This document shows, in pieces, positions 1-54,979 of a stretch of 54,979 bases of DNA. Under the pieces are notes generated by a model. The model did no database searches and was not told the DNA's origin. It saw nothing but the letters and a program-made list of their open reading frames with translations. The translations under genes were made by a program, and so were the position numbers. Source of the DNA: Bacteroidia bacterium (GTDB taxonomy: Bacteria > Bacteroidota > Bacteroidia > Bacteroidales > VadinHA17). The stretch lies in assembly GCA_026391555.1 (NCBI GenBank), contig JAPLEB010000101.1, forward strand, positions 1 to 54,979, given 5' to 3'. How positions within the stretch are numbered: the stretch's first letter is position 1; every line of letters starts with the position of its first letter.

Positions 1-442
1 ATCTCAGCAAGATGCTATGATTGTCAATAATGGTTTTTGCAATATTCCTTTGTGTACCCATGGCATCAATAGTGACAATTTTTCCTTTTATATCAAGAAT
101 TTCTAGTAATTCAGGAATGGCTATAACTTCTTTGTCAATATTGTTGTCCCTTAAAGAATTAACCCAGCTGATAAATACGACCTCGAACTTATCGGGCTTA
201 AGTATTGAAAAGACCCTGTTAATTGTATCATGTGAAGGAATCCCATTGGGCAGATAAAGTATCTTTTTCAGAAAATCGATCCGCGCTTTACCGAACTCTT
301 CTATTGAATCCCATGACTCAGCTCCGCATATTACAGCCAGGATACTTAATACAATAATGTCGGCCAGATTGTGTTTCTTATTCCTGTTGAGCCTGGGATC
401 AGAGAGCTTTGCAAAATAGTCATATAGACTTGACCTTATCAT
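1..442 (-). pseudogene. ISAs1-family transposase, internally deleted and cut by the window edge
   Basis: Read on the minus strand from an ATG at 442, the frame stays open to the window edge and gives about 147 residues typical of ISAs1 (H-repeat) transposases: HNLADIIVLSILAVICGAESW, then NGIPSHDTINRVFS, then AIPELLEILDIKGKIVTIDAMG. In intact relatives such as the E. coli H-repeat protein, the first catalytic motif (DGKTLR) and roughly 45-50 residues lie between 'VIAI' and 'ITAIPELL'. Here 'EVIAI' runs straight into 'PELLEI', so the catalytic Asp segment is missing in frame. The last residues before the edge (NHSILLR) also match the family poorly. I see no terminal inverted repeat. The element is almost certainly inactive. 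Confidence 0.85.
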
Positions 443-547
443 AGTGTTGGAGTTATTGATTCCAACAAATTTTCAACTAATTATTGAAACAATTATTAGT
501 GACGACCATGAAGTAATTAACAGATTTGCAATATTATAGCCTCAAAT

Positions 548-621
548 TGTTAATAACCACGCAAAAATCTACTTTTATGAAAAAAGGACTGTTAATAACC
601 CTTACAAATTTGTTAATAGCC
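548..621 (+). repeat. Three phased TGTTAATARCC direct repeats
   Basis: TGTTAATAACC occurs at 548-558 and 590-600, and TGTTAATAGCC at 611-621. The starts are 42 and 21 bp apart, that is four and two helical turns, so all copies face the same side of the DNA. They lie upstream of the promoter-like box at 697. This could be a binding array for a regulator or chance in AT-rich DNA; no protein can be assigned. Confidence 0.35.
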
Positions 622-670
622 TATCAGTTTTTTATTTCTTCGTGCGTTGACCCTGTGAGTCCTTTTCAAC

Positions 671-704
671 TTTTAAGCTTTTTATCAATTTCTTTTTACC
701 TTTG
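671..704 (+). promoter_or_regulatory. Bacteroidota-type promoter for the HAD gene
   Basis: TACCTTTG at 697-704 matches the Bacteroidota -7 consensus TAnnTTTG exactly. A weak TTTT (-33 position) lies at 671-674. Transcription would begin near 711, about 13 nt before the ATG at 724. This supports 724 as the start rather than the in-frame ATG at 526. Confidence 0.5.
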
Positions 705-723
705 CCGCAACAAATTAAAAAAG

Positions 724-1323
724 ATGCAATACGACATAAAACCAGGTATAAAAGGATTGATCTTTGATCTTGACGGAACGCTGGCCGATACCATGCCATT
801 TCATTTCAAAAGCTGGAAAATTGCCTGTAATAAATTTGGCGCCGATATCGATAAATCTTTTCTACGGAAACATACAGGCGCCCCCGGCTGGATAATAGCA
901 GATGAAATATTAAAAAATTGCGGACTGAACGGAAGGATTACAATCGATAAGATAATGGATGAGAAACTTATCGGGTTTTACAAAGTACAACATCTGGTTA
1001 AACCTATTTTGCCGGTTGTGGAAATTGTAAAAAAATATCACGGAATATTACCAATGGCTGTCGGGACCGGAGGCCACAGGGAAGCTGTTGAACGTACACT
1101 TGAAATGACCGGCCTGCGGAAATATTTCGATATTATTGTCACTGCTAACGACGTGGAAAATTTCAAACCACATCCCGAAACTTTCCTTAAATGTGCAGAA
1201 CAGATGAAAATTGAACCTGAATTCATTGAGGTTTTTGAAGACGGGGATCTTGGTCTTGAGGCTGCTCTGAATGCGGGCATGATAGCTACCGATGTAAGAT
1301 CATGGTATGATTCGAACTGGTAA
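724..1323 (+). CDS. HAD-superfamily phosphatase, YqaB / beta-phosphoglucomutase-like
   Basis: A 199-residue cytosolic haloacid-dehalogenase hydrolase that should remove phosphate from a small sugar phosphate. The nucleophile motif is FDLDGTLAD (Asp15, Asp17), motif II is VGTGG (Thr115), Lys148 lies in NFKPHPETF, and the metal-binding motif is FEDGDLG (Glu172, Asp173). The cap segment and length fit the E. coli YqaB (fructose-1-phosphate phosphatase) group better than true beta-phosphoglucomutase; the substrate cannot be read from sequence. I start at 724 because homology begins there and a promoter box lies just upstream. The frame is open back to 526, and that extension looks like a lipoprotein signal, probably by accident. 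It converges on pabC with a 34-bp gap. Confidence 0.85.
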   Translation: MQYDIKPGIKGLIFDLDGTLADTMPFHFKSWKIACNKFGADIDKSFLRKHTGAPGWIIADEILKNCGLNGRITIDKIMDEKLIGFYKVQHLVKPILPVVEIVKKYHGILPMAVGTGGHREAVERTLEMTGLRKYFDIIVTANDVENFKPHPETFLKCAEQMKIEPEFIEVFEDGDLGLEAALNAGMIATDVRSWYDSNW

Positions 1324-1357
1324 CTCCCGTTGCGCGTTTAACGTTTATCGTTTCGAG

Positions 1358-1957
1358 TTAAATTATTTTGCTGATGGGAATTCCTTCAGTGTCATCAATT
1401 CCGATCATAGCATTAATCAATTTCACTTCGGTATATTTATGAATGTCATTGTAAGTAATTGTGGCTTCACTAATAAGGCCCTTTCGCAACATACTTGCCC
1501 GTCTCGTACCAGGCAACAGATAAGTTGATGGTGTTACCCAATTTCCGTTTAAATCCCTGAATACTACATTTGCATAAGAAGAATCTGTAACCATTCCATT
1601 TTTAATAATAAGTATGTCATCACAATTCCCACGCATTTCCATCAATCTTTGAATATTATCCCTTTTAATATATTTGAAAGGGTAACTAATATTATCATCC
1701 ATTATTAACTTTAGTGATCTGACGGATCTAATGATATAAGGTAAAAATTCGATTTTAGTTATTTTATCGTCATATTCCACACGACATTTGAAAATACCTT
1801 TTCCCGCAGTTTCAGGAACAATTATTACCCTCTCCAGATCAATCTCCTGTTTAATGCCGAATACTTCATGTAATGATCTGATCGTACGCTCATTATGAAA
1901 GCTGATATTCAGGATTTTACCATTTTCAACTTTAATTGTTTCAACCAGCAGGGACAT
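1358..1957 (-). CDS. pabC: Aminotransferase class IV, 4-amino-4-deoxychorismate lyase-like
   Basis: A 199-residue PLP fold-type IV protein, short for the family (often 250-290 residues) but similar to compact Bacteroidota forms. Visible family features are the PLP lysine region YPFKYIKRDN (Lys95 most likely), the NGMVTDSSYANVVF strand (Asp125 where Glu is more usual) and the cofactor loop YLLPGTRR. It should release pyruvate from 4-amino-4-deoxychorismate to give p-aminobenzoate for folate. Its ATG lies 17 bp inside the end of pabB, so the two are probably translationally coupled. The role rests mainly on that pairing, because class IV enzymes are hard to separate by sequence. Confidence 0.8.
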   Translation of the reverse strand: MSLLVETIKVENGKILNISFHNERTIRSLHEVFGIKQEIDLERVIIVPETAGKGIFKCRVEYDDKITKIEFLPYIIRSVRSLKLIMDDNISYPFKYIKRDNIQRLMEMRGNCDDILIIKNGMVTDSSYANVVFRDLNGNWVTPSTYLLPGTRRASMLRKGLISEATITYNDIHKYTEVKLINAMIGIDDTEGIPISKII

Positions 1958-2918
1958 AGACTTTCGATATCAGTTCTTCATATTCTTTAACCGGATCACT
2001 AAGATAAGTGATTCCTCCACCACTTTTGTAAATAAATCTGCCTGATTCATTTTCGATAAATCTTATCAAAACTGCACTATCAAGGCTATTTCCATCAAAC
2101 ACTCCGAAAATACCTGTGTACCAGCCTCTTTCATATGTCTCACTCTCCTTAATTATCCTCACAGTTTCTTTTTTTGGTGCGCCGGTAACGGATCCAGCCG
2201 GTAACATACTCATGATTATATCACCCAGATGGCTTTCATAACCTTTTCCAAGCCTGCCTCTGATCTCGGAACTAACTTGCAGCAGAACTGTATCTTCTGT
2301 TTCTATTTCATCAATATACCTGAAGCGGTTAACCCTGACATCATTCGCGAAAATACTCAGATCATTTCTTATCAGGTCAACAATTGTATTATGTTCAGCC
2401 ATTTCTTTTTCATCGTTCAGGATTAAATTTTCTGCATTATTCACTGAAGCATCAATAGTCCCTTTCATAGGAAACGATTTAATCTCTCCGTTGCTTATCC
2501 TTACAAATATTTCTGGCGAAAAAACAACAAATTTGTTGTAATACAGGAGCTTATATTTAGCAATACCCGAGAAAAAAATCTTTTTGAGGGTTAAATCAGT
2601 TTCAATAACTGTAGGGAAAGTCAGATTAAGCAGATAACTATTTCCCATACTAATATTCTTCTGAACATTTCTGAAAGCTTCTGAATATTCACTGAACGGA
2701 ACCGGATGCTTTTTGAAAGAAACAGGTTTAGTGTATATTTGTCCGGGATGGACATTTGAAAGCAAGGGAGTTATAAATTTTATTCCTGGTGGGACTGAAT
2801 TCAATTTATGAATCTCCGGTCTTATCATATCGAAATCAATAATAAACATAAACGGCTCTCTTTCAACACCATACTTGTTCATTAAATTAATAAAAATATC
2901 TAAAGCGGCTACTGACAT
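1941..2918 (-). CDS. pabB: Aminodeoxychorismate synthase component I (chorismate-binding)
   Basis: A 325-residue chorismate-binding enzyme that aminates chorismate using ammonia from PabA. The ADC/anthranilate synthase signatures are clear: PMKGTID (150-156), EHNTIVDLIRNDL (175-187) and GSVTGAPK (242-249) followed by ERGWYTGIFG. It lacks the long N-terminal domain of TrpE, as is usual for the compact Bacteroidota PabB. The start at 2918 lies in the tetranucleotide CATG shared with the divergent pabA; an alternative ATG at 2882 (MNKYGVEREPF) would leave a 34-bp gap. The upstream residues form a helix similar to those of relatives, so I keep the longer start. Confidence 0.88.
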   Translation of the reverse strand: MSVAALDIFINLMNKYGVEREPFMFIIDFDMIRPEIHKLNSVPPGIKFITPLLSNVHPGQIYTKPVSFKKHPVPFSEYSEAFRNVQKNISMGNSYLLNLTFPTVIETDLTLKKIFFSGIAKYKLLYYNKFVVFSPEIFVRISNGEIKSFPMKGTIDASVNNAENLILNDEKEMAEHNTIVDLIRNDLSIFANDVRVNRFRYIDEIETEDTVLLQVSSEIRGRLGKGYESHLGDIIMSMLPAGSVTGAPKKETVRIIKESETYERGWYTGIFGVFDGNSLDSAVLIRFIENESGRFIYKSGGGITYLSDPVKEYEELISKVYVPAG

Positions 2919-3486
2919 GAAAATATTGATTGTTGATAACTATGATTCATTTACATATAATATAGCACACATAATAAGAAGTTTCCCGGGTTCAAACTTA
3001 CAAATTATTAAGGCAGGCAAGATTGATTTGCCGGCCATTGATTTATTTGACAAAATAATTTTTTCTCCCGGACCAGACTTTCCAAGACCAGGAAATGTAA
3101 TGGAACAGATACTTAATGATTATTCCGGAAAAAAATCTGTGCTTGGGATTTGTCTTGGTCTGCAGGCAATAGTTCTTTTTTTCGGGGGAAGGTTGAAGCA
3201 GATTGAGGAAGTTGTTCATGGAAGAAAAAAGGTTATCAAAAAAACCGGTAACTTTTCTAAAATATTAAAAGATATCCCATCTTCATTTGAGGCAGGTCTC
3301 TATCATTCATGGATTGCTGATCCTCACCACCTTCCTGACTCTCTTGTAATAACAGCTGTTTCGGAGGAAGGAAGAATAATGGGAATACGGCATAAAATTC
3401 ACGACATTGAGGCAATTCAGTTTCATCCTGAGTCGATTATGACTCCTGAAGGGAAAAAAATGATACACAGTTGGCTCAAATACTGA
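2917..3486 (+). CDS. pabA: Aminodeoxychorismate/anthranilate synthase glutamine amidotransferase
   Basis: A 189-residue class I glutamine amidotransferase that supplies ammonia to PabB. The N-terminus ILIVDNYDSFTYN is the PabA/TrpG hallmark. The catalytic triad is visible: Cys79 in GICLGLQ, and His170 and Glu172 in QFHPES. The ATG at 2917 overlaps the first codon of divergent pabB. No trp genes are nearby, and the pabBC context points to folate, but a shared PabA/TrpG role in tryptophan synthesis cannot be excluded. An in-frame ATG at 2875 lies inside pabB and is not needed. Confidence 0.88.
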   Translation: MKILIVDNYDSFTYNIAHIIRSFPGSNLQIIKAGKIDLPAIDLFDKIIFSPGPDFPRPGNVMEQILNDYSGKKSVLGICLGLQAIVLFFGGRLKQIEEVVHGRKKVIKKTGNFSKILKDIPSSFEAGLYHSWIADPHHLPDSLVITAVSEEGRIMGIRHKIHDIEAIQFHPESIMTPEGKKMIHSWLKY

Positions 3487-3491
3487 ATAAA

Positions 3492-3563
3492 AGGTGGCAA
3501 GGGGCCAGGGGCAAGGTGACAGAAGAGGAGTGTAACAAGTAACAAGTCACCAGTCACCAGTTA
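3492..3563. repeat. Degenerate short tandem repeat between pabA and cusB
   Basis: The gap holds variations on short units: GGCAAGG/GGCCAGG/GGCAAGG, then AACAAGT repeated, then GTCACCA repeated. It resembles the repeat tract at 21974-22020 in style and position (immediately after a gene). No hairpin terminator is obvious. Confidence 0.55.
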
Positions 3564-4754
3564 ACATGCCATTTCACCGGCATTCTTCTTGGCTGAAAGA
3601 ATGTTATATGCTCCTTTGATGACAATCCTTGACGTATTTATGTCAAATCCTTCAGGTAGTTTTATTTCGGTATATGCTGATCCTGAAACACCTTTTTTAA
3701 CTTCAATCATCCTGTATTCGGTAAATGCCTTCCCTGCTTCTTCCTTCTCTTTCTCAAAAACGAAGATATAATCCCTATCATCGAAACTTACTATTGACTC
3801 TGAAGGAAGCGCGGTTACTTTACTATCAGATTCTGCAATAAATGCGTTCACATACATTCCGGGCAGAAGATTTTTACAAGAGCTTGAAACAGTCGCATAA
3901 ACTCTGAAGGTTTTATCATTGCTCACCGATTTTCCGGTCTGTGAAATCACTGCTTCGTGTTCTTCTGTTTCATTATTGATATAGAACTTTACTTTCTGAC
4001 CGGTGGCTACCTTATCAGCATCTTTTTCAAAAAGAGTCAATTCAAGAAACAGCTTATCGCTGTTCACAATTTCAAACAACACATCAATAGGTGAAACATA
4101 TTTCCCCACATTAACATTAACAGCCTTTAGAAAGCCTTTAATAGGTGATACCAGGTTAACGGAGCTGCTTATATTATCTTCCCTGAGTTGATCGGGGTTT
4201 ATCCCAATCAGCAGCAGTTTCTGCTCCAGTGATTTTACCATTGCCTTAAGGTTCATGTACTCCACAGTAACTTGTTGAACGTTTTGCTCAGAATACACAT
4301 CATCTTTATATAAATCAGTGTGGCGCTTAAAATCTGCTTCAGCAAATATGAGCCTGTTCTTTGCTTCGAGGTAATTCTGTTGAATATCAACAAAATCCAG
4401 GTTCTCTATCACAGCAAGAATCTGACCTTTGCTTACGGCATTTCCCGGGAGAAGAGTTGTATTCTTAATAAACCCTCCCAACGGCATGCAAACGGTTGCG
4501 AGGTTTTGTGGCGCAACAGAAACAATTCCATTCACTTTGAGTATGTTGCCCGGCACGTGCATTTCTACGGCGCCCAATTCAATATTTGCCAGTTTGATCT
4601 GGTCGGCACGCAATTCTACAATATCTTCAGGGAGAACTTCAACTTTTAGAGCCTTTATAGCCGTCTTCTTACCAGTATTACATGAGCTTAAGAAAATAGT
4701 AAGTCCCAAAAAAATTCCTAAGGTTTTATAAATAAGTTTTGTCATTTTCTTCAT
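3561..4754 (-). CDS. RND efflux periplasmic adaptor lipoprotein, CusB/CzcB type
   Basis: A 397-residue membrane-fusion protein. It begins with a lipoprotein signal ending in LSSC (Cys25), so it should be anchored by lipid. Next come a barrel-sandwich (biotinyl-lipoyl-like) half, LATVCMPLGGFIKNTTLLPGNAV, an alpha-helical hairpin around residues 125-195, the second lipoyl half SPIKGFLKAVNVNVGKYV, and a beta-barrel and membrane-proximal domain. It should bridge the inner-membrane pump and outer-membrane channel encoded by the adjacent fusion gene, 3 bp upstream in the same operon. The metal (Cu/Ag or Co/Zn/Cd) cannot be decided: no long Met- or His-rich N-terminal segment is present. Confidence 0.88.
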   Translation of the reverse strand: MKKMTKLIYKTLGIFLGLTIFLSSCNTGKKTAIKALKVEVLPEDIVELRADQIKLANIELGAVEMHVPGNILKVNGIVSVAPQNLATVCMPLGGFIKNTTLLPGNAVSKGQILAVIENLDFVDIQQNYLEAKNRLIFAEADFKRHTDLYKDDVYSEQNVQQVTVEYMNLKAMVKSLEQKLLLIGINPDQLREDNISSSVNLVSPIKGFLKAVNVNVGKYVSPIDVLFEIVNSDKLFLELTLFEKDADKVATGQKVKFYINNETEEHEAVISQTGKSVSNDKTFRVYATVSSSCKNLLPGMYVNAFIAESDSKVTALPSESIVSFDDRDYIFVFEKEKEEAGKAFTEYRMIEVKKGVSGSAYTEIKLPEGFDINTSRIVIKGAYNILSAKKNAGEMAC

Positions 4755-4757
4755 AGT

Positions 4758-7700
4758 TTAAAATATTTTGCCTGTTATATATTCGATTGAAATAATTGTT
4801 TGATTGTAACTGTTCAGAGCATCCAGATAGTTTTGTCTGATAGTTAATGCCCTGTTAAGTGTCAGTACATATTCCAGGTAATCCAGAGCACCTGCATTAT
4901 AGCTAAGGGTTGCCTGTTCAATTATAAGGTCGGCTTCAGGTACAGCCTGTTTCTCGTAGTAATCCACACTTGAGGAGAATTTTCTAAATTCATCGAGTAA
5001 TGACTGATAATTGCCGGTAATTGATTTAGAGTAATATTCAGCATCTGTACGTGCAACATTTTCGTTGATTTTTGAGGCCCTGGCTCTCGACGTGTAGGGT
5101 GAAAACCACAGCGGAATTGAAATTCCGGCCTGAATTCCTGAAAAACGAAATCCCTGTCCGAAATTATGAGGGACACCTTCAACGTCCTGCATTCCGATAA
5201 TTGTCTGACTAAAATAACCCACATTTATATCAGGTAACATCTGACTACGTTCAAGCTTTTTCCCGATTTGTGATACTTCAACTTGTTGCTGAACATATCC
5301 AAGCGATGGATTATGTTTAAATGACATGCTATCAGAGAGAGATTCAAAATCAATTCGATGCAATTCACTTTCTGCCGGCTTCAGAAGAGTTTTACTGTTC
5401 AGTATAATCATCAGTTTTCGACTATAAATACCCATATCGGCAGTAACCTGGTAAAGCAGGTTTTTTATTTCAAGGCTTTGAGAACGGGCTGTAATCATTT
5501 CCAGCCGGTTTGTTTCACCTGACTTTGCTCTTAATTCAGCTGCTCGTAGAAATCCTGAATACAGACTGTCCTGATATGCCAGCATTTTTTGTTTTGCAGC
5601 CAGGAAAACATATTGCCAGTAATCCTGTTTCACCAGAGTGGCTATTTCAAGTTGCGAAACCTTAAATTGCCATTCACTGCTTTTAATGTTTGCATTGGCC
5701 AACTTATACCTGTTTACATAAACTGATGGGAACGCAAAGGATTGAGAAACAGCAAGACTGTTGTCATTGGAATAAGAATTAAATTGACCATACTGCCCGT
5801 CAATAACTGTTTTGGGAAGATCAAGGGCTGCTCCTTTTAGAGCTTTTTGGGCATCTATTAATAAAGCTGCGGATTTTATTGAAAGGTTACTGTCCAATGC
5901 TGTCCGGATGGCATCATGTAAATTAATAATTCGTGTTTGCTGTCCATTGATGGTATAGAAAATTGAAGTTATGCTTAACATCATGAGAATTGTTGCAAGC
6001 TTTTTAGCAAATGCAACCGTTGAACCGATTTTGAATTTACCGGTTGAAAAAAAGATGTAAAAAACCGGAAGAATTAATAATGTAAGAAGGGTTGCAGTGA
6101 TAAGCCCCCCTATCACAACGGTAGCCAAAGGCTTTTGCACCTCAGCGCCGGCTGAAGTTGATAGCGCCATTGGCAGAAATCCCATTGATGCAACTGCAGC
6201 TGTAACAATTACAGGACGAAATCTTGTTTGAAGACCCTTAAGAACCCTCGCGGTAATGTCTGTCATTCCTTCTGTTTCGAGCCGGTTAAACTCAGCTATC
6301 AGTACTATTCCATTAAGAACTGCCACACCAAATAATGCAATAAACCCTACACCTGCTGATATAGAGAAATTCATTCCTCTCAGCCACAGGGCGAGAATTC
6401 CCCCAATGGCTGACATAGGAACTGCTGTAAAAATCAAGAGGGATTGTTTCACTGAATGAAATGTAAAGTAAAGCAAAACAAATATTAAAAGCAGAGCAAC
6501 AGGAACCGCTATTGACAACCTTTTCTGAGCAGCCTCAAGATTCTTAAACTGACCTCCATACGTTACATAATAACCTGTTGGCAATTTGATTTTTTCTTCA
6601 ATCTGAGCTGTCACATCCTTTATTACGCTTTGAACATCACGGTTACGGACGTTAAATCCGATAGTTATCCTGCGTTTTGTATTTTCCCTTGAAACCTGTG
6701 CCGGACCTGATTTAATTGAAATATCAGCGACCTGTTCAAATGGTATCTGATGGCCATCTGGAAGAGCGATTGTGAGATTTTTTATATCATCAACACTCTG
6801 CCTGTAATCTTTATTTAGCCGGACCACCAGTCCAAAACGTTTTTCCTCATCAAATACAACTCCGGCCTGACTGCCGGCAAAAGCAGCACGTAAAACATTA
6901 TTTGCATCTACCACAGAAAGACCATATTGTGCAAGGCGGTCGCGATTATATTCAACCTGTACCTGTGCCAGACCCGTAAGTTTTTCAACGTTTATATCCT
7001 GAACCCCTGAGATTGTCTGAATTACTTTTTCAACATCAGAAGCTTTTTGAGAAAGAGTATTGAGGTCATCACCAAATATTTTGATGGCAATATCCTGTTT
7101 TGAACCGGTCATTAATTCATTAAAACGCATTGCTATTGGTTGCTGAAATTCAAATTTAACACCCGCTAATGCCACCAGTTTTTCTTCCATTTTTCCGACC
7201 AGTTCCTCGCGTGTTGTTGCTGAAACCCACTCACTTTTATCTTTAAGAGTAATGATATAATCGCCTGTTTCCATAGGAGTAGGATCTGTGGGAATTTCTC
7301 CGGCGCCTATTTTGCATACAGCGTGTTTAATCTCCGGGAAATTATTCAGCAAAATTCTATTTGCTTTAATTACTTCATCCACCGTGTTTGTCAGTGAACC
7401 ACCCTGGAGTGTCATAACACCTGAGGCCAGGTCACCCTCTTCAAGCTGTGGAATAAACTCACCACCTAAACGGCTGAACAAAAACAGGCTTAACAGGAAC
7501 ATAGCAACTGATGAAACAGAAACCAGGAGTTTTCGTCTCAGCGCAAAAGCAATTGCAGGACTAAATGCCTGACGAATACAATCCATTAACCTGTCAGAAA
7601 AATTTGGTTTGTGACTTGTATTCTTACTCAGGAACAATGCAGAGGCCATAGGAACATAAGTCAGAGATAGAATTGCCGCTCCGATCAACGCAAAAGTAAC

Positions 7701-9149
7701 TACCTGTGCCATAGGGCGGAACATTTTACCCTCAATACCAATCAGTGCCATTATCGGGAGATAAACAATTAAAATAATTATCTGGCCGAATGTTGCAGAA
7801 CTCATCATTCGTTTTGCCGAGTCAAGTACATTTTCATCCATCTGCTCCTGAGTCAGCATCGCCACTCCGGGATGGTGATGTTTACTCATGAAGATCCGAT
7901 GGACAACACTTTCAACAATTATTACAGCACCGTCAATAATCAGTCCGAAGTCGATTGCACCGAGGCTCATAAGGTTACCCGATACTCCAAAAAGATTCAT
8001 CATTGAAACGGCAAAGAGCATAGCAAGGGGAATAACAGAAGCCACAATCAGCCCTGCACGCATATTCCCAAGCAATAAAACCAGGATAAAAATGACGATC
8101 AAAGCGCCTTCAATAAGGTTTCTCGAAACGGTGCCAATAGCACGTCCCACAAGATCAGAGCGATTCAGATAAGGTTCTATCCTCACTTGTTTTGGCAATG
8201 ATTTCTGTATCGACTCTATCCGGGTTACCACATTATCAATAACCTCATGAGCATTAGCTCCTTTTAACATCATTACCACACCACCAACAGCTTCAGTTGT
8301 ATCAACAACAAAAGCTCCATACCTTGTAGCACTTCCATACTGAACTGTTGCAATATCCCTTATAAGTACAGGAATGCCGGAACTTCCTGATTTAACAACA
8401 ACCTTTTCTATATCCTCAATGGTTTTTACCAAACCAATACCGCGAATAAAATATGCAGTGGGTTTTTTATCAATATAGGCACTACCTGTGTTTTCGTTGT
8501 TTTTTTCAAGAGCAGTAAATATATCTGTAAGAGTCAGGTTCATACCCCTTAGTCTTTCCGGATTTACAGCAATTTCATATTGCTTTACAAACCCGCCATA
8601 ACTGTTGATATCAGCAACACCGGGTGTTCCAAGCATTTCACGGCGCACAACCCAATCCTGGATAGTCCTCAGTTCCATTGGATTGAACTCTTTTTCATAC
8701 CCTTTTCCCACTACCAGGCGATACTGAAATATTTCACCCAGCCCTGATGAAATAGGCGCCAGCGAAATCTGAGCAAGGCCTGCCGGTATTACCTCTTCAG
8801 CTTCTTTCAACCGCTCACTTAGCTGTTGTCTTGCCCAGTAGACATCAACATTGTCTTCAAACACAATGGTTATAACCGATAACCCCAGGCGAGAGATTGA
8901 GCGAAGTTCAATTATGTCAGGAATATTGGCAACTGCTACCTCAATAGGTGCTGTAATAAAACTCTCTACCTCCTGAACGGCCAGGGAAGGAGCAAGTGAG
9001 ATTACCTGCACCTGGTTATTCGTAATATCGGGTATAGCATCAATTGGCAATTTTGTTAACGAATAAGTTCCCCATCCGATCAGCGCCACAATGAATAATC
9101 CGATAATGAATTTATTCTTTATTGAGAATGAGATTATTCTATTTATCAT
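4758..9149 (-). CDS. CusA/CzcA heavy-metal RND pump fused to a TolC-like outer-membrane factor
   Basis: A 1463-residue fusion. Residues 1 to about 1030 form a complete HME-RND proton antiporter: a TM helix at 13-30, porter domains, and the TM4 proton-relay motif Asp400, Asp406, Glu413 in AIDFGLIIDGAVIIVES, which aligns with CzcA Asp402/Asp408/Glu415. After the last RND helix, a second signal-like hydrophobic segment (about 1048-1066) ends in TINGQQ, followed by about 395 residues of outer-membrane efflux protein with two coiled-coil repeats. Fusions of this kind are known in Bacteroidota. The second segment may be cut by signal peptidase to free the channel part. The adaptor gene follows 3 bp downstream. 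Confidence 0.9.
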   Translation of the reverse strand: MINRIISFSIKNKFIIGLFIVALIGWGTYSLTKLPIDAIPDITNNQVQVISLAPSLAVQEVESFITAPIEVAVANIPDIIELRSISRLGLSVITIVFEDNVDVYWARQQLSERLKEAEEVIPAGLAQISLAPISSGLGEIFQYRLVVGKGYEKEFNPMELRTIQDWVVRREMLGTPGVADINSYGGFVKQYEIAVNPERLRGMNLTLTDIFTALEKNNENTGSAYIDKKPTAYFIRGIGLVKTIEDIEKVVVKSGSSGIPVLIRDIATVQYGSATRYGAFVVDTTEAVGGVVMMLKGANAHEVIDNVVTRIESIQKSLPKQVRIEPYLNRSDLVGRAIGTVSRNLIEGALIVIFILVLLLGNMRAGLIVASVIPLAMLFAVSMMNLFGVSGNLMSLGAIDFGLIIDGAVIIVESVVHRIFMSKHHHPGVAMLTQEQMDENVLDSAKRMMSSATFGQIIILIVYLPIMALIGIEGKMFRPMAQVVTFALIGAAILSLTYVPMASALFLSKNTSHKPNFSDRLMDCIRQAFSPAIAFALRRKLLVSVSSVAMFLLSLFLFSRLGGEFIPQLEEGDLASGVMTLQGGSLTNTVDEVIKANRILLNNFPEIKHAVCKIGAGEIPTDPTPMETGDYIITLKDKSEWVSATTREELVGKMEEKLVALAGVKFEFQQPIAMRFNELMTGSKQDIAIKIFGDDLNTLSQKASDVEKVIQTISGVQDINVEKLTGLAQVQVEYNRDRLAQYGLSVVDANNVLRAAFAGSQAGVVFDEEKRFGLVVRLNKDYRQSVDDIKNLTIALPDGHQIPFEQVADISIKSGPAQVSRENTKRRITIGFNVRNRDVQSVIKDVTAQIEEKIKLPTGYYVTYGGQFKNLEAAQKRLSIAVPVALLLIFVLLYFTFHSVKQSLLIFTAVPMSAIGGILALWLRGMNFSISAGVGFIALFGVAVLNGIVLIAEFNRLETEGMTDITARVLKGLQTRFRPVIVTAAVASMGFLPMALSTSAGAEVQKPLATVVIGGLITATLLTLLILPVFYIFFSTGKFKIGSTVAFAKKLATILMMLSITSIFYTINGQQTRIINLHDAIRTALDSNLSIKSAALLIDAQKALKGAALDLPKTVIDGQYGQFNSYSNDNSLAVSQSFAFPSVYVNRYKLANANIKSSEWQFKVSQLEIATLVKQDYWQYVFLAAKQKMLAYQDSLYSGFLRAAELRAKSGETNRLEMITARSQSLEIKNLLYQVTADMGIYSRKLMIILNSKTLLKPAESELHRIDFESLSDSMSFKHNPSLGYVQQQVEVSQIGKKLERSQMLPDINVGYFSQTIIGMQDVEGVPHNFGQGFRFSGIQAGISIPLWFSPYTSRARASKINENVARTDAEYYSKSITGNYQSLLDEFRKFSSSVDYYEKQAVPEADLIIEQATLSYNAGALDYLEYVLTLNRALTIRQNYLDALNSYNQTIISIEYITGKIF

Positions 9150-9296
9150 TTTCTGAAAATGGTTAAAAGTTTAGAATTAATGATCTGAAATCAGAAATTT
9201 GAATTCAGTAATAGTTGTTTTAATTTTGAAAGTACCTGGAAACAAATAGATAGGATAATTACTTATCCGCCGATTACTAAAGAATAGTAAAAATGA

Positions 9297-9689
9297 TCAA
9301 CCTAACGAAGGGGGAGCTCTTAAAGAAGATAATTCGAGAAGATAAGGGTCGGTGAATGGTTCCCTAATATCAAAAATTGTAATCAGGCGTATCTGTAATC
9401 CAAAAACATAAGTATCAGGGAAGCTACTGAATGACAGATTATTAGATTGAACATTCTTTTTCAGAACGAATGTAATAGCCTTTTCTGAAGCAAGGTCATT
9501 AAATGCATGGCAATGAACCGGAAACCCGGGATGATGTTCTGAATTACCATTTGAGGCCGGACAAGATTCTTCCAGACTGGCAAAAGATTCCACAAGGTGG
9601 TGATCATGAGGAACTAAAAGATGAGCGCAAATGGCCAGAACTGCAAGCCATAAGAAAAAACCAGGAATATTTTTAATAATCTTCTTCAT
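9297..9689 (-). CDS. Small membrane-anchored His-rich protein of the metal efflux operon
   Basis: A 130-residue protein with an N-terminal hydrophobic helix (about residues 10-25) and probable metal ligands just outside the membrane: HDHH (28-31), Cys43, EHH (51-53) and HCH (59-61). The C-terminus ends in RAPPSLG, a Pro-rich ending seen in small proteins that accompany Cus-type pumps in Bacteroidota. It lies first in the efflux operon, 147 bp ahead of the pump. A role in metal sensing or delivery is inferred. I start at 9689 rather than the ATG at 9722, because the longer start falls on the -7 promoter box. Confidence 0.7.
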   Translation of the reverse strand: MKKIIKNIPGFFLWLAVLAICAHLLVPHDHHLVESFASLEESCPASNGNSEHHPGFPVHCHAFNDLASEKAITFVLKKNVQSNNLSFSSFPDTYVFGLQIRLITIFDIREPFTDPYLLELSSLRAPPSLG

Positions 9690-9719
9690 AATATAAAAGC
9701 TTTGAAGCTTTTCAGTCAG

Positions 9720-9773
9720 CAAATATAATCATTAAATTAATTCAAATGAATTGCAAAGTTGCTAATTGCAATT
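9720..9773 (-). promoter_or_regulatory. Metal efflux promoter with TTGCAA inverted repeat
   Basis: On the minus strand TATATTTG (9727-9720) is an exact Bacteroidota -7 box. Upstream, at 9749-9773, AATTGCAA and TTGCAATT form a perfect 8-bp inverted repeat with a 9-bp spacer, flanked by partial TTCAAA/TTTGAA arms. The position around -30 to -60 suits an operator of a metal-responsive repressor or activator. No regulator gene is adjacent. Confidence 0.5.
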
Positions 9774-9893
9774 TGAACAAATACCTTCTTTACCTGTATA
9801 AAGAAACAAAAGGTTAAATACCGGTTATGATAATTCAGATAAATTAATTTTTGATAATTTTATTCTTAATATGATTAAGACAAAAGACAAAAG

Positions 9894-10550
9894 TTGAATC
9901 AGCTAATTACTACCTCCGACGGTTCGCATACTATCTTTGTTCCTGAACTCAATGAACACTACCATTCTATTCATGGAGCGGTTCAGGAATCAAAGTTCAT
10001 ATTCATCAATAATGGTTTCGATTTTTGTAAAGCTGATCCCCTGAATATTTACGAGGTCGGGTTCGGTACCGGCCTAAATGCACTTCTGACTGCTATAAAA
10101 AGCAGCGCTGGTGCGCGAGAAGTTAATTACACCTCGATCGAAAAATATCCTCTCGATGAAAATATTATCAGTTCACTGAATCATCATCATTTTACAGGAA
10201 AAGCGGGTAAAGAGATCTTTAATTCAATCCATTCATCGCCGTGGAATATCAGTGTTAATATCTGCAAGAATTTTAATCTTAAAAAAATTAAAGGAGATTT
10301 TACAGTTGAACCTCCTTCGGGCAGGTATGATCTTATATATTTCGATGCTTTCGGACCTGAAAAACAACCTGAAATGTGGACACGGGAAATGTTCTCGGAA
10401 ATTGCAGCCGCCACGAATAAAAATGGGGTACTGGTAACCTATTCAGCCAAGGGTGAAGTGAAAAGAAATCTTAAGACTTGCGGGTTTGAGGTGACTCTTC
10501 TTCCGGGACCTCCCGGGAAAAGACAAATAATCAGAGCAGTAAAAAATTAA
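9894..10550 (+). CDS. mnmD: tRNA U34 methyltransferase, MnmD (MnmC methyltransferase domain)
   Basis: A 218-residue stand-alone SAM-dependent methyltransferase of the DUF752/MnmC N-terminal family. It should convert nm5s2U to mnm5s2U at the tRNA wobble position. The N-terminus TSDGSHTIFVPELNEHYHS and ESKFIFI are typical; the SAM loop is EVGFGTGLNALL (GFGTG 56-60), and the catalytic-site strand is DLIYFDAFGPEKQPEMW (Asp151). The FAD oxidase half of E. coli MnmC is absent, as in many non-proteobacteria. The start is TTG: no in-frame ATG exists between the upstream stop at 9876 and the conserved N-terminus. Confidence 0.85.
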   Translation: MNQLITTSDGSHTIFVPELNEHYHSIHGAVQESKFIFINNGFDFCKADPLNIYEVGFGTGLNALLTAIKSSAGAREVNYTSIEKYPLDENIISSLNHHHFTGKAGKEIFNSIHSSPWNISVNICKNFNLKKIKGDFTVEPPSGRYDLIYFDAFGPEKQPEMWTREMFSEIAAATNKNGVLVTYSAKGEVKRNLKTCGFEVTLLPGPPGKRQIIRAVKN

Positions 10551-10619
10551 AAAAAAATTCACGATGGCTTTTTTACTTTCCCCAAAGTGTTATCTTAGCG
10601 GAAATTTAAAAATTTAAAA

Positions 10620-11342
10620 ATGTATCGTATGAAAATCAAGGGATTAATTGTTCTGATAGGTGTAATAACCTTAATGCTTGGCTCTTGTGCAAAGAGTTCT
10701 TTTAAAAATGCAAAACTTAAAAGTAAAGAAGATTCACTATCTTATGCTTTCGGTGTTGTAAATTATAACGCCCTGATGCAAGATAGTCTTATGCTCGATC
10801 CGATGATTGTTGCAAAAGCAATGCTCGACGGAAAAGATGGAAAATCATTAATGGCCGATGATATTGCCCGTTCATTTATAATGGGGTTTATAAGCCAGCG
10901 TGAGGCCTCGAAGGCTGAAAAACAGGCAGAACTGAATAAGGAAACTTATAAAGAATATGTTGCTCAAAATGAAGCATTTCTTGCCAGTAATAAAGAAAAG
11001 TCCGGAGTTACTGTCACCCCCAGCGGTCTGCAATACGAGGTAATAAAAATGGGAACGGGCCCTAAGCCAACTGCTGAAAGTACCGTAAAAGTTCATTATG
11101 TTGGAACACTTATTGATGGCACTGAATTCGACTCTTCAGTTAAAAGAAATGAACCGGCTCAATTTCCGGTTTCAGGTGTGATACCAGGTTGGACAGAAGC
11201 TTTACAGCTGATGCCTGTTGGTTCGAAGTTTAAACTTTGTATTCCGCAATCAATTGCTTATGGAGCAAGTGGTGCAGGAGATGTTATTAAACCTTATTCG
11301 ACACTGATCTTTGAAGTGGAGCTTCTCGAAATTATTAAATAA
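10620..11342 (+). CDS. FKBP-type peptidyl-prolyl isomerase lipoprotein
   Basis: A 240-residue envelope foldase. A lipoprotein signal ends in MLGSC (Cys23). An FKBP N-terminal dimerisation domain (about 35-120, starting KEDSLSYAFGVVNY) is joined by a helix to a C-terminal FKBP domain (about 130-240) with VTVTPSGLQYEVIKMGTGPKP and VKVHYVGTLIDGTEFDSS, as in Mip/FkpA. It likely assists folding of exported proteins. The cyclophilin gene begins one base after its stop, so two proline isomerases of different fold are co-expressed. A near-match -7 box (TATCTTAG, 10591-10598) lies upstream. An alternative ATG at 10629 would remove only three residues. Confidence 0.9.
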   Translation: MYRMKIKGLIVLIGVITLMLGSCAKSSFKNAKLKSKEDSLSYAFGVVNYNALMQDSLMLDPMIVAKAMLDGKDGKSLMADDIARSFIMGFISQREASKAEKQAELNKETYKEYVAQNEAFLASNKEKSGVTVTPSGLQYEVIKMGTGPKPTAESTVKVHYVGTLIDGTEFDSSVKRNEPAQFPVSGVIPGWTEALQLMPVGSKFKLCIPQSIAYGASGAGDVIKPYSTLIFEVELLEIIK

Positions 11343-11343
11343 C

Positions 11344-11802
11344 ATGACTACGGCAGAAATACAAACTCCAAAAGGCATTATGAAGGTCAGCTTCTTTGAA
11401 GATGACGCTCCTGTTACTGTGGAAAATTTTATTGCGCTTTCGAAAAAAGGGTTCTATGACGGGCTTGCTTTTCACAGGGTTATTCCTGATTTTGTTATTC
11501 AGGGAGGATGTCCGCTTTCTAAAGATATGAGCGATCCTAAAGTTGGTGCCGGCGGCCCCGGGTATAAAATCAATTGTGAACTGACAGGAGGTAACCAATA
11601 CCACGACAGAGGGGTTTTATCAATGGCACATGCCGGAAGAAACACCGGGGGATCACAGTTTTTTATTTGCCACAGCCGTAACAACACAAAGCACCTTGAC
11701 AGACAACATACTTGTTTCGGAAAAGTCTTTGAAGGACTGGATGTTATAGATAAAATCCGTCAGGGCGATAAAATTGAAAAAATTATTATTCACGAAGAAT
11801 AG
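11344..11802 (+). CDS. Cyclophilin-type peptidyl-prolyl isomerase
   Basis: A 152-residue cyclophilin without a signal peptide, so probably cytosolic. Active-site residues are present: Arg45, Phe50 and Gln53 in FHRVIPDFVIQGG, Gln105-Phe106-Phe107 in GSQFFICHS, and His122 in LDRQHTCFGKV. The length matches the small bacterial PpiB class. The ATG at 11344 follows the FKBP stop by one base; an in-frame upstream ATG (11311) lies within the FKBP gene and is rejected. It is the second gene of a three-gene operon with the FKBP lipoprotein and the DUF3127 gene. Confidence 0.92.
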   Translation: MTTAEIQTPKGIMKVSFFEDDAPVTVENFIALSKKGFYDGLAFHRVIPDFVIQGGCPLSKDMSDPKVGAGGPGYKINCELTGGNQYHDRGVLSMAHAGRNTGGSQFFICHSRNNTKHLDRQHTCFGKVFEGLDVIDKIRQGDKIEKIIIHEE

Positions 11803-11808
11803 ACTGAA

Positions 11809-12189
11809 ATGGCATTTGAAATTTCCGGAAAAGTTATCGACATATCTCCTGTCAATCAGGTTAGTGACAAATTTAAGAAACGGGAGTTTGTGATTGAGAA
11901 GAAAGAGACTGGAGGAACTGCTGTCTTTATTGACTACATCAAGTTTCAGCTGATACAGGATAAATGTGACCTTATCAATGAATCGTTTTTAAACGAAGAT
12001 ATTAAGATATGGTTCAACATCAAGGGTAACAAATGGGAACGCGAGGGTAAAATAAACTATTTTACAAACCTGGATGCCTGGAAAATTGAAAAAATTTCAC
12101 CACAGGGAAGAGATCAGAATGTTCCGGCACATACAACTCTGGAGGATATTCCACCTGAAAATGATGAGTTAAACGATCTTCCGTTTTGA
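11809..12189 (+). CDS. DUF3127 protein with SSB-like C-terminal tip
   Basis: A 126-residue protein of the DUF3127 family, widespread in Bacteroidota. The N-terminal part (MAFEISGKVIDISP, then KKREFVIEK, then IKFQLIQDK and IKIWFNIKG) has the strand pattern of an OB-fold. The C-terminal 15 residues are acidic and end in NDLPF, very like the protein-interaction tip of single-stranded DNA-binding protein. This suggests a DNA- or nucleoprotein-associated role, but no function is established here. It starts 6 bp after the cyclophilin stop and is followed by a strong terminator. Confidence 0.75.
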   Translation: MAFEISGKVIDISPVNQVSDKFKKREFVIEKKETGGTAVFIDYIKFQLIQDKCDLINESFLNEDIKIWFNIKGNKWEREGKINYFTNLDAWKIEKISPQGRDQNVPAHTTLEDIPPENDELNDLPF

Positions 12190-12205
12190 AAAGAAAATAA
12201 CATTT

Positions 12206-12238
12206 AAAAGGCTGTCTAAATATTGGACAGCCTTTTTT
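12206..12238 (+). terminator. Rho-independent terminator after the FKBP-cyclophilin-DUF3127 operon
   Basis: A perfect 11-bp stem (AAAAGGCTGTC at 12206-12216 with GACAGCCTTTT at 12226-12236) encloses a 9-nt loop and is followed by further Ts. It lies 17 bp after the DUF3127 stop. Confidence 0.9.
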
Positions 12239-12402
12239 AAATACCATGCCACCTCCCCCTGACGCTTTGGTCAGGATACTCCTATTTTGTATATATTAGA
12301 AATCGTCTGAAATTATGAGAATAAGTGCTATCTTTCACTTATCAAAAAACAATTATTTTTAATTAGTATATTACTGTATATAAACATATTAGCATTTCAG
12401 AC

Positions 12403-15400
12403 ATGATCCTCTTTTTCGAAAACAGTTCCAAAAATCTAATTGCAGTCGGAACCACAGAAAAGCTACCAGAAATTGATATTGAAAAGCTTTGCTGGCTCTT
12501 TGGCAGTGCTAATTTACTTTCCGGGGATAAAATGGAAGGTACCTTTGTGGGCCCAAGAAAAGAGATGATTACACCGTGGAGCACAAATGCTGTTGAGATA
12601 ACCCAGAATATGGGAATCGCGGGAATAAAGCGAATTGAAGAGTTTCATGCAACTACTTCCAAAAAGCCTCACTTCGACCCAATGCTTCAGTCATTTTACA
12701 AAGGACTTGATCAGAGCATCTTCACTATTGACAAACTGCCTGACCCTGTTTTTTTCTTAGATGATATTAAAGCATACAATCTCAAAGAAGGACTTGCTCT
12801 CAATGACGATGAGATAGGTTACCTTGATAAATTAAGTAAGTCAATCGGACGAAAACTAACCGACAGTGAGGTTTTTGGTTTTTCGCAGGTTAATTCCGAA
12901 CACTGCCGTCATAAAATCTTTAATGGGACCTTAATTCTTTCCGGTGAAGAAAAGAAGGCAACTCTATTTCAAATGATAAAGGAGACAACAAAAGTCAATC
13001 CCAACAAGGTTGTCTCGGCTTATAAGGATAACTGCGCATTCTTACAGGGACCGGTAGTGGAGCAGTTTGCCCCTGCCACACAGGACAAACCTGATTTTTT
13101 CAACATAAAAGACTATGAATCTGTCCTTTCCCTGAAGGCAGAAACACATAATTTTCCAACCACCGTTGAACCTTTCAACGGCGCGGCAACCGGCACTGGA
13201 GGCGAGATACGGGATCGTATTGCAGGAGGAAAGGGAGCTTTTCCAATAGCCGGGACTGCAGTATACATGACATCGTATCCACGGCCCGATGGTGACCGCC
13301 CGTGGGAAAAAGCCACAAAGCCAAGGCCATGGCTTTATCAGACTCCTGAAGATATTTTGATAAAAGCATCAAACGGAGCAAGCGATTTTGGCAATAAATT
13401 CGGGCAACCTCTTATTTGCGGTTCAGTTTTTACCTTCGAACATTTTGAGAATCTTAAAAAGTTCGGATATGATAAGGTAATTATGCTTGCCGGTGGTATC
13501 GGCATAGGTAAAAAGAAGGATAGTGAGAAGGACATTCCGGAAAAAGGCGATCTTATTGTACTGCTTGGAGGTGATAATTACAGGATAGGAATGGGTGGAG
13601 GCGCTGTTTCGTCGGTCGATACAGGAAAATTCGACAGCTCGATTGAGCTTAATGCAGTACAGAGGGCAAATCCAGAGATGCAGAAAAGAGTTTATAATGC
13701 AATAAGGGCCTTAAGTGAACTTGATAATAATCCTGTGGTTTCTATTCATGACCATGGCGCAGGCGGGCATCTCAACTGTCTGTCGGAACTGGTTGAGGCA
13801 ACCGGAGGTAAAATAGATATCAGCAAATTACCAATAGGAGACACCACCTTGTCGGCCCGGGAGATTATAGGTAATGAGTCCCAGGAACGTATGGGGCTGG
13901 TAATGAAAAAAACAGATATTGATACTTTGAGAAAAATTGCCGAAAGGGAAAGAGCTCCGTTTTATATTATTGGTGAAGTAACAGGAGATATGCAGTTTAC
14001 TCTCGAGAATCCATTAACAGGAGAAAAGCCTATTGACATAGCACTTGCATCACTCTTTGGTGACCCGCCAAAAACAATAATGAACGATATAACTGTTGAA
14101 AACGGTTACAGGAAACTGGAATATTCTATACAAAATATACACGAGTATGCTGAGCAGGTTCTTCAGATTGAGGAAGTTGCCTGCAAAGACTGGCTTACCA
14201 ATAAAGTTGACCGGTCAGTTACGGGGCGGATTGCAAAACAACAATGCGCGGGCCCTCTACAGTTACCGTTAAATAATTCTGGAGCTATCGCGCTTGACTA
14301 CAGGGGGAAAAAGGGTATGGCAACTTCTATCGGGCATGCTCCTGCAGCAGGTCTCGTCGATCCAGCAGCCGGTTCATTACTCTCTATTGCAGAGGCTCTT
14401 ACCAATATTATATGGGCTCCCCTTACCAATAAGTTAAAAAGTGTATCACTTTCCGCTAACTGGATGTGGCCATGTAAAAATCCAGGTGAGGATGCAAGGC
14501 TTTACTCGGCTGTTAAGGCAGCCAGCGATTTTGCGATAGCTCTCGGAATCAATATTCCAACAGGAAAGGACAGCCTGTCGATGACCCAGAAATACAGAGA
14601 TCAGGTTGTTTTCTCACCCGGAACAGTAATAATCTCTGCATCAGGTGAAATAAATGATATCAGGAAGATTATTGAACCGGTAATTGTAAACAACCCTTAC
14701 ACGAGTCTTCTTTATATTGATATGAGTCGCGATGCCTTTAAACCGGGAGGCAGCAGTTTAGCGCAGATTCTCAACAAGCTTGGCGAAGAAGTTCCTACCG
14801 TTAAGGACCCTGCCTATTTTAAAGAGGTATTCGATGTAATCCAGAACTTGATACTTAATAATAAAATTCTTTCGGGGCATGATATATCGGCAGGCGGAAT
14901 GTTAACTACTCTTCTCGAAATGTGCTTCTCAAACACCTCCGGTGGAATAACTGTCAACCTGTCGGCACTGGATGAAAGAGATATTGTAAAGATACTTTTC
15001 AGCCAGAACCCGGGAATAATAATACAGGTAAAAGATGAAGGTGAGATAGCTGAAATTCTTCTGGAAAGTGGAATCACCTATTTTGCTATCGGACACCCGG
15101 TAGAAGAAAGAACGTTGTTTGTGACAAATGATAATAATACTATAACATTCGATATTGATCAGCTTCGTGATAAATGGTTCCGTACCTCTTATCTTCTCGA
15201 TCGCCGGCAGTGCGGACCAAAACTTGCACTTGAGCGGTTTGAAAATTATAAAAAACATGAACTGAATATCAATATCCCTGATTTCTCAGGAACCTTTAAA
15301 TCACTTGGAATAACACCTGAAAGAAGGAAGAAAACCGGCATAAGGGCAGCAATAATCAGGGAAAAAGGAGTTAACGGAGACAGGGAAATGGCTTACGCCC

Positions 15401-16098
15401 TTTATCTTGCCGGCTTTGACGTTAAGGATGTTCATATGACTGATCTCATTGCCGGAAGAGAAACACTTGAAGAGATACGCATGATTGTTTTTGTCGGTGG
15501 ATTTTCAAATTCTGACGTTCTCGGTTCGGCCAAGGGCTGGGCGGGAGCATTCAGATACAATGAAAAAGCAAGAATTGCCCTGGAAAATTTTTACAAAAGA
15601 CCCGATACTCTTTCACTTGGCGTATGTAACGGATGTCAGCTGATGGTGGAGCTGGGTATGATATTTCCACAACATGAAGAGAAGCCCAAACTCCTTCTCA
15701 ATGAGTCACATAAATTTGAATCAGGCTTTATCGGGGTTAAGGTTTTAAAGAATAATTCAGTGATGCTTGGAAATATGTCGGGTATGGAACTGGGTATATG
15801 GGTAGCTCATGGAGAGGGTAAATTCAGTTTACCATATCATGAAAGCAAGTATCAGATTCCCTTAAAATTCAGCATGGATACCTATCCGGCTAATCCAAAC
15901 GGGTCAGATTATGATGTTGCAGGGTTATGTTCAGAAGACGGTCGTCACCTGGTGATGATGCCACATCTTGAACGTTCATATTTTCCCTGGCAGTGCGGTT
16001 ATTATCCTGCCGGCAGAAAAAATGATGACGTTACACCATGGATAAAAGCATTTATTAATGCAAGAGAATGGATTGGATCAGCGGGTAACCGGGGTTAA
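12403..16098 (+). CDS. purL: Phosphoribosylformylglycinamidine synthase, single-chain
   Basis: A 1231-residue large-type FGAM synthase (step four of purine synthesis), cytosolic. It carries the N-terminal linker, two AIR-synthase-like halves and a C-terminal class I glutaminase. Signatures seen are FSQVNSEHCRHKIF (about 160-173), ETHNFPTTVEPFNGAATGTGGEIRD, the VSIHDHGAGG and SGHDISAGGM repeats, and the glutaminase nucleophile in LGVCNGCQLM (Cys near 1075) with LERSYFPWQ near the end. No separate PurQ or PurS is needed. The start MILFFENSS matches other Bacteroidota PurL proteins. The last 21 bp overlap a convergent lipoprotein gene. Confidence 0.97.
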   Translation: MILFFENSSKNLIAVGTTEKLPEIDIEKLCWLFGSANLLSGDKMEGTFVGPRKEMITPWSTNAVEITQNMGIAGIKRIEEFHATTSKKPHFDPMLQSFYKGLDQSIFTIDKLPDPVFFLDDIKAYNLKEGLALNDDEIGYLDKLSKSIGRKLTDSEVFGFSQVNSEHCRHKIFNGTLILSGEEKKATLFQMIKETTKVNPNKVVSAYKDNCAFLQGPVVEQFAPATQDKPDFFNIKDYESVLSLKAETHNFPTTVEPFNGAATGTGGEIRDRIAGGKGAFPIAGTAVYMTSYPRPDGDRPWEKATKPRPWLYQTPEDILIKASNGASDFGNKFGQPLICGSVFTFEHFENLKKFGYDKVIMLAGGIGIGKKKDSEKDIPEKGDLIVLLGGDNYRIGMGGGAVSSVDTGKFDSSIELNAVQRANPEMQKRVYNAIRALSELDNNPVVSIHDHGAGGHLNCLSELVEATGGKIDISKLPIGDTTLSAREIIGNESQERMGLVMKKTDIDTLRKIAERERAPFYIIGEVTGDMQFTLENPLTGEKPIDIALASLFGDPPKTIMNDITVENGYRKLEYSIQNIHEYAEQVLQIEEVACKDWLTNKVDRSVTGRIAKQQCAGPLQLPLNNSGAIALDYRGKKGMATSIGHAPAAGLVDPAAGSLLSIAEALTNIIWAPLTNKLKSVSLSANWMWPCKNPGEDARLYSAVKAASDFAIALGINIPTGKDSLSMTQKYRDQVVFSPGTVIISASGEINDIRKIIEPVIVNNPYTSLLYIDMSRDAFKPGGSSLAQILNKLGEEVPTVKDPAYFKEVFDVIQNLILNNKILSGHDISAGGMLTTLLEMCFSNTSGGITVNLSALDERDIVKILFSQNPGIIIQVKDEGEIAEILLESGITYFAIGHPVEERTLFVTNDNNTITFDIDQLRDKWFRTSYLLDRRQCGPKLALERFENYKKHELNINIPDFSGTFKSLGITPERRKKTGIRAAIIREKGVNGDREMAYALYLAGFDVKDVHMTDLIAGRETLEEIRMIVFVGGFSNSDVLGSAKGWAGAFRYNEKARIALENFYKRPDTLSLGVCNGCQLMVELGMIFPQHEEKPKLLLNESHKFESGFIGVKVLKNNSVMLGNMSGMELGIWVAHGEGKFSLPYHESKYQIPLKFSMDTYPANPNGSDYDVAGLCSEDGRHLVMMPHLERSYFPWQCGYYPAGRKNDDVTPWIKAFINAREWIGSAGNRG

Positions 16099-16629
16099 AA
16101 AAATTGATAATAGTTTTGTATTTTCATCTATTGAATAATCATCATTCTTATAATCCTTTGGAACGATTTTCTCACTGATCACCTGGATATTGTAAAGGCC
16201 GGTGTCCTGAATAAAAAGGGAACCCATAAAAGAATCAGCCCTGAAATACGGGTAAATTACATCGCTTGAATTTTGAATTATTCTATCACATTCAGGGTTA
16301 GCCACAAGTCGGTTGTCATGAATATTTAGCCTCACCGAATTCTTATATTGAAGGTCAGTCGTGTCTGTAGTAGCACTAGACAACCATACATTAAAACGTC
16401 CTGATTTCGAAACCACAACATTCCATTCGGCGGTGTTGCTGGAGGGGTGTACCATGTCGCTGTAACATTCTGCTTTATCAACTTTTAATGAAATAGTTCC
16501 GTCTTTCTGCTGTAATATCTTATTTTGAACCCTATTGTTTTCCGTCTCTTTCTGTTCACCACTATTTTTACACGAATAAGATAAGTTGACCCCAATCACA
16601 ATCAACAACATAAATAATTTTCTGCTCAT
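16078..16629 (-). CDS. Hypothetical lipoprotein
   Basis: A 183-residue protein with a signal ending near VNLSYSC (Cys20) and a polar linker, so a likely lipoprotein. The rest (about 45-165) is a beta-rich sandwich-like domain (TISLKVDKAECYSDM, then EWNVVVSKSGRFNVWLSSATTDT, then GLYNIQVISEKI), similar in style to carbohydrate-binding or appendage domains of Bacteroidota envelope proteins. I do not recognise the family. Its 3' end lies inside the end of purL on the other strand (21 bp), and it has no obvious operon partner. Confidence 0.7.
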   Translation of the reverse strand: MSRKLFMLLIVIGVNLSYSCKNSGEQKETENNRVQNKILQQKDGTISLKVDKAECYSDMVHPSSNTAEWNVVVSKSGRFNVWLSSATTDTTDLQYKNSVRLNIHDNRLVANPECDRIIQNSSDVIYPYFRADSFMGSLFIQDTGLYNIQVISEKIVPKDYKNDDYSIDENTKLLSIFLTPVTR

Positions 16630-16795
16630 TTTCCGGAATATTTCTTTATTAAATTAATTGTCTTTATAACGTTGTAAAAACAATTTCAGTATATGATTTA
16701 TTTGAAACGGCAAATTAAGTCCAAATATTTCAATAATAAAAGAAAAGTTGAAAAGATAATCAGTTTGCCTTGTACTTGGTGCATGGTGCTTCAGA

Positions 16796-18697
16796 TTAGG
16801 AAATACCAGCTAACTCTTTTATTGAATTTACCTGCCTACAGGTATTTTTTTTTACTGTTTGATGCATCAGAGCCTCGGCGACAATCTCAGAAATATCTGC
16901 CACTCTTGTTTCTGTTGCTGAAGAAAACGTCTTCTTGCAAAGAGGACATGCTGTTGCAAGAATGTCGGGATTTCCTTTTGTGAGTTCTGCAGCAGCATCA
17001 CGTGCTATTTTGTTTTTTTTCTGATAGCTAATTTTCATATTACCAAGACTGCCCCCGCAACAGAGCGAATTTTCATCTTCAAATTTACTTTTCTCAAGTC
17101 GCGATACATGTTTAAGCACTTCTCTTGGTTCATTATAAACCCCGGAACCTCTTCCCAGATCGCATGGAGAATGGTAGACAACATTCTTACGTAAGAAATT
17201 CAACTTTACAGAACCTTCATCTATCAGGTTTTTAATGAATTGCGTGTGATGAAGCACTTCAATATCAAGATAATAGCTCTCCTTGAAAACCTTATAGCAT
17301 ATCGGACATGATGTTACCAGGGTATGTGCGCCTGATTTCCAGATCATCTGCGAATTGTAATTTACCAGCTCCCTTGCTTCCTTATCCTGTCCGGCAAGCA
17401 TAAGCGGGCGACCACAACAGACACCTCCCTGTTCATCGATAAAACTGTAATTTACACCGGAGGCATCAAGGATTTTTATCATGGAATTTTTAATGGTTGG
17501 GGAAAGGTGAGTCATACAACCAGCGAAGAATAAAACATCAGCTTTTTTTTGATTGGTTTCAGGAAGAAAGTTATACGCAGCAGAACCATTCGATTTCTCT
17601 ACAGTAACACTCTGTTGGCTACGGAAATAACCTTTGTAAATGTTCCTGAAATAATTTTCAGCTTCACCTCCCCTTATCTGGATCATCCTGATGGGCGAAA
17701 GTTCTATTCCCACCGGGCAATTCTGATCGCACCTGCCACACATCAGGCAGTTATGTGCAATATCTGATACATCATCATTATTACGAATAGCTTTCATCAG
17801 ATAAGCTGATTGAATATTGGTAATCCCGGCTGAAAAATTCAGCTGACATGCATTTATACATATTCCGCATGAAGAGCATGAGTAAGCCTGAACCTCTGAA
17901 TATGTACCTGCCTTATCGCCTGTTTTTATCCCTGAATTTCGCATAAAAATCAGGAATAATTCGGTCGGAATATGCATATACCTAGTAATGGGAAGGAGAA
18001 TGAAAAATGTACCCAACGAAAGGGAATAAAGCAACCAGAACGGGTAAGCCATCTGTTGGGCAGGAAGAAATGATGCAAGCCACGAGCCCAGCGATCCTGT
18101 CAGAAAACTGCCGGTGCCATAAGCGCCGCAGGTAAAACTTTCTGCAAGCAGGCGACTGGGAAAAATGAGCCATAATGAAGTCAGTGCAATTCTGTCAACA
18201 GCTTTAAGCCTGGTTGTTTTCTTCATCCCAACAACTCTTGAGAAAAACCTCTTGGAAACAGCCAGAAACAAACCTGAAAGGATAAATGCAAGGTTAAGAT
18301 CCATTAAAAACCCGTAGGCTGCTTCAATCCCCATCCGACCATGATCGGGATTGAAAAACCTGAAAAATATTGCTTTATATGGAGCATTAAGGTGCTTCGC
18401 TCCAAAGATATCAGCTTCAATAGTACCAAACAATATAAGTAAAAACCACCCAAAGGCAAGACTCATGTGCATATAGCCGAGCCTCAGGTTTGTTTTAAGA
18501 ATTTTCCTGTGTATCAGACTTTCAAGAAAAATCTCTTTCAGACTCTGTACGAAAGCATTCCCGAAGAAACCGCGCTGCAGTCTGAGCTTATCAGGACGCG
18601 ACAGATCACGGAACCAAATGACACTCCTTACTACAACATAAATTAGTATGAAGTACAAACCAATATTGAAAGGTATTACAAACGGATCAAATTGCAT
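16796..18697 (-). CDS. Membrane-bound HdrD-like iron-sulfur reductase (quinone-linked)
   Basis: A 633-residue protein from the ATG at 18697. Residues 1 to about 255 hold several TM helices of the HdrE/NarI-like type. Two ferredoxin motifs follow (CSSCGICINAC and CLMCGRCDQNC, about 272-345). Then come two CCG domains: AGCMTH...GGVCCGRP...SCPICY, and HSPCD...LCCGGS...ACPLC, which in HdrB/HdrD bind non-cubane 4Fe-4S clusters. The architecture resembles ETF:menaquinone oxidoreductase-type and HdrDE fusions, so electron exchange with the quinone pool is inferred. It is the last gene of the Hdr-like operon and overlaps the small ferredoxin gene by 11 bp, indicating coupling. A longer frame to 18772 is open but lies inside the previous gene. 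Confidence 0.85.
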   Translation of the reverse strand: MQFDPFVIPFNIGLYFILIYVVVRSVIWFRDLSRPDKLRLQRGFFGNAFVQSLKEIFLESLIHRKILKTNLRLGYMHMSLAFGWFLLILFGTIEADIFGAKHLNAPYKAIFFRFFNPDHGRMGIEAAYGFLMDLNLAFILSGLFLAVSKRFFSRVVGMKKTTRLKAVDRIALTSLWLIFPSRLLAESFTCGAYGTGSFLTGSLGSWLASFLPAQQMAYPFWLLYSLSLGTFFILLPITRYMHIPTELFLIFMRNSGIKTGDKAGTYSEVQAYSCSSCGICINACQLNFSAGITNIQSAYLMKAIRNNDDVSDIAHNCLMCGRCDQNCPVGIELSPIRMIQIRGGEAENYFRNIYKGYFRSQQSVTVEKSNGSAAYNFLPETNQKKADVLFFAGCMTHLSPTIKNSMIKILDASGVNYSFIDEQGGVCCGRPLMLAGQDKEARELVNYNSQMIWKSGAHTLVTSCPICYKVFKESYYLDIEVLHHTQFIKNLIDEGSVKLNFLRKNVVYHSPCDLGRGSGVYNEPREVLKHVSRLEKSKFEDENSLCCGGSLGNMKISYQKKNKIARDAAAELTKGNPDILATACPLCKKTFSSATETRVADISEIVAEALMHQTVKKNTCRQVNSIKELAGIS

Positions 18698-19046
18698 AAT
18701 CGTTTGATTTTTGGAATGCCTGTCTTGCCAGTACCACAATATTTCTTGTATTGACTCCCCGAGGACAAACAAGTGTACATTTTCCGCAGAGCATGCACTT
18801 TTTTAAATTCTGCCAAATCTGATCATTTTCACCGCGTTTAATGAGTACAAAAAGTTCTCTCAGACTGAATTTTGTTAAATTACCGGTAGTACATGTTGCA
18901 GAACAACCACCACATTCAATACATAATCTGAAACTGGGTTCATTTTCATAGATATATTCTGCTATCTTCCTGTCGTTGGCTTCATAGTTTATCTGTCGCC
19001 CTTTTGATATTGAATATCCGAATTTATCCATATTATTTCCTATCAT
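18687..19046 (-). CDS. HdrC-like dicluster ferredoxin subunit
   Basis: A 119-residue protein with two 4Fe-4S motifs: CIECGGCSATC (Cys42/45/48/52) and CMLCGKCTLVCPRG (Cys84/87/90/94), spaced as in HdrC. It should pass electrons between the flavin subunit (HdrA-like) and the membrane-bound CCG protein. Its 5' end overlaps the HdrA-like gene by 14 bp if the first ATG is used; the ATG at 19031 gives 114 residues and no overlap. Its 3' end overlaps the next gene by 11 bp. In HdrABC and in sHdr loci this component lies between A and B-type subunits, as here. Confidence 0.85.
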   Translation of the reverse strand: MIGNNMDKFGYSISKGRQINYEANDRKIAEYIYENEPSFRLCIECGGCSATCTTGNLTKFSLRELFVLIKRGENDQIWQNLKKCMLCGKCTLVCPRGVNTRNIVVLARQAFQKSNDYAI

Positions 19047-20061
19047 TTTTCAGATAATCCATTACTTCCAAGACGGCTGCACGGGCATGTGATATTGTTT
19101 CAGAAATATTCATTGGAGATGTACATGTACCTGCATAAAACACTCCATCAATATTACTCAGGTTACTCCCGTAATGGTTATCCCTGCTCTGAAAAAACCG
19201 ATTTTCCCCGGTTTTAAGGCCAAGGAGTTTTCCTGTTTTTTTGCTTCCTTCAGATATCTCCATACCAGCCATTAAAACGAGCAAGTCAATTTCCATTTTT
19301 AGTGGCCGACCGGCAAGCGTATCTTCCACCTTGACAATCAGTTTGTGGTTGAATGACTCCCCAACCTCTGACACCTTTCCCCTGATAAAATTTATTCCAT
19401 ATTTTTCCTGCGCTTCCATATAGAGTTCTTCATAAAGAGCGCCTCCCATCCTCATATCCATATAAAAACAAAACACTTTAGATTCAGGAATATTCTCCCT
19501 GATCTCAATAGCCTGTTTTACTGCTGTTACACAACACAATTTGGAGCAGTAAGGGTTACCAACCTTTTCATCGCGCGATCCAACACAATGTACCATTCCA
19601 ATGGTATTAGGAACATTCCCGTTAATTAAAGAAATATCTCCTTCACGGAACATTTTTTCAAGATCAACAGAGGTAATTACATTATCATAAATACCATAAC
19701 CATACTCTTCTTTTCTTTCACTTCTAAAAAGATCAAAACCCGTTGCAACAACTATTGCATCAGCGCATATCTCTTTTGCACGGTTGGTTTTTATTATGAA
19801 TTCCTTTTTGCTTTTTTCTAAATTGTCAATTCTGGTTCCATTCAGAAACGTGATATTATCATTATCAATCTGGTCCTTGAGGTATTTAATAACTTCATCA
19901 CCATTCCTCCGGTCGGGAAAAAGGTGATACCAATTGTTCAGATGCCCGCCAGCCTCTTCCTCCTTCTCGAGCAAGGTAACCAGATATCCTGCTTTGGCAA
20001 GTTGCCCTGCTGCTTCCATACCAGCTATGCCAGCACCAATAACAATAACGTTTCCGTTCAT
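19033..20061 (-). CDS. HdrA-like FAD/iron-sulfur subunit, short form
   Basis: A 342-residue flavoprotein with a dinucleotide fold (VIVIGAGIAGMEAAG, GAGIAG 9-14), VVATGFD (104-110) and the HdrA iron-sulfur segment HCVGSRDEKVGNPYCSKLCC (Cys159, 172, 176, 177). It lacks the extra N- and C-terminal ferredoxin and thioredoxin-reductase-like parts of methanogen HdrA. This short form of about 340 residues is the size known for sHdrA of sulfur oxidisers and for QmoA-type proteins. It should be the central flavin carrier of the complex. It sits 2 bp after the HdrB-like gene. Confidence 0.88.
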   Translation of the reverse strand: MNGNVIVIGAGIAGMEAAGQLAKAGYLVTLLEKEEEAGGHLNNWYHLFPDRRNGDEVIKYLKDQIDNDNITFLNGTRIDNLEKSKKEFIIKTNRAKEICADAIVVATGFDLFRSERKEEYGYGIYDNVITSVDLEKMFREGDISLINGNVPNTIGMVHCVGSRDEKVGNPYCSKLCCVTAVKQAIEIRENIPESKVFCFYMDMRMGGALYEELYMEAQEKYGINFIRGKVSEVGESFNHKLIVKVEDTLAGRPLKMEIDLLVLMAGMEISEGSKKTGKLLGLKTGENRFFQSRDNHYGSNLSNIDGVFYAGTCTSPMNISETISHARAAVLEVMDYLKNDRK

Positions 20062-20063
20062 TA

Positions 20064-21125
20064 TCAGGCATTTATAAGATTTTCAGGAATAGGCATTTGC
20101 CTTCCATCTTTGGTTTTATATTTATCGGCACTATCAAATTCAATTCCCATTTTTTTGAGCAGAGGTTCAGATTGAACCATGTGATATTGCAATCCAAGGT
20201 CCCATGGATTGTAACCAAGAACAAGTCCTGCCAGTTCTTCATAAGTCAGAACTGGAATGGATTCACCATTTTCACCGAAAGAAGTACCTTCCATCTCCTT
20301 TATTGTGAATTGCCATTTGTCCATAAACATTGTACATCCCGGGCAATTGGTCAGCACCATATCCGGCTTATAAGGCTTCATGGATGTAAATTTCTTTGCA
20401 GTATTGGAAACAGAGTAACCCCTGTTTGCCTGAACAAGGTATTGTCTGAAACCAAAACCACAGCAGTGTCTTCTCTCAGGGTAATCGATAACCTTCCCTC
20501 CCCAGGCCTGTACCATGCCACTAAGAACATTTGGAAATTCAGCTCCACCCACACCTGATTTAGGAAACATTTTTGCATAATGACAACCGATATGCTCTAC
20601 GATATTAAGTGGTTCTCCGGTTTTTTTATTTATTAGAAGATTTTTTGCTTTGAGAGCTATTTCGTTTCTGAATTTAAAAATGATGTCGCTTGAATGAGCC
20701 ACGTTTTCCGGAATATCAAATTCCCTGCCAGTTGCTTTGAAGAGATATTCACGTGTTTTTTCAAGTTCTTCCGGAAAATGTTTCCATGTTTCAAGTATCT
20801 CTGTGTAAAGTCCGAATGATGTTACGCATGATATAGCAATATTCTTATATCCCGACTCTTTCATCAGGGCAAAATGCCTCGCTATCACTGTCATTATTGT
20901 TGAGAGCGGAACGATATCGCTATGATAACCTATCCCCGTGCAGGTAGTGTGAGCAGGATTCTCATAAACATCTTTCCCGAGAATATTTCTCATCAGGTTA
21001 AGAAAAAACTGTTCTGAACCAGGGAAGAAGCTCTGACGGATACACGACCTTACATAAAAATAATGATCATTTGCTATCTCTTTCTGATATTCTGACCAGA
21101 TTCTTTTTTTCCCCTCAGCATTCAT
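20064..21125 (-). CDS. HdrB-like CCG-domain subunit (sHdrB1-like)
   Basis: A 353-residue cysteine-rich protein. The C-terminal CCG domain is complete: GCHYAKMF (Cys181), RHCCGFGF (Cys221/222) and NCPGC (Cys261/264). The N-terminal domain is altered: it has SCIRQSFFPGSEQFF (Cys28), HTTCTGIGYH (Cys62, where CCG would be) and ISCVTSFG (Cys100). This asymmetric pattern and length resemble my recollection of the B1 subunit of sulfur-oxidation Hdr complexes more than methanogen HdrB. It is the likely site of disulfide or bound-sulfur chemistry. It lies 16 bp after the HdrC-like gene and 2 bp before the HdrA-like gene. Confidence 0.85.
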   Translation of the reverse strand: MNAEGKKRIWSEYQKEIANDHYFYVRSCIRQSFFPGSEQFFLNLMRNILGKDVYENPAHTTCTGIGYHSDIVPLSTIMTVIARHFALMKESGYKNIAISCVTSFGLYTEILETWKHFPEELEKTREYLFKATGREFDIPENVAHSSDIIFKFRNEIALKAKNLLINKKTGEPLNIVEHIGCHYAKMFPKSGVGGAEFPNVLSGMVQAWGGKVIDYPERRHCCGFGFRQYLVQANRGYSVSNTAKKFTSMKPYKPDMVLTNCPGCTMFMDKWQFTIKEMEGTSFGENGESIPVLTYEELAGLVLGYNPWDLGLQYHMVQSEPLLKKMGIEFDSADKYKTKDGRQMPIPENLINA

Positions 21126-21141
21126 CTTTGTTTAAATAAAT

Positions 21142-21855
21142 TTAATGTGTATTATGGGTGCCATTATTTGCAGTGTACGCTTCTACAAAATAATCATTAT
21201 CAGTACCTTCACTACTGAACTGAAGACCCATTTCGGAGGCTTTTTTTCTGGAATATTTTTCAATTAAATCGAAAAACTCAGTTCCACCGGTCACATCAAA
21301 TATTTTCTTAAGCTCATCGAGGGCTTCCCGTGGAATCTTCCTTAAAGGTCCGGTTCCAATTCCGTTGATCTGACCTCCCAGCCGTTCAAATACATCATCT
21401 GCATTCTCAAGAATATATTCCCAGATTGGCCCCTGTTCAGGGTGCATTTGAGGATTAACTGCGTAAGTTGCAGCACAATAACCATACTTGAATATATTTT
21501 CGCCAACGGTTCGTTTTATAGCTAGCTGCTGACGTCCCTTTTCTGATTCAGTAAAATAGCCAAGTTTCTGGGAAAGAGTCCTGAGTGCCATTATAATAAA
21601 TCCCGGCGTATTGCCACGAGGACATCGTGTTTTGCACGACATACATTCTCCACAATACCAGATGGTTTCAGATTTCAGGAGCCCGATTATTTCATCCTCA
21701 TCTCTGGATTGAACAGCATCCGTGATTTTTCTGGGGTCATAATCATAAAATTCGGCAGCCGGACAAATAGCAGTACATACACCGCAGTTCATACAGGCTT
21801 TCAACCCCTCTTCAAACCGGATATCCGTCAATAATAAATCGTAAAGCTTTCCCAT
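21142..21855 (-). CDS. HdrC-like iron-sulfur protein (sHdrC1-like), first gene of the Hdr operon
   Basis: A 237-residue protein with two 4Fe-4S motifs, CMNCGVCTAICP (Cys21/24/27/31) and CGECMSCKTRCPRG (Cys68/71/74/78), followed by an unusual C-terminal domain of about 150 residues (KYGYCAATYAVNPQMHPEQGP and a helical region) that is absent from the 119-residue paralogue later in the operon. I start at 21855 (MGKLYDLLL), because the longer ATG at 21912 would translate through a palindromic operator and a promoter-like box. It opens the order C1-B1-A-C2-(membrane)B2. Confidence 0.82.
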   Translation of the reverse strand: MGKLYDLLLTDIRFEEGLKACMNCGVCTAICPAAEFYDYDPRKITDAVQSRDEDEIIGLLKSETIWYCGECMSCKTRCPRGNTPGFIIMALRTLSQKLGYFTESEKGRQQLAIKRTVGENIFKYGYCAATYAVNPQMHPEQGPIWEYILENADDVFERLGGQINGIGTGPLRKIPREALDELKKIFDVTGGTEFFDLIEKYSRKKASEMGLQFSSEGTDNDYFVEAYTANNGTHNTH

Positions 21856-21875
21856 CAACCTGTCAGTAGTGAGAT

Positions 21876-21900
21876 GTGTTAAAATATTAACACAAAAGTA
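21876..21900 (-). promoter_or_regulatory. Crp/Fnr-like palindrome and -7 box before the Hdr-like operon
   Basis: GTGTTAAAATATTAACAC (21876-21893) is a perfect palindrome with 7-bp arms and a 4-bp spacer. TACTTTTG (minus strand, 21900-21893) is an exact TAnnTTTG box that touches it. The palindrome would cover the transcription start, a position that suits repression. Its core TGTTAA-N4-TTAACA also occurs upstream of the molybdopterin reductase operon at 37330. Confidence 0.6.
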
Positions 21901-21973
21901 ATTCGAATGCAAAAAGGGAAAAAGAAGTTTAAAGCCTATTTACATGGGGTATTTATACGTATAGGGGCGACAT

Positions 21974-22028
21974 GTGGCAGGTGACAGGTGGCAGGTGACA
22001 GGTGACAGGTGCCTGGCGCCGGGCTACA
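21974..22028. repeat. GGCAGGTGACA-type degenerate tandem repeat
   Basis: About five imperfect copies of a short GGCAGGT/GACAGGT unit follow one another, ending in GGCGCCGGGCTACAGG. The GC-rich tract sits between the ABC ATPase stop and the Hdr operon promoter. The word GGCTACAGG recurs at 30907, after the TonB receptor gene. Confidence 0.6.
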
Positions 22029-22031
22029 GGA

Positions 22032-22685
22032 TTACGATGATAATATTTTGCCCATTTCAAGGGTAATATTCCGGTTTGCGTATTTCGCAACCAGGGGATC
22101 GTGAGAGACCAGAACAACGGTACCTCCATTCTTATGGTAGTCTTCAACAAGCACCATTAGGATACTGCTGTTGACGGGATCAAGATTTCCGGTTGGTTCA
22201 TCAGCCAGTAAGATAGCGGGGGTTGAAATTATTGCACGGATAAAAGCAGTTCTTTGTTTTTCTCCAACACTTAGCTCGGAAGGATACTTATTTTTCAATC
22301 CGGCGAGAGAACATCTCTCAAGGTAATTATTAATAGAATCAAGCTGGTGCTTCTCGTAACAGGCAAGTCTGATATTATCAAGAACTGTCAGATATGGCAT
22401 AAGATGGAATTGCTGAAACATGAATCCAATATGATTCTTTCTATATTCATCTGTCACTTTACTTTTCTGCTTGTAAATATCTTTTCCATTAAATAAAACC
22501 TCACCTGAATCAGGATGTATCAAGCCTCCTATTGCATTCAGCAAAGTTGACTTTCCTGCTCCGCTCGCACCTGTAACAGCCATAAAATCACCTTTTTTAA
22601 TTCTGAGGCTAACATTATCGAGTGCAGTAAATGCCTCAGAGCCCTTTTGATACCTTTTAGTAATGTTTTTGATCTCAAGCATCAC
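22032..22685 (-). CDS. ABC transporter ATPase, MacB/LolD type
   Basis: A 217-residue ATPase with Walker A GASGAGKST (39-47), Q-loop FMFQQFHLMPY, Walker B ILLADEPTGNLD and switch His in VLVSHD. The signature motif reads LSVGEKQR instead of the common LSGGQQQR. The subfamily (LolD/MacB/FtsE) drives mechanical extrusion or lipoprotein release rather than classic import. Its partner permease lies 13 bp upstream in the operon that begins with the large propeller protein. Confidence 0.9.
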   Translation of the reverse strand: MMLEIKNITKRYQKGSEAFTALDNVSLRIKKGDFMAVTGASGAGKSTLLNAIGGLIHPDSGEVLFNGKDIYKQKSKVTDEYRKNHIGFMFQQFHLMPYLTVLDNIRLACYEKHQLDSINNYLERCSLAGLKNKYPSELSVGEKQRTAFIRAIISTPAILLADEPTGNLDPVNSSILMVLVEDYHKNGGTVVLVSHDPLVAKYANRNITLEMGKILSS

Positions 22686-22698
22686 TTTTGACTTTTAC

Positions 22699-23865
22699 TT
22701 ATTCCTGGCTAAGGGTTTTTGCAGCATCAATTCTGGTTGCAAGCAAGCCAGGTATCCAGCTGCTGACCATCCATAAAAGCGGAAAAATAACAATTGTATA
22801 ATAAAAGATCAACCACACAGGTTGTATACCCAATGCGGTGAACCTGAAAATTTCCCTTCCAAAATATTCTGCAAGCCAGCTGCCCAGGAAGAAACCAATA
22901 ATACCTCCGGCAAATCCAAGGATTAATGCTTTAAGCAGAATCATGAACAGGATAATATAAGAACTGCTGCCCATCGCTTTTAAAAGACCAATTTCACGCT
23001 TTCGTTCATTAACATTCTGAAAGAATAATAGTCCGGTAATAATCAAACATGAGATTATTACAAAAGGTATAATAAAAGCACCGTACTTGTTCATCATTAC
23101 ACGCTGATTTTCTCGCGCATCAGCAATACTGCTTATTTCGGTTATTTCAAGGTCAGAAAAAATGGCCTGAACCTGTTTTCTTGCATTCTTAATCCTGCCA
23201 TCCTTGCAAACACAGCCTAATGCTTCTATTTTATTTATCTTCCCCTGCATGCCAAGGACATGCTGAAGGTCTTCCAGGTAAAATGACACTCCCTGATCCA
23301 TTATTCCCCTTCCCTCCTCCAACCTTTTGTCGACCTCAAAACTATATTGTTTACCATCTGCCCCTTCAATTACAAATAGTGCTTCAGGTTTGATATTTTT
23401 AGCTACTAGTGCGCCTACCCTGACTGTCCCTTTTTTAACATCAAATCCCATGATTTCCTGTTCAGGGAGATATTTTTGCTGAGCTTCATCTTTGTATCCG
23501 AATAAAACGATCTGATGGGTTGATCCGTTTGAGTCTTTCCAATCGGGATATTTTATCTGCAGAATACCCGTAAGATGTCTAACCGCATCAAATGTTTTTG
23601 ATTCTGCAAGGACATCCACATATTTATCAGGAAAGGTTCCGGTATTATTTATTGAATAGAAATCGATGAGATTTGTGCCTTTCGGAAAAATGTAAAGGTT
23701 AAGACCCTGCTCGCGCATAATCTTTCGGGTCTCATTTTCACTGGCTTTGCTTAAGGTGTAGATGGCAACAGAAACAGAACTTGCCACGACAACTGTGAAA
23801 AGAATTATCAAGGAACTTATCTTCCTGTACAGGAGTTCTTTTATGACTAATTTCAACGGATTCAT
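22699..23865 (-). CDS. ABC transporter permease, MacB/FtsX type
   Basis: A 388-residue membrane protein with one N-terminal TM helix (about 17-37), a periplasmic MacB-like domain of about 220 residues, and three C-terminal TM helices beginning near IPFVIISCLIITGLLFF. The segment NERKREIGLLKAMGSSSY between the TMs is the typical FtsX coupling loop. Only one permease gene is present, so a homodimer is likely. The operon context suggests it acts on, or is energised for, the envelope proteins encoded just upstream. Confidence 0.88.
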   Translation of the reverse strand: MNPLKLVIKELLYRKISSLIILFTVVVASSVSVAIYTLSKASENETRKIMREQGLNLYIFPKGTNLIDFYSINNTGTFPDKYVDVLAESKTFDAVRHLTGILQIKYPDWKDSNGSTHQIVLFGYKDEAQQKYLPEQEIMGFDVKKGTVRVGALVAKNIKPEALFVIEGADGKQYSFEVDKRLEEGRGIMDQGVSFYLEDLQHVLGMQGKINKIEALGCVCKDGRIKNARKQVQAIFSDLEITEISSIADARENQRVMMNKYGAFIIPFVIISCLIITGLLFFQNVNERKREIGLLKAMGSSSYIILFMILLKALILGFAGGIIGFFLGSWLAEYFGREIFRFTALGIQPVWLIFYYTIVIFPLLWMVSSWIPGLLATRIDAAKTLSQE

Positions 23866-23870
23866 TATCC

Positions 23871-24086
23871 CTAATCCTTATGCTTTTTAAGAAAATAAAC
23901 AGTTAAAACGGCAACCGCCAATAAGATAAAAATGGTTGTTACGATAAAAGAAATTTTCAAAGAATTATCCTCCCTCATCATAATTTTCTGCGGTTGAATG
24001 GTACTCAGTCCATTCTTTTGATCAATCAGCCATTTCGGCAAAGGCCTGTTATTCAGAGTGTCGTATGAAAGTGTGTCGTTCTGCAT
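23871..24086 (-). CDS. Small single-pass membrane protein
   Basis: A 71-residue protein with a polar N-terminal half (LNNRPLPKWLIDQKNGLSTIQPQ) and a C-terminal TM helix (about 47-66) ending in LKKHKD, so the tail should be cytosolic and the N-terminal part periplasmic. It has no recognised family. It abuts the preceding gene with no gap and the permease gene 5 bp later, so it is probably an accessory part of this ABC system. Confidence 0.65.
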   Translation of the reverse strand: MQNDTLSYDTLNNRPLPKWLIDQKNGLSTIQPQKIMMREDNSLKISFIVTTIFILLAVAVLTVYFLKKHKD

Positions 24087-24872
24087 TTACTTGCCAAGGG
24101 AAGGATTTTCATCAATAATTTTATTCAGAAGAGCAGGCTGTGGGTTATCCCATTTATCAGCAAAAAGAATATCTGTTCCTGGGAGGTTGTCTTTTATAAG
24201 GCAGCTGCACTCAGCAGTAAGATAGTCGATCATCAGAATAATATTTTCTTCTGAAATACCTCTTCCCAGAAGAGGTTCAAGAGCCTTGAATCTGCCAAAA
24301 ATACCAAAGAGCATCGGCTCCTGAATTCTTTTTAGGTCATCTTCCACATTAAGCAATAAAGAGGCGAAATGGACCTCCTCTTTGCTATTTCTGCTTAACT
24401 CAAACACTGTTATGATCTTCCTGAATGGAGAAGCCACTAGCGCCTTTTGCAATGTCTGCAGACCTTTCTCATCCTTTTCTATGTTATCAGTCTTAAGATA
24501 AACCATCACACAAAGTTTGCCTGCCATCAATTCTGCTGCTATTTTCTTACGTAACGGAGAGGTGGTTAAATTCCTGAATTCATCAGGCCTATTATACCTG
24601 GAGAAAAGCCGGTCCTCATAATATAATCCAAAATATGGTTCCTTGATATCCTGTCTGGGAACAGTTTTAAATTGAATATTAGCCGTTTTTATTCTATCAG
24701 CGACATTCAGATTTTGCTTTTTTAAAGTTTCGTTAAGGGGCCCATTATGAAAACAGATCAGGGTATATTGATTAGGTAAGGAATTGAGCAATACCCATTC
24801 AGACACTCTTGTTGTACAGGCAAGGCTTATTAGTCCAGCCAGAATGATTATTTTAAAATATGCCGGCTTCAT
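24087..24872 (-). CDS. Envelope protein of unknown function in the propeller-ABC operon
   Basis: A 261-residue protein with an N-terminal hydrophobic signal ending in LISLACTTR; Cys19 could be lipidated although the lipobox is imperfect. The body alternates strands and helices (YTLICFHNGPL, then LCVMVYLKTDN, then KIITVFELS) and has two close cysteines in TAECSCLIKD (about 225). I do not recognise the family. Its ATG overlaps the stop of the large propeller gene by 4 bp, so the two are translationally coupled and probably work together. Confidence 0.65.
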   Translation of the reverse strand: MKPAYFKIIILAGLISLACTTRVSEWVLLNSLPNQYTLICFHNGPLNETLKKQNLNVADRIKTANIQFKTVPRQDIKEPYFGLYYEDRLFSRYNRPDEFRNLTTSPLRKKIAAELMAGKLCVMVYLKTDNIEKDEKGLQTLQKALVASPFRKIITVFELSRNSKEEVHFASLLLNVEDDLKRIQEPMLFGIFGRFKALEPLLGRGISEENIILMIDYLTAECSCLIKDNLPGTDILFADKWDNPQPALLNKIIDENPSLGK

Positions 24873-27800
24873 CTTGCACTGATTTTTTTCTCCGGGGCGC
24901 TCTCCTGTATCAATTCAATACCGGATAAGATAGTATTTCCTATTTTTGGATTCATCTTTATAGTTAGAGTATTACCTGCAATGATACCTGTAAATGATTT
25001 TATTATCTCTTTGTCTTTTTTACCTGCTTCACTAACAATATCAAAGTTTTCCAGTACCTTCCTGTTTTGGATCGTTACATCAAAAACACGCTCACCTGCC
25101 TGTTTGTTCTCCAGTTCAGAAAAAAATAGTTTGATTTTGTAGGATGTCTCCTGCACATCCTTATCTTTTGACAAAGTAATTTCCAATGATCTTATCCCCC
25201 CTATTGCACTTGCACTTATCCATGAGGTATTTTCCGAATGAACAGATATTGGATCTTTCCTGATTTGGAAATAATCAACAGTATCGATTTTAACAGGAAT
25301 TCCCGGAGATACTCCACCAGCATTTGGGAATTCAAGCCACAGGACATTATCAGAAGAAGTCCTGTCACCAGGAGCGTTTAAATTAAGTCCTAACTGCTTG
25401 ATCTGTTTCCCGCTCCATTTATAGTTGCTGTTGGCCCAGTAGTTCATCCATGGCATATTTATAAAAGCCAGGGATGTTTGATTTTGATAAGCACATTGGC
25501 AAGTACGGGTATAGTCGGGAGAATTAAGTACGCCGTTTGCTACAATAAGATTTGCCGAACAACCTGCTTTAAAACCTCCAAGGCTACCTGTGCCCTCAAA
25601 TACATCGAGGTTAATAAATCCGGCAGAAGCAGACCTGAATGTGAGCAGGTGTTCGCTTGCAACCACATAACCACAACCATATTCGCGTTTGTAATTCCAT
25701 TTTACCTCTTCTCCGGTCAACAGGTCCTTTTCATAAAGAGGTTCTCCGGTAAGCAGAGAAAAACCCTCGCCGTTTGTATAAATTTTATCATTGGAAATGA
25801 TTGGAGGGTTCTCATAAGTAACTGCTTTGTCCCAGAGTATTTCTTTCGTCGCGGTTTTATAAACAATCATCCTTTTGCCATCTTCCCCTGTCAGCATGTC
25901 CCTTGATGGCCTGGTTGCCTGTAAAAGCAGCTTATGTTCAGAAGAATAACCAAGCCAGGTTCCGAAAACATTCTTTGTCTCCTCCAATATCTTTTCTCCT
26001 GTTTTAATATCGAGGTAGAGTAACCTTGATCCTTCCGGCTGATTTTCACCTCTTCTTTTAAGCTTTGTTTCAAGATACTGTGGTAGCTTATCGAGGCAGA
26101 AAAGGAAACCATCACCGGCAATTACTGAGTTATGAATAAATCCGTGATTAGCAGTAATACTCCATAATTTCTTACCGCTGAATCGGTCCATAATGATGAG
26201 TTCCTTGCTGGCAGTAAGATCAAAATTCTCGAATTTTTTGGTGTCTTTTTTATCTTCCTTTATATCTTCCTTTTTATCTTCTTGATTAGCTTCCTCAATT
26301 ATTATTTCAGGATATTTGGTAAAATTGTTGCCCAGGATCAATAAACTATCATAGACCCCGATATATCCGAGTTTTTGGGTGTTTTTTTCACCCGTTGAAA
26401 TTGTTTTAACAAGTTCCCCTGTCTTTATATTAATAAGATGACAGTTGGTGCCTTCGATAGCATATACATATTCTTTTGTGGCAATAAAATTTGTCCCTCT
26501 GGCATTTGCTCCCGGTATATGCACCTGGTTGTATTTGGTATCCAATGGATTTTCTTCATCATAAGTTTCGTCATAGTAAACCGTCCAGGTATCTTTCTTC
26601 AGGTTTTCAAATTCTTTTTTCCAGATCAACCTGCCGGTATATACATCACGTGCACTGATACTGTTTATTCCCTGTATGATCAGCCGGCCATCTATTACCT
26701 GTTCAGGGGGACCATGTCCATGCCGGGGCAGAACATCAAGATTTGAGTTACCACCAAACCACAAAATTCCCAGGGGAGCCTTAACAATTTCATCATCAGA
26801 CTTGACTGTGTTGGCGATGTTTCCATAGTTATGTGTCCAGTCAGCAGATCCTTTCAGTGAACCTGTTCTGGAAATCATAGAAAATCCGTTGCCATTACTA
26901 ATTTCAGCTCCATAAAGGTTAAGCCCGGCCAATGTATTCATCAACAACTTCTGATCATTGTCATCTGTTTTTACCCATATCTTCCCATCATAAGGTCTTG
27001 TAATTTGGTATATTGAATTTAAAATATCGCTGGTATACCCGTTGAGGTAGGAAAGGTCATTGATGATGGTCAGCGATGAAAAATATTTTGGCAGCAGCGG
27101 AAAGTCTTTGTCGAAAAGCAGAAAACCCAGACGATCAGCTTTTACTCCCAATCCGTCAAAATATTCCCTGAGATATGAAATTCTTGAAGGACTATTATCA
27201 TAAGCAATTAACGTGAGGGACGTATTTGAAACAAGGCTTTTCAAAAGCTCCATATCATTCGCTCCAAAAACGACTCCATAACCATTTGTTATCCCGGTGC
27301 TTATAATTATCTCATTGGCAGATGCAGATTCACATTTGAAGTCAGGTTCAGGTTGTTTAATATAAGAAATATTTGAAACCGGAGTATCGCCAAAAACCAG
27401 AATATCGCCATCACCCGAAACAGCAATAAGTTTTCCATTTGAAGCTACTAACCTTTCAATTCTTTTTTCTGTTACACGGGTCCAAAGTTTTTGCGGTTTG
27501 CCATTCACAATTTTTATTGCAGTAATACCCGTGCTATCGGCAGCATAAAGACAATCACCGGCTTTGATAAGGTCATTGGTTGCAGGAAAGTCCGATTTCC
27601 ACAGTTTTTCAATTTTATTATTACTATAAATAGTTGAGGCACTTATCTCTTTCCCTGAAAAATAAATAGTATTCCCATCAATAACAGGGTATTCGCCAAC
27701 GTCCGACTTAAGTTTATCCCCTGTTGCGGAATTATACATATTTGTCATTCGCTCCCTGTAATGATTGAAAAAAAACTTGTCGTTACTACAGGTGAATGCA

Positions 27801-28633
27801 CCGCCTGTCTTCTGGTTTTCAGCAAGCTTATAATAAAGTTCTTTGCCTGTTTTAATATCGAAAGCTGCAGGAACAGAGCGTCCTCCGGCAACCAGCAGTC
27901 TGTCTCCGCTGATTGTAAAATTTCCCTGGGGAGCTATATCTGCAAACGCCGGAGATTTATGAGGCTGGAGTATGTAGTTACTTCCGGTACCTTCGTTTTT
28001 CCAGATTATTTCACCGGTATCTGCATTAATCGCATAAATAAAAGTTCCCATCATCGGAAATATGCTTGCTGCGGAATAAATAATGTTGTTTTTTATTACA
28101 ATACCGCCTCTTGCCGGCCACATAGAAATAAGTCGTTTATTACCAAGAAGTTTATTTGATGCAGGTGCAAGAGATAATTTCCAGACAAGAGATCCATTAT
28201 CGGCATTTAGGCAATAACAATTCCCATCGTCGCTGATAAAATATATTTTGTCATTATTTGCAGCTAACGGCAACCTTACAGGCCCATCAGCATAATAATG
28301 CCATAACTCCTTTCCTGAGTTAATATCCAATGCAATAACCTTGTCCTGATCGTTGAAACCAAAAAATATTTTATTATCAGCAACGATAGGTTCAAATATC
28401 CTGTCAAATTGCATCAGGTTCTGATTGAGAGGATCATCCCAAACAGGTGACCTTTCAGAATATTTTACCTGCCACTGCAAATACAATTTATCCGCAAGTT
28501 GTTCAGGTGTTGAGGCTGACCTCCCGTAGTCGTACCGCCACATCGGCCAATCATAATATTGTGCCTTCGATGCAGATGAAAGAAAGAAAAGAAAGAAAAG
28601 AAAGAAAAGAAGAAAAATTGAAGATAGTTTCAT
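24869..28633 (-). CDS. Giant secreted double PQQ-propeller protein with methyltransferase-like insert and malectin domain
   Basis: A 1254-residue exported protein. After a signal peptide ending SSASKAQ comes a quinoprotein-like beta-propeller (about 30-430) with repeats of the type IIWKNEGTG and ALDINSGKELWHY. Residues about 445-600 look like a degenerate Rossmann methyltransferase domain (GYGVVFGANDMELLKSL, then LTLIAYDNSPSRISYLREYFDGLGV). A second propeller begins at ADWTHNYGNIANT and includes a Cys cluster (YTRTCQCAY). A C-terminal malectin-like domain (about 1110-1245) contains YKIKLFFSELENKQAGERVFDV. The same architecture occurs in large planctomycete proteins of unknown function. A charged KKEDIKEDKKDTKK linker lies in the second propeller. 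It heads the ABC operon. Confidence 0.8.
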   Translation of the reverse strand: MKLSSIFLLFFLFFLFFLSSASKAQYYDWPMWRYDYGRSASTPEQLADKLYLQWQVKYSERSPVWDDPLNQNLMQFDRIFEPIVADNKIFFGFNDQDKVIALDINSGKELWHYYADGPVRLPLAANNDKIYFISDDGNCYCLNADNGSLVWKLSLAPASNKLLGNKRLISMWPARGGIVIKNNIIYSAASIFPMMGTFIYAINADTGEIIWKNEGTGSNYILQPHKSPAFADIAPQGNFTISGDRLLVAGGRSVPAAFDIKTGKELYYKLAENQKTGGAFTCSNDKFFFNHYRERMTNMYNSATGDKLKSDVGEYPVIDGNTIYFSGKEISASTIYSNNKIEKLWKSDFPATNDLIKAGDCLYAADSTGITAIKIVNGKPQKLWTRVTEKRIERLVASNGKLIAVSGDGDILVFGDTPVSNISYIKQPEPDFKCESASANEIIISTGITNGYGVVFGANDMELLKSLVSNTSLTLIAYDNSPSRISYLREYFDGLGVKADRLGFLLFDKDFPLLPKYFSSLTIINDLSYLNGYTSDILNSIYQITRPYDGKIWVKTDDNDQKLLMNTLAGLNLYGAEISNGNGFSMISRTGSLKGSADWTHNYGNIANTVKSDDEIVKAPLGILWFGGNSNLDVLPRHGHGPPEQVIDGRLIIQGINSISARDVYTGRLIWKKEFENLKKDTWTVYYDETYDEENPLDTKYNQVHIPGANARGTNFIATKEYVYAIEGTNCHLINIKTGELVKTISTGEKNTQKLGYIGVYDSLLILGNNFTKYPEIIIEEANQEDKKEDIKEDKKDTKKFENFDLTASKELIIMDRFSGKKLWSITANHGFIHNSVIAGDGFLFCLDKLPQYLETKLKRRGENQPEGSRLLYLDIKTGEKILEETKNVFGTWLGYSSEHKLLLQATRPSRDMLTGEDGKRMIVYKTATKEILWDKAVTYENPPIISNDKIYTNGEGFSLLTGEPLYEKDLLTGEEVKWNYKREYGCGYVVASEHLLTFRSASAGFINLDVFEGTGSLGGFKAGCSANLIVANGVLNSPDYTRTCQCAYQNQTSLAFINMPWMNYWANSNYKWSGKQIKQLGLNLNAPGDRTSSDNVLWLEFPNAGGVSPGIPVKIDTVDYFQIRKDPISVHSENTSWISASAIGGIRSLEITLSKDKDVQETSYKIKLFFSELENKQAGERVFDVTIQNRKVLENFDIVSEAGKKDKEIIKSFTGIIAGNTLTIKMNPKIGNTILSGIELIQESAPEKKISAR
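28577..28618. repeat. 9-bp microsatellite in the propeller signal peptide
   Basis: The plus strand shows GAAAGAAAA repeated in tandem about three times with flanking partial copies. On the coding strand this encodes Leu-Phe-Phe units in the hydrophobic core of the signal peptide. Slippage by whole units would lengthen or shorten the core without a frameshift. Confidence 0.75.
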
Positions 28634-28842
28634 AATAATTCCCCGGCAGTATATATTATTATTGTTTGAATCTCATTTTAACCAGCAAACGAATCATGTA
28701 AAAATATATATCCAATAAGTCAAAAATATCAATTTATGTTAAAGATAATCGAATAGTGGTGTCGAATTTAACTTTATTTAACTAGATATTCTATAAAATC
28801 AGCAATTTTGAGATTTTAAAACCAGAATAAAAAAATTACAAA

Positions 28843-30897
28843 ATGACTTTTATAATGAATAACATTTATCAGAAGAATACTCTCAGCCTCTTAAAGGCAG
28901 TTTACCTTGCATCTTTATTCCTATGGTTACTTACCGGGTATAGCAGTATAAATGCACAGAATTCCGGGAATCCTGTTTTACTCCCAAAGACATATGAGAT
29001 TGATTCCGTGATTATTACAGCCGGAAAAGAGTCGCGTAATCTTATGGAGAAACCCTACACCGAACCTAATTCTCTCTTGCCGTCAATTAGTAAAGTAAGT
29101 CATGGAGATATCCGTAAACAGTGTGCAACCAATGTTGTCGAGGCAATGAATCATATTCCGGGAGGCCTGATTGAGACAAGGGGCCGGCAGGTAAAACAAT
29201 TCTTTTCTGTCAGGGGACAAAAATATCCTTATCCTGATTATGCAATAAATGGTGTCTGGCAGAAGGAATTCGAAGAACTGCCATATTTTTTTTCGACATC
29301 TGATATTGAAGAGATTGAGATCGTAAGATCAAGTGCAGCACTGTTAACCGGACTTTCGGGTCTGGGCGGACTGATCAACATAAAGACACGTGAATATTCA
29401 AGTCCTGAAACAAATCTTGAGATGGAATACGGTTCATTAAACAGCCTCCACACTCACCTTTCCAATGGCAACAAAATCGGCCGTTTTTCATATGCAGCCG
29501 GAATCGGATATGACAAAAGCGACGGACCATCCGGAAAGCACGCAAAAGAGGAGATGGCTGATCTCTATTCTCAGGTTCACTGGCAACCAACAGATAAGCT
29601 TAGCATTAAAGCCAATTTATTCTATCTTGATGGAAAAAGAGAATTGAGGGTTGCCGAATTACCGGCCGATCAAAAATACCGTGATATGGTCCAGAACTTT
29701 GATCCGTACAAAGTGGTTCTCTCAAACCTAAAAATGGTTTACAGACCAGGGGAAAAATTCTCTTCCGAATTGCAGTTATTTTATTCTTATCGTAATCCCA
29801 CTTTTAATGATGAAGTCAATGCAACGTCTTCCAACGAAAAAGACTCTGAGTGGGGACTAAACTTCATCCAGTCAGTTTCGGTTACTAAACTGAATATTTT
29901 ACGTTTTGGCGGTTTATATAACCACTGGGTTGCCCCTAACGGGAAGCGGTTTTATACAGGCAAACGTTGCGATATTGAAACTTTTTCAGGGGTATTGGTG
30001 GATGAACAAAGAATCGGACCGGTCACTTTGGATGCCGGAATCCGCTGGACCAAAACCTATCTGAATGACTATGGTGCATTTAATATTGAAGGTGATGGAG
30101 TTCAGTTCAAAAAAGTTGATCCCATCGAGGATCAATGGGAACCCGCAATTTTACAAAGTAGTCTTGGTGCTTCTTACCGGATAAATAATTGGCTTTCACT
30201 CTACCTTAATTCCGCAGCCGGACAAATTAAGCCACGACAGGGTTCTCTTAACATAGATCTTTCTGAGCCATTGAATGAAACCCGTTATAAAATCGATGTG
30301 GGTGCTATAAGAAAGATTGGAAGTTCAGGGAAAATAACACTGACTGCCTTTGGTGTCATGCAGAAAAACGCTATTGCACTAAGTGGGGATACTTATCTCA
30401 ATACTCTTACAAATATCCGGAGAGAACTCTATCTTAATCGTGATCAGAATCAATTTGGATTGGAGTTCGAAATAGTTGCTCCAAAGATGTTCAATTTTAT
30501 GGAACCTTTTCTCAATTTCACGGTAATGAAGTCATCAATGAAGGAAGATGGGAGTCTGGTAATAAACAAGGAGAATCCGGTTTTAATAGCAAGCGGAGGT
30601 CTTTATATGAATAAAAATAACTTTGACCTGAATCTGTTGAGCAAATATGTATCCCCTTTTGAAAATGACCGGTTTGCAAGCGTAACTGATGGTCCACAAC
30701 CGCTGGGTGATTTCTTAACAATTGATCTTTCGGGAGGGTACACAACCAAAGGTCAAGTACCTGTCAGACTCTATATCAAGATGAGAAACTTAACCAATAA
30801 AAAATATTCAACTGTAATTGGATATCCCGATTTCGGCCGGATGATTTTTTCCGGAGTGCAGGTCAAATTTCTAAGGGAAAAGAATCAGAAAAAGTAA
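28843..30897 (+). CDS. TonB-dependent outer-membrane receptor
   Basis: A 684-residue receptor. A signal peptide ends near INAQ, a TonB-box-like stretch IDSVIITAGK follows, then a plug domain (about 75-190) with VVEAMNHIPGG and SVRGQ, and a beta-barrel ending in an aromatic-rich final strand. There is no SusD partner and no N-terminal carboxypeptidase-like domain, so it resembles siderophore, cobalamin or metal receptors more than polysaccharide SusC. It diverges from the giant propeller gene with 209 bp between the starts, so the two may share control. The substrate is unknown. Confidence 0.88.
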   Translation: MTFIMNNIYQKNTLSLLKAVYLASLFLWLLTGYSSINAQNSGNPVLLPKTYEIDSVIITAGKESRNLMEKPYTEPNSLLPSISKVSHGDIRKQCATNVVEAMNHIPGGLIETRGRQVKQFFSVRGQKYPYPDYAINGVWQKEFEELPYFFSTSDIEEIEIVRSSAALLTGLSGLGGLINIKTREYSSPETNLEMEYGSLNSLHTHLSNGNKIGRFSYAAGIGYDKSDGPSGKHAKEEMADLYSQVHWQPTDKLSIKANLFYLDGKRELRVAELPADQKYRDMVQNFDPYKVVLSNLKMVYRPGEKFSSELQLFYSYRNPTFNDEVNATSSNEKDSEWGLNFIQSVSVTKLNILRFGGLYNHWVAPNGKRFYTGKRCDIETFSGVLVDEQRIGPVTLDAGIRWTKTYLNDYGAFNIEGDGVQFKKVDPIEDQWEPAILQSSLGASYRINNWLSLYLNSAAGQIKPRQGSLNIDLSEPLNETRYKIDVGAIRKIGSSGKITLTAFGVMQKNAIALSGDTYLNTLTNIRRELYLNRDQNQFGLEFEIVAPKMFNFMEPFLNFTVMKSSMKEDGSLVINKENPVLIASGGLYMNKNNFDLNLLSKYVSPFENDRFASVTDGPQPLGDFLTIDLSGGYTTKGQVPVRLYIKMRNLTNKKYSTVIGYPDFGRMIFSGVQVKFLREKNQKK

Positions 30898-30949
30898 AGG
30901 AGACAGGCTACAGGCGACAAGCTCAAGCCTTCTAAATTGTAGTGCGTCG

Positions 30950-31120
30950 TTAATTCATCAGGTAAGCATCTGAATTCGATACCAATTGAAAAAAATTATC
31001 AGAAGAAAGAGGCTGGGACGAATTTAATGAACGAAGAATGCGGATATCCAGGTTTTGAGAAGACAAAGAAACCGGTAAAAACAACAGAAACAATATTAAA
31101 AGCCTTTTAGCGAGTTTCAT
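30950..31120 (-). pseudogene. Remnant of a secreted PAP2-like phosphatase (N-terminus only)
   Basis: A 56-codon frame with a good signal peptide (MKLAKRLLILFLLFLPVSLS) followed by QNLDIRILRSLNSS and DNFFQLVSNS. This is the usual opening of membrane or periplasmic PAP2-superfamily proteins, which then continue with TM helices and KxxxxxxRP...SGH motifs. Here a stop follows at once and none of those motifs are in the 50 bp before the TonB gene. It starts 1 bp after the stop of the upstream 134-residue gene. Most likely it is a gene truncated by deletion; a tiny functional exported peptide is less likely. Confidence 0.5.
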
Positions 31121-31121
31121 A

Positions 31122-31526
31122 TTATTTTTTTCCTTCTTCCACTAAGGTCACATTTTTTGTAAGAGTAAGCGGAACTTCTCCCTCTGAATAGATAGCCTTA
31201 CCGGACATTTTGGTTCCTTCTTCCATATTTAAGTTTATCACAACATCCTGATCTTCAATATATACTGAAAAGTAAAGAGAGTCATTTTTAAATTTTACTT
31301 TTTCTCCTGCAATTTTATATTCACTTCCCGAAAACATCATTGAGGCCGAATATTTTTTTTCTGCAAAAACAACTTCAATAATCCCCGATGTATACCTTGC
31401 CGGAGCATACGGCGCTTCAAATTTCCAAGTACCAACCGGGTTATTTTTTTTAGCAGTATTTTGTCCATTTACGACGACAACTGAAAGGAATGAAATTACC
31501 AGCAGTGTTAAGATTTTGCTTTTCAT
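31122..31526 (-). CDS. Secreted beta-rich hypothetical protein
   Basis: A 134-residue protein with a signal peptide (MKSKILTLLVISFLSVVVVNGQ) and a small all-beta domain: GTWKFEAPYAPARYTSGIIEVVF, then YSASMMFSGSEYKIAGEKVKF, then LYFSVYIEDQDVVINLNME. The GTW opening recalls lipocalin-like domains common in Bacteroidota. I start at 31526 because the signal peptide begins there; an upstream ATG (31553) adds nine residues. No partner or function is evident. Confidence 0.7.
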   Translation of the reverse strand: MKSKILTLLVISFLSVVVVNGQNTAKKNNPVGTWKFEAPYAPARYTSGIIEVVFAEKKYSASMMFSGSEYKIAGEKVKFKNDSLYFSVYIEDQDVVINLNMEEGTKMSGKAIYSEGEVPLTLTKNVTLVEEGKK

Positions 31527-31626
31527 AGTTAATTTAGATTTGTTTGACATCAAATATAGAAATCAAAAATCAAATATTAATAAAAACATAAATTATTCTA
31601 AAAAGGTTGGTTGTTGCAATGAAAAT

Positions 31627-32250
31627 CTAGCATCCTCCGGCAGCTTTCTTTTTCTTTGCAGCAGGTTTAATGACGGGCTTTGACGAGGTAGCGCTCTGAT
31701 CCTGACTGGTCTGCATGGTTGCACCACCACCAAGTGCCAGTCCTGCGCTTTTGCGAAAGTCGTATTTTGCAAACTCCTCATCAGGGCTTGTTGAAGCCGG
31801 CTTCTGTGGGTTCAGAATTGCATCGAACCAATAGTTAAGTCCGCCTTCAAGCACATAATTGTTGTTAAAACCCAGTTGCCGGGTGATCATCCAGGCTTCA
31901 TTGGCAGTTAATGTTCCATTTGAATAGAAAATATTCATTTTAATATCCTGGTTAAGGATATCTGCATATTGGTCTGAAAGAAGGTCAGTTGCAGGAATAT
32001 TGATAGCGCCGGGAAGACTGAATTTCTCGAATTCATCCTGGCTTCTTACATCGATCAGGCGAAGGGATGGATCCTTCTTTATTATCATATCCGCCACAGC
32101 ATCAGGAGTTACATATTGAGTTCTTGTGTTTACTTCACCCAATAATTCCTCAGCAGTGAGTTTGTATGGTTTTGTCTTATTCTGCGGGACAGCAGCAATT
32201 ATTAGTCCCATTGGAATTATGAACAATGCTAATAATCTAAGTGGTTTCAT
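31627..32250 (-). CDS. Exported rhodanese-like protein without catalytic Cys, ending in Gly-Gly-Cys
   Basis: A 207-residue protein with an N-terminal signal or TM segment (about 5-20) and one rhodanese domain (about 45-145): RLIDVRSQDEFEKFSLPGAINIP and LGFNNNYVLEGGLNYW. The active-site loop reads FYSNGTLTANE, with Tyr109 where the persulfide cysteine belongs. The tail is Ser/Lys-rich (KPAAKKKKAAGGC) and its final residue, Cys207, is the only cysteine. It is the last clear member of the reductase-YeeE operon, so a role in periplasmic sulfane-sulfur handling is inferred. The terminal cysteine could act as a mobile sulfur acceptor. A longer start at 32271 is possible. Confidence 0.82.
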   Translation of the reverse strand: MKPLRLLALFIIPMGLIIAAVPQNKTKPYKLTAEELLGEVNTRTQYVTPDAVADMIIKKDPSLRLIDVRSQDEFEKFSLPGAINIPATDLLSDQYADILNQDIKMNIFYSNGTLTANEAWMITRQLGFNNNYVLEGGLNYWFDAILNPQKPASTSPDEEFAKYDFRKSAGLALGGGATMQTSQDQSATSSKPVIKPAAKKKKAAGGC

Positions 32251-32288
32251 AATAAATGTTTCAAGTTTCAAGTTTTTATAAATATAGA

Positions 32289-32879
32289 TTAATATTCTTC
32301 CCTCGGGAATTTTTTCTCAGCCCATTCTGCAACCCAGAACATTGCCAGGGCCATGATTATCAGTAAAAAGGCAAATACTCCATCGGTCAGTCCGAGTGTT
32401 TCACTAATTTTTGGCGAGCCAAGGAATTTTGCAAGATACATTCCGTCCCAGAGGTTATAACCGATACCGAAGATAAATACACCGATAAACAAACCTCCGA
32501 TAAAGACAAATGCATCAAGTTTACCGATTGATGCCCCACAGAAGCTTGTACCGGGGCAATAACCTCCCATAATAAAACCTGCTCCCATAATGATTCCCCC
32601 TACAATTGCAGAGGTCAAATAAGTAGGATTAATATAAACCAGTTTAAGGTCGATCCAGCCAAAAAGGCTGAAGAAGAGAAGTCCTAACATCGCGGTTATT
32701 GCTGCCGTGAAGAATACTTTTAGGACAACAGTATCGTAACCATAAAATACTCCCGCGAGTTTTCTACTTGATGAGAAACCGCTCTGTTCCAGAACAAAGC
32801 CGAATCCTATTCCTATGATAAAAGCCAGGAATAGATTCGTGTTTTCTGATATAATTTCATTGATTGCTAATGGTCCCAT
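32289..32879 (-). CDS. YeeE/YedE-family sulfur transport protein (half-size, first copy)
   Basis: A 196-residue membrane protein with about five TM helices. It contains GFGFVLEQSGF and the cysteine motif GGYCPGTSFCGASIGK (Cys108, Cys114), diagnostic of YeeE/YedE transporters that move thiosulfate or related sulfur species by cysteine relay. It is half the size of E. coli YeeE, and a second half-size gene lies next to it. Both are in the molybdopterin reductase operon, suggesting passage of reduced sulfur across the inner membrane. Confidence 0.88.
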   Translation of the reverse strand: MGPLAINEIISENTNLFLAFIIGIGFGFVLEQSGFSSSRKLAGVFYGYDTVVLKVFFTAAITAMLGLLFFSLFGWIDLKLVYINPTYLTSAIVGGIIMGAGFIMGGYCPGTSFCGASIGKLDAFVFIGGLFIGVFIFGIGYNLWDGMYLAKFLGSPKISETLGLTDGVFAFLLIIMALAMFWVAEWAEKKFPREEY

Positions 32880-32937
32880 GGTAAATATTATATTGTAAAG
32901 TTGTATTGCTGTTATGTCGTTATGTCGTTATGCCGAA

Positions 32938-33471
32938 TTATATCCAGTTCTTTCTGAAGAAATATGCAAGTACATAGGCGGTTCCGAATATTGCCATCAT
33001 CGTAATAAATCCACCTAGTGACAGTACGGCCATCCCGCTCAAAGCAGAACCGCTGGTGCAGCCCCTCCCAAGCTGTGATCCAAAGCCAAAAAGGACACCT
33101 CCTCCTAACGCGAGCAACAATCTCTTCCGTGATGTGATTTTAGGTGAGTGTTCAACTTTAAATTTCAGCCGGCCTGCAAAAGCGCCTGAAAGAAATCCCC
33201 CGACAATAACACCCAACATCTCAAAAACGAGCCATGTTTTCATCGGATTACCTGTGTGCGATTCCCTGAATTCTTTCACGAATCCTGACTTCTCAGCTGA
33301 CGATGGAGCAACTGTAGTCATAGCAGTAACAACTGTGCTTTTAATAGCACCGCTGGCACCAAGTCCACGTCCTGCAACAAAATTTGCTGCAAGAAGAACA
33401 ATACCCAGCAACACCCCACCCAGATACGGATTGAGGTATTTTGTCTTTTTTGTTTCCTTCGATTTAACCAT
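32938..33471 (-). CDS. YeeE/YedE-family sulfur transport protein (half-size, second copy)
   Basis: A 177-residue membrane protein complementary to the neighbouring copy: helices at about 15-35, 80-100 and 120-170 and the motif GFGSQLGRGCTSGSALSG (Cys138). The gap of 58 bp to the first copy contains an 8-bp GTTATGTC-type tandem repeat. I start at 33471 (MVKSKETKK), 22 bp after the NrfD-like gene; the frame is open to 33531 but that overlaps the previous gene and adds no TM helix. The two copies probably form one heteromeric transporter. Confidence 0.85.
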   Translation of the reverse strand: MVKSKETKKTKYLNPYLGGVLLGIVLLAANFVAGRGLGASGAIKSTVVTAMTTVAPSSAEKSGFVKEFRESHTGNPMKTWLVFEMLGVIVGGFLSGAFAGRLKFKVEHSPKITSRKRLLLALGGGVLFGFGSQLGRGCTSGSALSGMAVLSLGGFITMMAIFGTAYVLAYFFRKNWI

Positions 33472-33493
33472 ATTTTTAATTCTTTTCCAATTC

Positions 33494-34435
33494 CTAATAC
33501 AACCACCTGCTAACCTGCCCTGCATAAACAATTATAAACCTCAGCATAAGGCTGCCTAAAATTACCAGAGTGACAGGCACCAATACAGGGATATGAAATT
33601 TTCCCAGTTCCATTATCTCGAGCAGAGCTGGGATCAGCATCCCGAGGATCACAACAAATATCCAGAACGACATCGTATATGGCCCTCCAAGGAACATGTT
33701 TGCTGCTTCTATCTGCACCTGTGTACTGGCAAGAAACCCCATAAACAAATGAATGATCAGGAACAATTCGATTCCTATTAATACAAGATCAATGCGGGCA
33801 AACTGCTTACGCTCAGCCTTGTCCTTCGATAAAAGCAAAGTTACTGCCGCCCCCGCGGAAAGACCTGAGGCAAGGAAAAGAGGTCCGAGGATCGATGTAT
33901 TCCACAGAGGACGTGCATTAAAAGCTGACAGTAAAATACCGGTATAGATCCCAAGAATAATTGCATAGATGAGCATTACCCATGCCAGTGTCTTTTTGTA
34001 CTTATTGAAGAATGTGTCCAGGTTATATATCCATTTATATTTCCAATCCCAATCCGGAAAAATATCCTTAATATGAAGTGCGCACCAGATAAATGAAGCC
34101 GGTGTAATAACCATTAGTGTCCAGGCTCCCCACGACATAGGTGACTGCAATTTAATATTTGTATAAAGCTGCCAGAAAAAAAGTTTATGGCGCAGATCAA
34201 TAAACAATGCAATTAAACCGAGAACGAGAAGAACAGGTGCCAGAAAAGGGGTAATCCTGACAGCTGTCCTGTAATCTTTTTCCCTGCCTCTGATGAAATA
34301 GAGAGCAGCAATAGCAAGTATACCTGCTGCCATCCCGCCCAAAAAGAGATAAAGAGATATCTGCCAGTGCCAGATATGCAAGTGTGGATCAATGAGTTGA
34401 TTCATTCTTCCGCTGACAATAATTTCTTCTTTCAT
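33494..34435 (-). CDS. NrfD/PsrC-like quinone-binding membrane subunit
   Basis: A 313-residue integral membrane protein with eight or nine TM helices. The opening HLHIWHWQISLYLFLGGMAAG and MSWGAWTLM are typical of the PsrC/NrfD family, which exchanges electrons between the quinone pool and a periplasmic iron-sulfur subunit. Residues such as Asp and Arg in IALFIDLRHKLFFWQLY are the usual positions near the quinone site. It follows the PsrB-like gene by 22 bp (or 1 bp if the ATG at 34456 is used). Confidence 0.88.
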   Translation of the reverse strand: MKEEIIVSGRMNQLIDPHLHIWHWQISLYLFLGGMAAGILAIAALYFIRGREKDYRTAVRITPFLAPVLLVLGLIALFIDLRHKLFFWQLYTNIKLQSPMSWGAWTLMVITPASFIWCALHIKDIFPDWDWKYKWIYNLDTFFNKYKKTLAWVMLIYAIILGIYTGILLSAFNARPLWNTSILGPLFLASGLSAGAAVTLLLSKDKAERKQFARIDLVLIGIELFLIIHLFMGFLASTQVQIEAANMFLGGPYTMSFWIFVVILGMLIPALLEIMELGKFHIPVLVPVTLVILGSLMLRFIIVYAGQVSRWLY

Positions 34436-34457
34436 TTTTACTCTATGAATTAACATT

Positions 34458-34991
34458 CTATATTAGAAAGTATAATTGTGGATCGGTTCCAGCTTCGGGG
34501 ATAAGAGTTTTTGATTTTCTCTTTTTCAGTACAACTGACACATCACTGTTCATATCATCAAGGTCGCCAAAATACAGGCATTTGGTCGGACATACCTCCA
34601 CACAGGCTGGAGACATTCCGTTCTTAATCCTGTGAAAGCAGAACGTGCATTTATCAACATAGCCTGATGGATGCGGGTATCGCGCATCATAAGGGCATGA
34701 AGCCATGCATGCTCCACAGCCAATACATTCACCAGGTTCCACCAGCACAATTCCTCCATCAACAATATGACTTGCACCTGTAGGACAACATCTGACACAG
34801 GGAGCATTTACGCAATGATTGCACCTCTCCGATCTTATCTCAATCTCAAGCTGGGGATATGTTCCATCCATTACCTCGACAACCCAGTCGCGACAAAAAC
34901 CAATGGGTACATCATTTTCAGTCTGACAAGCCACAACACAATCGCTGCATCCCACGCATTTTCTGGTATCAACTGCCATTGCGTATCTCAT
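34458..34991 (-). CDS. PsrB-like four-cluster ferredoxin subunit
   Basis: A 177-residue electron-transfer subunit with four 4Fe-4S motifs: CVGCSDCVVAC, CNHCVNAPCVRCC, CIGCGACMASC and CTFC...CVEVCPTKC. This is the standard wiring between the molybdopterin subunit and the NrfD-type membrane subunit in polysulfide, thiosulfate and related reductases. It has no signal peptide and is probably exported with the Tat-signal-bearing partner. Its ATG overlaps the stop of the catalytic gene by 4 bp. Confidence 0.9.
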   Translation of the reverse strand: MRYAMAVDTRKCVGCSDCVVACQTENDVPIGFCRDWVVEVMDGTYPQLEIEIRSERCNHCVNAPCVRCCPTGASHIVDGGIVLVEPGECIGCGACMASCPYDARYPHPSGYVDKCTFCFHRIKNGMSPACVEVCPTKCLYFGDLDDMNSDVSVVLKKRKSKTLIPEAGTDPQLYFLI

Positions 34992-37225
34992 GATGCAACC
35001 TCCTCTCCCGTTTTTTCAATTACAAATGTCACAAAATTTGATCTCATACCTGTTCCTCCCATCAGAGGATCAACAAGTACATTTGTTATTAACTGTGTAT
35101 CGCTTACTCCCTTGCCAAAGCAACGTTTCATTTGTTTCTGTGCATGACCAAATCCATGTACTATATAAACCGAATCCCACCGGATTCGCTCCGTTACTCT
35201 GACTTTAACAGGAAAATCAGATATAACGTTATCCTGATTCCTTAGCCATATGTACTGATCAGATTTTATTCCCCACTCTTTTGCAACAACCGGATTTATC
35301 CACACAGTATTCTCATCCATCAGGTCAGTAAGATTGGGATTGTTAGATGTACGGCTGAAGGTATGCATTGGAGCGCGCCCATAAATAAGCCGGTAAAAAC
35401 CTTCTGCCGGTTCTTCATGAGCAACATATTTTGGAAGCGGGTCGTAACCGGCTCCTTCAAAATAAGAGGAATACAATTCAATTTTACCTGAATCAGTAGG
35501 AAATTCAACTTGCTCATTTTCTGAAAAATACAGATCATCCGCATCTCTCTCAAAGGTTTTAACACCAATTCTTTGCATCTCCTCAAGTGATGATCCGGCC
35601 TTTTTAAGTTGCCAATCAAGAAGCTCTTCCTGTTTTTCAAATGGGAAATAGTTCTCCAGAGCAAGCTTTTTTGAAAGTTCCCTGGCTATCCAGTAACCAG
35701 GTTTTGTATTATTAAGTGGTTCTGCCGCAGGCATCCGTAATGCTATTGCGGGTTTCCGGTGAGGACTGACTCTCAGACCATCATATCTTTCAAGATAGGT
35801 ACACTCAGGAAGGACAACATCCGCCCATCCGGTTATCTCCATTGGCATTGTATCAACAGCCACCAGCAGTTCAAGATTCTGTATCGCCTTAAGCGTATTG
35901 GCCTGATCCGGAATGGTCGTTATAAGATTAGTTCCGTTCACAATCCAGCCTCTGATCAGTAACCCGGGATTATTTTCCGGTATTGAAGCATCAATAAGAA
36001 CATTTGAAACAGGGGAACTGGCAATTGTATATTTCCCGGGAAAAGCATCTTCCCATGTTTTGGAAGGTGTTTTGAATGACGGCGAACCGTATGATGAAAG
36101 CTCAAATTTAGCCGGCCTGTAAAAACCACCTCGTCTGCCCCATGAACCCAGCAGAGCATTTAAAATAGCAACTGCTCTGATCCTTTGAGTATCATCACCA
36201 TACCAGGTTACATGACGCCCGGGATGGACTATAACAGCAGGTGATGCGTCAGCCATCTCTTTTGCTGTTTTCATGATAAGATCAGGCTTTATAGTCGTGA
36301 TCCCATAAGCCCATTCCGGCGTAAAATCTTTGACATGAGCTTTTAACTGCTCAAATCCGGAACAATATTTCTCAACATATTTTTTATCATAATAATCTTT
36401 GAATATTATCTCATGTATCCATGCCAGAAGCAGAGCCATATCAGTTGCAGGCTTAATCGGCAACCAGAATTTCGATTTTCCCGCAGCGGTTGAGAACCTC
36501 GGATCAACAGTAATAATTGTTGCACCCTTATCTATGGCATCAGACATCTCCTGAACCTGACCATTATGCATATTCTCTCCAATGTGTGATCCTATAAGAA
36601 CCAGGCACCTGGTATCACGAATATCAGTAATTTCAGGAGAATAAGCCTCTTCACCGAAAGTTGCCATGAATGCCTCATCCCTTGGTCCACGGCACTGGGC
36701 ATACGATGGTTCTGCGATATTAGCTGAACCGTATGACTTCATCAGAGTTGTAAAATATGATGAACCCGAGCCATGTGAAAACAGAGCCATACTCTCAGGT
36801 CCGGACTTTGAGGCAATGTTTTTCATTTTAACTGCAATAACCTCAAGAGCCTCGTCCCATGATGCTTCACGAAAAACCTGTTTCCCACGCTCTTCAACCC
36901 GTATCAGTGGAGTCTTGAGCCGGTCTTCATCATAATACATCCCAACGCCTCCTGTTCCCCTTGGACAAAAACGGCCATTACAGTGCTGATCATTTTCATT
37001 CCCTACAATCTTCCAGATTTTTCCTTCCGAGGTCTTATAGACCCAGCCGGCACACTTCCAGAAACAAACCTCACAATAAGTTGGTGTACGTTTGAGACCA
37101 ACAACCAGTTTTTTAACCTGTTCGGGCGATGAAAGAGCTTTAACAACTTTATATGCCCCTGTTCCGACTACCAGAACACCGGCTCCTATTGCCGAAATTT
37201 TAATAAAATCTCTCCTGCTGGTCAT
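34988..37225 (-). CDS. Molybdopterin oxidoreductase, polysulfide/thiosulfate reductase-like catalytic subunit
   Basis: A 745-residue DMSO-reductase-superfamily enzyme. The Tat signal is RRDFIK followed by a hydrophobic stretch, so it acts in the periplasm. The N-terminal 4Fe-4S cluster ligands are Cys51, 54, 58 and 87 (CEVCFWKC...FCPRG). The Mo ligand is most likely Cys178 in YAQCRGPRDE; it is Cys, not selenocysteine. Length, signal and the B and C subunits fit the PsrA/PhsA group. The neighbouring YeeE/YedE and rhodanese genes favour a sulfur substrate (polysulfide, thiosulfate or tetrathionate), but the direction and exact substrate cannot be read from sequence. Confidence 0.85.
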   Translation of the reverse strand: MTSRRDFIKISAIGAGVLVVGTGAYKVVKALSSPEQVKKLVVGLKRTPTYCEVCFWKCAGWVYKTSEGKIWKIVGNENDQHCNGRFCPRGTGGVGMYYDEDRLKTPLIRVEERGKQVFREASWDEALEVIAVKMKNIASKSGPESMALFSHGSGSSYFTTLMKSYGSANIAEPSYAQCRGPRDEAFMATFGEEAYSPEITDIRDTRCLVLIGSHIGENMHNGQVQEMSDAIDKGATIITVDPRFSTAAGKSKFWLPIKPATDMALLLAWIHEIIFKDYYDKKYVEKYCSGFEQLKAHVKDFTPEWAYGITTIKPDLIMKTAKEMADASPAVIVHPGRHVTWYGDDTQRIRAVAILNALLGSWGRRGGFYRPAKFELSSYGSPSFKTPSKTWEDAFPGKYTIASSPVSNVLIDASIPENNPGLLIRGWIVNGTNLITTIPDQANTLKAIQNLELLVAVDTMPMEITGWADVVLPECTYLERYDGLRVSPHRKPAIALRMPAAEPLNNTKPGYWIARELSKKLALENYFPFEKQEELLDWQLKKAGSSLEEMQRIGVKTFERDADDLYFSENEQVEFPTDSGKIELYSSYFEGAGYDPLPKYVAHEEPAEGFYRLIYGRAPMHTFSRTSNNPNLTDLMDENTVWINPVVAKEWGIKSDQYIWLRNQDNVISDFPVKVRVTERIRWDSVYIVHGFGHAQKQMKRCFGKGVSDTQLITNVLVDPLMGGTGMRSNFVTFVIEKTGEEVAS

Positions 37226-37274
37226 TTACAAGGTATTATAACAATTCAAAATTATGAAAAAAAAAACAAGCTTG

Positions 37275-37308
37275 TATCTATGTATTTACATAAATATATG
37301 TATAGATA
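37275..37308. promoter_or_regulatory. TATCTAT...ATAGATA inverted repeat upstream of the reductase operon
   Basis: TATCTAT (37275-37281) and ATAGATA (37302-37308) are exact inverted arms around a 20-bp AT-rich centre. The element lies 50-83 bp before the psrA-like ATG, between it and the palindrome at 37330. It may hold the promoter or a second operator. Confidence 0.35.
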
Positions 37309-37329
37309 AATTGAAGAACAAAAATTCTA

Positions 37330-37347
37330 CTGTTAACAAATTAACAG
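37330..37347. promoter_or_regulatory. Crp/Fnr-like palindrome upstream of the reductase operon
   Basis: CTGTTAACAAATTAACAG is a perfect palindrome with 7-bp arms and a 4-bp spacer, about 105 bp upstream of the catalytic gene. Read as TGTTA-N6-TAACA it has Crp/Fnr-family geometry. The same core lies at the Hdr-like operon (21876-21893). Confidence 0.6.
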
Positions 37348-37446
37348 TCTGATAAATGTCGACTATTTAGAATTTATATAAATAACTAAAGGACTGTAAG
37401 TGATTTGGTAACAAAGTGAAATTTAGTCGTAAACGTGCATTAAGAA

Positions 37447-38328
37447 CTATATCATAAGCAACTTAAATCCCAGAACATTCACCAGTTTCTGACCCGGACA
37501 GAAAATTTCATAAGCTGAGGGCCATACTTTTGCAAGGTATTTATCCTGTTTTTCTCGGATTTTAACTATCAGTTCATCCATGGCTGGCAGGTTTGCAGTA
37601 TCCGGGTATTTATAACCCAGCGCTTTAACCAGCTGAGTAAGATCATTGTACTTACCAAGATTCCGGGTAATGCTATCCAGGTTCTTTTCAAGTGCTTTAA
37701 TAACAGAAGCATTAAGAGGTCTGAAAAACCAGAGCTGATAGAGAAAATCCTTTGATTTTTTTCTGAATTCATGAAGATTATCCGGCTTCTGTTTATTCCT
37801 GCAGGTCAGGTAAATATCCACAACTTTGGTATAGGTTCGTTCAAGCTCTTTAATAAGAAGCTGAGGATCAATCCTATTCAATGACTGAAATCTTATCCTG
37901 TATCCTGCTCTGTTTAAAATGTCAGCTATTTGCTCTAATCCGGCTTTTATCTCTTCTGACGGTTCCTGAATGGGTTCTGTTTTCTTCAGTATAGCAACTA
38001 TTCTCTCATTTTCCTGCAGTCTGGAAAAGATACCGGGAAAATCTTTTCTTAGTTCTTTAAGAGTTTCCCTGTGGACAGATGTCTCGCGCCACGAACGCAT
38101 TATCCGGCCCACCTCTCTGAATGCAAAGATATCCCTGTTAAAAGATTCCTTATCAAGCTGAGGAGTTGCAAGTTTTAAAACAGACCTTGATTTCTTCATC
38201 AGAACACGAACATCATGAACCACTTTCTCATCAGGAACAGAAGATTTCTTGAAAAGAGTTTGTGATTCTCTTATATATCCTGCCAGCGCTGGCTTGATCT
38301 CCTTCAGCTTTACATAATCGAGTTCCAT
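37447..38328 (-). CDS. CHAD-domain protein
   Basis: A 293-residue helical protein of the CHAD family, which binds polyphosphate. It has the basic, histidine-containing helices expected (KVVHDVRVLMKKSRSVLKL near residue 38 and NLHEFRKKSKDFLYQLWFF near 210), arranged as two four-helix halves. It has no signal or TM segment. It is divergent from a cluster with SixA and polyphosphate kinase, which supports a link to polyphosphate granules. The 125-bp gap to the phosphofructokinase remnant shows no strong promoter. Confidence 0.88.
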   Translation of the reverse strand: MELDYVKLKEIKPALAGYIRESQTLFKKSSVPDEKVVHDVRVLMKKSRSVLKLATPQLDKESFNRDIFAFREVGRIMRSWRETSVHRETLKELRKDFPGIFSRLQENERIVAILKKTEPIQEPSEEIKAGLEQIADILNRAGYRIRFQSLNRIDPQLLIKELERTYTKVVDIYLTCRNKQKPDNLHEFRKKSKDFLYQLWFFRPLNASVIKALEKNLDSITRNLGKYNDLTQLVKALGYKYPDTANLPAMDELIVKIREKQDKYLAKVWPSAYEIFCPGQKLVNVLGFKLLMI

Positions 38329-38453
38329 AGTTCAATTCTCCTAAATAAAAGGAATTATTAAAGTTACAAAATAAAATATATGTAACAATATATTAACTTC
38401 AATATACTTATAAAAAGTTAAATTTGCTGGTATAAAACATTGAAGCTTTAGAA

Positions 38454-38851
38454 ATGGGTAAAATAATGATGGGCCAGAGGATCGGGATTCTTACTGCCGG
38501 AGGGGACTGTCCTGGAATCAATGCCGCTATCCGTGGTGTGGGAAAAACAGCAATTGTTAAGTACGGTATGAAACTGGTTGGGATCAGCGATGGATTTACC
38601 GGCATGATTAATAAAGAATATAGAGAACTTACCGAACCCCCTCTCCCATGGATCGTGTGCTGGCGACAAGATATGGCGCTGCGGCTGCCGACATGATCGC
38701 AGAACGTGACTATGGGAAGATGGTTGCACTGAAGGATAACAAAATCGTCTACGTTCCCCTTGCAGATGTTTCCGGAAAACTGAAGCTTGTTGAACCAGAC
38801 AATCCGATGGTGATACAGGCACAGAATATGGGAACAAGTTTTGGAATTTGA
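38454..38851 (+). pseudogene. 6-phosphofructokinase gene with large internal deletion
   Basis: The first frame gives the N-terminus of an ATP-type phosphofructokinase: RIGILTAGGDCPGINAAIRG, then VGISDGFTGMI, up to about residue 62. From about 38633 a different frame encodes the C-terminus: TPSPMDRVLATRYGAAAADMI, then DNPMVIQAQNMGTSFG. In intact enzymes about 190-200 residues separate these parts, including the catalytic TIDND and substrate-binding motifs. The junction is out of frame, so no active product is possible. It sits directly upstream of sixA; a promoter may have been retained for the polyphosphate genes. Confidence 0.85.
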
Positions 38852-38898
38852 TTTATTTCTGGTTTAAGAACCACTTTTCTTTTAAAAAATATTGAAAA

Positions 38899-39396
38899 AT
38901 GAAAAAGCTGATTTTTATCCGGCACGGGAGAGCAGAAGATTCGTCTCCTGAAACTTCAGACTTCGAAAGATCCCTTACACTGAAAGGCAAAATCATCTCG
39001 AAACTGATTGCTCAAAAGGTCAGGGAAAAAGAGAACTCCCCTGGTATTTTGATAACAAGTCCTGCTTTCCGCGCTTTGGAAACAGCTTTTATCTTTGCAG
39101 GGGAATTTGGTATTGATCCTGAAAAGATCATAATAAACAGCAAACTCTATTACAAAATGAATTTTCACTACCTCCTTGAAATTCTGTCAATGGTCAGTGA
39201 GGATTGTGATTCTGTAACACTATTTGGACATAACCCCTCATTTTCTGAAATAGCCAATGGTTTATGCAGGGAAGGATGCGACTTTATGCCAAAATCCGGT
39301 GTCATATGTATCTCCTTCAATATCAGAACATGGTCGGAGATCAGGCACAATACAGGGAATGTGGAATACTTTCTAAAACCTGAAAAAGCGCTATGA
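38899..39396 (+). CDS. sixA: SixA-like phosphohistidine phosphatase
   Basis: A 165-residue member of the histidine phosphatase superfamily. The catalytic phosphorylatable His is in FIRHGRA (Arg8, His9, Gly10), the second Arg is in SPAFRALETA and the second His (111) in LFGHNPS. The compact size fits SixA, which dephosphorylates histidine-phosphorylated proteins, though other small phosphoesters are possible. Its stop overlaps the ppk1 start by 4 bp. Pairing with CHAD and Ppk1 is a recurrent polyphosphate context. Confidence 0.85.
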   Translation: MKKLIFIRHGRAEDSSPETSDFERSLTLKGKIISKLIAQKVREKENSPGILITSPAFRALETAFIFAGEFGIDPEKIIINSKLYYKMNFHYLLEILSMVSEDCDSVTLFGHNPSFSEIANGLCREGCDFMPKSGVICISFNIRTWSEIRHNTGNVEYFLKPEKAL

Positions 39397-41447
39397 GCAA
39401 GACATATATTCCAAAGGAGATCAGCTGGTTATCGTTCAATGAACGTGTTTTGCAGGAAGCTGAAAACAAAGAGGTTCCCCTAATAGAGAGGTTCAAATTT
39501 CTTGGAATCTACTCAAACAATCTTGATGAGTACTTCAGGGTGAGGGTGGCGACTTTGAAAAGACTTTCACAATTTGGCGAAAAATCAAAAAATATTCTTG
39601 GCTATAGCCCGAAGTCCACATTAAAAAAGATCCAGGAAATAGTTCTGAAGCAGAATGCAAAATTTGAGAAGATTTATTCAGGACTTATCCAGGAGCTGGA
39701 CAAACATAAGATACATATTATCAATGAAAAACAGTTGAACCAGGAACAGACTGAATTTGTGCAGAAATATTTCCATAAAGAGGTGCGGACAAGGTTAATG
39801 CCATTTCTTATCGAAAAAGATACAGAGTTACCAAACCTCACTGATGATGCAATCTATCTTGCAATTTATCTTGTTAAAAAGGAGACACAGAAAAAAAGAT
39901 TCGCTCTTCTTGAAATACCTACACATGTACTTCCCAGGTTTATTGTTCTCCCCGAAAAAGGCGATGATAAGTATGTTATTTTTATTGATGATATAATACG
40001 GTATGGCCTCAAAGATATCTTCTTTATTTTTGATTTTGATGAGTTTTCGGCCTATACAATTAAGTTGACTAAAGATGCTGAACTCGAAATAGTTGACGAT
40101 ATCTCAGAGAGTTATATCGACAAACTTTCGCGTAGCCTTCAGCAACGAAAATGGGGTACCCCTGTTCGCTTTATTTACGACAGGGAAATGCCGGATGACC
40201 TGTTGAAAATACTCACCAAAAAGCTCAATTTTGGTCCTGATGACGTTATTATTCCGGCCGACAGGTATCATAACTTCAAGGACTTCATGAATTTTCCTAA
40301 CCTTGGACGCAAGAAGTTTTATTATGAACCAGTTGTTCCGATTCCTCACAGGGACATTCAGGCCGGTAAAAGCATCTTATCTGCAATCAAGAAAAAGGAT
40401 ATTATGCTCTTTTTCCCCTACCATCCTTTCGATCATTTTATCGATCTGTTAAGAGAAGCATCCATTGATCCGTATGTTACTTCCATCCAGATAACACTTT
40501 ACAGGCTGGCCAGAAACTCAAGCGTTATCAATGCGTTGCTGAACGCGGTACGTAACGGGAAGAATGTTACAACAGTCGTTGAACTTCAGGCAAGATTCGA
40601 CGAGGAGGCTAATATTCTATGGGGTAACAAGTTGATGGAAGAGGGAGTCAAAGTAATATATGGTGTTCCGGGACTGAAAGTTCATTCCAAGTTATGCCTC
40701 ATAACAAGGGTTAAAAATGAAGTAACTCAACGTTATGCAGCAATAGGTACCGGTAATTTTAATGAGGATACTGCAAAAATATACACCGATCATCTTCTTC
40801 TTACAACAAATAAGAAGATAACAAATGAAGTCTTTAAGGCATTCAACTTCTTCAATGTCAATTACAAGAAGGACAATTTTTATCACCTTGTTCTCTCTCC
40901 TTTCTTCCTTCGCAACAAGATTATACTTCTGATAGAAAATGAGATAAAGAATGCAATAGCAGGGAAAAAGGCTTTTATCTACCTTAAACTGAATAACATA
41001 ACCGACAACGAAATCATAAGTCATCTTTATGAAGCAAGCAAGGCCGGTGTTACTATCAGGTTAATCATAAGGGGAATGATTTCTCTTGTACCGGGAATTA
41101 AAGATATAAGTGAAAATATTAAGGCAATAGGAATTGTTGACCGTTTTCTGGAGCATACCAGGTTTATGATATTCTGTAATGGTGGCAATGAGGAGTGTTT
41201 TATCTCTTCAGCCGATTTGATGACCAGAAACATCGAACACCGTATTGAAGTAACCTGTCCTGTATTCGATAAGAGTATCAAAAATGAGATGAAGGAGATA
41301 TTTGAAATACAATGGAGCGATAATGTAAAAGCACGCAAGTTCGATGCTACTCATTCAAATGCATTTGTAAAACCGGGAAAGAAACCCATTCAATCTCAGA
41401 TTGAGGTTCATAATTATATTAAAAAGGTGAATGAAAAAATATCTTAG
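39393..41447 (+). CDS. ppk1: Polyphosphate kinase 1
   Basis: A 684-residue kinase that polymerises the gamma-phosphate of ATP into polyphosphate. The N-terminus KEISWLSFNERVLQEA and FKFLGIYSNNLDEYFRVRV are diagnostic. In the two PLD-like catalytic domains, the autophosphorylated His is His431 in GLKVHSKLCLI and the second catalytic His is His588 in EHTRFMIF. Length is normal. It is translationally coupled to sixA (4-bp overlap) and followed after 14 bp by a membrane methyltransferase-like gene. Confidence 0.95.
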   Translation: MSKTYIPKEISWLSFNERVLQEAENKEVPLIERFKFLGIYSNNLDEYFRVRVATLKRLSQFGEKSKNILGYSPKSTLKKIQEIVLKQNAKFEKIYSGLIQELDKHKIHIINEKQLNQEQTEFVQKYFHKEVRTRLMPFLIEKDTELPNLTDDAIYLAIYLVKKETQKKRFALLEIPTHVLPRFIVLPEKGDDKYVIFIDDIIRYGLKDIFFIFDFDEFSAYTIKLTKDAELEIVDDISESYIDKLSRSLQQRKWGTPVRFIYDREMPDDLLKILTKKLNFGPDDVIIPADRYHNFKDFMNFPNLGRKKFYYEPVVPIPHRDIQAGKSILSAIKKKDIMLFFPYHPFDHFIDLLREASIDPYVTSIQITLYRLARNSSVINALLNAVRNGKNVTTVVELQARFDEEANILWGNKLMEEGVKVIYGVPGLKVHSKLCLITRVKNEVTQRYAAIGTGNFNEDTAKIYTDHLLLTTNKKITNEVFKAFNFFNVNYKKDNFYHLVLSPFFLRNKIILLIENEIKNAIAGKKAFIYLKLNNITDNEIISHLYEASKAGVTIRLIIRGMISLVPGIKDISENIKAIGIVDRFLEHTRFMIFCNGGNEECFISSADLMTRNIEHRIEVTCPVFDKSIKNEMKEIFEIQWSDNVKARKFDATHSNAFVKPGKKPIQSQIEVHNYIKKVNEKIS

Positions 41448-41461
41448 AAATAGTCTATCTA

Positions 41462-41986
41462 ATGAATTATTATGCCCTTTTAACCGGAACTGTTTTTATA
41501 GCGCTTTTTTCCTGGATTTTTTCAATTAAGTATAAAAGGTATCACGGTATAGCAAGGTTTTTCGCTTTCGAAAGTGTTTTCATTCTTGTTTTATTGAATT
41601 TCAGGATATGGTTCATCAATCCGTTTTCGCTGTTGCAGATGATCTCCTGGATTCTTCTGATCCTCTCAGCTTATACCGGTATCAAGGGGTATCTTTTGCT
41701 TAAAAGGAAGGGGAAACCTGACAGCAACTTTGAGAACACATCTGTTCTTGTAAAGTCAGACATTTACGGATATATCAGGCATCCCCTGTACCTTTCTGTA
41801 TTCCTGCTTGGAACCGGAGTGATGTTTAAAGATCCACGACCGGTTCAGCTTATCTTGGGGGCCATTAACCTTATTGCCATATATTTTACTGCCAGTATTG
41901 AAGAAAAAGAGATGATCGCAAAATTCGGAGATGAGTATAGGGTGTATATGAAAGAGACGAAGATGTTCATCCCTTTCATTGTCTGA
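41462..41986 (+). CDS. Isoprenylcysteine carboxyl methyltransferase-like membrane protein
   Basis: A 174-residue protein with four or five TM helices and the ICMT/PEMT C-terminal signature YGYIRHPLYLSVFLL followed by EEKEMIAKFGDEYRVYMKE, which binds SAM in characterised relatives. Bacterial members methylate lipids or unknown small membrane substrates. It follows ppk1 by 14 bp and is probably co-transcribed. The substrate is unknown. Confidence 0.85.
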   Translation: MNYYALLTGTVFIALFSWIFSIKYKRYHGIARFFAFESVFILVLLNFRIWFINPFSLLQMISWILLILSAYTGIKGYLLLKRKGKPDSNFENTSVLVKSDIYGYIRHPLYLSVFLLGTGVMFKDPRPVQLILGAINLIAIYFTASIEEKEMIAKFGDEYRVYMKETKMFIPFIV

Positions 41987-42156
41987 TTGTCTTGATTCCT
42001 TGATCTTCTTGTTGTCTTGACCTTTCTTTTTACGCAAAAAGAAATGAACAAATTAACTGAAGGCAAACTGAAAAACAGAAGCCCCAAAATTATCAGCAGC
42101 CTTGTTTTTCATATTGAAAGATTTACTTTTACAACATAAACAATCATGAAAGGATT

Positions 42157-43143
42157 ATGTTCAGGAAAACATTGAAGCAATTAAAATATTTACTAATACT
42201 TGTAATCGTACTGGTTTGCTTTCCGCGTTCAATACTTCCACACCAGACATCTGTTGTAGAGGAAGATGATCTCGAAAACTATGTTAAACTTAATGAGAAC
42301 GAATTGAGGCTCATAGAGTATAAAGACAGCGAAGAAGCCCTGAAACTCAAGCTGATTCAACTGGAAATAATTAACAATAGCAGAAAAAAATTCAAAGCGG
42401 ATCCGGTTAAACTGGATATTCTTGCTTCAAGGGTTGCAAATAAAATGTGCAGGGAGGCAGCTGAGAATAATTTTGTCGGTCACTGGAATACAGCCGGTGA
42501 AAAACCTTATCACAGGTATGCCTTTGCAGGCGGATACGACCATGTTTCTGAAAACGCTTTCGGCGAATGGTCATCTGACAATTATGACACAACCGCTTCA
42601 AATATCAGTTCTATGATGAAAGCGGGGCACGGTACATTCATGGCTGAAAAGGCTCCGAACGATGGGCATAAAAAGACTATAATTGACAAATCACATAATT
42701 TTGTCGGGATCGGATTTTATCTTTCAGGAAAACAATTCAGGTACTATGAAGAGTTTATTGACAGGTATCTTGAATTCGAGAACATCCCCGTGGAAGTGAA
42801 AGTTGATGAGCCATGTAGTTTAACAGTAAAAACCAATGGTGAAAATTATTTATACTTTCTGATTATCTACCGGGAGAAATACCCACAAGCCATGATGCCG
42901 GCCCAAATCAGAAAAAAAGGAAGTTATGAGGATTATACAAATGAGGTATACAATAAAATGTTCGCGTGGGATATGGTCAGTTACAGGAACGGATCTACTT
43001 ATAAGATACCCCTCAGTTTTTCGAAAGAAGGGATATACTACCTCCATTTCTATTCAGATAAAAAAGAGATCCCGAAGCCTGCAACATTGAATACCAAAGG
43101 CAAAACCCCGGTTAGTGGAATTGTGATTAAGGTGAATAAATAG
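42157..43143 (+). CDS. Secreted CAP/SCP-domain protein
   Basis: A 328-residue exported protein with a signal peptide or anchor (about 11-30). A CAP domain spans about 70-205: LEIINNSRKKFKADPVKLDILASRVANKM, then NNFVGHWNTAGEKPYHRYAFAGG, then VSENAF, and HKKTIIDKSHNFVGIGFYL. The His and Glu residues in these motifs fit the metal-binding cavity of the CAP superfamily. A C-terminal beta domain (about 215-328) is unassigned. Bacterial CAP proteins are mostly of unknown function. An AT-only 9-bp hairpin (42023-42044) lies upstream. Confidence 0.82.
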   Translation: MFRKTLKQLKYLLILVIVLVCFPRSILPHQTSVVEEDDLENYVKLNENELRLIEYKDSEEALKLKLIQLEIINNSRKKFKADPVKLDILASRVANKMCREAAENNFVGHWNTAGEKPYHRYAFAGGYDHVSENAFGEWSSDNYDTTASNISSMMKAGHGTFMAEKAPNDGHKKTIIDKSHNFVGIGFYLSGKQFRYYEEFIDRYLEFENIPVEVKVDEPCSLTVKTNGENYLYFLIIYREKYPQAMMPAQIRKKGSYEDYTNEVYNKMFAWDMVSYRNGSTYKIPLSFSKEGIYYLHFYSDKKEIPKPATLNTKGKTPVSGIVIKVNK

Positions 43144-43234
43144 AGTAAAATTTACTTTTGGCAAGCCTTAAACACTCTGAATGAAAAAAACCCTTTCGCA
43201 TTCGCGAAAAAGCTTTTTCTTATGTCGGGGTGAT

Positions 43235-43274
43235 CCCGCCTGCGGCGGGACGACCCCTTGCACCCCACAAGGGG
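43235..43274. repeat. Pair of GC-rich hairpins (REP-like or terminator)
   Basis: CCCGCC-TGC-GGCGGG (43235-43249) and CCCCTTG-CACCCCA-CAAGGGG (43254-43274) are two perfect hairpins in a GC-rich island inside AT-rich DNA. The flanking GATC words (43232 and 43273) make the whole tract roughly symmetrical. It follows the CAP gene by about 90 bp. There is no T-tract directly after, so a repetitive palindromic element is more likely than a terminator. Confidence 0.6.
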
Positions 43275-43307
43275 ATCAGCAACAATAATACCGCAAAAAG
43301 TCTCATT

Positions 43308-43574
43308 CTATGTCTTGAAGCAGTCTTGTAAAACGAAGATATGCCAGATCTCCTTTTTATCGTTCTGTTTTTCCAGGTAGCATCCGCATTTGTCAGTCGA
43401 ATAAACTTTCAGCTTTATCGAGCCCTGGGTTGATTTTTTATCAACTTTCAGAGATACCGGCGATTTCAGGTATTCCTGATACCCTTTGTCCGCCGATAAG
43501 GAAAGATAACCTATCAATTCTTTGCTCCGGACGATCCGTTCATCATAACACAGATGAATCAGCAGTTCCCACAC
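43308..43574 (-). CDS. Doubtful 88-residue open frame
   Basis: A frame with a GTG start (43574), no signal peptide and no recognisable domain; it ends in a Cys-rich stretch (DKCGCYLEKQND, then VLQDCFKT). The frame is open upstream to about 43629 without an ATG. It may be the 3' fragment of a lost gene or a chance frame. No other gene covers this 540-bp gap between the CAP gene and the regulator. Confidence 0.25.
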   Translation of the reverse strand: MWELLIHLCYDERIVRSKELIGYLSLSADKGYQEYLKSPVSLKVDKKSTQGSIKLKVYSTDKCGCYLEKQNDKKEIWHIFVLQDCFKT

Positions 43575-43680
43575 GACTGCTAATTTCGATATAATAATTT
43601 CAAATTTGATTTTTAAAAACTACATTTATAGTCTAATTTAATACGACTATTTTGACCTAATAAACTTGATAGACTCATAA

Positions 43681-46260
43681 ATGAAAGCTAACTCAAAGTT
43701 TTATTACTTTGTTTTCATTTTCCGGCATGCATTACTTATTGCTTTATTCATGATAAGTGATAATGCTTTCCCACAAATTTATGGATTAAAATTTCAAAAC
43801 CATGATGTTGTTCTGGATAAAAGAACAGAATTGAATTTATCTCCTGATCGGTTTTTAAATTTTAATGGCGAATTTGAAATATCTTTTGACTTTAATATTT
43901 ATCTTTTAAAACCGAATGATTATTCAGGATTATTTGGATATATTTTTAGAATCATTTCTCGTGAAAACAATAATATTGACCTCTTAATTTCTCCTAACCC
44001 TACAATAAATTTAAACCTTGTTATCGGGAGAACCGATTCCGTCATTCATATTGGATCCATAAATAATGCACTTGATGGTTGGATTAATTTGCGTGTTAAG
44101 TTTTTATTGAATGAAGACAGGTTGATTTTCTATACCCCTGATTCTTTTTACGTTCAGGAAAACGTAGGGTTTAAAAGAGATGATTCTTTCAGAATAATTT
44201 TTGGAGCGAATGATTATGGAAATTTTAAGACATCTGATGTCCCTTCAATGATCATAAAGGATATACGGATTTCTGAAGAAGGGAATTTAAAATATCACTG
44301 GCCCCTGGACGAAGAAGAGGGCAATAAAGCGGGAAACAGGTTAAACAAAGCAGTAGCACTTGTAAAAAATCCTATATGGATAAAGAACAATCATTGTAAA
44401 TGGGAGACCAGGTATCAGGATGAAATTAATGGATATGTACTTGTAGCTTCCGACAACGAAAATGGAAAAATATTTCTTGTCGGTGATAGGGAGTTATTAA
44501 TTTATTCCGCTCAGGAAAACATTATTCAGTCAGTAAAATACCTTGATAAATCAATTTCAATAAACAACAATTTCTCCTCAATATATAACAGTCTGGATAA
44601 TAAAATTTACTGTTACATTATAAATAATAAGGTATTCTATAGCCTTGATGTTTTGACAGGGGAATGGACTGAAATAGATGCCTATTCCAACTCAGTTAGT
44701 TTCTACAGGCATTATAACAGTTTTTTTAATCCAGATGAGAATTCAATATACATTTTCGGCGGATATGGCCAGCATAGTTATCATAATGAAATCCGGAAGC
44801 TTGATTTAACAAAAAATGGATGGCAGGACTTAACAGTAGACAATGACATATTCTTTCCAAGGTATCTGACGGGTCTTGGTTCGCTGAATGATACGGTTTA
44901 TCTGCTTGGTGGTTTTGGAAGTTTGACAGGAAGTCAGCTGGTTAATCCTCACAGTTTTTTCGATTTACTGGGTTATTCAATTAAAAACAGGGCATTTTTT
45001 AAAAAATTTGAAATAACCCGAATCTATGATGATATGTGTGTAGGCAACACTATGTGGATCAACAATAAGAATCGTGATTATTACGCGCTGATATTTGAAA
45101 AAATCAAATTTGAAAGTTCCTTGCAGCTGATAAAGGGGAATATTGACAATCCAAAAGTGAAATTTCTGGGCGATAGGATCCCTTTTAAGTTTCTTGATGT
45201 AAGATCGAATGCTAGTCTGTTTTATTTTCCAGACCAAAAGAAGCTGTTTGCCTACACTTCGTTCGTAACAGATTCTGCGACCACACTCGTTAGCATATAT
45301 TCGATAGATCACCCGCCTGCAGAATTCAGTGTCGGAAACTTGAATTTCAAAACCAGAAAGAACCTGTTATTAATCTTATTTACGATCATATTAGTGATTT
45401 CATCCCCATTTTTATCACTGTACATTATTAGAAAAAGAAGGTCTAAAAGTATTTCACAAGATGAAATCGAACCTGATGCAGGGGGCATAGATAAGGAATC
45501 TAAAAAACCTGCTCCTGAAGACCCAAGTGAGAAACCAAATTATCAATTGGTTCTGTTTGGCGGGTTTCAGGTGTTTAACCGTAATGATGAGGATATAACG
45601 AATAAATTTTCACCTCTGTTAAAAGAACTGTTTCTGCTTATTTTATTATATACCTATAAAAATAATAAAGGAATTACCTCTGATCAAATCTCTGAATACC
45701 TTTGGTTCGGTAAATCTACATTAAGTGCAAGAAATAACAGAGCTGTAAATATTGCCAAACTGAAGGCAATATTAAGTGAATTGGGAGCAGTTGAATTGAC
45801 AAAGAAAACGGGATACTGGAAAATGATCTTCGACAACGATATTGTTAAGAGCGATTATCATGATTTTTTAGAAATTTCCAGTTCAAAGTCAAATCTTACA
45901 AGACTGAATATATGCAGATTATTGGAAATCACTAAGCAGGGAGGTTTCTTAATCAACACCAACTATGAGTGGCTTGATGATTTTAAATCGGATATTTCTG
46001 ATAAGATCATTGATACCATGGTTGCTTTTACAGAAAAATGCAAGTTAGAAACAGATGCTGAGTTCATTATTCATCTGGCCGATTGTATTTTTAATTTCGA
46101 TAAAGTCAATGAAGAGGCAATGGTTCTTAAATGTAAGGCGGAGTGTTTCCTTGGCAATCACAGCCTGGCAAAAATGACTTATGAGAAATTTGTCAGGGAG
46201 TATCAAAAGCTTTATGATGAGGAATTTGAAACTTCATTTAACGAATTAATAAAATCCTAG
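43681..46260 (+). CDS. Membrane one-component regulator: LamG + Kelch sensor, TM, SARP-like output
   Basis: An 859-residue protein. After a signal/anchor (about 15-32) comes a concanavalin-like (LamG) domain (about 36-225: FEISFDFNIYLL, ending LKYHWPLDEEEGN), then Kelch-type repeats (about 250-540: SIYIFGGYGQ, VYLLGGFG). A single TM helix spans about 561-583 and is followed by RKRRSK. The cytosolic part (about 625-859) is a winged-helix DNA-binding domain like the SARP/OmpR type (LVLFGGFQVFN, then ITSDQISEYLW, then RAVNIAKLKAIL), followed by helical TPR/BTAD-like repeats. It presumably senses a glycan outside and controls nearby glycan genes directly, without a kinase. The target is inferred from position only. 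Confidence 0.8.
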   Translation: MKANSKFYYFVFIFRHALLIALFMISDNAFPQIYGLKFQNHDVVLDKRTELNLSPDRFLNFNGEFEISFDFNIYLLKPNDYSGLFGYIFRIISRENNNIDLLISPNPTINLNLVIGRTDSVIHIGSINNALDGWINLRVKFLLNEDRLIFYTPDSFYVQENVGFKRDDSFRIIFGANDYGNFKTSDVPSMIIKDIRISEEGNLKYHWPLDEEEGNKAGNRLNKAVALVKNPIWIKNNHCKWETRYQDEINGYVLVASDNENGKIFLVGDRELLIYSAQENIIQSVKYLDKSISINNNFSSIYNSLDNKIYCYIINNKVFYSLDVLTGEWTEIDAYSNSVSFYRHYNSFFNPDENSIYIFGGYGQHSYHNEIRKLDLTKNGWQDLTVDNDIFFPRYLTGLGSLNDTVYLLGGFGSLTGSQLVNPHSFFDLLGYSIKNRAFFKKFEITRIYDDMCVGNTMWINNKNRDYYALIFEKIKFESSLQLIKGNIDNPKVKFLGDRIPFKFLDVRSNASLFYFPDQKKLFAYTSFVTDSATTLVSIYSIDHPPAEFSVGNLNFKTRKNLLLILFTIILVISSPFLSLYIIRKRRSKSISQDEIEPDAGGIDKESKKPAPEDPSEKPNYQLVLFGGFQVFNRNDEDITNKFSPLLKELFLLILLYTYKNNKGITSDQISEYLWFGKSTLSARNNRAVNIAKLKAILSELGAVELTKKTGYWKMIFDNDIVKSDYHDFLEISSSKSNLTRLNICRLLEITKQGGFLINTNYEWLDDFKSDISDKIIDTMVAFTEKCKLETDAEFIIHLADCIFNFDKVNEEAMVLKCKAECFLGNHSLAKMTYEKFVREYQKLYDEEFETSFNELIKS

Positions 46261-46308
46261 ATCTTTATATTCCCCTGCTTAATTCTGAATTATTATCTTG
46301 CCATTGTT

Positions 46309-48849
46309 TTACAGAATGATTTTTTGGCTGTAAATTCCTTGTTTATTTACCACCATTACAATATATATCCCATTGCATATATTTACAGGTACTTCAGTGC
46401 TTTCCAACACAAAGCCATAAAGCAGTTTGCCTGAAATATCGAATATCTTAACCATTGAATTTAAAGCAGACGCATTAAACACAAGCGTCTGTTTTCTTGA
46501 AAAGATGTATTGAATTTTCTCCTCATACTGAACGTCATCTATAGCATTTGGACTCTCCTTCCTTGTGGAGATAAATATATCATCGAAATAGGCCAGGTAT
46601 GAACCAGAAGATTCAGGCTTATCGAATGTGATAATAATGCCTGTAATTTCATCGCCAACCAATTCGCCCACACCTATCTGGCAAGTTATATTCTCCCAGC
46701 CTGCCCCAACAGTTCCTATCCCTGAAGATGGATCCATGCTCAAACCCAAATTGTTTTTATAGTTTATCAGTTTGCTTAACTTCTTTCCTGATTTAAACAT
46801 CAAATCAACCGAAACATATTTTCCAAGATCATTGATAGTTTTCTTCCAGAATGAAAGTTGCAGATCTGATACCACGGGTATTTTAACCTCGGCAAATTTA
46901 AAGGTATAAAATGAGGTATTTGATGAGGTTGGATTGCCTGTAGCTCTGACAACATATGATCCTCTGTTCGCATTTGCTTCATCTTTGGTAATTTCACAAG
47001 TCGGCAGGGAAACATTGCTACTTCCGAGAATTGCCGGATTATAAAAGCATGGATCCAGATTGAATATCCCATTCTTAACTTCACCTCCTTCTTTTTCAAT
47101 ATATTCGGTATATCTCTTTTCAAAACTGTTTCTATAATAATCCGGGCCACTGGAATGTGGAACAGATAATACCTGGGATGGGTCATCAGTACTTTTAGCC
47201 ATTGCCGTGGCGGCAGATGCAACTCTTAAGTAAAAATCTGATGAGACCCATATGCCATCGGCGCTTAATGTAACGAAATACTGGTTGGTTGGGATCATAC
47301 TCCAGTCGGTTGCTGCCTTCATAATTGCTGTTCCTTCATCATATTCATCAAACATTGCAAAGTACATCTGATTAATTCCGGTCGATCTTATGTTATATGC
47401 TTGCCTCCACAGAAATTCGCCGGCTTGCCGGGGAATTGAATTCGGGGCTCCAATATTCCATGTCGACCATGAAAAACCAGGGAAAAGAACCGGGAGGTAG
47501 TCGAGGTTATTTGCATCGCAAAATGCTTTATCCGGAAGGATAAAACTGGTTTTGTGGCTGTCGCAGCCAGAAATGTTTTTATATCGTCCCGGAGTCCAGG
47601 GGGAAACCATATCGTAAGTTTTGTAAGCTTCAATGAACCCGGGTTTTGAGTCGCCAGATTCTGTCCGCCAATTTGTCGGAACCCCTCCAATAACATAGCA
47701 TCCCCTGCTTTGCAGGAATTTGATAAGTTCAATTGTTTTTGCAGCATTTCCCACCCGTGAAGTAAATCCAGGGCCCCATATCTGCACCACAGGCTTGTTA
47801 TTTACTGTGGCATAAGCAGGAGATGATGTTAAAGCATAGGATTTTTCAATGTTGAAAACCCAGTCGTATTTGATACTTTCTACCCAGGCATTCTCATCTT
47901 TCCCCGACGACATATCATAACAAACATAAAAGATCCTTTCATTTGTTTCAGCCGCTTTTTTGACTTTCACCGGTTTGGAAAATGGGGAGTTGGTGATTGG
48001 ATATGGATTGTCTCCGATAAATCGCTGAAGAGCCACACCATCAATGCCGAAATCTTTCATCCATTTAAAGTGCTCGTCAATTACATCTGCTGAACTAAAT
48101 AATAGGGAAGGTTCACCATTTCCCAGATCTTTAAAACCAGTTTGTTTCAAAATTTCTGATCCATAATCCCTGGTGTCTGGATAAATATCAAAAGAAGAAT
48201 TCCCTACTTCAGGCAAACTATTAGATGACCAATGTACCCATCCTGAATTTGATTCGCTTGCTGTAAACCAGGCCTGATATCCAGCTACAGATTTGCCTGT
48301 AAATTCTGAGTAGCTGCTGCCGGAAGTAACAGGAACACCTTCTTTGTAAGGATCCAATTCTCCTTTTGATATTGATATCTGACTTATGTAGGCTTCACCC
48401 GAAATCCTGAAATCTGACTGATTATTTTGCAAATTGTTAAATGCCGCGTCAACTAATCCGACTGTAGCATTAACCCAGGAGTTTGAGTTCGTTTTTGTGA
48501 TCGTAATTGATTTGTAATTGCTTGATAACGAATTATATTGAAGTGAAAATTTTTCATTTCCGCTATCGAAGTATGTAATATAAAAAATAAGTTTAATATC
48601 GGTAGTTAAAATCAACCCATCATCAACCCTGAAATAACCATATTTACCTGATGGGATATAGCGACAATCCAACTGCCCCATGATTGCTTGTTCACTATAG
48701 GCTTCAGCTGAAGGATTCGTATTAACCACAAATAGTATTCCTGTCTCCTCCCGCGGATTTGAAAAGGTAATTTTTGTTACCTGACCATTTGCGGAGGAAG
48801 CCGATAATATGAATAATAAAAATAAAGTAAAAGCTACTAGGCGCGCCAT
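46309..48849 (-). CDS. Secreted GH71/99-like glycoside hydrolase with T9SS sorting tail
   Basis: An 846-residue exported enzyme from the ATG at 48849 (signal MARLVAFTLFLLFILSASSANG). An N-terminal carbohydrate-binding-like beta domain (about 25-170) leads to a GH71/99-like (beta/alpha)8 catalytic domain (about 185-560) with GYQAWFTASESNSGWVHW, then HFKWMKDFGIDGVALQRF, then YFAMFDEYDEGTAI. A second binding-like domain follows (about 630-770). The final 80 residues (MVKIFDISGKLLYGF...GIYIVMVVN) are a type A type IX secretion sorting domain, so the enzyme should be exported to the cell surface or medium. It is transcribed towards the regulator gene and is a paralogue of the partial gene at 53758. 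Confidence 0.82.
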   Translation of the reverse strand: MARLVAFTLFLLFILSASSANGQVTKITFSNPREETGILFVVNTNPSAEAYSEQAIMGQLDCRYIPSGKYGYFRVDDGLILTTDIKLIFYITYFDSGNEKFSLQYNSLSSNYKSITITKTNSNSWVNATVGLVDAAFNNLQNNQSDFRISGEAYISQISISKGELDPYKEGVPVTSGSSYSEFTGKSVAGYQAWFTASESNSGWVHWSSNSLPEVGNSSFDIYPDTRDYGSEILKQTGFKDLGNGEPSLLFSSADVIDEHFKWMKDFGIDGVALQRFIGDNPYPITNSPFSKPVKVKKAAETNERIFYVCYDMSSGKDENAWVESIKYDWVFNIEKSYALTSSPAYATVNNKPVVQIWGPGFTSRVGNAAKTIELIKFLQSRGCYVIGGVPTNWRTESGDSKPGFIEAYKTYDMVSPWTPGRYKNISGCDSHKTSFILPDKAFCDANNLDYLPVLFPGFSWSTWNIGAPNSIPRQAGEFLWRQAYNIRSTGINQMYFAMFDEYDEGTAIMKAATDWSMIPTNQYFVTLSADGIWVSSDFYLRVASAATAMAKSTDDPSQVLSVPHSSGPDYYRNSFEKRYTEYIEKEGGEVKNGIFNLDPCFYNPAILGSSNVSLPTCEITKDEANANRGSYVVRATGNPTSSNTSFYTFKFAEVKIPVVSDLQLSFWKKTINDLGKYVSVDLMFKSGKKLSKLINYKNNLGLSMDPSSGIGTVGAGWENITCQIGVGELVGDEITGIIITFDKPESSGSYLAYFDDIFISTRKESPNAIDDVQYEEKIQYIFSRKQTLVFNASALNSMVKIFDISGKLLYGFVLESTEVPVNICNGIYIVMVVNKQGIYSQKIIL

Positions 48850-49099
48850 TATGAAATTAAATATGATACTAAGAAAGGTATGAACAATTAATTCTTTATT
48901 AATAATCACTTAAAGGAATTAATTTTCAGCATAAAATAATGTTTTAAGGAAAAGTTTAAATTGGAGGATTTCATGTGTTTATGGTAATACTATCTTGACT
49001 CATTAATGTTATTTATTTTTTATTAATTTAAAATTAATTGTAATTCCCTTCTTTAGCTATATAATATTTAACAGGAATTAATTTTTTAATAGAACTTCT

Positions 49100-50701
49100 A
49101 TGAATCTCAAAAGTCTATTTTGTAATAAACCGGTCGCAGTAACAGGCGGTTTTGTTTTCTTTTCCTCTTTTATCTCAGCTGGACAGGCAAATGAAAGACC
49201 AAATATACTGATTATAATGACCGATCAGCAAGCATGGAATGCAGTTGGTTATTCGGGAAACAAAATGATTAAAACCCCAAATCTTGACAGACTGGCAAGC
49301 GAGGGGGTTAATTTTAGTCATGCCGTTACTCCGTGTCCGGTTTGCGTACCTGCCCGTACCTCTATTTTAACCGGCCGATTAACAGAAACAACTACTATTC
49401 GGGAAAATGGGGATGTTAAAACAGGTGATTGTTACTATCCCACCTTCGATGAAATTCTGGCAAAAAGAGGATTTGTTACCGAAGTTTATGGGAAGTTTCA
49501 TTCACCGGAACACATGGCAAGAGTTTACATGAACCCTCCTGTAAAAGGAATGACTGGCACTGACCCTATTGTTCATTGGGAACCCATTTACGTGAAATAT
49601 ATTCAGGAAAATTTCAGGAATAGACAATTGAAACCTGGCGAGTTGTATGAGACTACTTTTTATGGAGGGACAGTCCCATATAAACTTGATCCCCCAGATC
49701 GCAGGTATAAATATTTACCATCAGGAGAAATTCCGGAAGATGAATTAAGACGTAAAAAATTAGGTCAGGACGATGTGCACGGGGTACTCGATTTGCCGGC
49801 TGAATATACAATTACCGCGATACAAGGCAAGCAAACGATTGATGCTTTGGAACGCTTGAAAAATGAACAATTTATTCTGACATGTTCGTTTCATTGTCCA
49901 CATGTACCCATTACACCTTCCGAACCTTACGCTTCATTGTATAAGGCAAAGGATATGATAACTCCTGTTTCAATTGAAGACCAAAGAAAAAATTCGCCTT
50001 ACAATCCGGGCGAAGTAATTTCGCCTTATAACGAAAAAGATAAAGTTCAGTACATGACAGCAAATTACTATGCGTTTGTGACAGAAATTGATGATTGGGT
50101 AGGGAAGATATTGACCAAGCTCGAACAGTTGAAGCTGACAGAAAACACGCTGGTTGTTTTTGTTTCCGATCATGGCGAGATGCTGGGTGCTCATGGTATG
50201 CGGGGAAAATTCTGTTTTTATGAGGAATCTGTCAGGGTGCCATTTATTATCTGTTATCCCGGCAAAATAAAAGCGGGCCTAAGTATTTCCACACCCGTTT
50301 CCATCTTAAACATCTTTCCTACTATCCTCGATTATGCAGGCCTTAAAAACATTCCAACAGATGGATATTCTCTCAGACCGGTAATTGAAGGGGGAGAACC
50401 CAGGTACGATTTTGCAGTTTCAGAATGGACATGGTCAAATAACAATGTGCCATCCCTGATGATCAGGACGAGTGACTGGAAATTAATGACTACCCACCGG
50501 AGCGGTGGTAAAGATGTTGAAGCTCTCTTTGATTTAAAAAATGACCCATATGAGATGAACAACCTTTTAGGCACAAATCCCGAAAGGTTTAAATACAAAG
50601 AGATCTCTGAAGAATTGCGCTCGAAATTGGTGAGATATTTAAAAGATGTAAGCTATCCGCTTGTTAAAGGAGTTGAACAACGGATTTTGATACGAAATTA
50701 G
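49100..50701 (+). CDS. S1-family (type I) sulfatase
   Basis: A 533-residue exported sulfatase. The formylglycine motif is C-x-P-x-R in CPVCVPARTSILTGR (Cys82, Pro84, Arg86), which needs a maturase not present here. Metal-binding segments are IIMTDQQAW (Asp42) and VFVSDHGEMLGAHG. The N-terminus is hydrophobic (about 12-30) and ends in QANERPN. It should remove sulfate esters from a glycan; the S1 subfamily cannot be named by eye. It begins a co-directional run: GH88/105 after 17 bp, then DUF1080 and isomerase. It is divergent from the GH71/99-like gene, so the shared 250 bp probably holds both promoters. Confidence 0.88.
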   Translation: MNLKSLFCNKPVAVTGGFVFFSSFISAGQANERPNILIIMTDQQAWNAVGYSGNKMIKTPNLDRLASEGVNFSHAVTPCPVCVPARTSILTGRLTETTTIRENGDVKTGDCYYPTFDEILAKRGFVTEVYGKFHSPEHMARVYMNPPVKGMTGTDPIVHWEPIYVKYIQENFRNRQLKPGELYETTFYGGTVPYKLDPPDRRYKYLPSGEIPEDELRRKKLGQDDVHGVLDLPAEYTITAIQGKQTIDALERLKNEQFILTCSFHCPHVPITPSEPYASLYKAKDMITPVSIEDQRKNSPYNPGEVISPYNEKDKVQYMTANYYAFVTEIDDWVGKILTKLEQLKLTENTLVVFVSDHGEMLGAHGMRGKFCFYEESVRVPFIICYPGKIKAGLSISTPVSILNIFPTILDYAGLKNIPTDGYSLRPVIEGGEPRYDFAVSEWTWSNNNVPSLMIRTSDWKLMTTHRSGGKDVEALFDLKNDPYEMNNLLGTNPERFKYKEISEELRSKLVRYLKDVSYPLVKGVEQRILIRN

Positions 50702-50718
50702 ACGATAAATTAGTTGTA

Positions 50719-51771
50719 ATGGAGAAATCTCATATCCTGAAATTTGTTGCTTCGGTAACTTTTGTTGGATTCTTTTTTAGCACGTTAGCTCAAAATACGA
50801 GTCTTCCCAAATGCGATGACGCACTACTGGGAAAAGTTAAAACGGCAATGCTTTGTATGCAACGATATTCGTGGGAGCATGGAACTGCCATGCAGGGGAT
50901 GTTAGAGATAGGCGATACAACAGCTTTGCTTATTATGGCCAGGGAATCGATTCAACGTGGTAAAACCGACGGACGACTTTCGATGGTTGGTTCTGACATG
51001 AACATTGCGGATACAGGTGTAAATGGTCCCGGAGTTCTGGCAGCCTATAAAATTTCCCGCGACGAGAAATATAACAAAGCAGCTCAGGCTCAGTACAAAT
51101 ATTTAAAAAAACCTGAGTCGAAAAATGCCATGGGCGTAATTTATCACAACCATAAATCGAAAGTAATTTTTAGCGACAATATGTTTATGGTAGCTCCGTT
51201 CCTGGCCCAAATGGGGGATTACGAAGAGGCTATTCATCAGATTGAAGGAATTCGTGATGTACTTTGGAATAGTGAAAAAAAGTTATTTCACCACATTCGA
51301 ATTCAGGAAACTGGTGAGTTTAAAGACCCGTCGTTTTGGGGCGGTGGAAACGGATGGTGTGCTGCAGCAATGGCTCAGGTAATTAATCTCTTACCCACCG
51401 AAAGACAAGAAGAAAAACAAAAACTGATCGGATATTGTACCGATTTATTGGATGGCTGCATCGCCAATCAATTACCCAGCGGACTGTTGTACGATAAAAT
51501 TACCGAACCGAATTTTGAAGAATCGACCTTACCGGCAATGCTGGCTTATACCATTTATACAGCCGTAAAATCAGGGTGGTTGGATGCATCATATTTGATT
51601 CCGGCTGATAAAATGCGGGAAGCAGTTTATGCAAATGTTGATGAATATGGATTGCTGCAAAAAGCGAGTAAAGCTCCCGGTTTTAATTCTCCCGGCACAT
51701 CAACCGAAGGTCAGGCTTTTTTCCTGATGATGGAAGGTTCTTTTAGAAAATTAAAACAAGCTAAAAAATAG
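50719..51771 (+). CDS. GH88/GH105-family unsaturated uronyl hydrolase
   Basis: A 350-residue exported (alpha/alpha)6-barrel enzyme with a signal ending near FSTLAQ. The conserved catalytic Asp is probably Asp153 in FSDNMFMVAPFLA. Other family signatures are MQRYSWEHG (49-55) and DPSFWGGGNGWCAAAM. Known members hydrate the 4,5-double bond of unsaturated uronic acids released by polysaccharide lyases. No lyase lies in this window, so it either works on products from elsewhere or has a different substrate. It sits between the sulfatase (17 bp) and the DUF1080 gene (5 bp). Confidence 0.85.
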   Translation: MEKSHILKFVASVTFVGFFFSTLAQNTSLPKCDDALLGKVKTAMLCMQRYSWEHGTAMQGMLEIGDTTALLIMARESIQRGKTDGRLSMVGSDMNIADTGVNGPGVLAAYKISRDEKYNKAAQAQYKYLKKPESKNAMGVIYHNHKSKVIFSDNMFMVAPFLAQMGDYEEAIHQIEGIRDVLWNSEKKLFHHIRIQETGEFKDPSFWGGGNGWCAAAMAQVINLLPTERQEEKQKLIGYCTDLLDGCIANQLPSGLLYDKITEPNFEESTLPAMLAYTIYTAVKSGWLDASYLIPADKMREAVYANVDEYGLLQKASKAPGFNSPGTSTEGQAFFLMMEGSFRKLKQAKK

Positions 51772-51776
51772 AAATC

Positions 51777-52535
51777 ATGAAAAATCGAAATCTTAAAATG
51801 AAAAGTGAAAATCATATCATATTTGGATTATTCCTTTTGCCGTTTGCATTATTCAATCTAACAGCAAGTAGTCAGAACAATAAAGGAAAAAATGTAAATG
51901 AAAAGACACAGGTTGTCCTATTCGATGGTACATCAACCGATGCCTGGAAAGACATAAAATCTGATCATTTTCCGGAAAACGGGTGGGTTGTAAAAGAAGA
52001 AGTTTTAACTGTTGAGGCAACAACTGCAGATCACGAAGGCGGGCACGATATTGTTACAAAAGAACAATTTTCCAATTTCGAGCTGGAACTCGAAGTCCGT
52101 TTGAGTGAGGGTGCAAATAGCGGAGTTAAATACATGGTAATAGATTCTTATGCCGGTAAAAAGGGTCAATACCTCGGTCTTGAATATCAATTGATTGACA
52201 ACGAAAAACATCCGGATGCGCTTCTCGGCAGGGATGGAAACCGTAAAATGGCCACTTTGTATGACATCTTTCCTGCTTCCGAAATAATTAGGATTAATCC
52301 CCCGGGAACATGGAACAAAGTAAAAATTCTGGTTAACGGGAATCATGTGGAACATTGGTTAAATGATTTGAAAGTCCTTGAATTCGATCGGAATTCTGAT
52401 AATTTCAAAGAACTTGTCCGGTTAAGCAAATACAATACTCTTGAAAATTTTGGTGGACAAAAACAGGGACATATCCTTTTGCAGGGACATGGGAATGAAG
52501 TTTCGTTCCGAAACATCAGGATTACCACCTGGTAG
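51777..52535 (+). CDS. DUF1080 protein (3-keto-disaccharide hydrolase-like)
   Basis: A 252-residue exported protein with a signal ending near LTASSQ and one concanavalin-like jelly-roll (about 45-250): VVLFDGTSTDAWKDI, then WVVKEEVLTVE, then ELEVRLSEGANSGVKYMV, then YQLIDNEKHPDALLG and ISFRNIRI-like end strand. The family (DUF1080) includes enzymes reported to hydrolyse 3-keto-glycosides in Bacteroidota. The adjacent isomerase/epimerase gene fits that pathway, but the required glycoside 3-dehydrogenase is not in the window. An alternative start seven residues later (MKSENH) is possible. Confidence 0.82.
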   Translation: MKNRNLKMKSENHIIFGLFLLPFALFNLTASSQNNKGKNVNEKTQVVLFDGTSTDAWKDIKSDHFPENGWVVKEEVLTVEATTADHEGGHDIVTKEQFSNFELELEVRLSEGANSGVKYMVIDSYAGKKGQYLGLEYQLIDNEKHPDALLGRDGNRKMATLYDIFPASEIIRINPPGTWNKVKILVNGNHVEHWLNDLKVLEFDRNSDNFKELVRLSKYNTLENFGGQKQGHILLQGHGNEVSFRNIRITTW

Positions 52536-52573
52536 CTTTAAATATTAGTCATTATACCAAAAATAAAATAGAT

Positions 52574-53671
52574 ATGAAACGACGAGATTTTACAAAAATT
52601 GCCGGTATCGGAGTGTTGTCAATGCAATCTTTTCCAGCTTTTACTTTGCAGAATATTATTGAAAACAATTCATCCGGATTCGCTAAAATTCCCTTGGGTC
52701 TGTGTAATCATTCTTTAAGAGGAATGAAGTTAAACGCAAGACAGTTAATCGAATATGCCATAGACCAAAAACTGGATTCTATTTTGTTTAATACTTTTCA
52801 ACCTTTCGAAAGCCTTGAATCCTCTTATTTGTCAGGTTTGAGTAAAATGGCAAATGCCAATGGTATCAGCATTTATACCGGGACAGGAAGCATCAGTGAA
52901 ATATCTACTGTTTTTACCAACCAGTATGGGAATGCTGAATCCTTGCTGATTGAAGGGATTCGTGTAGCCTCTGCTGCTGGCTCTCCAATCGTGGGTTGCC
53001 TGATTGGAGGGATGGAGGATAGATATATGGATGGCGGGATCGGAGCACACATGGAGGCTGTGATCAAAGTAATGAAATCGTGCCGGACACGTGCATTGGA
53101 TGCCGGGATAAAATTTGCTTTTGAAAACCACGCCGGCGATCTCCGGTCATCAGAACTACTTGGTCTTATTAATGAAACTGGAACTGATATTTGCGGTGCC
53201 CTCTTTGATCCTGTCAATGCCCTTTGGGCGATGGAAGATCCAATGGAAGCATTAAAAATACTGGGTTCAACAATTATATGCACAAGCGTGCGCGATGTTA
53301 CAGTTTGGGAAACAGATAAAGGCGCAACATTCCAAGGGATGGCAATTGGAGAAGGATTGCTTGACTTCAGCCTTTATGCAAAAACAATGGCAGCGTCATG
53401 CCCCGGGGTACCTCTGCATGTGGAGACAATTTCAAATTCGGCACGCTCAATTCCTTTCCTGACAGAGGAATTCTGGAAGGGTTTTCAGAATCTCTCAGCA
53501 TCCGGCATTATTAATTTTTTAAGGCTGGAAAAAAGGGGAAAACCAGAGAAAATCGTTGAATCTCCTTTGGGAATGTCTCAGAAAGATTTTGACATTGAAC
53601 TTCAGAAATCGGAGTTGCTGAAGAGCCTCGATTATTTGCGCAGAAATTGTAATGCCGGGCTTAAATCTTGA
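52574..53671 (+). CDS. Sugar phosphate isomerase/epimerase-like TIM-barrel protein with Tat-like signal
   Basis: A 365-residue xylose-isomerase-like (AP endonuclease 2 fold) protein. The N-terminus KRRDFTKIAGIGVLSMQSFPAF resembles a Tat signal, so it is probably exported. Metal ligands typical of the fold are visible: Glu in KFAFENHAGD, Asp in GALFDPVNALW and Glu in LHVETISNS. It lies 38 bp after the DUF1080 gene, an association seen in keto-sugar pathways of Bacteroidota. The substrate and direction are unknown. Confidence 0.8.
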   Translation: MKRRDFTKIAGIGVLSMQSFPAFTLQNIIENNSSGFAKIPLGLCNHSLRGMKLNARQLIEYAIDQKLDSILFNTFQPFESLESSYLSGLSKMANANGISIYTGTGSISEISTVFTNQYGNAESLLIEGIRVASAAGSPIVGCLIGGMEDRYMDGGIGAHMEAVIKVMKSCRTRALDAGIKFAFENHAGDLRSSELLGLINETGTDICGALFDPVNALWAMEDPMEALKILGSTIICTSVRDVTVWETDKGATFQGMAIGEGLLDFSLYAKTMAASCPGVPLHVETISNSARSIPFLTEEFWKGFQNLSASGIINFLRLEKRGKPEKIVESPLGMSQKDFDIELQKSELLKSLDYLRRNCNAGLKS

Positions 53672-53731
53672 GAATTTTCAATATATATTCTGATAATAAT
53701 TTTTCAAGTAAAATTTAAATACAGTCTCCTT

Positions 53732-53739
53732 TACTTTTG
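53732..53739 (+). promoter_or_regulatory. -7 promoter box before the second GH71/99-like gene
   Basis: TACTTTTG matches TAnnTTTG exactly and lies 18 bp before the ATG at 53758; no clear -33 TTTG is seen. The gene may thus be transcribed separately from the sulfatase run. Confidence 0.45.
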
Positions 53740-53757
53740 ATCTCAAACAATTAAATA

Positions 53758-54979
53758 ATGAAGCATAGAATAATATTGACAGTGCTGCTCGTAATCTTGA
53801 TCTGCATTAATATTTCAGCCCAGACAAAACATGCACAAAAAAGCAAGTTCATGACATACAAAGGGCTTGTTATGGCTGGATATCAGGGCTGGTTTAATTG
53901 TGAAGGTGATGGTGCCGACCGTGGCTGGACTCATTACAATAAGAATGGTAAGTTTGAGGATGGAAGTTGTACCATCGATCTCTGGCCAGAAATGGATGAG
54001 TACCAGGTAAAATACAAAACACCTTTTAAGTTCGAAGATGGCTCGCCGGCATACGTGTTTAGTTCATTCGATGAAAGTTCAGTCGATTTACATTTTAAAT
54101 GGATGAAAGAGTATGGGATTGATGGAGTATTTATGCAGCGGTTCTTCTCTGTCCTAACAAGTAAAGGAAGGTTAAACCATAACGACAAAGTTCTGGCTTC
54201 GGCTATAAAAGCAGCCAATAAATATGGAATTGCTATTTGTTTAATGTACGATATCGGCAGCATGGACGACAGCCAGTATAAGCTCGTAATGGCAGACTGG
54301 AAACACCTTGTTGATGACCTTAAACTGACAAACCAGGGAGAAAATACAACCTATCTTTTTCATAACGGGAAACCACTGGTTGCATTCTGGGGTATCAGTG
54401 CCGGAACAAGAGAGTCTGGACACATCCCAGAAATATTTGATATCATGGATTTTTTCAAGAATGACCCTGAATATGGAGGATGCTCTATTCATTTAGGTAT
54501 CCCTTCTCGCTGGAGGACATTAGGCTCTGATACAAAAGGTGACCCACTGCTGCACGAAGTTCTGAAGCAGGCTGATGTTGTTCATCCCTGGCTGGTAGGT
54601 CGTTTTAATGAGAAAAGTTACGAAGCCTACCGGCAGGAAAATATCGTTGACGATGTAAAGTGGTGTAAAGAAAATGGGAAGTCTTATGCACCTACCGTTT
54701 TCCCTGGCTTTTCATGGCACAATATGAAAAATGATGTATCAGATAAGATCCCGAGAAACAAAGGTGAATTTTACTGGAAGCAAATTGCCGGTGCTATTGA
54801 GAGTGGAGCTGAAATGCTTTATGTTGCAATGTTCGATGAAATTGATGAAGGCACAGCTATCATGAAGTGTGCACAAAATGTTCCGGTTGGAAAAAGTGTT
54901 TTTGTTCCTATCGAAAAAGATGTTCCAGCTGATCATTATTTGTGGTTAACAGGTATGGCAGGGAAAATGCTGCGTGGCG
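53758..54979 (+). CDS. GH71/99-like glycoside hydrolase (3' end beyond window)
   Basis: An open frame of 407 codons that runs off the window. A signal peptide (MKHRIILTVLLVILICINISAQ) precedes a GH71/99-like catalytic domain: VMAGYQGWFNCEGDGADRGW, then DLHFKWMKEYGIDGVFMQRF, then ADVVHPWLVGRF, then FPGFSWHN, then YVAMFDEIDEGTAIMK. It shares these motifs with the enzyme at 46309-48849 but lacks that enzyme's N-terminal binding domain, so it is a leaner paralogue. Members of this clan cleave alpha-mannosides or alpha-1,3-glucans; the specificity here is open. It follows the isomerase gene by 86 bp. Confidence 0.82.
   Translation, partial: MKHRIILTVLLVILICINISAQTKHAQKSKFMTYKGLVMAGYQGWFNCEGDGADRGWTHYNKNGKFEDGSCTIDLWPEMDEYQVKYKTPFKFEDGSPAYVFSSFDESSVDLHFKWMKEYGIDGVFMQRFFSVLTSKGRLNHNDKVLASAIKAANKYGIAICLMYDIGSMDDSQYKLVMADWKHLVDDLKLTNQGENTTYLFHNGKPLVAFWGISAGTRESGHIPEIFDIMDFFKNDPEYGGCSIHLGIPSRWRTLGSDTKGDPLLHEVLKQADVVHPWLVGRFNEKSYEAYRQENIVDDVKWCKENGKSYAPTVFPGFSWHNMKNDVSDKIPRNKGEFYWKQIAGAIESGAEMLYVAMFDEIDEGTAIMKCAQNVPVGKSVFVPIEKDVPADHYLWLTGMAGKMLRG

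Follow-up and report, generated by a model that had tools for sequence, protein, structure and literature searches.

Known systems of Hdr-type sulfur oxidation

According to extracts of PMC11582611, sHdr loci are of two types: type I is the syntenic arrangement shdrC1-B1-A-Hyp-C2-B2, and type II is shdrC1-B1-A-H-B3 together with etfAB. Extracts of the same paper and of PMC12423496 report that sHdr forms sulfite in Hyphomicrobium. Here, we describe a five-gene unit from a Bacteroidia bacterium (Bacteroidales), located in a stretch of 54,979 nucleotides that is referred to as the window. Comparison of its proteins supports a relationship of the unit to sHdr.

Architecture of the unit

The genes form a tight HdrC1-HdrB1-short HdrA-HdrC2-membrane HdrD unit (C1, B1, A, C2, and D below) at 16796-21855 on the minus strand, with gaps of 16 and 2 bp and overlaps of 14 and 11 bp. 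An earlier note on this DNA had listed five ORFs in the order C-B-A-C-D, and all were recovered at the positions it gave.

21142..21855, minus strand: HdrC1-like dicluster ferredoxin, 237 aa from ATG, first gene of the unit; HdrC profiles
20064..21125, minus strand: HdrB1-like protein, proposed catalytic subunit, 353 aa; HdrB profile matches
19033..20061, minus strand: short HdrA, FAD-type protein, 342 aa; HdrA profile matches
18687..19046, minus strand: HdrC2-like small dicluster ferredoxin, 119 aa; HdrC profiles
16796..18697, minus strand: membrane HdrD/EtfD-like protein, 633 aa; Fer4_8 and two CCG domains
16078..16629, minus strand: small lipoprotein-like ORF directly downstream of D; no Pfam family

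For C1, a longer frame with a TTG start at 21912 is also present. The lipoprotein-like ORF occupies the same place after D in 35 loci; its membership of the unit is unproven. The window's own neighbours (MacB-like ABC, PurL, lipoprotein) recur as short-range synteny only, and neither dsr nor lbpA was found among the window proteins scanned.

Two other identities were ruled out. QmoABC has two HdrA-like subunits and QmoC, whereas the unit has a single HdrA; C1 and C2 give weak matches to the qmoC profile, and D gives none. Architecture, motifs, and trees exclude a methanogen-type HdrABC or Flx-Hdr, in which HdrA is long and carries additional domains and HdrB is symmetric. The same genome encodes a set clearly unlike the unit (locus L023, 6266-9716), consisting of HdrC, an HdrB with CCG/CxxC twice, and a 667-aa HdrA of the HdrABC type, the extra domains of which are missing from A.

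Properties of the A, B1, and D subunits

Residues 5-334 of A align with the solved chain 6tjr. In an HdrA tree made from every fifth A, with one type I and two type II sHdrA as references, the window-type proteins are separated by a 99/98 split from HdrABC-type HdrA and one Qmo-like HdrA. They are sister to the group of sHdrA types I and II and not inside it, a placement made with few references. Another Qmo-like row, on a very long branch, falls inside the Bacteroidales set. The 342-aa A thus groups with short sHdrA and not with methanogen-type HdrABC, as the earlier note had anticipated.

B1 is asymmetric. Its N-half is degenerate (C28, C62, C100) and its C-half intact (C181, C221-C222-G, C261-P-G-C264). 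The degenerate N-half ([TS]C[TSAG][GA] ... C[VIG]T[ST]) is found in 158/158 homologues, not all of them independent, and is shared with two type II B1. The C-half reads CCG...CPGC in 155 of the 158; the two type II sHdrB1 and L102 deviate. Motifs and an HdrB tree, whose long branches leave the deep order unsure, set the asymmetric B1 and type II B1 against ordinary HdrB. This tree was built from every fourth B1 of the full units, from pair-type B1 selected by a length filter, and from references other than type I B1; L008 and L010 in it are to be disregarded, being ORFs read in the wrong frame. A structural model of B1 (pLDDT 84) has the HdrB chain 5odc_B as its best fold match.

D contains hydrophobic helices, two 4Fe-4S motifs, and two intact CCG motifs, and thus has the membrane part, dicluster ferredoxin, and two CCG domains of EtfD-type proteins. 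The best whole-chain fold match of its model (pLDDT 86.5) is Mycobacterium smegmatis EtfD 9ojn (E 8.6e-20, TM 0.64/0.56; 17% identity). This modelled resemblance fits quinone coupling, which the earlier note had proposed for the membrane CCG-CCG protein. Such a protein is not special to the unit, since a TM-ferredoxin-CCG-CCG protein also occurs in a type II sHdr locus of the same phylum (L024, beside etfBA) and in L025, a locus known from BLAST labels only. His63, His77, and His242 of D are invariant among 132 aligned sequences; any heme would be putative.

Comparison with sHdr and other known systems

With sHdr type I (Hyphomicrobium denitrificans, which has LbpA), the unit shares the order C1-B1-A, a short HdrA, a separate small HdrC2, and sulfite as the expected product. 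It differs in having a membrane HdrD and no Hyp, soluble HdrB2, or LbpA; type I B1 lay outside the sequences compared.

The type II gene order is likewise absent from the window operon, and its partners H, B3, and etfAB were not seen by eye among the recurring neighbours of 163 loci. Like the unit, the type II locus L024 has C1-B1-A, a B1 whose N-half is degenerate, and a TM-ferredoxin-CCG-CCG protein, here 22% identical to D. Unlike the unit, it has LbpA, a 251-aa ORF in the place of Hyp, a soluble Fer-CCG-CCG protein, and EtfB/EtfA (Etf recognised by eye), and its B1, 29% identical to that of the unit, is without CPGC. In contrast to EtfD systems, no etfAB was recognised beside D, which sits in an Hdr operon. 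The distinguishing mark of the unit is that it is without LbpA, Hyp, soluble HdrB3, and EtfAB; as a result, D would receive electrons from the Hdr core.

The closest relative found outside Bacteroidota is a plasmid locus of Picosynechococcus PCC 7003, C1-B1-A-C2-B2 accompanied by an FAD protein of weak SQR similarity (83 bits against a cut-off of 525). It has the C1-B1-A-C2 order in common with the unit and a B1 40-42% identical, and it has a soluble B2 and the FAD protein rather than a membrane D. An HdrB on an Acidithiobacillus plasmid lies outside any sHdr locus.

The sHdr-like A and B1, which bear out the proposal of an sHdr-related complex in a Bacteroidota, together with the EtfD-like D could indicate classical dissimilatory sulfur oxidation for energy with excretion of sulfite. 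A pair-type paralogue locus (L178) with TusA-, YedE/TsuA-like, and rhodanese-like genes points the same way. However, among 20 carriers of the unit, PF01597 (GCV_H) has one match in the window's genome (G000) and in 18 others, taken as GcvH by copy number and score only, and none in G313 (99% complete), as compared to three and two in the type II sHdr genomes G005 and G087. LbpA, the dedicated lipoate-binding protein of the sHdr-LbpA pathway and a relative of GcvH, thus seems absent from these carriers, and the LbpA-dependent pathway was rejected on these counts. Moreover, genes for LbpA, Etf, Sox, or Dsr were not seen by eye among the recurring neighbours, and record titles of unit-bearing genomes include rumen, omasum, and reactor MAGs. 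We consider a dissimilatory role very improbable. TusA was also rejected as a required partner; it is present in 98/247 genomes of the order and missing from several carriers, among them G303, G313, and G406.

Conservation and neighbourhood in Bacteroidales

All five genes were recognised in 106/163 Bacteroidales loci, which are not all independent, some genomes being counted twice (e.g., L049/L106 and L100/L145, pairs whose contigs are equally long); the unit is therefore not a chance arrangement. As ORFs were chosen by length, B1 or C1 was hidden under antisense ORFs at some loci, and tblastn recovered some of these.

The context that repeats is not that of energy-yielding sulfur oxidation but that of sulfonolipid (cysteate) biosynthesis, where sulfite would serve as a building block; the earlier caution that the substrate may differ was an apt one. 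At least 12 loci have the unit next to genes for sulfonolipid formation (cysteate synthase, SulA, SDR); in most of the 163 loci, a sulfonolipid neighbour is absent. A TIGR03844 cysteate synthase above cut-off directly follows D in L083, L085, and L093, and synthases of this family also occur in L150 and L155. A second type, CS2, is a putative cysteate synthase, from its context and its mutual exclusion with CS1 (together in 0 genomes, 12.3 expected). The order Hdr-SulA-CS2-SDR is contiguous in L096 and L097; the order is SulA-CS2-Hdr in L169, SulA-CS2-Hdr-SDR in L157, and Hdr-SulA in L182. In L177 and L179, the unit is rearranged to C1-C2-D-B1-A, and CS2 and SDR lie no more than about 3 kb away.

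A CysH (PAPS/APS reductase) above NCBIfam cut-offs takes the corresponding place, flanked by SulA and cysteate synthase or next to them, in L206-L209, from four genomes that lack the unit, and in L210, from a genome that has it; these loci were picked because the gene coordinates were close to each other and not at random. CysH is an enzyme unrelated to the unit, and its sulfite comes from activated sulfate.

Co-occurrence with cysteate synthase and PF01507

For genome counts, B1 served as a proxy for the unit, and PF01507 does not score CysH apart from CysD. Among 112 genomes with a known-type or putative cysteate synthase, the unit occurs in 19/24 without PF01507 versus 21/88 with it (p=1.2e-6; this and the other p-values are optimistic and exploratory, since the test was framed after the neighbourhoods had been seen and the genomes are related). 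The trend holds in TIGR03844-positive genomes (11/14 versus 16/52, p=0.0017) and in CS2-positive genomes (8/10 versus 5/36, p=0.00017), when carriers lacking A or D at the locus are scored negative (15/24 versus 21/88, p=0.0006), and when genomes are collapsed to family-state units (12/16 versus 16/52, p=0.002). In genomes with neither synthase, the direction is opposite (5/42 without PF01507, 32/93 with it).

The clear pattern came only after the PF01507 split and the addition of CS2; before these steps, the unit and TIGR03844 showed a weak association (27/77 carriers, 39/170 non-carriers, p=0.034). Both the unit and PF01507 are found in 21 synthase-bearing genomes and neither in 5, and neither synthase is present in 37 of the 77 carriers, of which 32 have PF01507. 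Seven families hold both PF01507 states: f122 and f164 speak for complementarity and f69 partly so, f54 and f109 speak against it, and f116 and f143 are neutral, so that complementarity inside families is undecided. A SulA-type gene is present in 71/77 carriers versus 103/170 non-carriers (p=7e-8); SulA alone was rejected as a discriminating marker, being present in 174/247 genomes of the order.

These counts bear on the direction of the reaction. B1 folds like methanogen Hdr, which reduces a disulfide, and a PhsABC/PsrABC-like operon that includes a rhodanese-domain protein lies in the window at 31122-37225, so that the organism may also process other sulfur oxyanions. The substrate reduced at B1 by menaquinol or another donor might be sulfite, a disulfide, or a persulfide, for instance in the detoxification or assimilation of sulfite. 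A sulfite consumer, however, should not be favoured beside cysteate synthase. Genomes with a synthase and no PF01507 have the unit most often, and CysH occupies the same cassette elsewhere; we regard the reducing direction as unlikely.

A redox unit outside sulfur chemistry, such as an EtfD-like menaquinone reductase fed through HdrA, would explain the proximity to sulfonolipid genes as general lipid metabolism. EtfD-type proteins have a role in acyl-CoA oxidation, D is EtfD-like, and some loci adjoin a PstS-type ABC system or unrelated genes. On the other hand, etfAB was not seen by eye among recurring neighbours, and the PF01507 dependence is confined to synthase-bearing genomes. Sulfur-related neighbours also occur, namely a SulP permease in L093, its homologue in L155, and a CysP-like permease of one family in L115/L139 (L115 tested, under cut-off). 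This explanation appears somewhat less likely still than the reducing direction.

Proposed role and significance

On balance, we think it probable, if by no means secure, that the unit is an LbpA-free, menaquinone-coupled sulfite maker that provides sulfite for cysteate and sulfonolipids in some Bacteroidales, replacing CysH. The five products would form one membrane-attached complex, sHdr-like but without a lipoate-binding protein. The cluster site in the intact C-half of B1, the chemistry of which we take to be that of Hdr, would convert a reduced sulfur atom (carrier sulfane sulfur or sulfide) to sulfite; for formation from sulfane sulfur, the neighbourhoods and genome counts are indirect support. 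Electrons would pass from C1 to the FAD of A and on to C2; D would take them up at its ferredoxin and two CCG sites and deliver them to menaquinone. Reaction direction, sulfur donor, cluster chemistry, and quinone acceptor are thus all predicted from sequence. In a number of Bacteroidales, cysteate synthase would join sulfite to phosphoserine, and SulA and 3-ketocapnine reductase would carry the product on to sulfonolipids. The unit would stand in for CysH in species without sulfate assimilation.

In the open-access literature, we found no paper on the sulfite source for sulfonolipids in anaerobes without sulfate assimilation, and none that joins sulfonolipid with heterodisulfide, or capnine with sulfite and cysteate; in the sulfonolipid papers found that mention cysteate synthase, "sulfite" is absent. 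Extracts of PMC12927429 describe Labilibaculum euxinus with capABC and capnine lipids, those of PMC9040765 and PMC8470020 hold nothing bearing on this question, and those of PMC11211663 describe gut interest in sulfonolipids for reported immune effects. If sulfite is indeed the product, sulfur oxidation of the Hdr type would be a biosynthetic device too, not just an LbpA-tied energy pathway, and a system of five genes would allow sulfite release by an Hdr core without a lipoate carrier to be tested. A function would then also be at hand for the "heterodisulfide reductase" genes found in many uncultured Bacteroidales.

A broader proposal is finely poised, leaning slightly towards doubt: anaerobic Bacteroidales would have an O2-free, sulfate-free, lipoate-independent, menaquinone-coupled "sulfite synthase" that arose from Hdr/sHdr stock, turns reduced sulfur into sulfite for cysteate and sulfonolipids, and is interchangeable with CysH, and a hypothetical third cysteate synthase would complete the path in lineages with SulA and neither CS1 nor CS2 (73/247 genomes in the order). 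The window's organism is of this kind. Neither synthase type was found in its genome or in that of a genus mate (G406), and a strong synthase match occurs in 6/117 genomes of its family and 0 in its genus. As SulA is present and neither synthase type was found, the last step is unproven here, and the role in this organism would be that of its relatives. Its own SulA scores 618 bits to 7u7h, 611 to 28eh ("cysteate-C-fatty acyltransferase"), and 236 to serine palmitoyltransferase, and Lys281 is present.

Organization of the five-gene unit

The unit consists of five genes that lie head to tail on the minus strand; their four junctions comprise two gaps (16 and 2 bp) and two overlaps (14 and 11 bp). 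The earlier note had described them correctly.

21142-21855, minus strand: C1, HdrC profiles score best
20064-21125, minus strand: B1, HdrB profile scores best; one CCG domain (Pfam)
19033-20061, minus strand: A, HdrA profile scores best; residues 5-334 align with the solved chain 6tjr
18687-19046, minus strand: C2, HdrC profiles score best
16796-18697, minus strand: D, TfrB, LdhH, GlpC and DsrK profiles score best; two CCG domains (Pfam)

Dicluster ferredoxin domains are also present (Pfam), and 6tjr is the sHdrA of Hyphomicrobium. Since all NCBIfam matches shown fall under the curated cut-offs, the proteins are not plain members of the HdrC, HdrB, HdrA and other equivalogs. A lipoprotein-like ORF without a Pfam family (window 16078-16629, minus strand) immediately follows D in 35 loci.

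Relation to known Hdr systems

The unit is a variant of sHdr-like systems, with a functional proposal not found in print in the literature searched. In the HdrA tree, which has one type I sHdrA (6tjr) and two type II sHdrA as references, the short HdrA is split (99/98) from the organism's own HdrABC-type HdrA, a Qmo-like HdrA and an HdrA of locus L178. The sHdrA of types I and II stand together (100/98); opposite them is a group of Bacteroidales and cyanobacterial sequences (94/98), into which a Qmo-like row on a very long branch (L111, 4.25) also falls. In the HdrB tree, whose branches are long and whose references do not include type I, B1 is set apart from ordinary HdrB and groups with the type II sHdrB1 and with a B1 from a cyanobacterial plasmid. 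Both phylogenies thus favour the sHdr relationship that the earlier note had proposed. The N-half motif of B1 is degenerate in all 158 sequences, type II B1 included, whereas its C-half retains the CCG...CPGC that both type II sHdrB1 references lack.

The structure model of B1 (pLDDT 84) has methanogen HdrB chains as its best fold matches (TM 0.71), and that of D (pLDDT 86.5) has M. smegmatis EtfD as its best whole-chain match (E 8.6e-20, TM 0.64/0.56). Across 132 aligned D sequences, conservation covers eight ferredoxin cysteines, the membrane-part histidines 63, 77 and 242 and, at 99-100%, the cysteines in both complete CCG motifs. The earlier note's proposal of a membrane-HdrD variant holds in part. 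A membrane TM-Fer-CCG-CCG protein alone is not new, because a type II sHdr locus of the same phylum (L024) encodes one too, in the order LbpA, thioredoxin, C1, B1, A, 251-aa ORF, soluble Fer-CCG-CCG protein, EtfB, EtfA, membrane protein, second LbpA and ligase (thioredoxin, Etf and ligase by eye). What is new is the coupling of the membrane protein to a reduced Hdr core from which Etf, Hyp, B2/B3 and LbpA are all missing.

In Hyphomicrobium, sHdr works by an LbpA route (PMC11582611, PMC12423496). PF01597, the family of GcvH and LbpA, has exactly one match in 19 of 20 carriers (genomes with B1) searched, the window's genome being one of the 19, and none in the remaining one (G313, 99% complete); the pair of type II sHdr genomes have three and two. 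Inspection by eye of the recurring neighbours of the loci shows no LbpA, Etf, Dsr or Sox genes. From these counts and the lack of LbpA neighbours, a Hyphomicrobium-type LbpA route seems not to be used by the unit.

The nearest relative found outside Bacteroidota is a plasmid locus of Picosynechococcus PCC 7003 (L200 7242-12982) with C1-B1-A-C2-B2 and a weakly SQR-like FAD protein. The window's genome also has a separate HdrC-HdrB-HdrA (667 aa) set on contig C78 (L023 6266-12833), with MvhD-like and Flx-like genes (by eye) after it and complex I genes alongside.

Distribution of the unit

A named-species genome scan, for which the window's B1 was aligned with its in-genome paralogue to make the query, gives 132 relatives; the best 80 of these carry Bacteroidota names, bar one labelled Clostridia (L091), and are 63-86% identical. 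Within the window's order, B1 (E<=1e-60) occurs in 77 of 247 genomes at 86 places, of which 84 were examined as loci and the window genome's own two were left aside. In a phylum sample, 16 of 296 genomes match at 1e-20, the window's own included, mostly through remote HdrBs.

Core genes are recognisable in 163 of 164 loci (L026-L189), with all five in 106 and only C1 and B1 in 14. The C1-B1-only type is one clade in the HdrB tree (12 rows, support 88): L022, L099, L101, L146, L170-L172, L174, L175, L178, L181 and L185, which have no full unit. The window's own genome contributes L022 (contig C108, 10378-12168), a second copy with 64% identity. Several pairs adjoin Mrp/MinD-type ATPases, DIMC/NifX-like proteins, a 4HBT thioesterase or a methionine gamma-lyase-like enzyme. 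Around the pair at L178 (G321 contig C67) lie TusA, a YedE/TsuA-like transporter, rhodanese-like ORFs and HdrA-like genes, which together resemble a sulfur-trafficking cluster.

Sulfonolipid genes beside the unit

Of the 163 loci, at least 12 have sulfonolipid genes adjoining the unit, and six different arrangements are seen. Cysteate synthase TIGR03844 (CS1) directly follows D in L083, L085 and L093 (offsets 13, -10 and 26 bp; 445-476 bits against the NCBIfam cut-off of 324.9), and a TIGR03844-family protein likewise in L150 and L155. With SulA, the cysteate fatty acyltransferase, and CS2, a putative second synthase, the orders are Hdr-SulA-CS2-SDR (L096, L097), SulA-CS2-Hdr (L169), SulA-CS2-Hdr-SDR (L157, CS2 placed from genome-survey coordinates) and Hdr-SulA (L182); in L177 and L179, where the core is rearranged to C1-C2-D-B1-A, CS2 and SDR are no more than about 3 kb away. 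Seven of these loci, from five families (f59, f78, f92, f131, f158), belong to the order survey, and six of the seven genomes have no PF01507 (CysD/CysH) protein.

The L096 SulA scores 624 bits to 7u7h, 570 to 28eh and 250 to serine palmitoyltransferase. The database name of 28eh is cysteate-C-fatty acyltransferase; 7u7h, named a KAPA-synthetase-like enzyme in its table, we take to be the A. finegoldii SulA structure. Lys281, the mark of SulA according to PMC9304779, is present in 11 of 11 SulA-type proteins checked.

CS2 is a threonine-synthase-like family seated among sulfonolipid cassette genes (e.g., L096 13657-14973). It occurs in 46 and TIGR03844 in 66 of the 247 order genomes, with none shared against 12.3 expected (hypergeometric 1e-7). 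Because of its place in the cassettes and because it is not found with TIGR03844 in these genomes, CS2 is probably a second cysteate synthase. Cysteate synthase is expected to use sulfite, as the methanogen enzyme does. Cys, CFAT and KCR convert phosphoserine to sulfobacin, according to PMC11211663.

Related ORFs of ~350-370 aa, VOC/HPPD-like by eye, also lie beside cassettes (L096 16126-17056, cut by the locus end; L177 14849-15919; L207 10207-11262; L210 6153-7268) and possibly encode a later pathway step; the two tested, of L096 and L210, have no NCBIfam match. At L164, L166 and L168 (family f52), B1-A stands alone without nearby C1, C2 or D, and these carriers have CS2 and SulA elsewhere in the genome. 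At L111 (3-14318), a full unit stands after a QmoC-like gene and a pair of HdrA-like ORFs, and a methionine gamma-lyase-family enzyme is encoded 12 bp after D; a third cysteate synthase might be sought at this locus.

Possible exchange with CysH and proposed mechanism

Four genomes without B1 (G379, G439, G363, G533; L206-L209) have a sulfonolipid cassette with CysH, which scores above phosphoadenylyl-sulfate reductase cut-offs. It adjoins SulA and also CS2, except in L206, where CS2 is two ORFs away. G460, which carries the unit too, has CysH plus CysD and CysN (the last two by eye) between SulA and CS2. The only output conceivable for both CysH and the unit is sulfite.

PF01507 is found in 181 of the 247 order genomes. 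Among 112 genomes with CS1 or CS2, B1 occurs in 19/24 without PF01507 versus 21/88 with it (Fisher one-sided 1.2e-6), in a test framed after the neighbourhoods were seen and with a significance inflated by genome kinship. The counts are 11/14 versus 16/52 for CS1 genomes and 8/10 versus 5/36 for CS2 genomes. In the 135 genomes with neither synthase the trend runs the other way, B1 being in 5/42 without PF01507 versus 32/93 with it. Scoring G535, G296, G414 and G511 (loci without A or D) as negative gives 15/24 versus 21/88 (p=0.0006), and collapse by family and state gives 12/16 versus 16/52 units (p=0.002). The seven families that hold genomes of both PF01507 states are divided: f122 and f164 are for the exchange, f69 is partly for, f54 and f109 are against, and f116 and f143 are neutral. 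Eighteen of the 19 synthase-bearing carriers without PF01507 are 93-100% complete (G535, 68%). SulA is present in 71/77 carriers versus 103/170 non-carriers (p=7e-8), and the unit occurs in only 3 of 62 genomes with neither synthase nor SulA. Against the exchange, 37 of 77 carriers have neither CS1 nor CS2, and 21 synthase-bearing genomes hold both the unit and PF01507.

Most likely, the C-half site of B1 would oxidise sulfane sulfur (or sulfide), electrons would travel through C1, A and C2 to the ferredoxin and CCG sites of D, and D would hand them to menaquinone. Gene content, fold and context are observed; every further step is inferred, including the sulfur donor, the direction of the reaction and any heme in D. 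In the open-access literature searched, no paper linking sulfonolipid with heterodisulfide, or joining capnine, sulfite and cysteate, was found. Judged by title, open-access papers with cysteate synthase and heterodisulfide concern methanogens, methane-oxidising archaea or coenzyme M, and none on HdrA, HdrB, Bacteroidales and sulfite together bears on the unit.

The window's own organism

The window's genome encodes SulA (contig C47, L193 1370-2614; 618 bits to 7u7h, Lys281 present) and has no PF01507 protein, which fits a sulfite-making unit. Neither CS1 nor CS2 was found in this genome or in its genus mate G406, and a strong synthase match occurs in 6 of 117 genomes of the family, none of them in the window's genus; the sulfite and sulfonolipid claim is therefore weaker for the window than for the group. 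Four options are considered: the organism may have a third cysteate synthase, it may import cysteate, the gene may be missing from the 96%-complete assembly, or its sulfite may be used for something else. About ten kilobases from the unit lies an operon of PhsA/PsrA-, NrfC- and NrfD-like genes with a rhodanese-domain protein (window 31122-37225, minus strand). Its molybdoenzyme scores 469 bits to PhsA, under the cut-off of 694, and this thiosulfate/polysulfide reductase-like operon is a possible other source of sulfur species.
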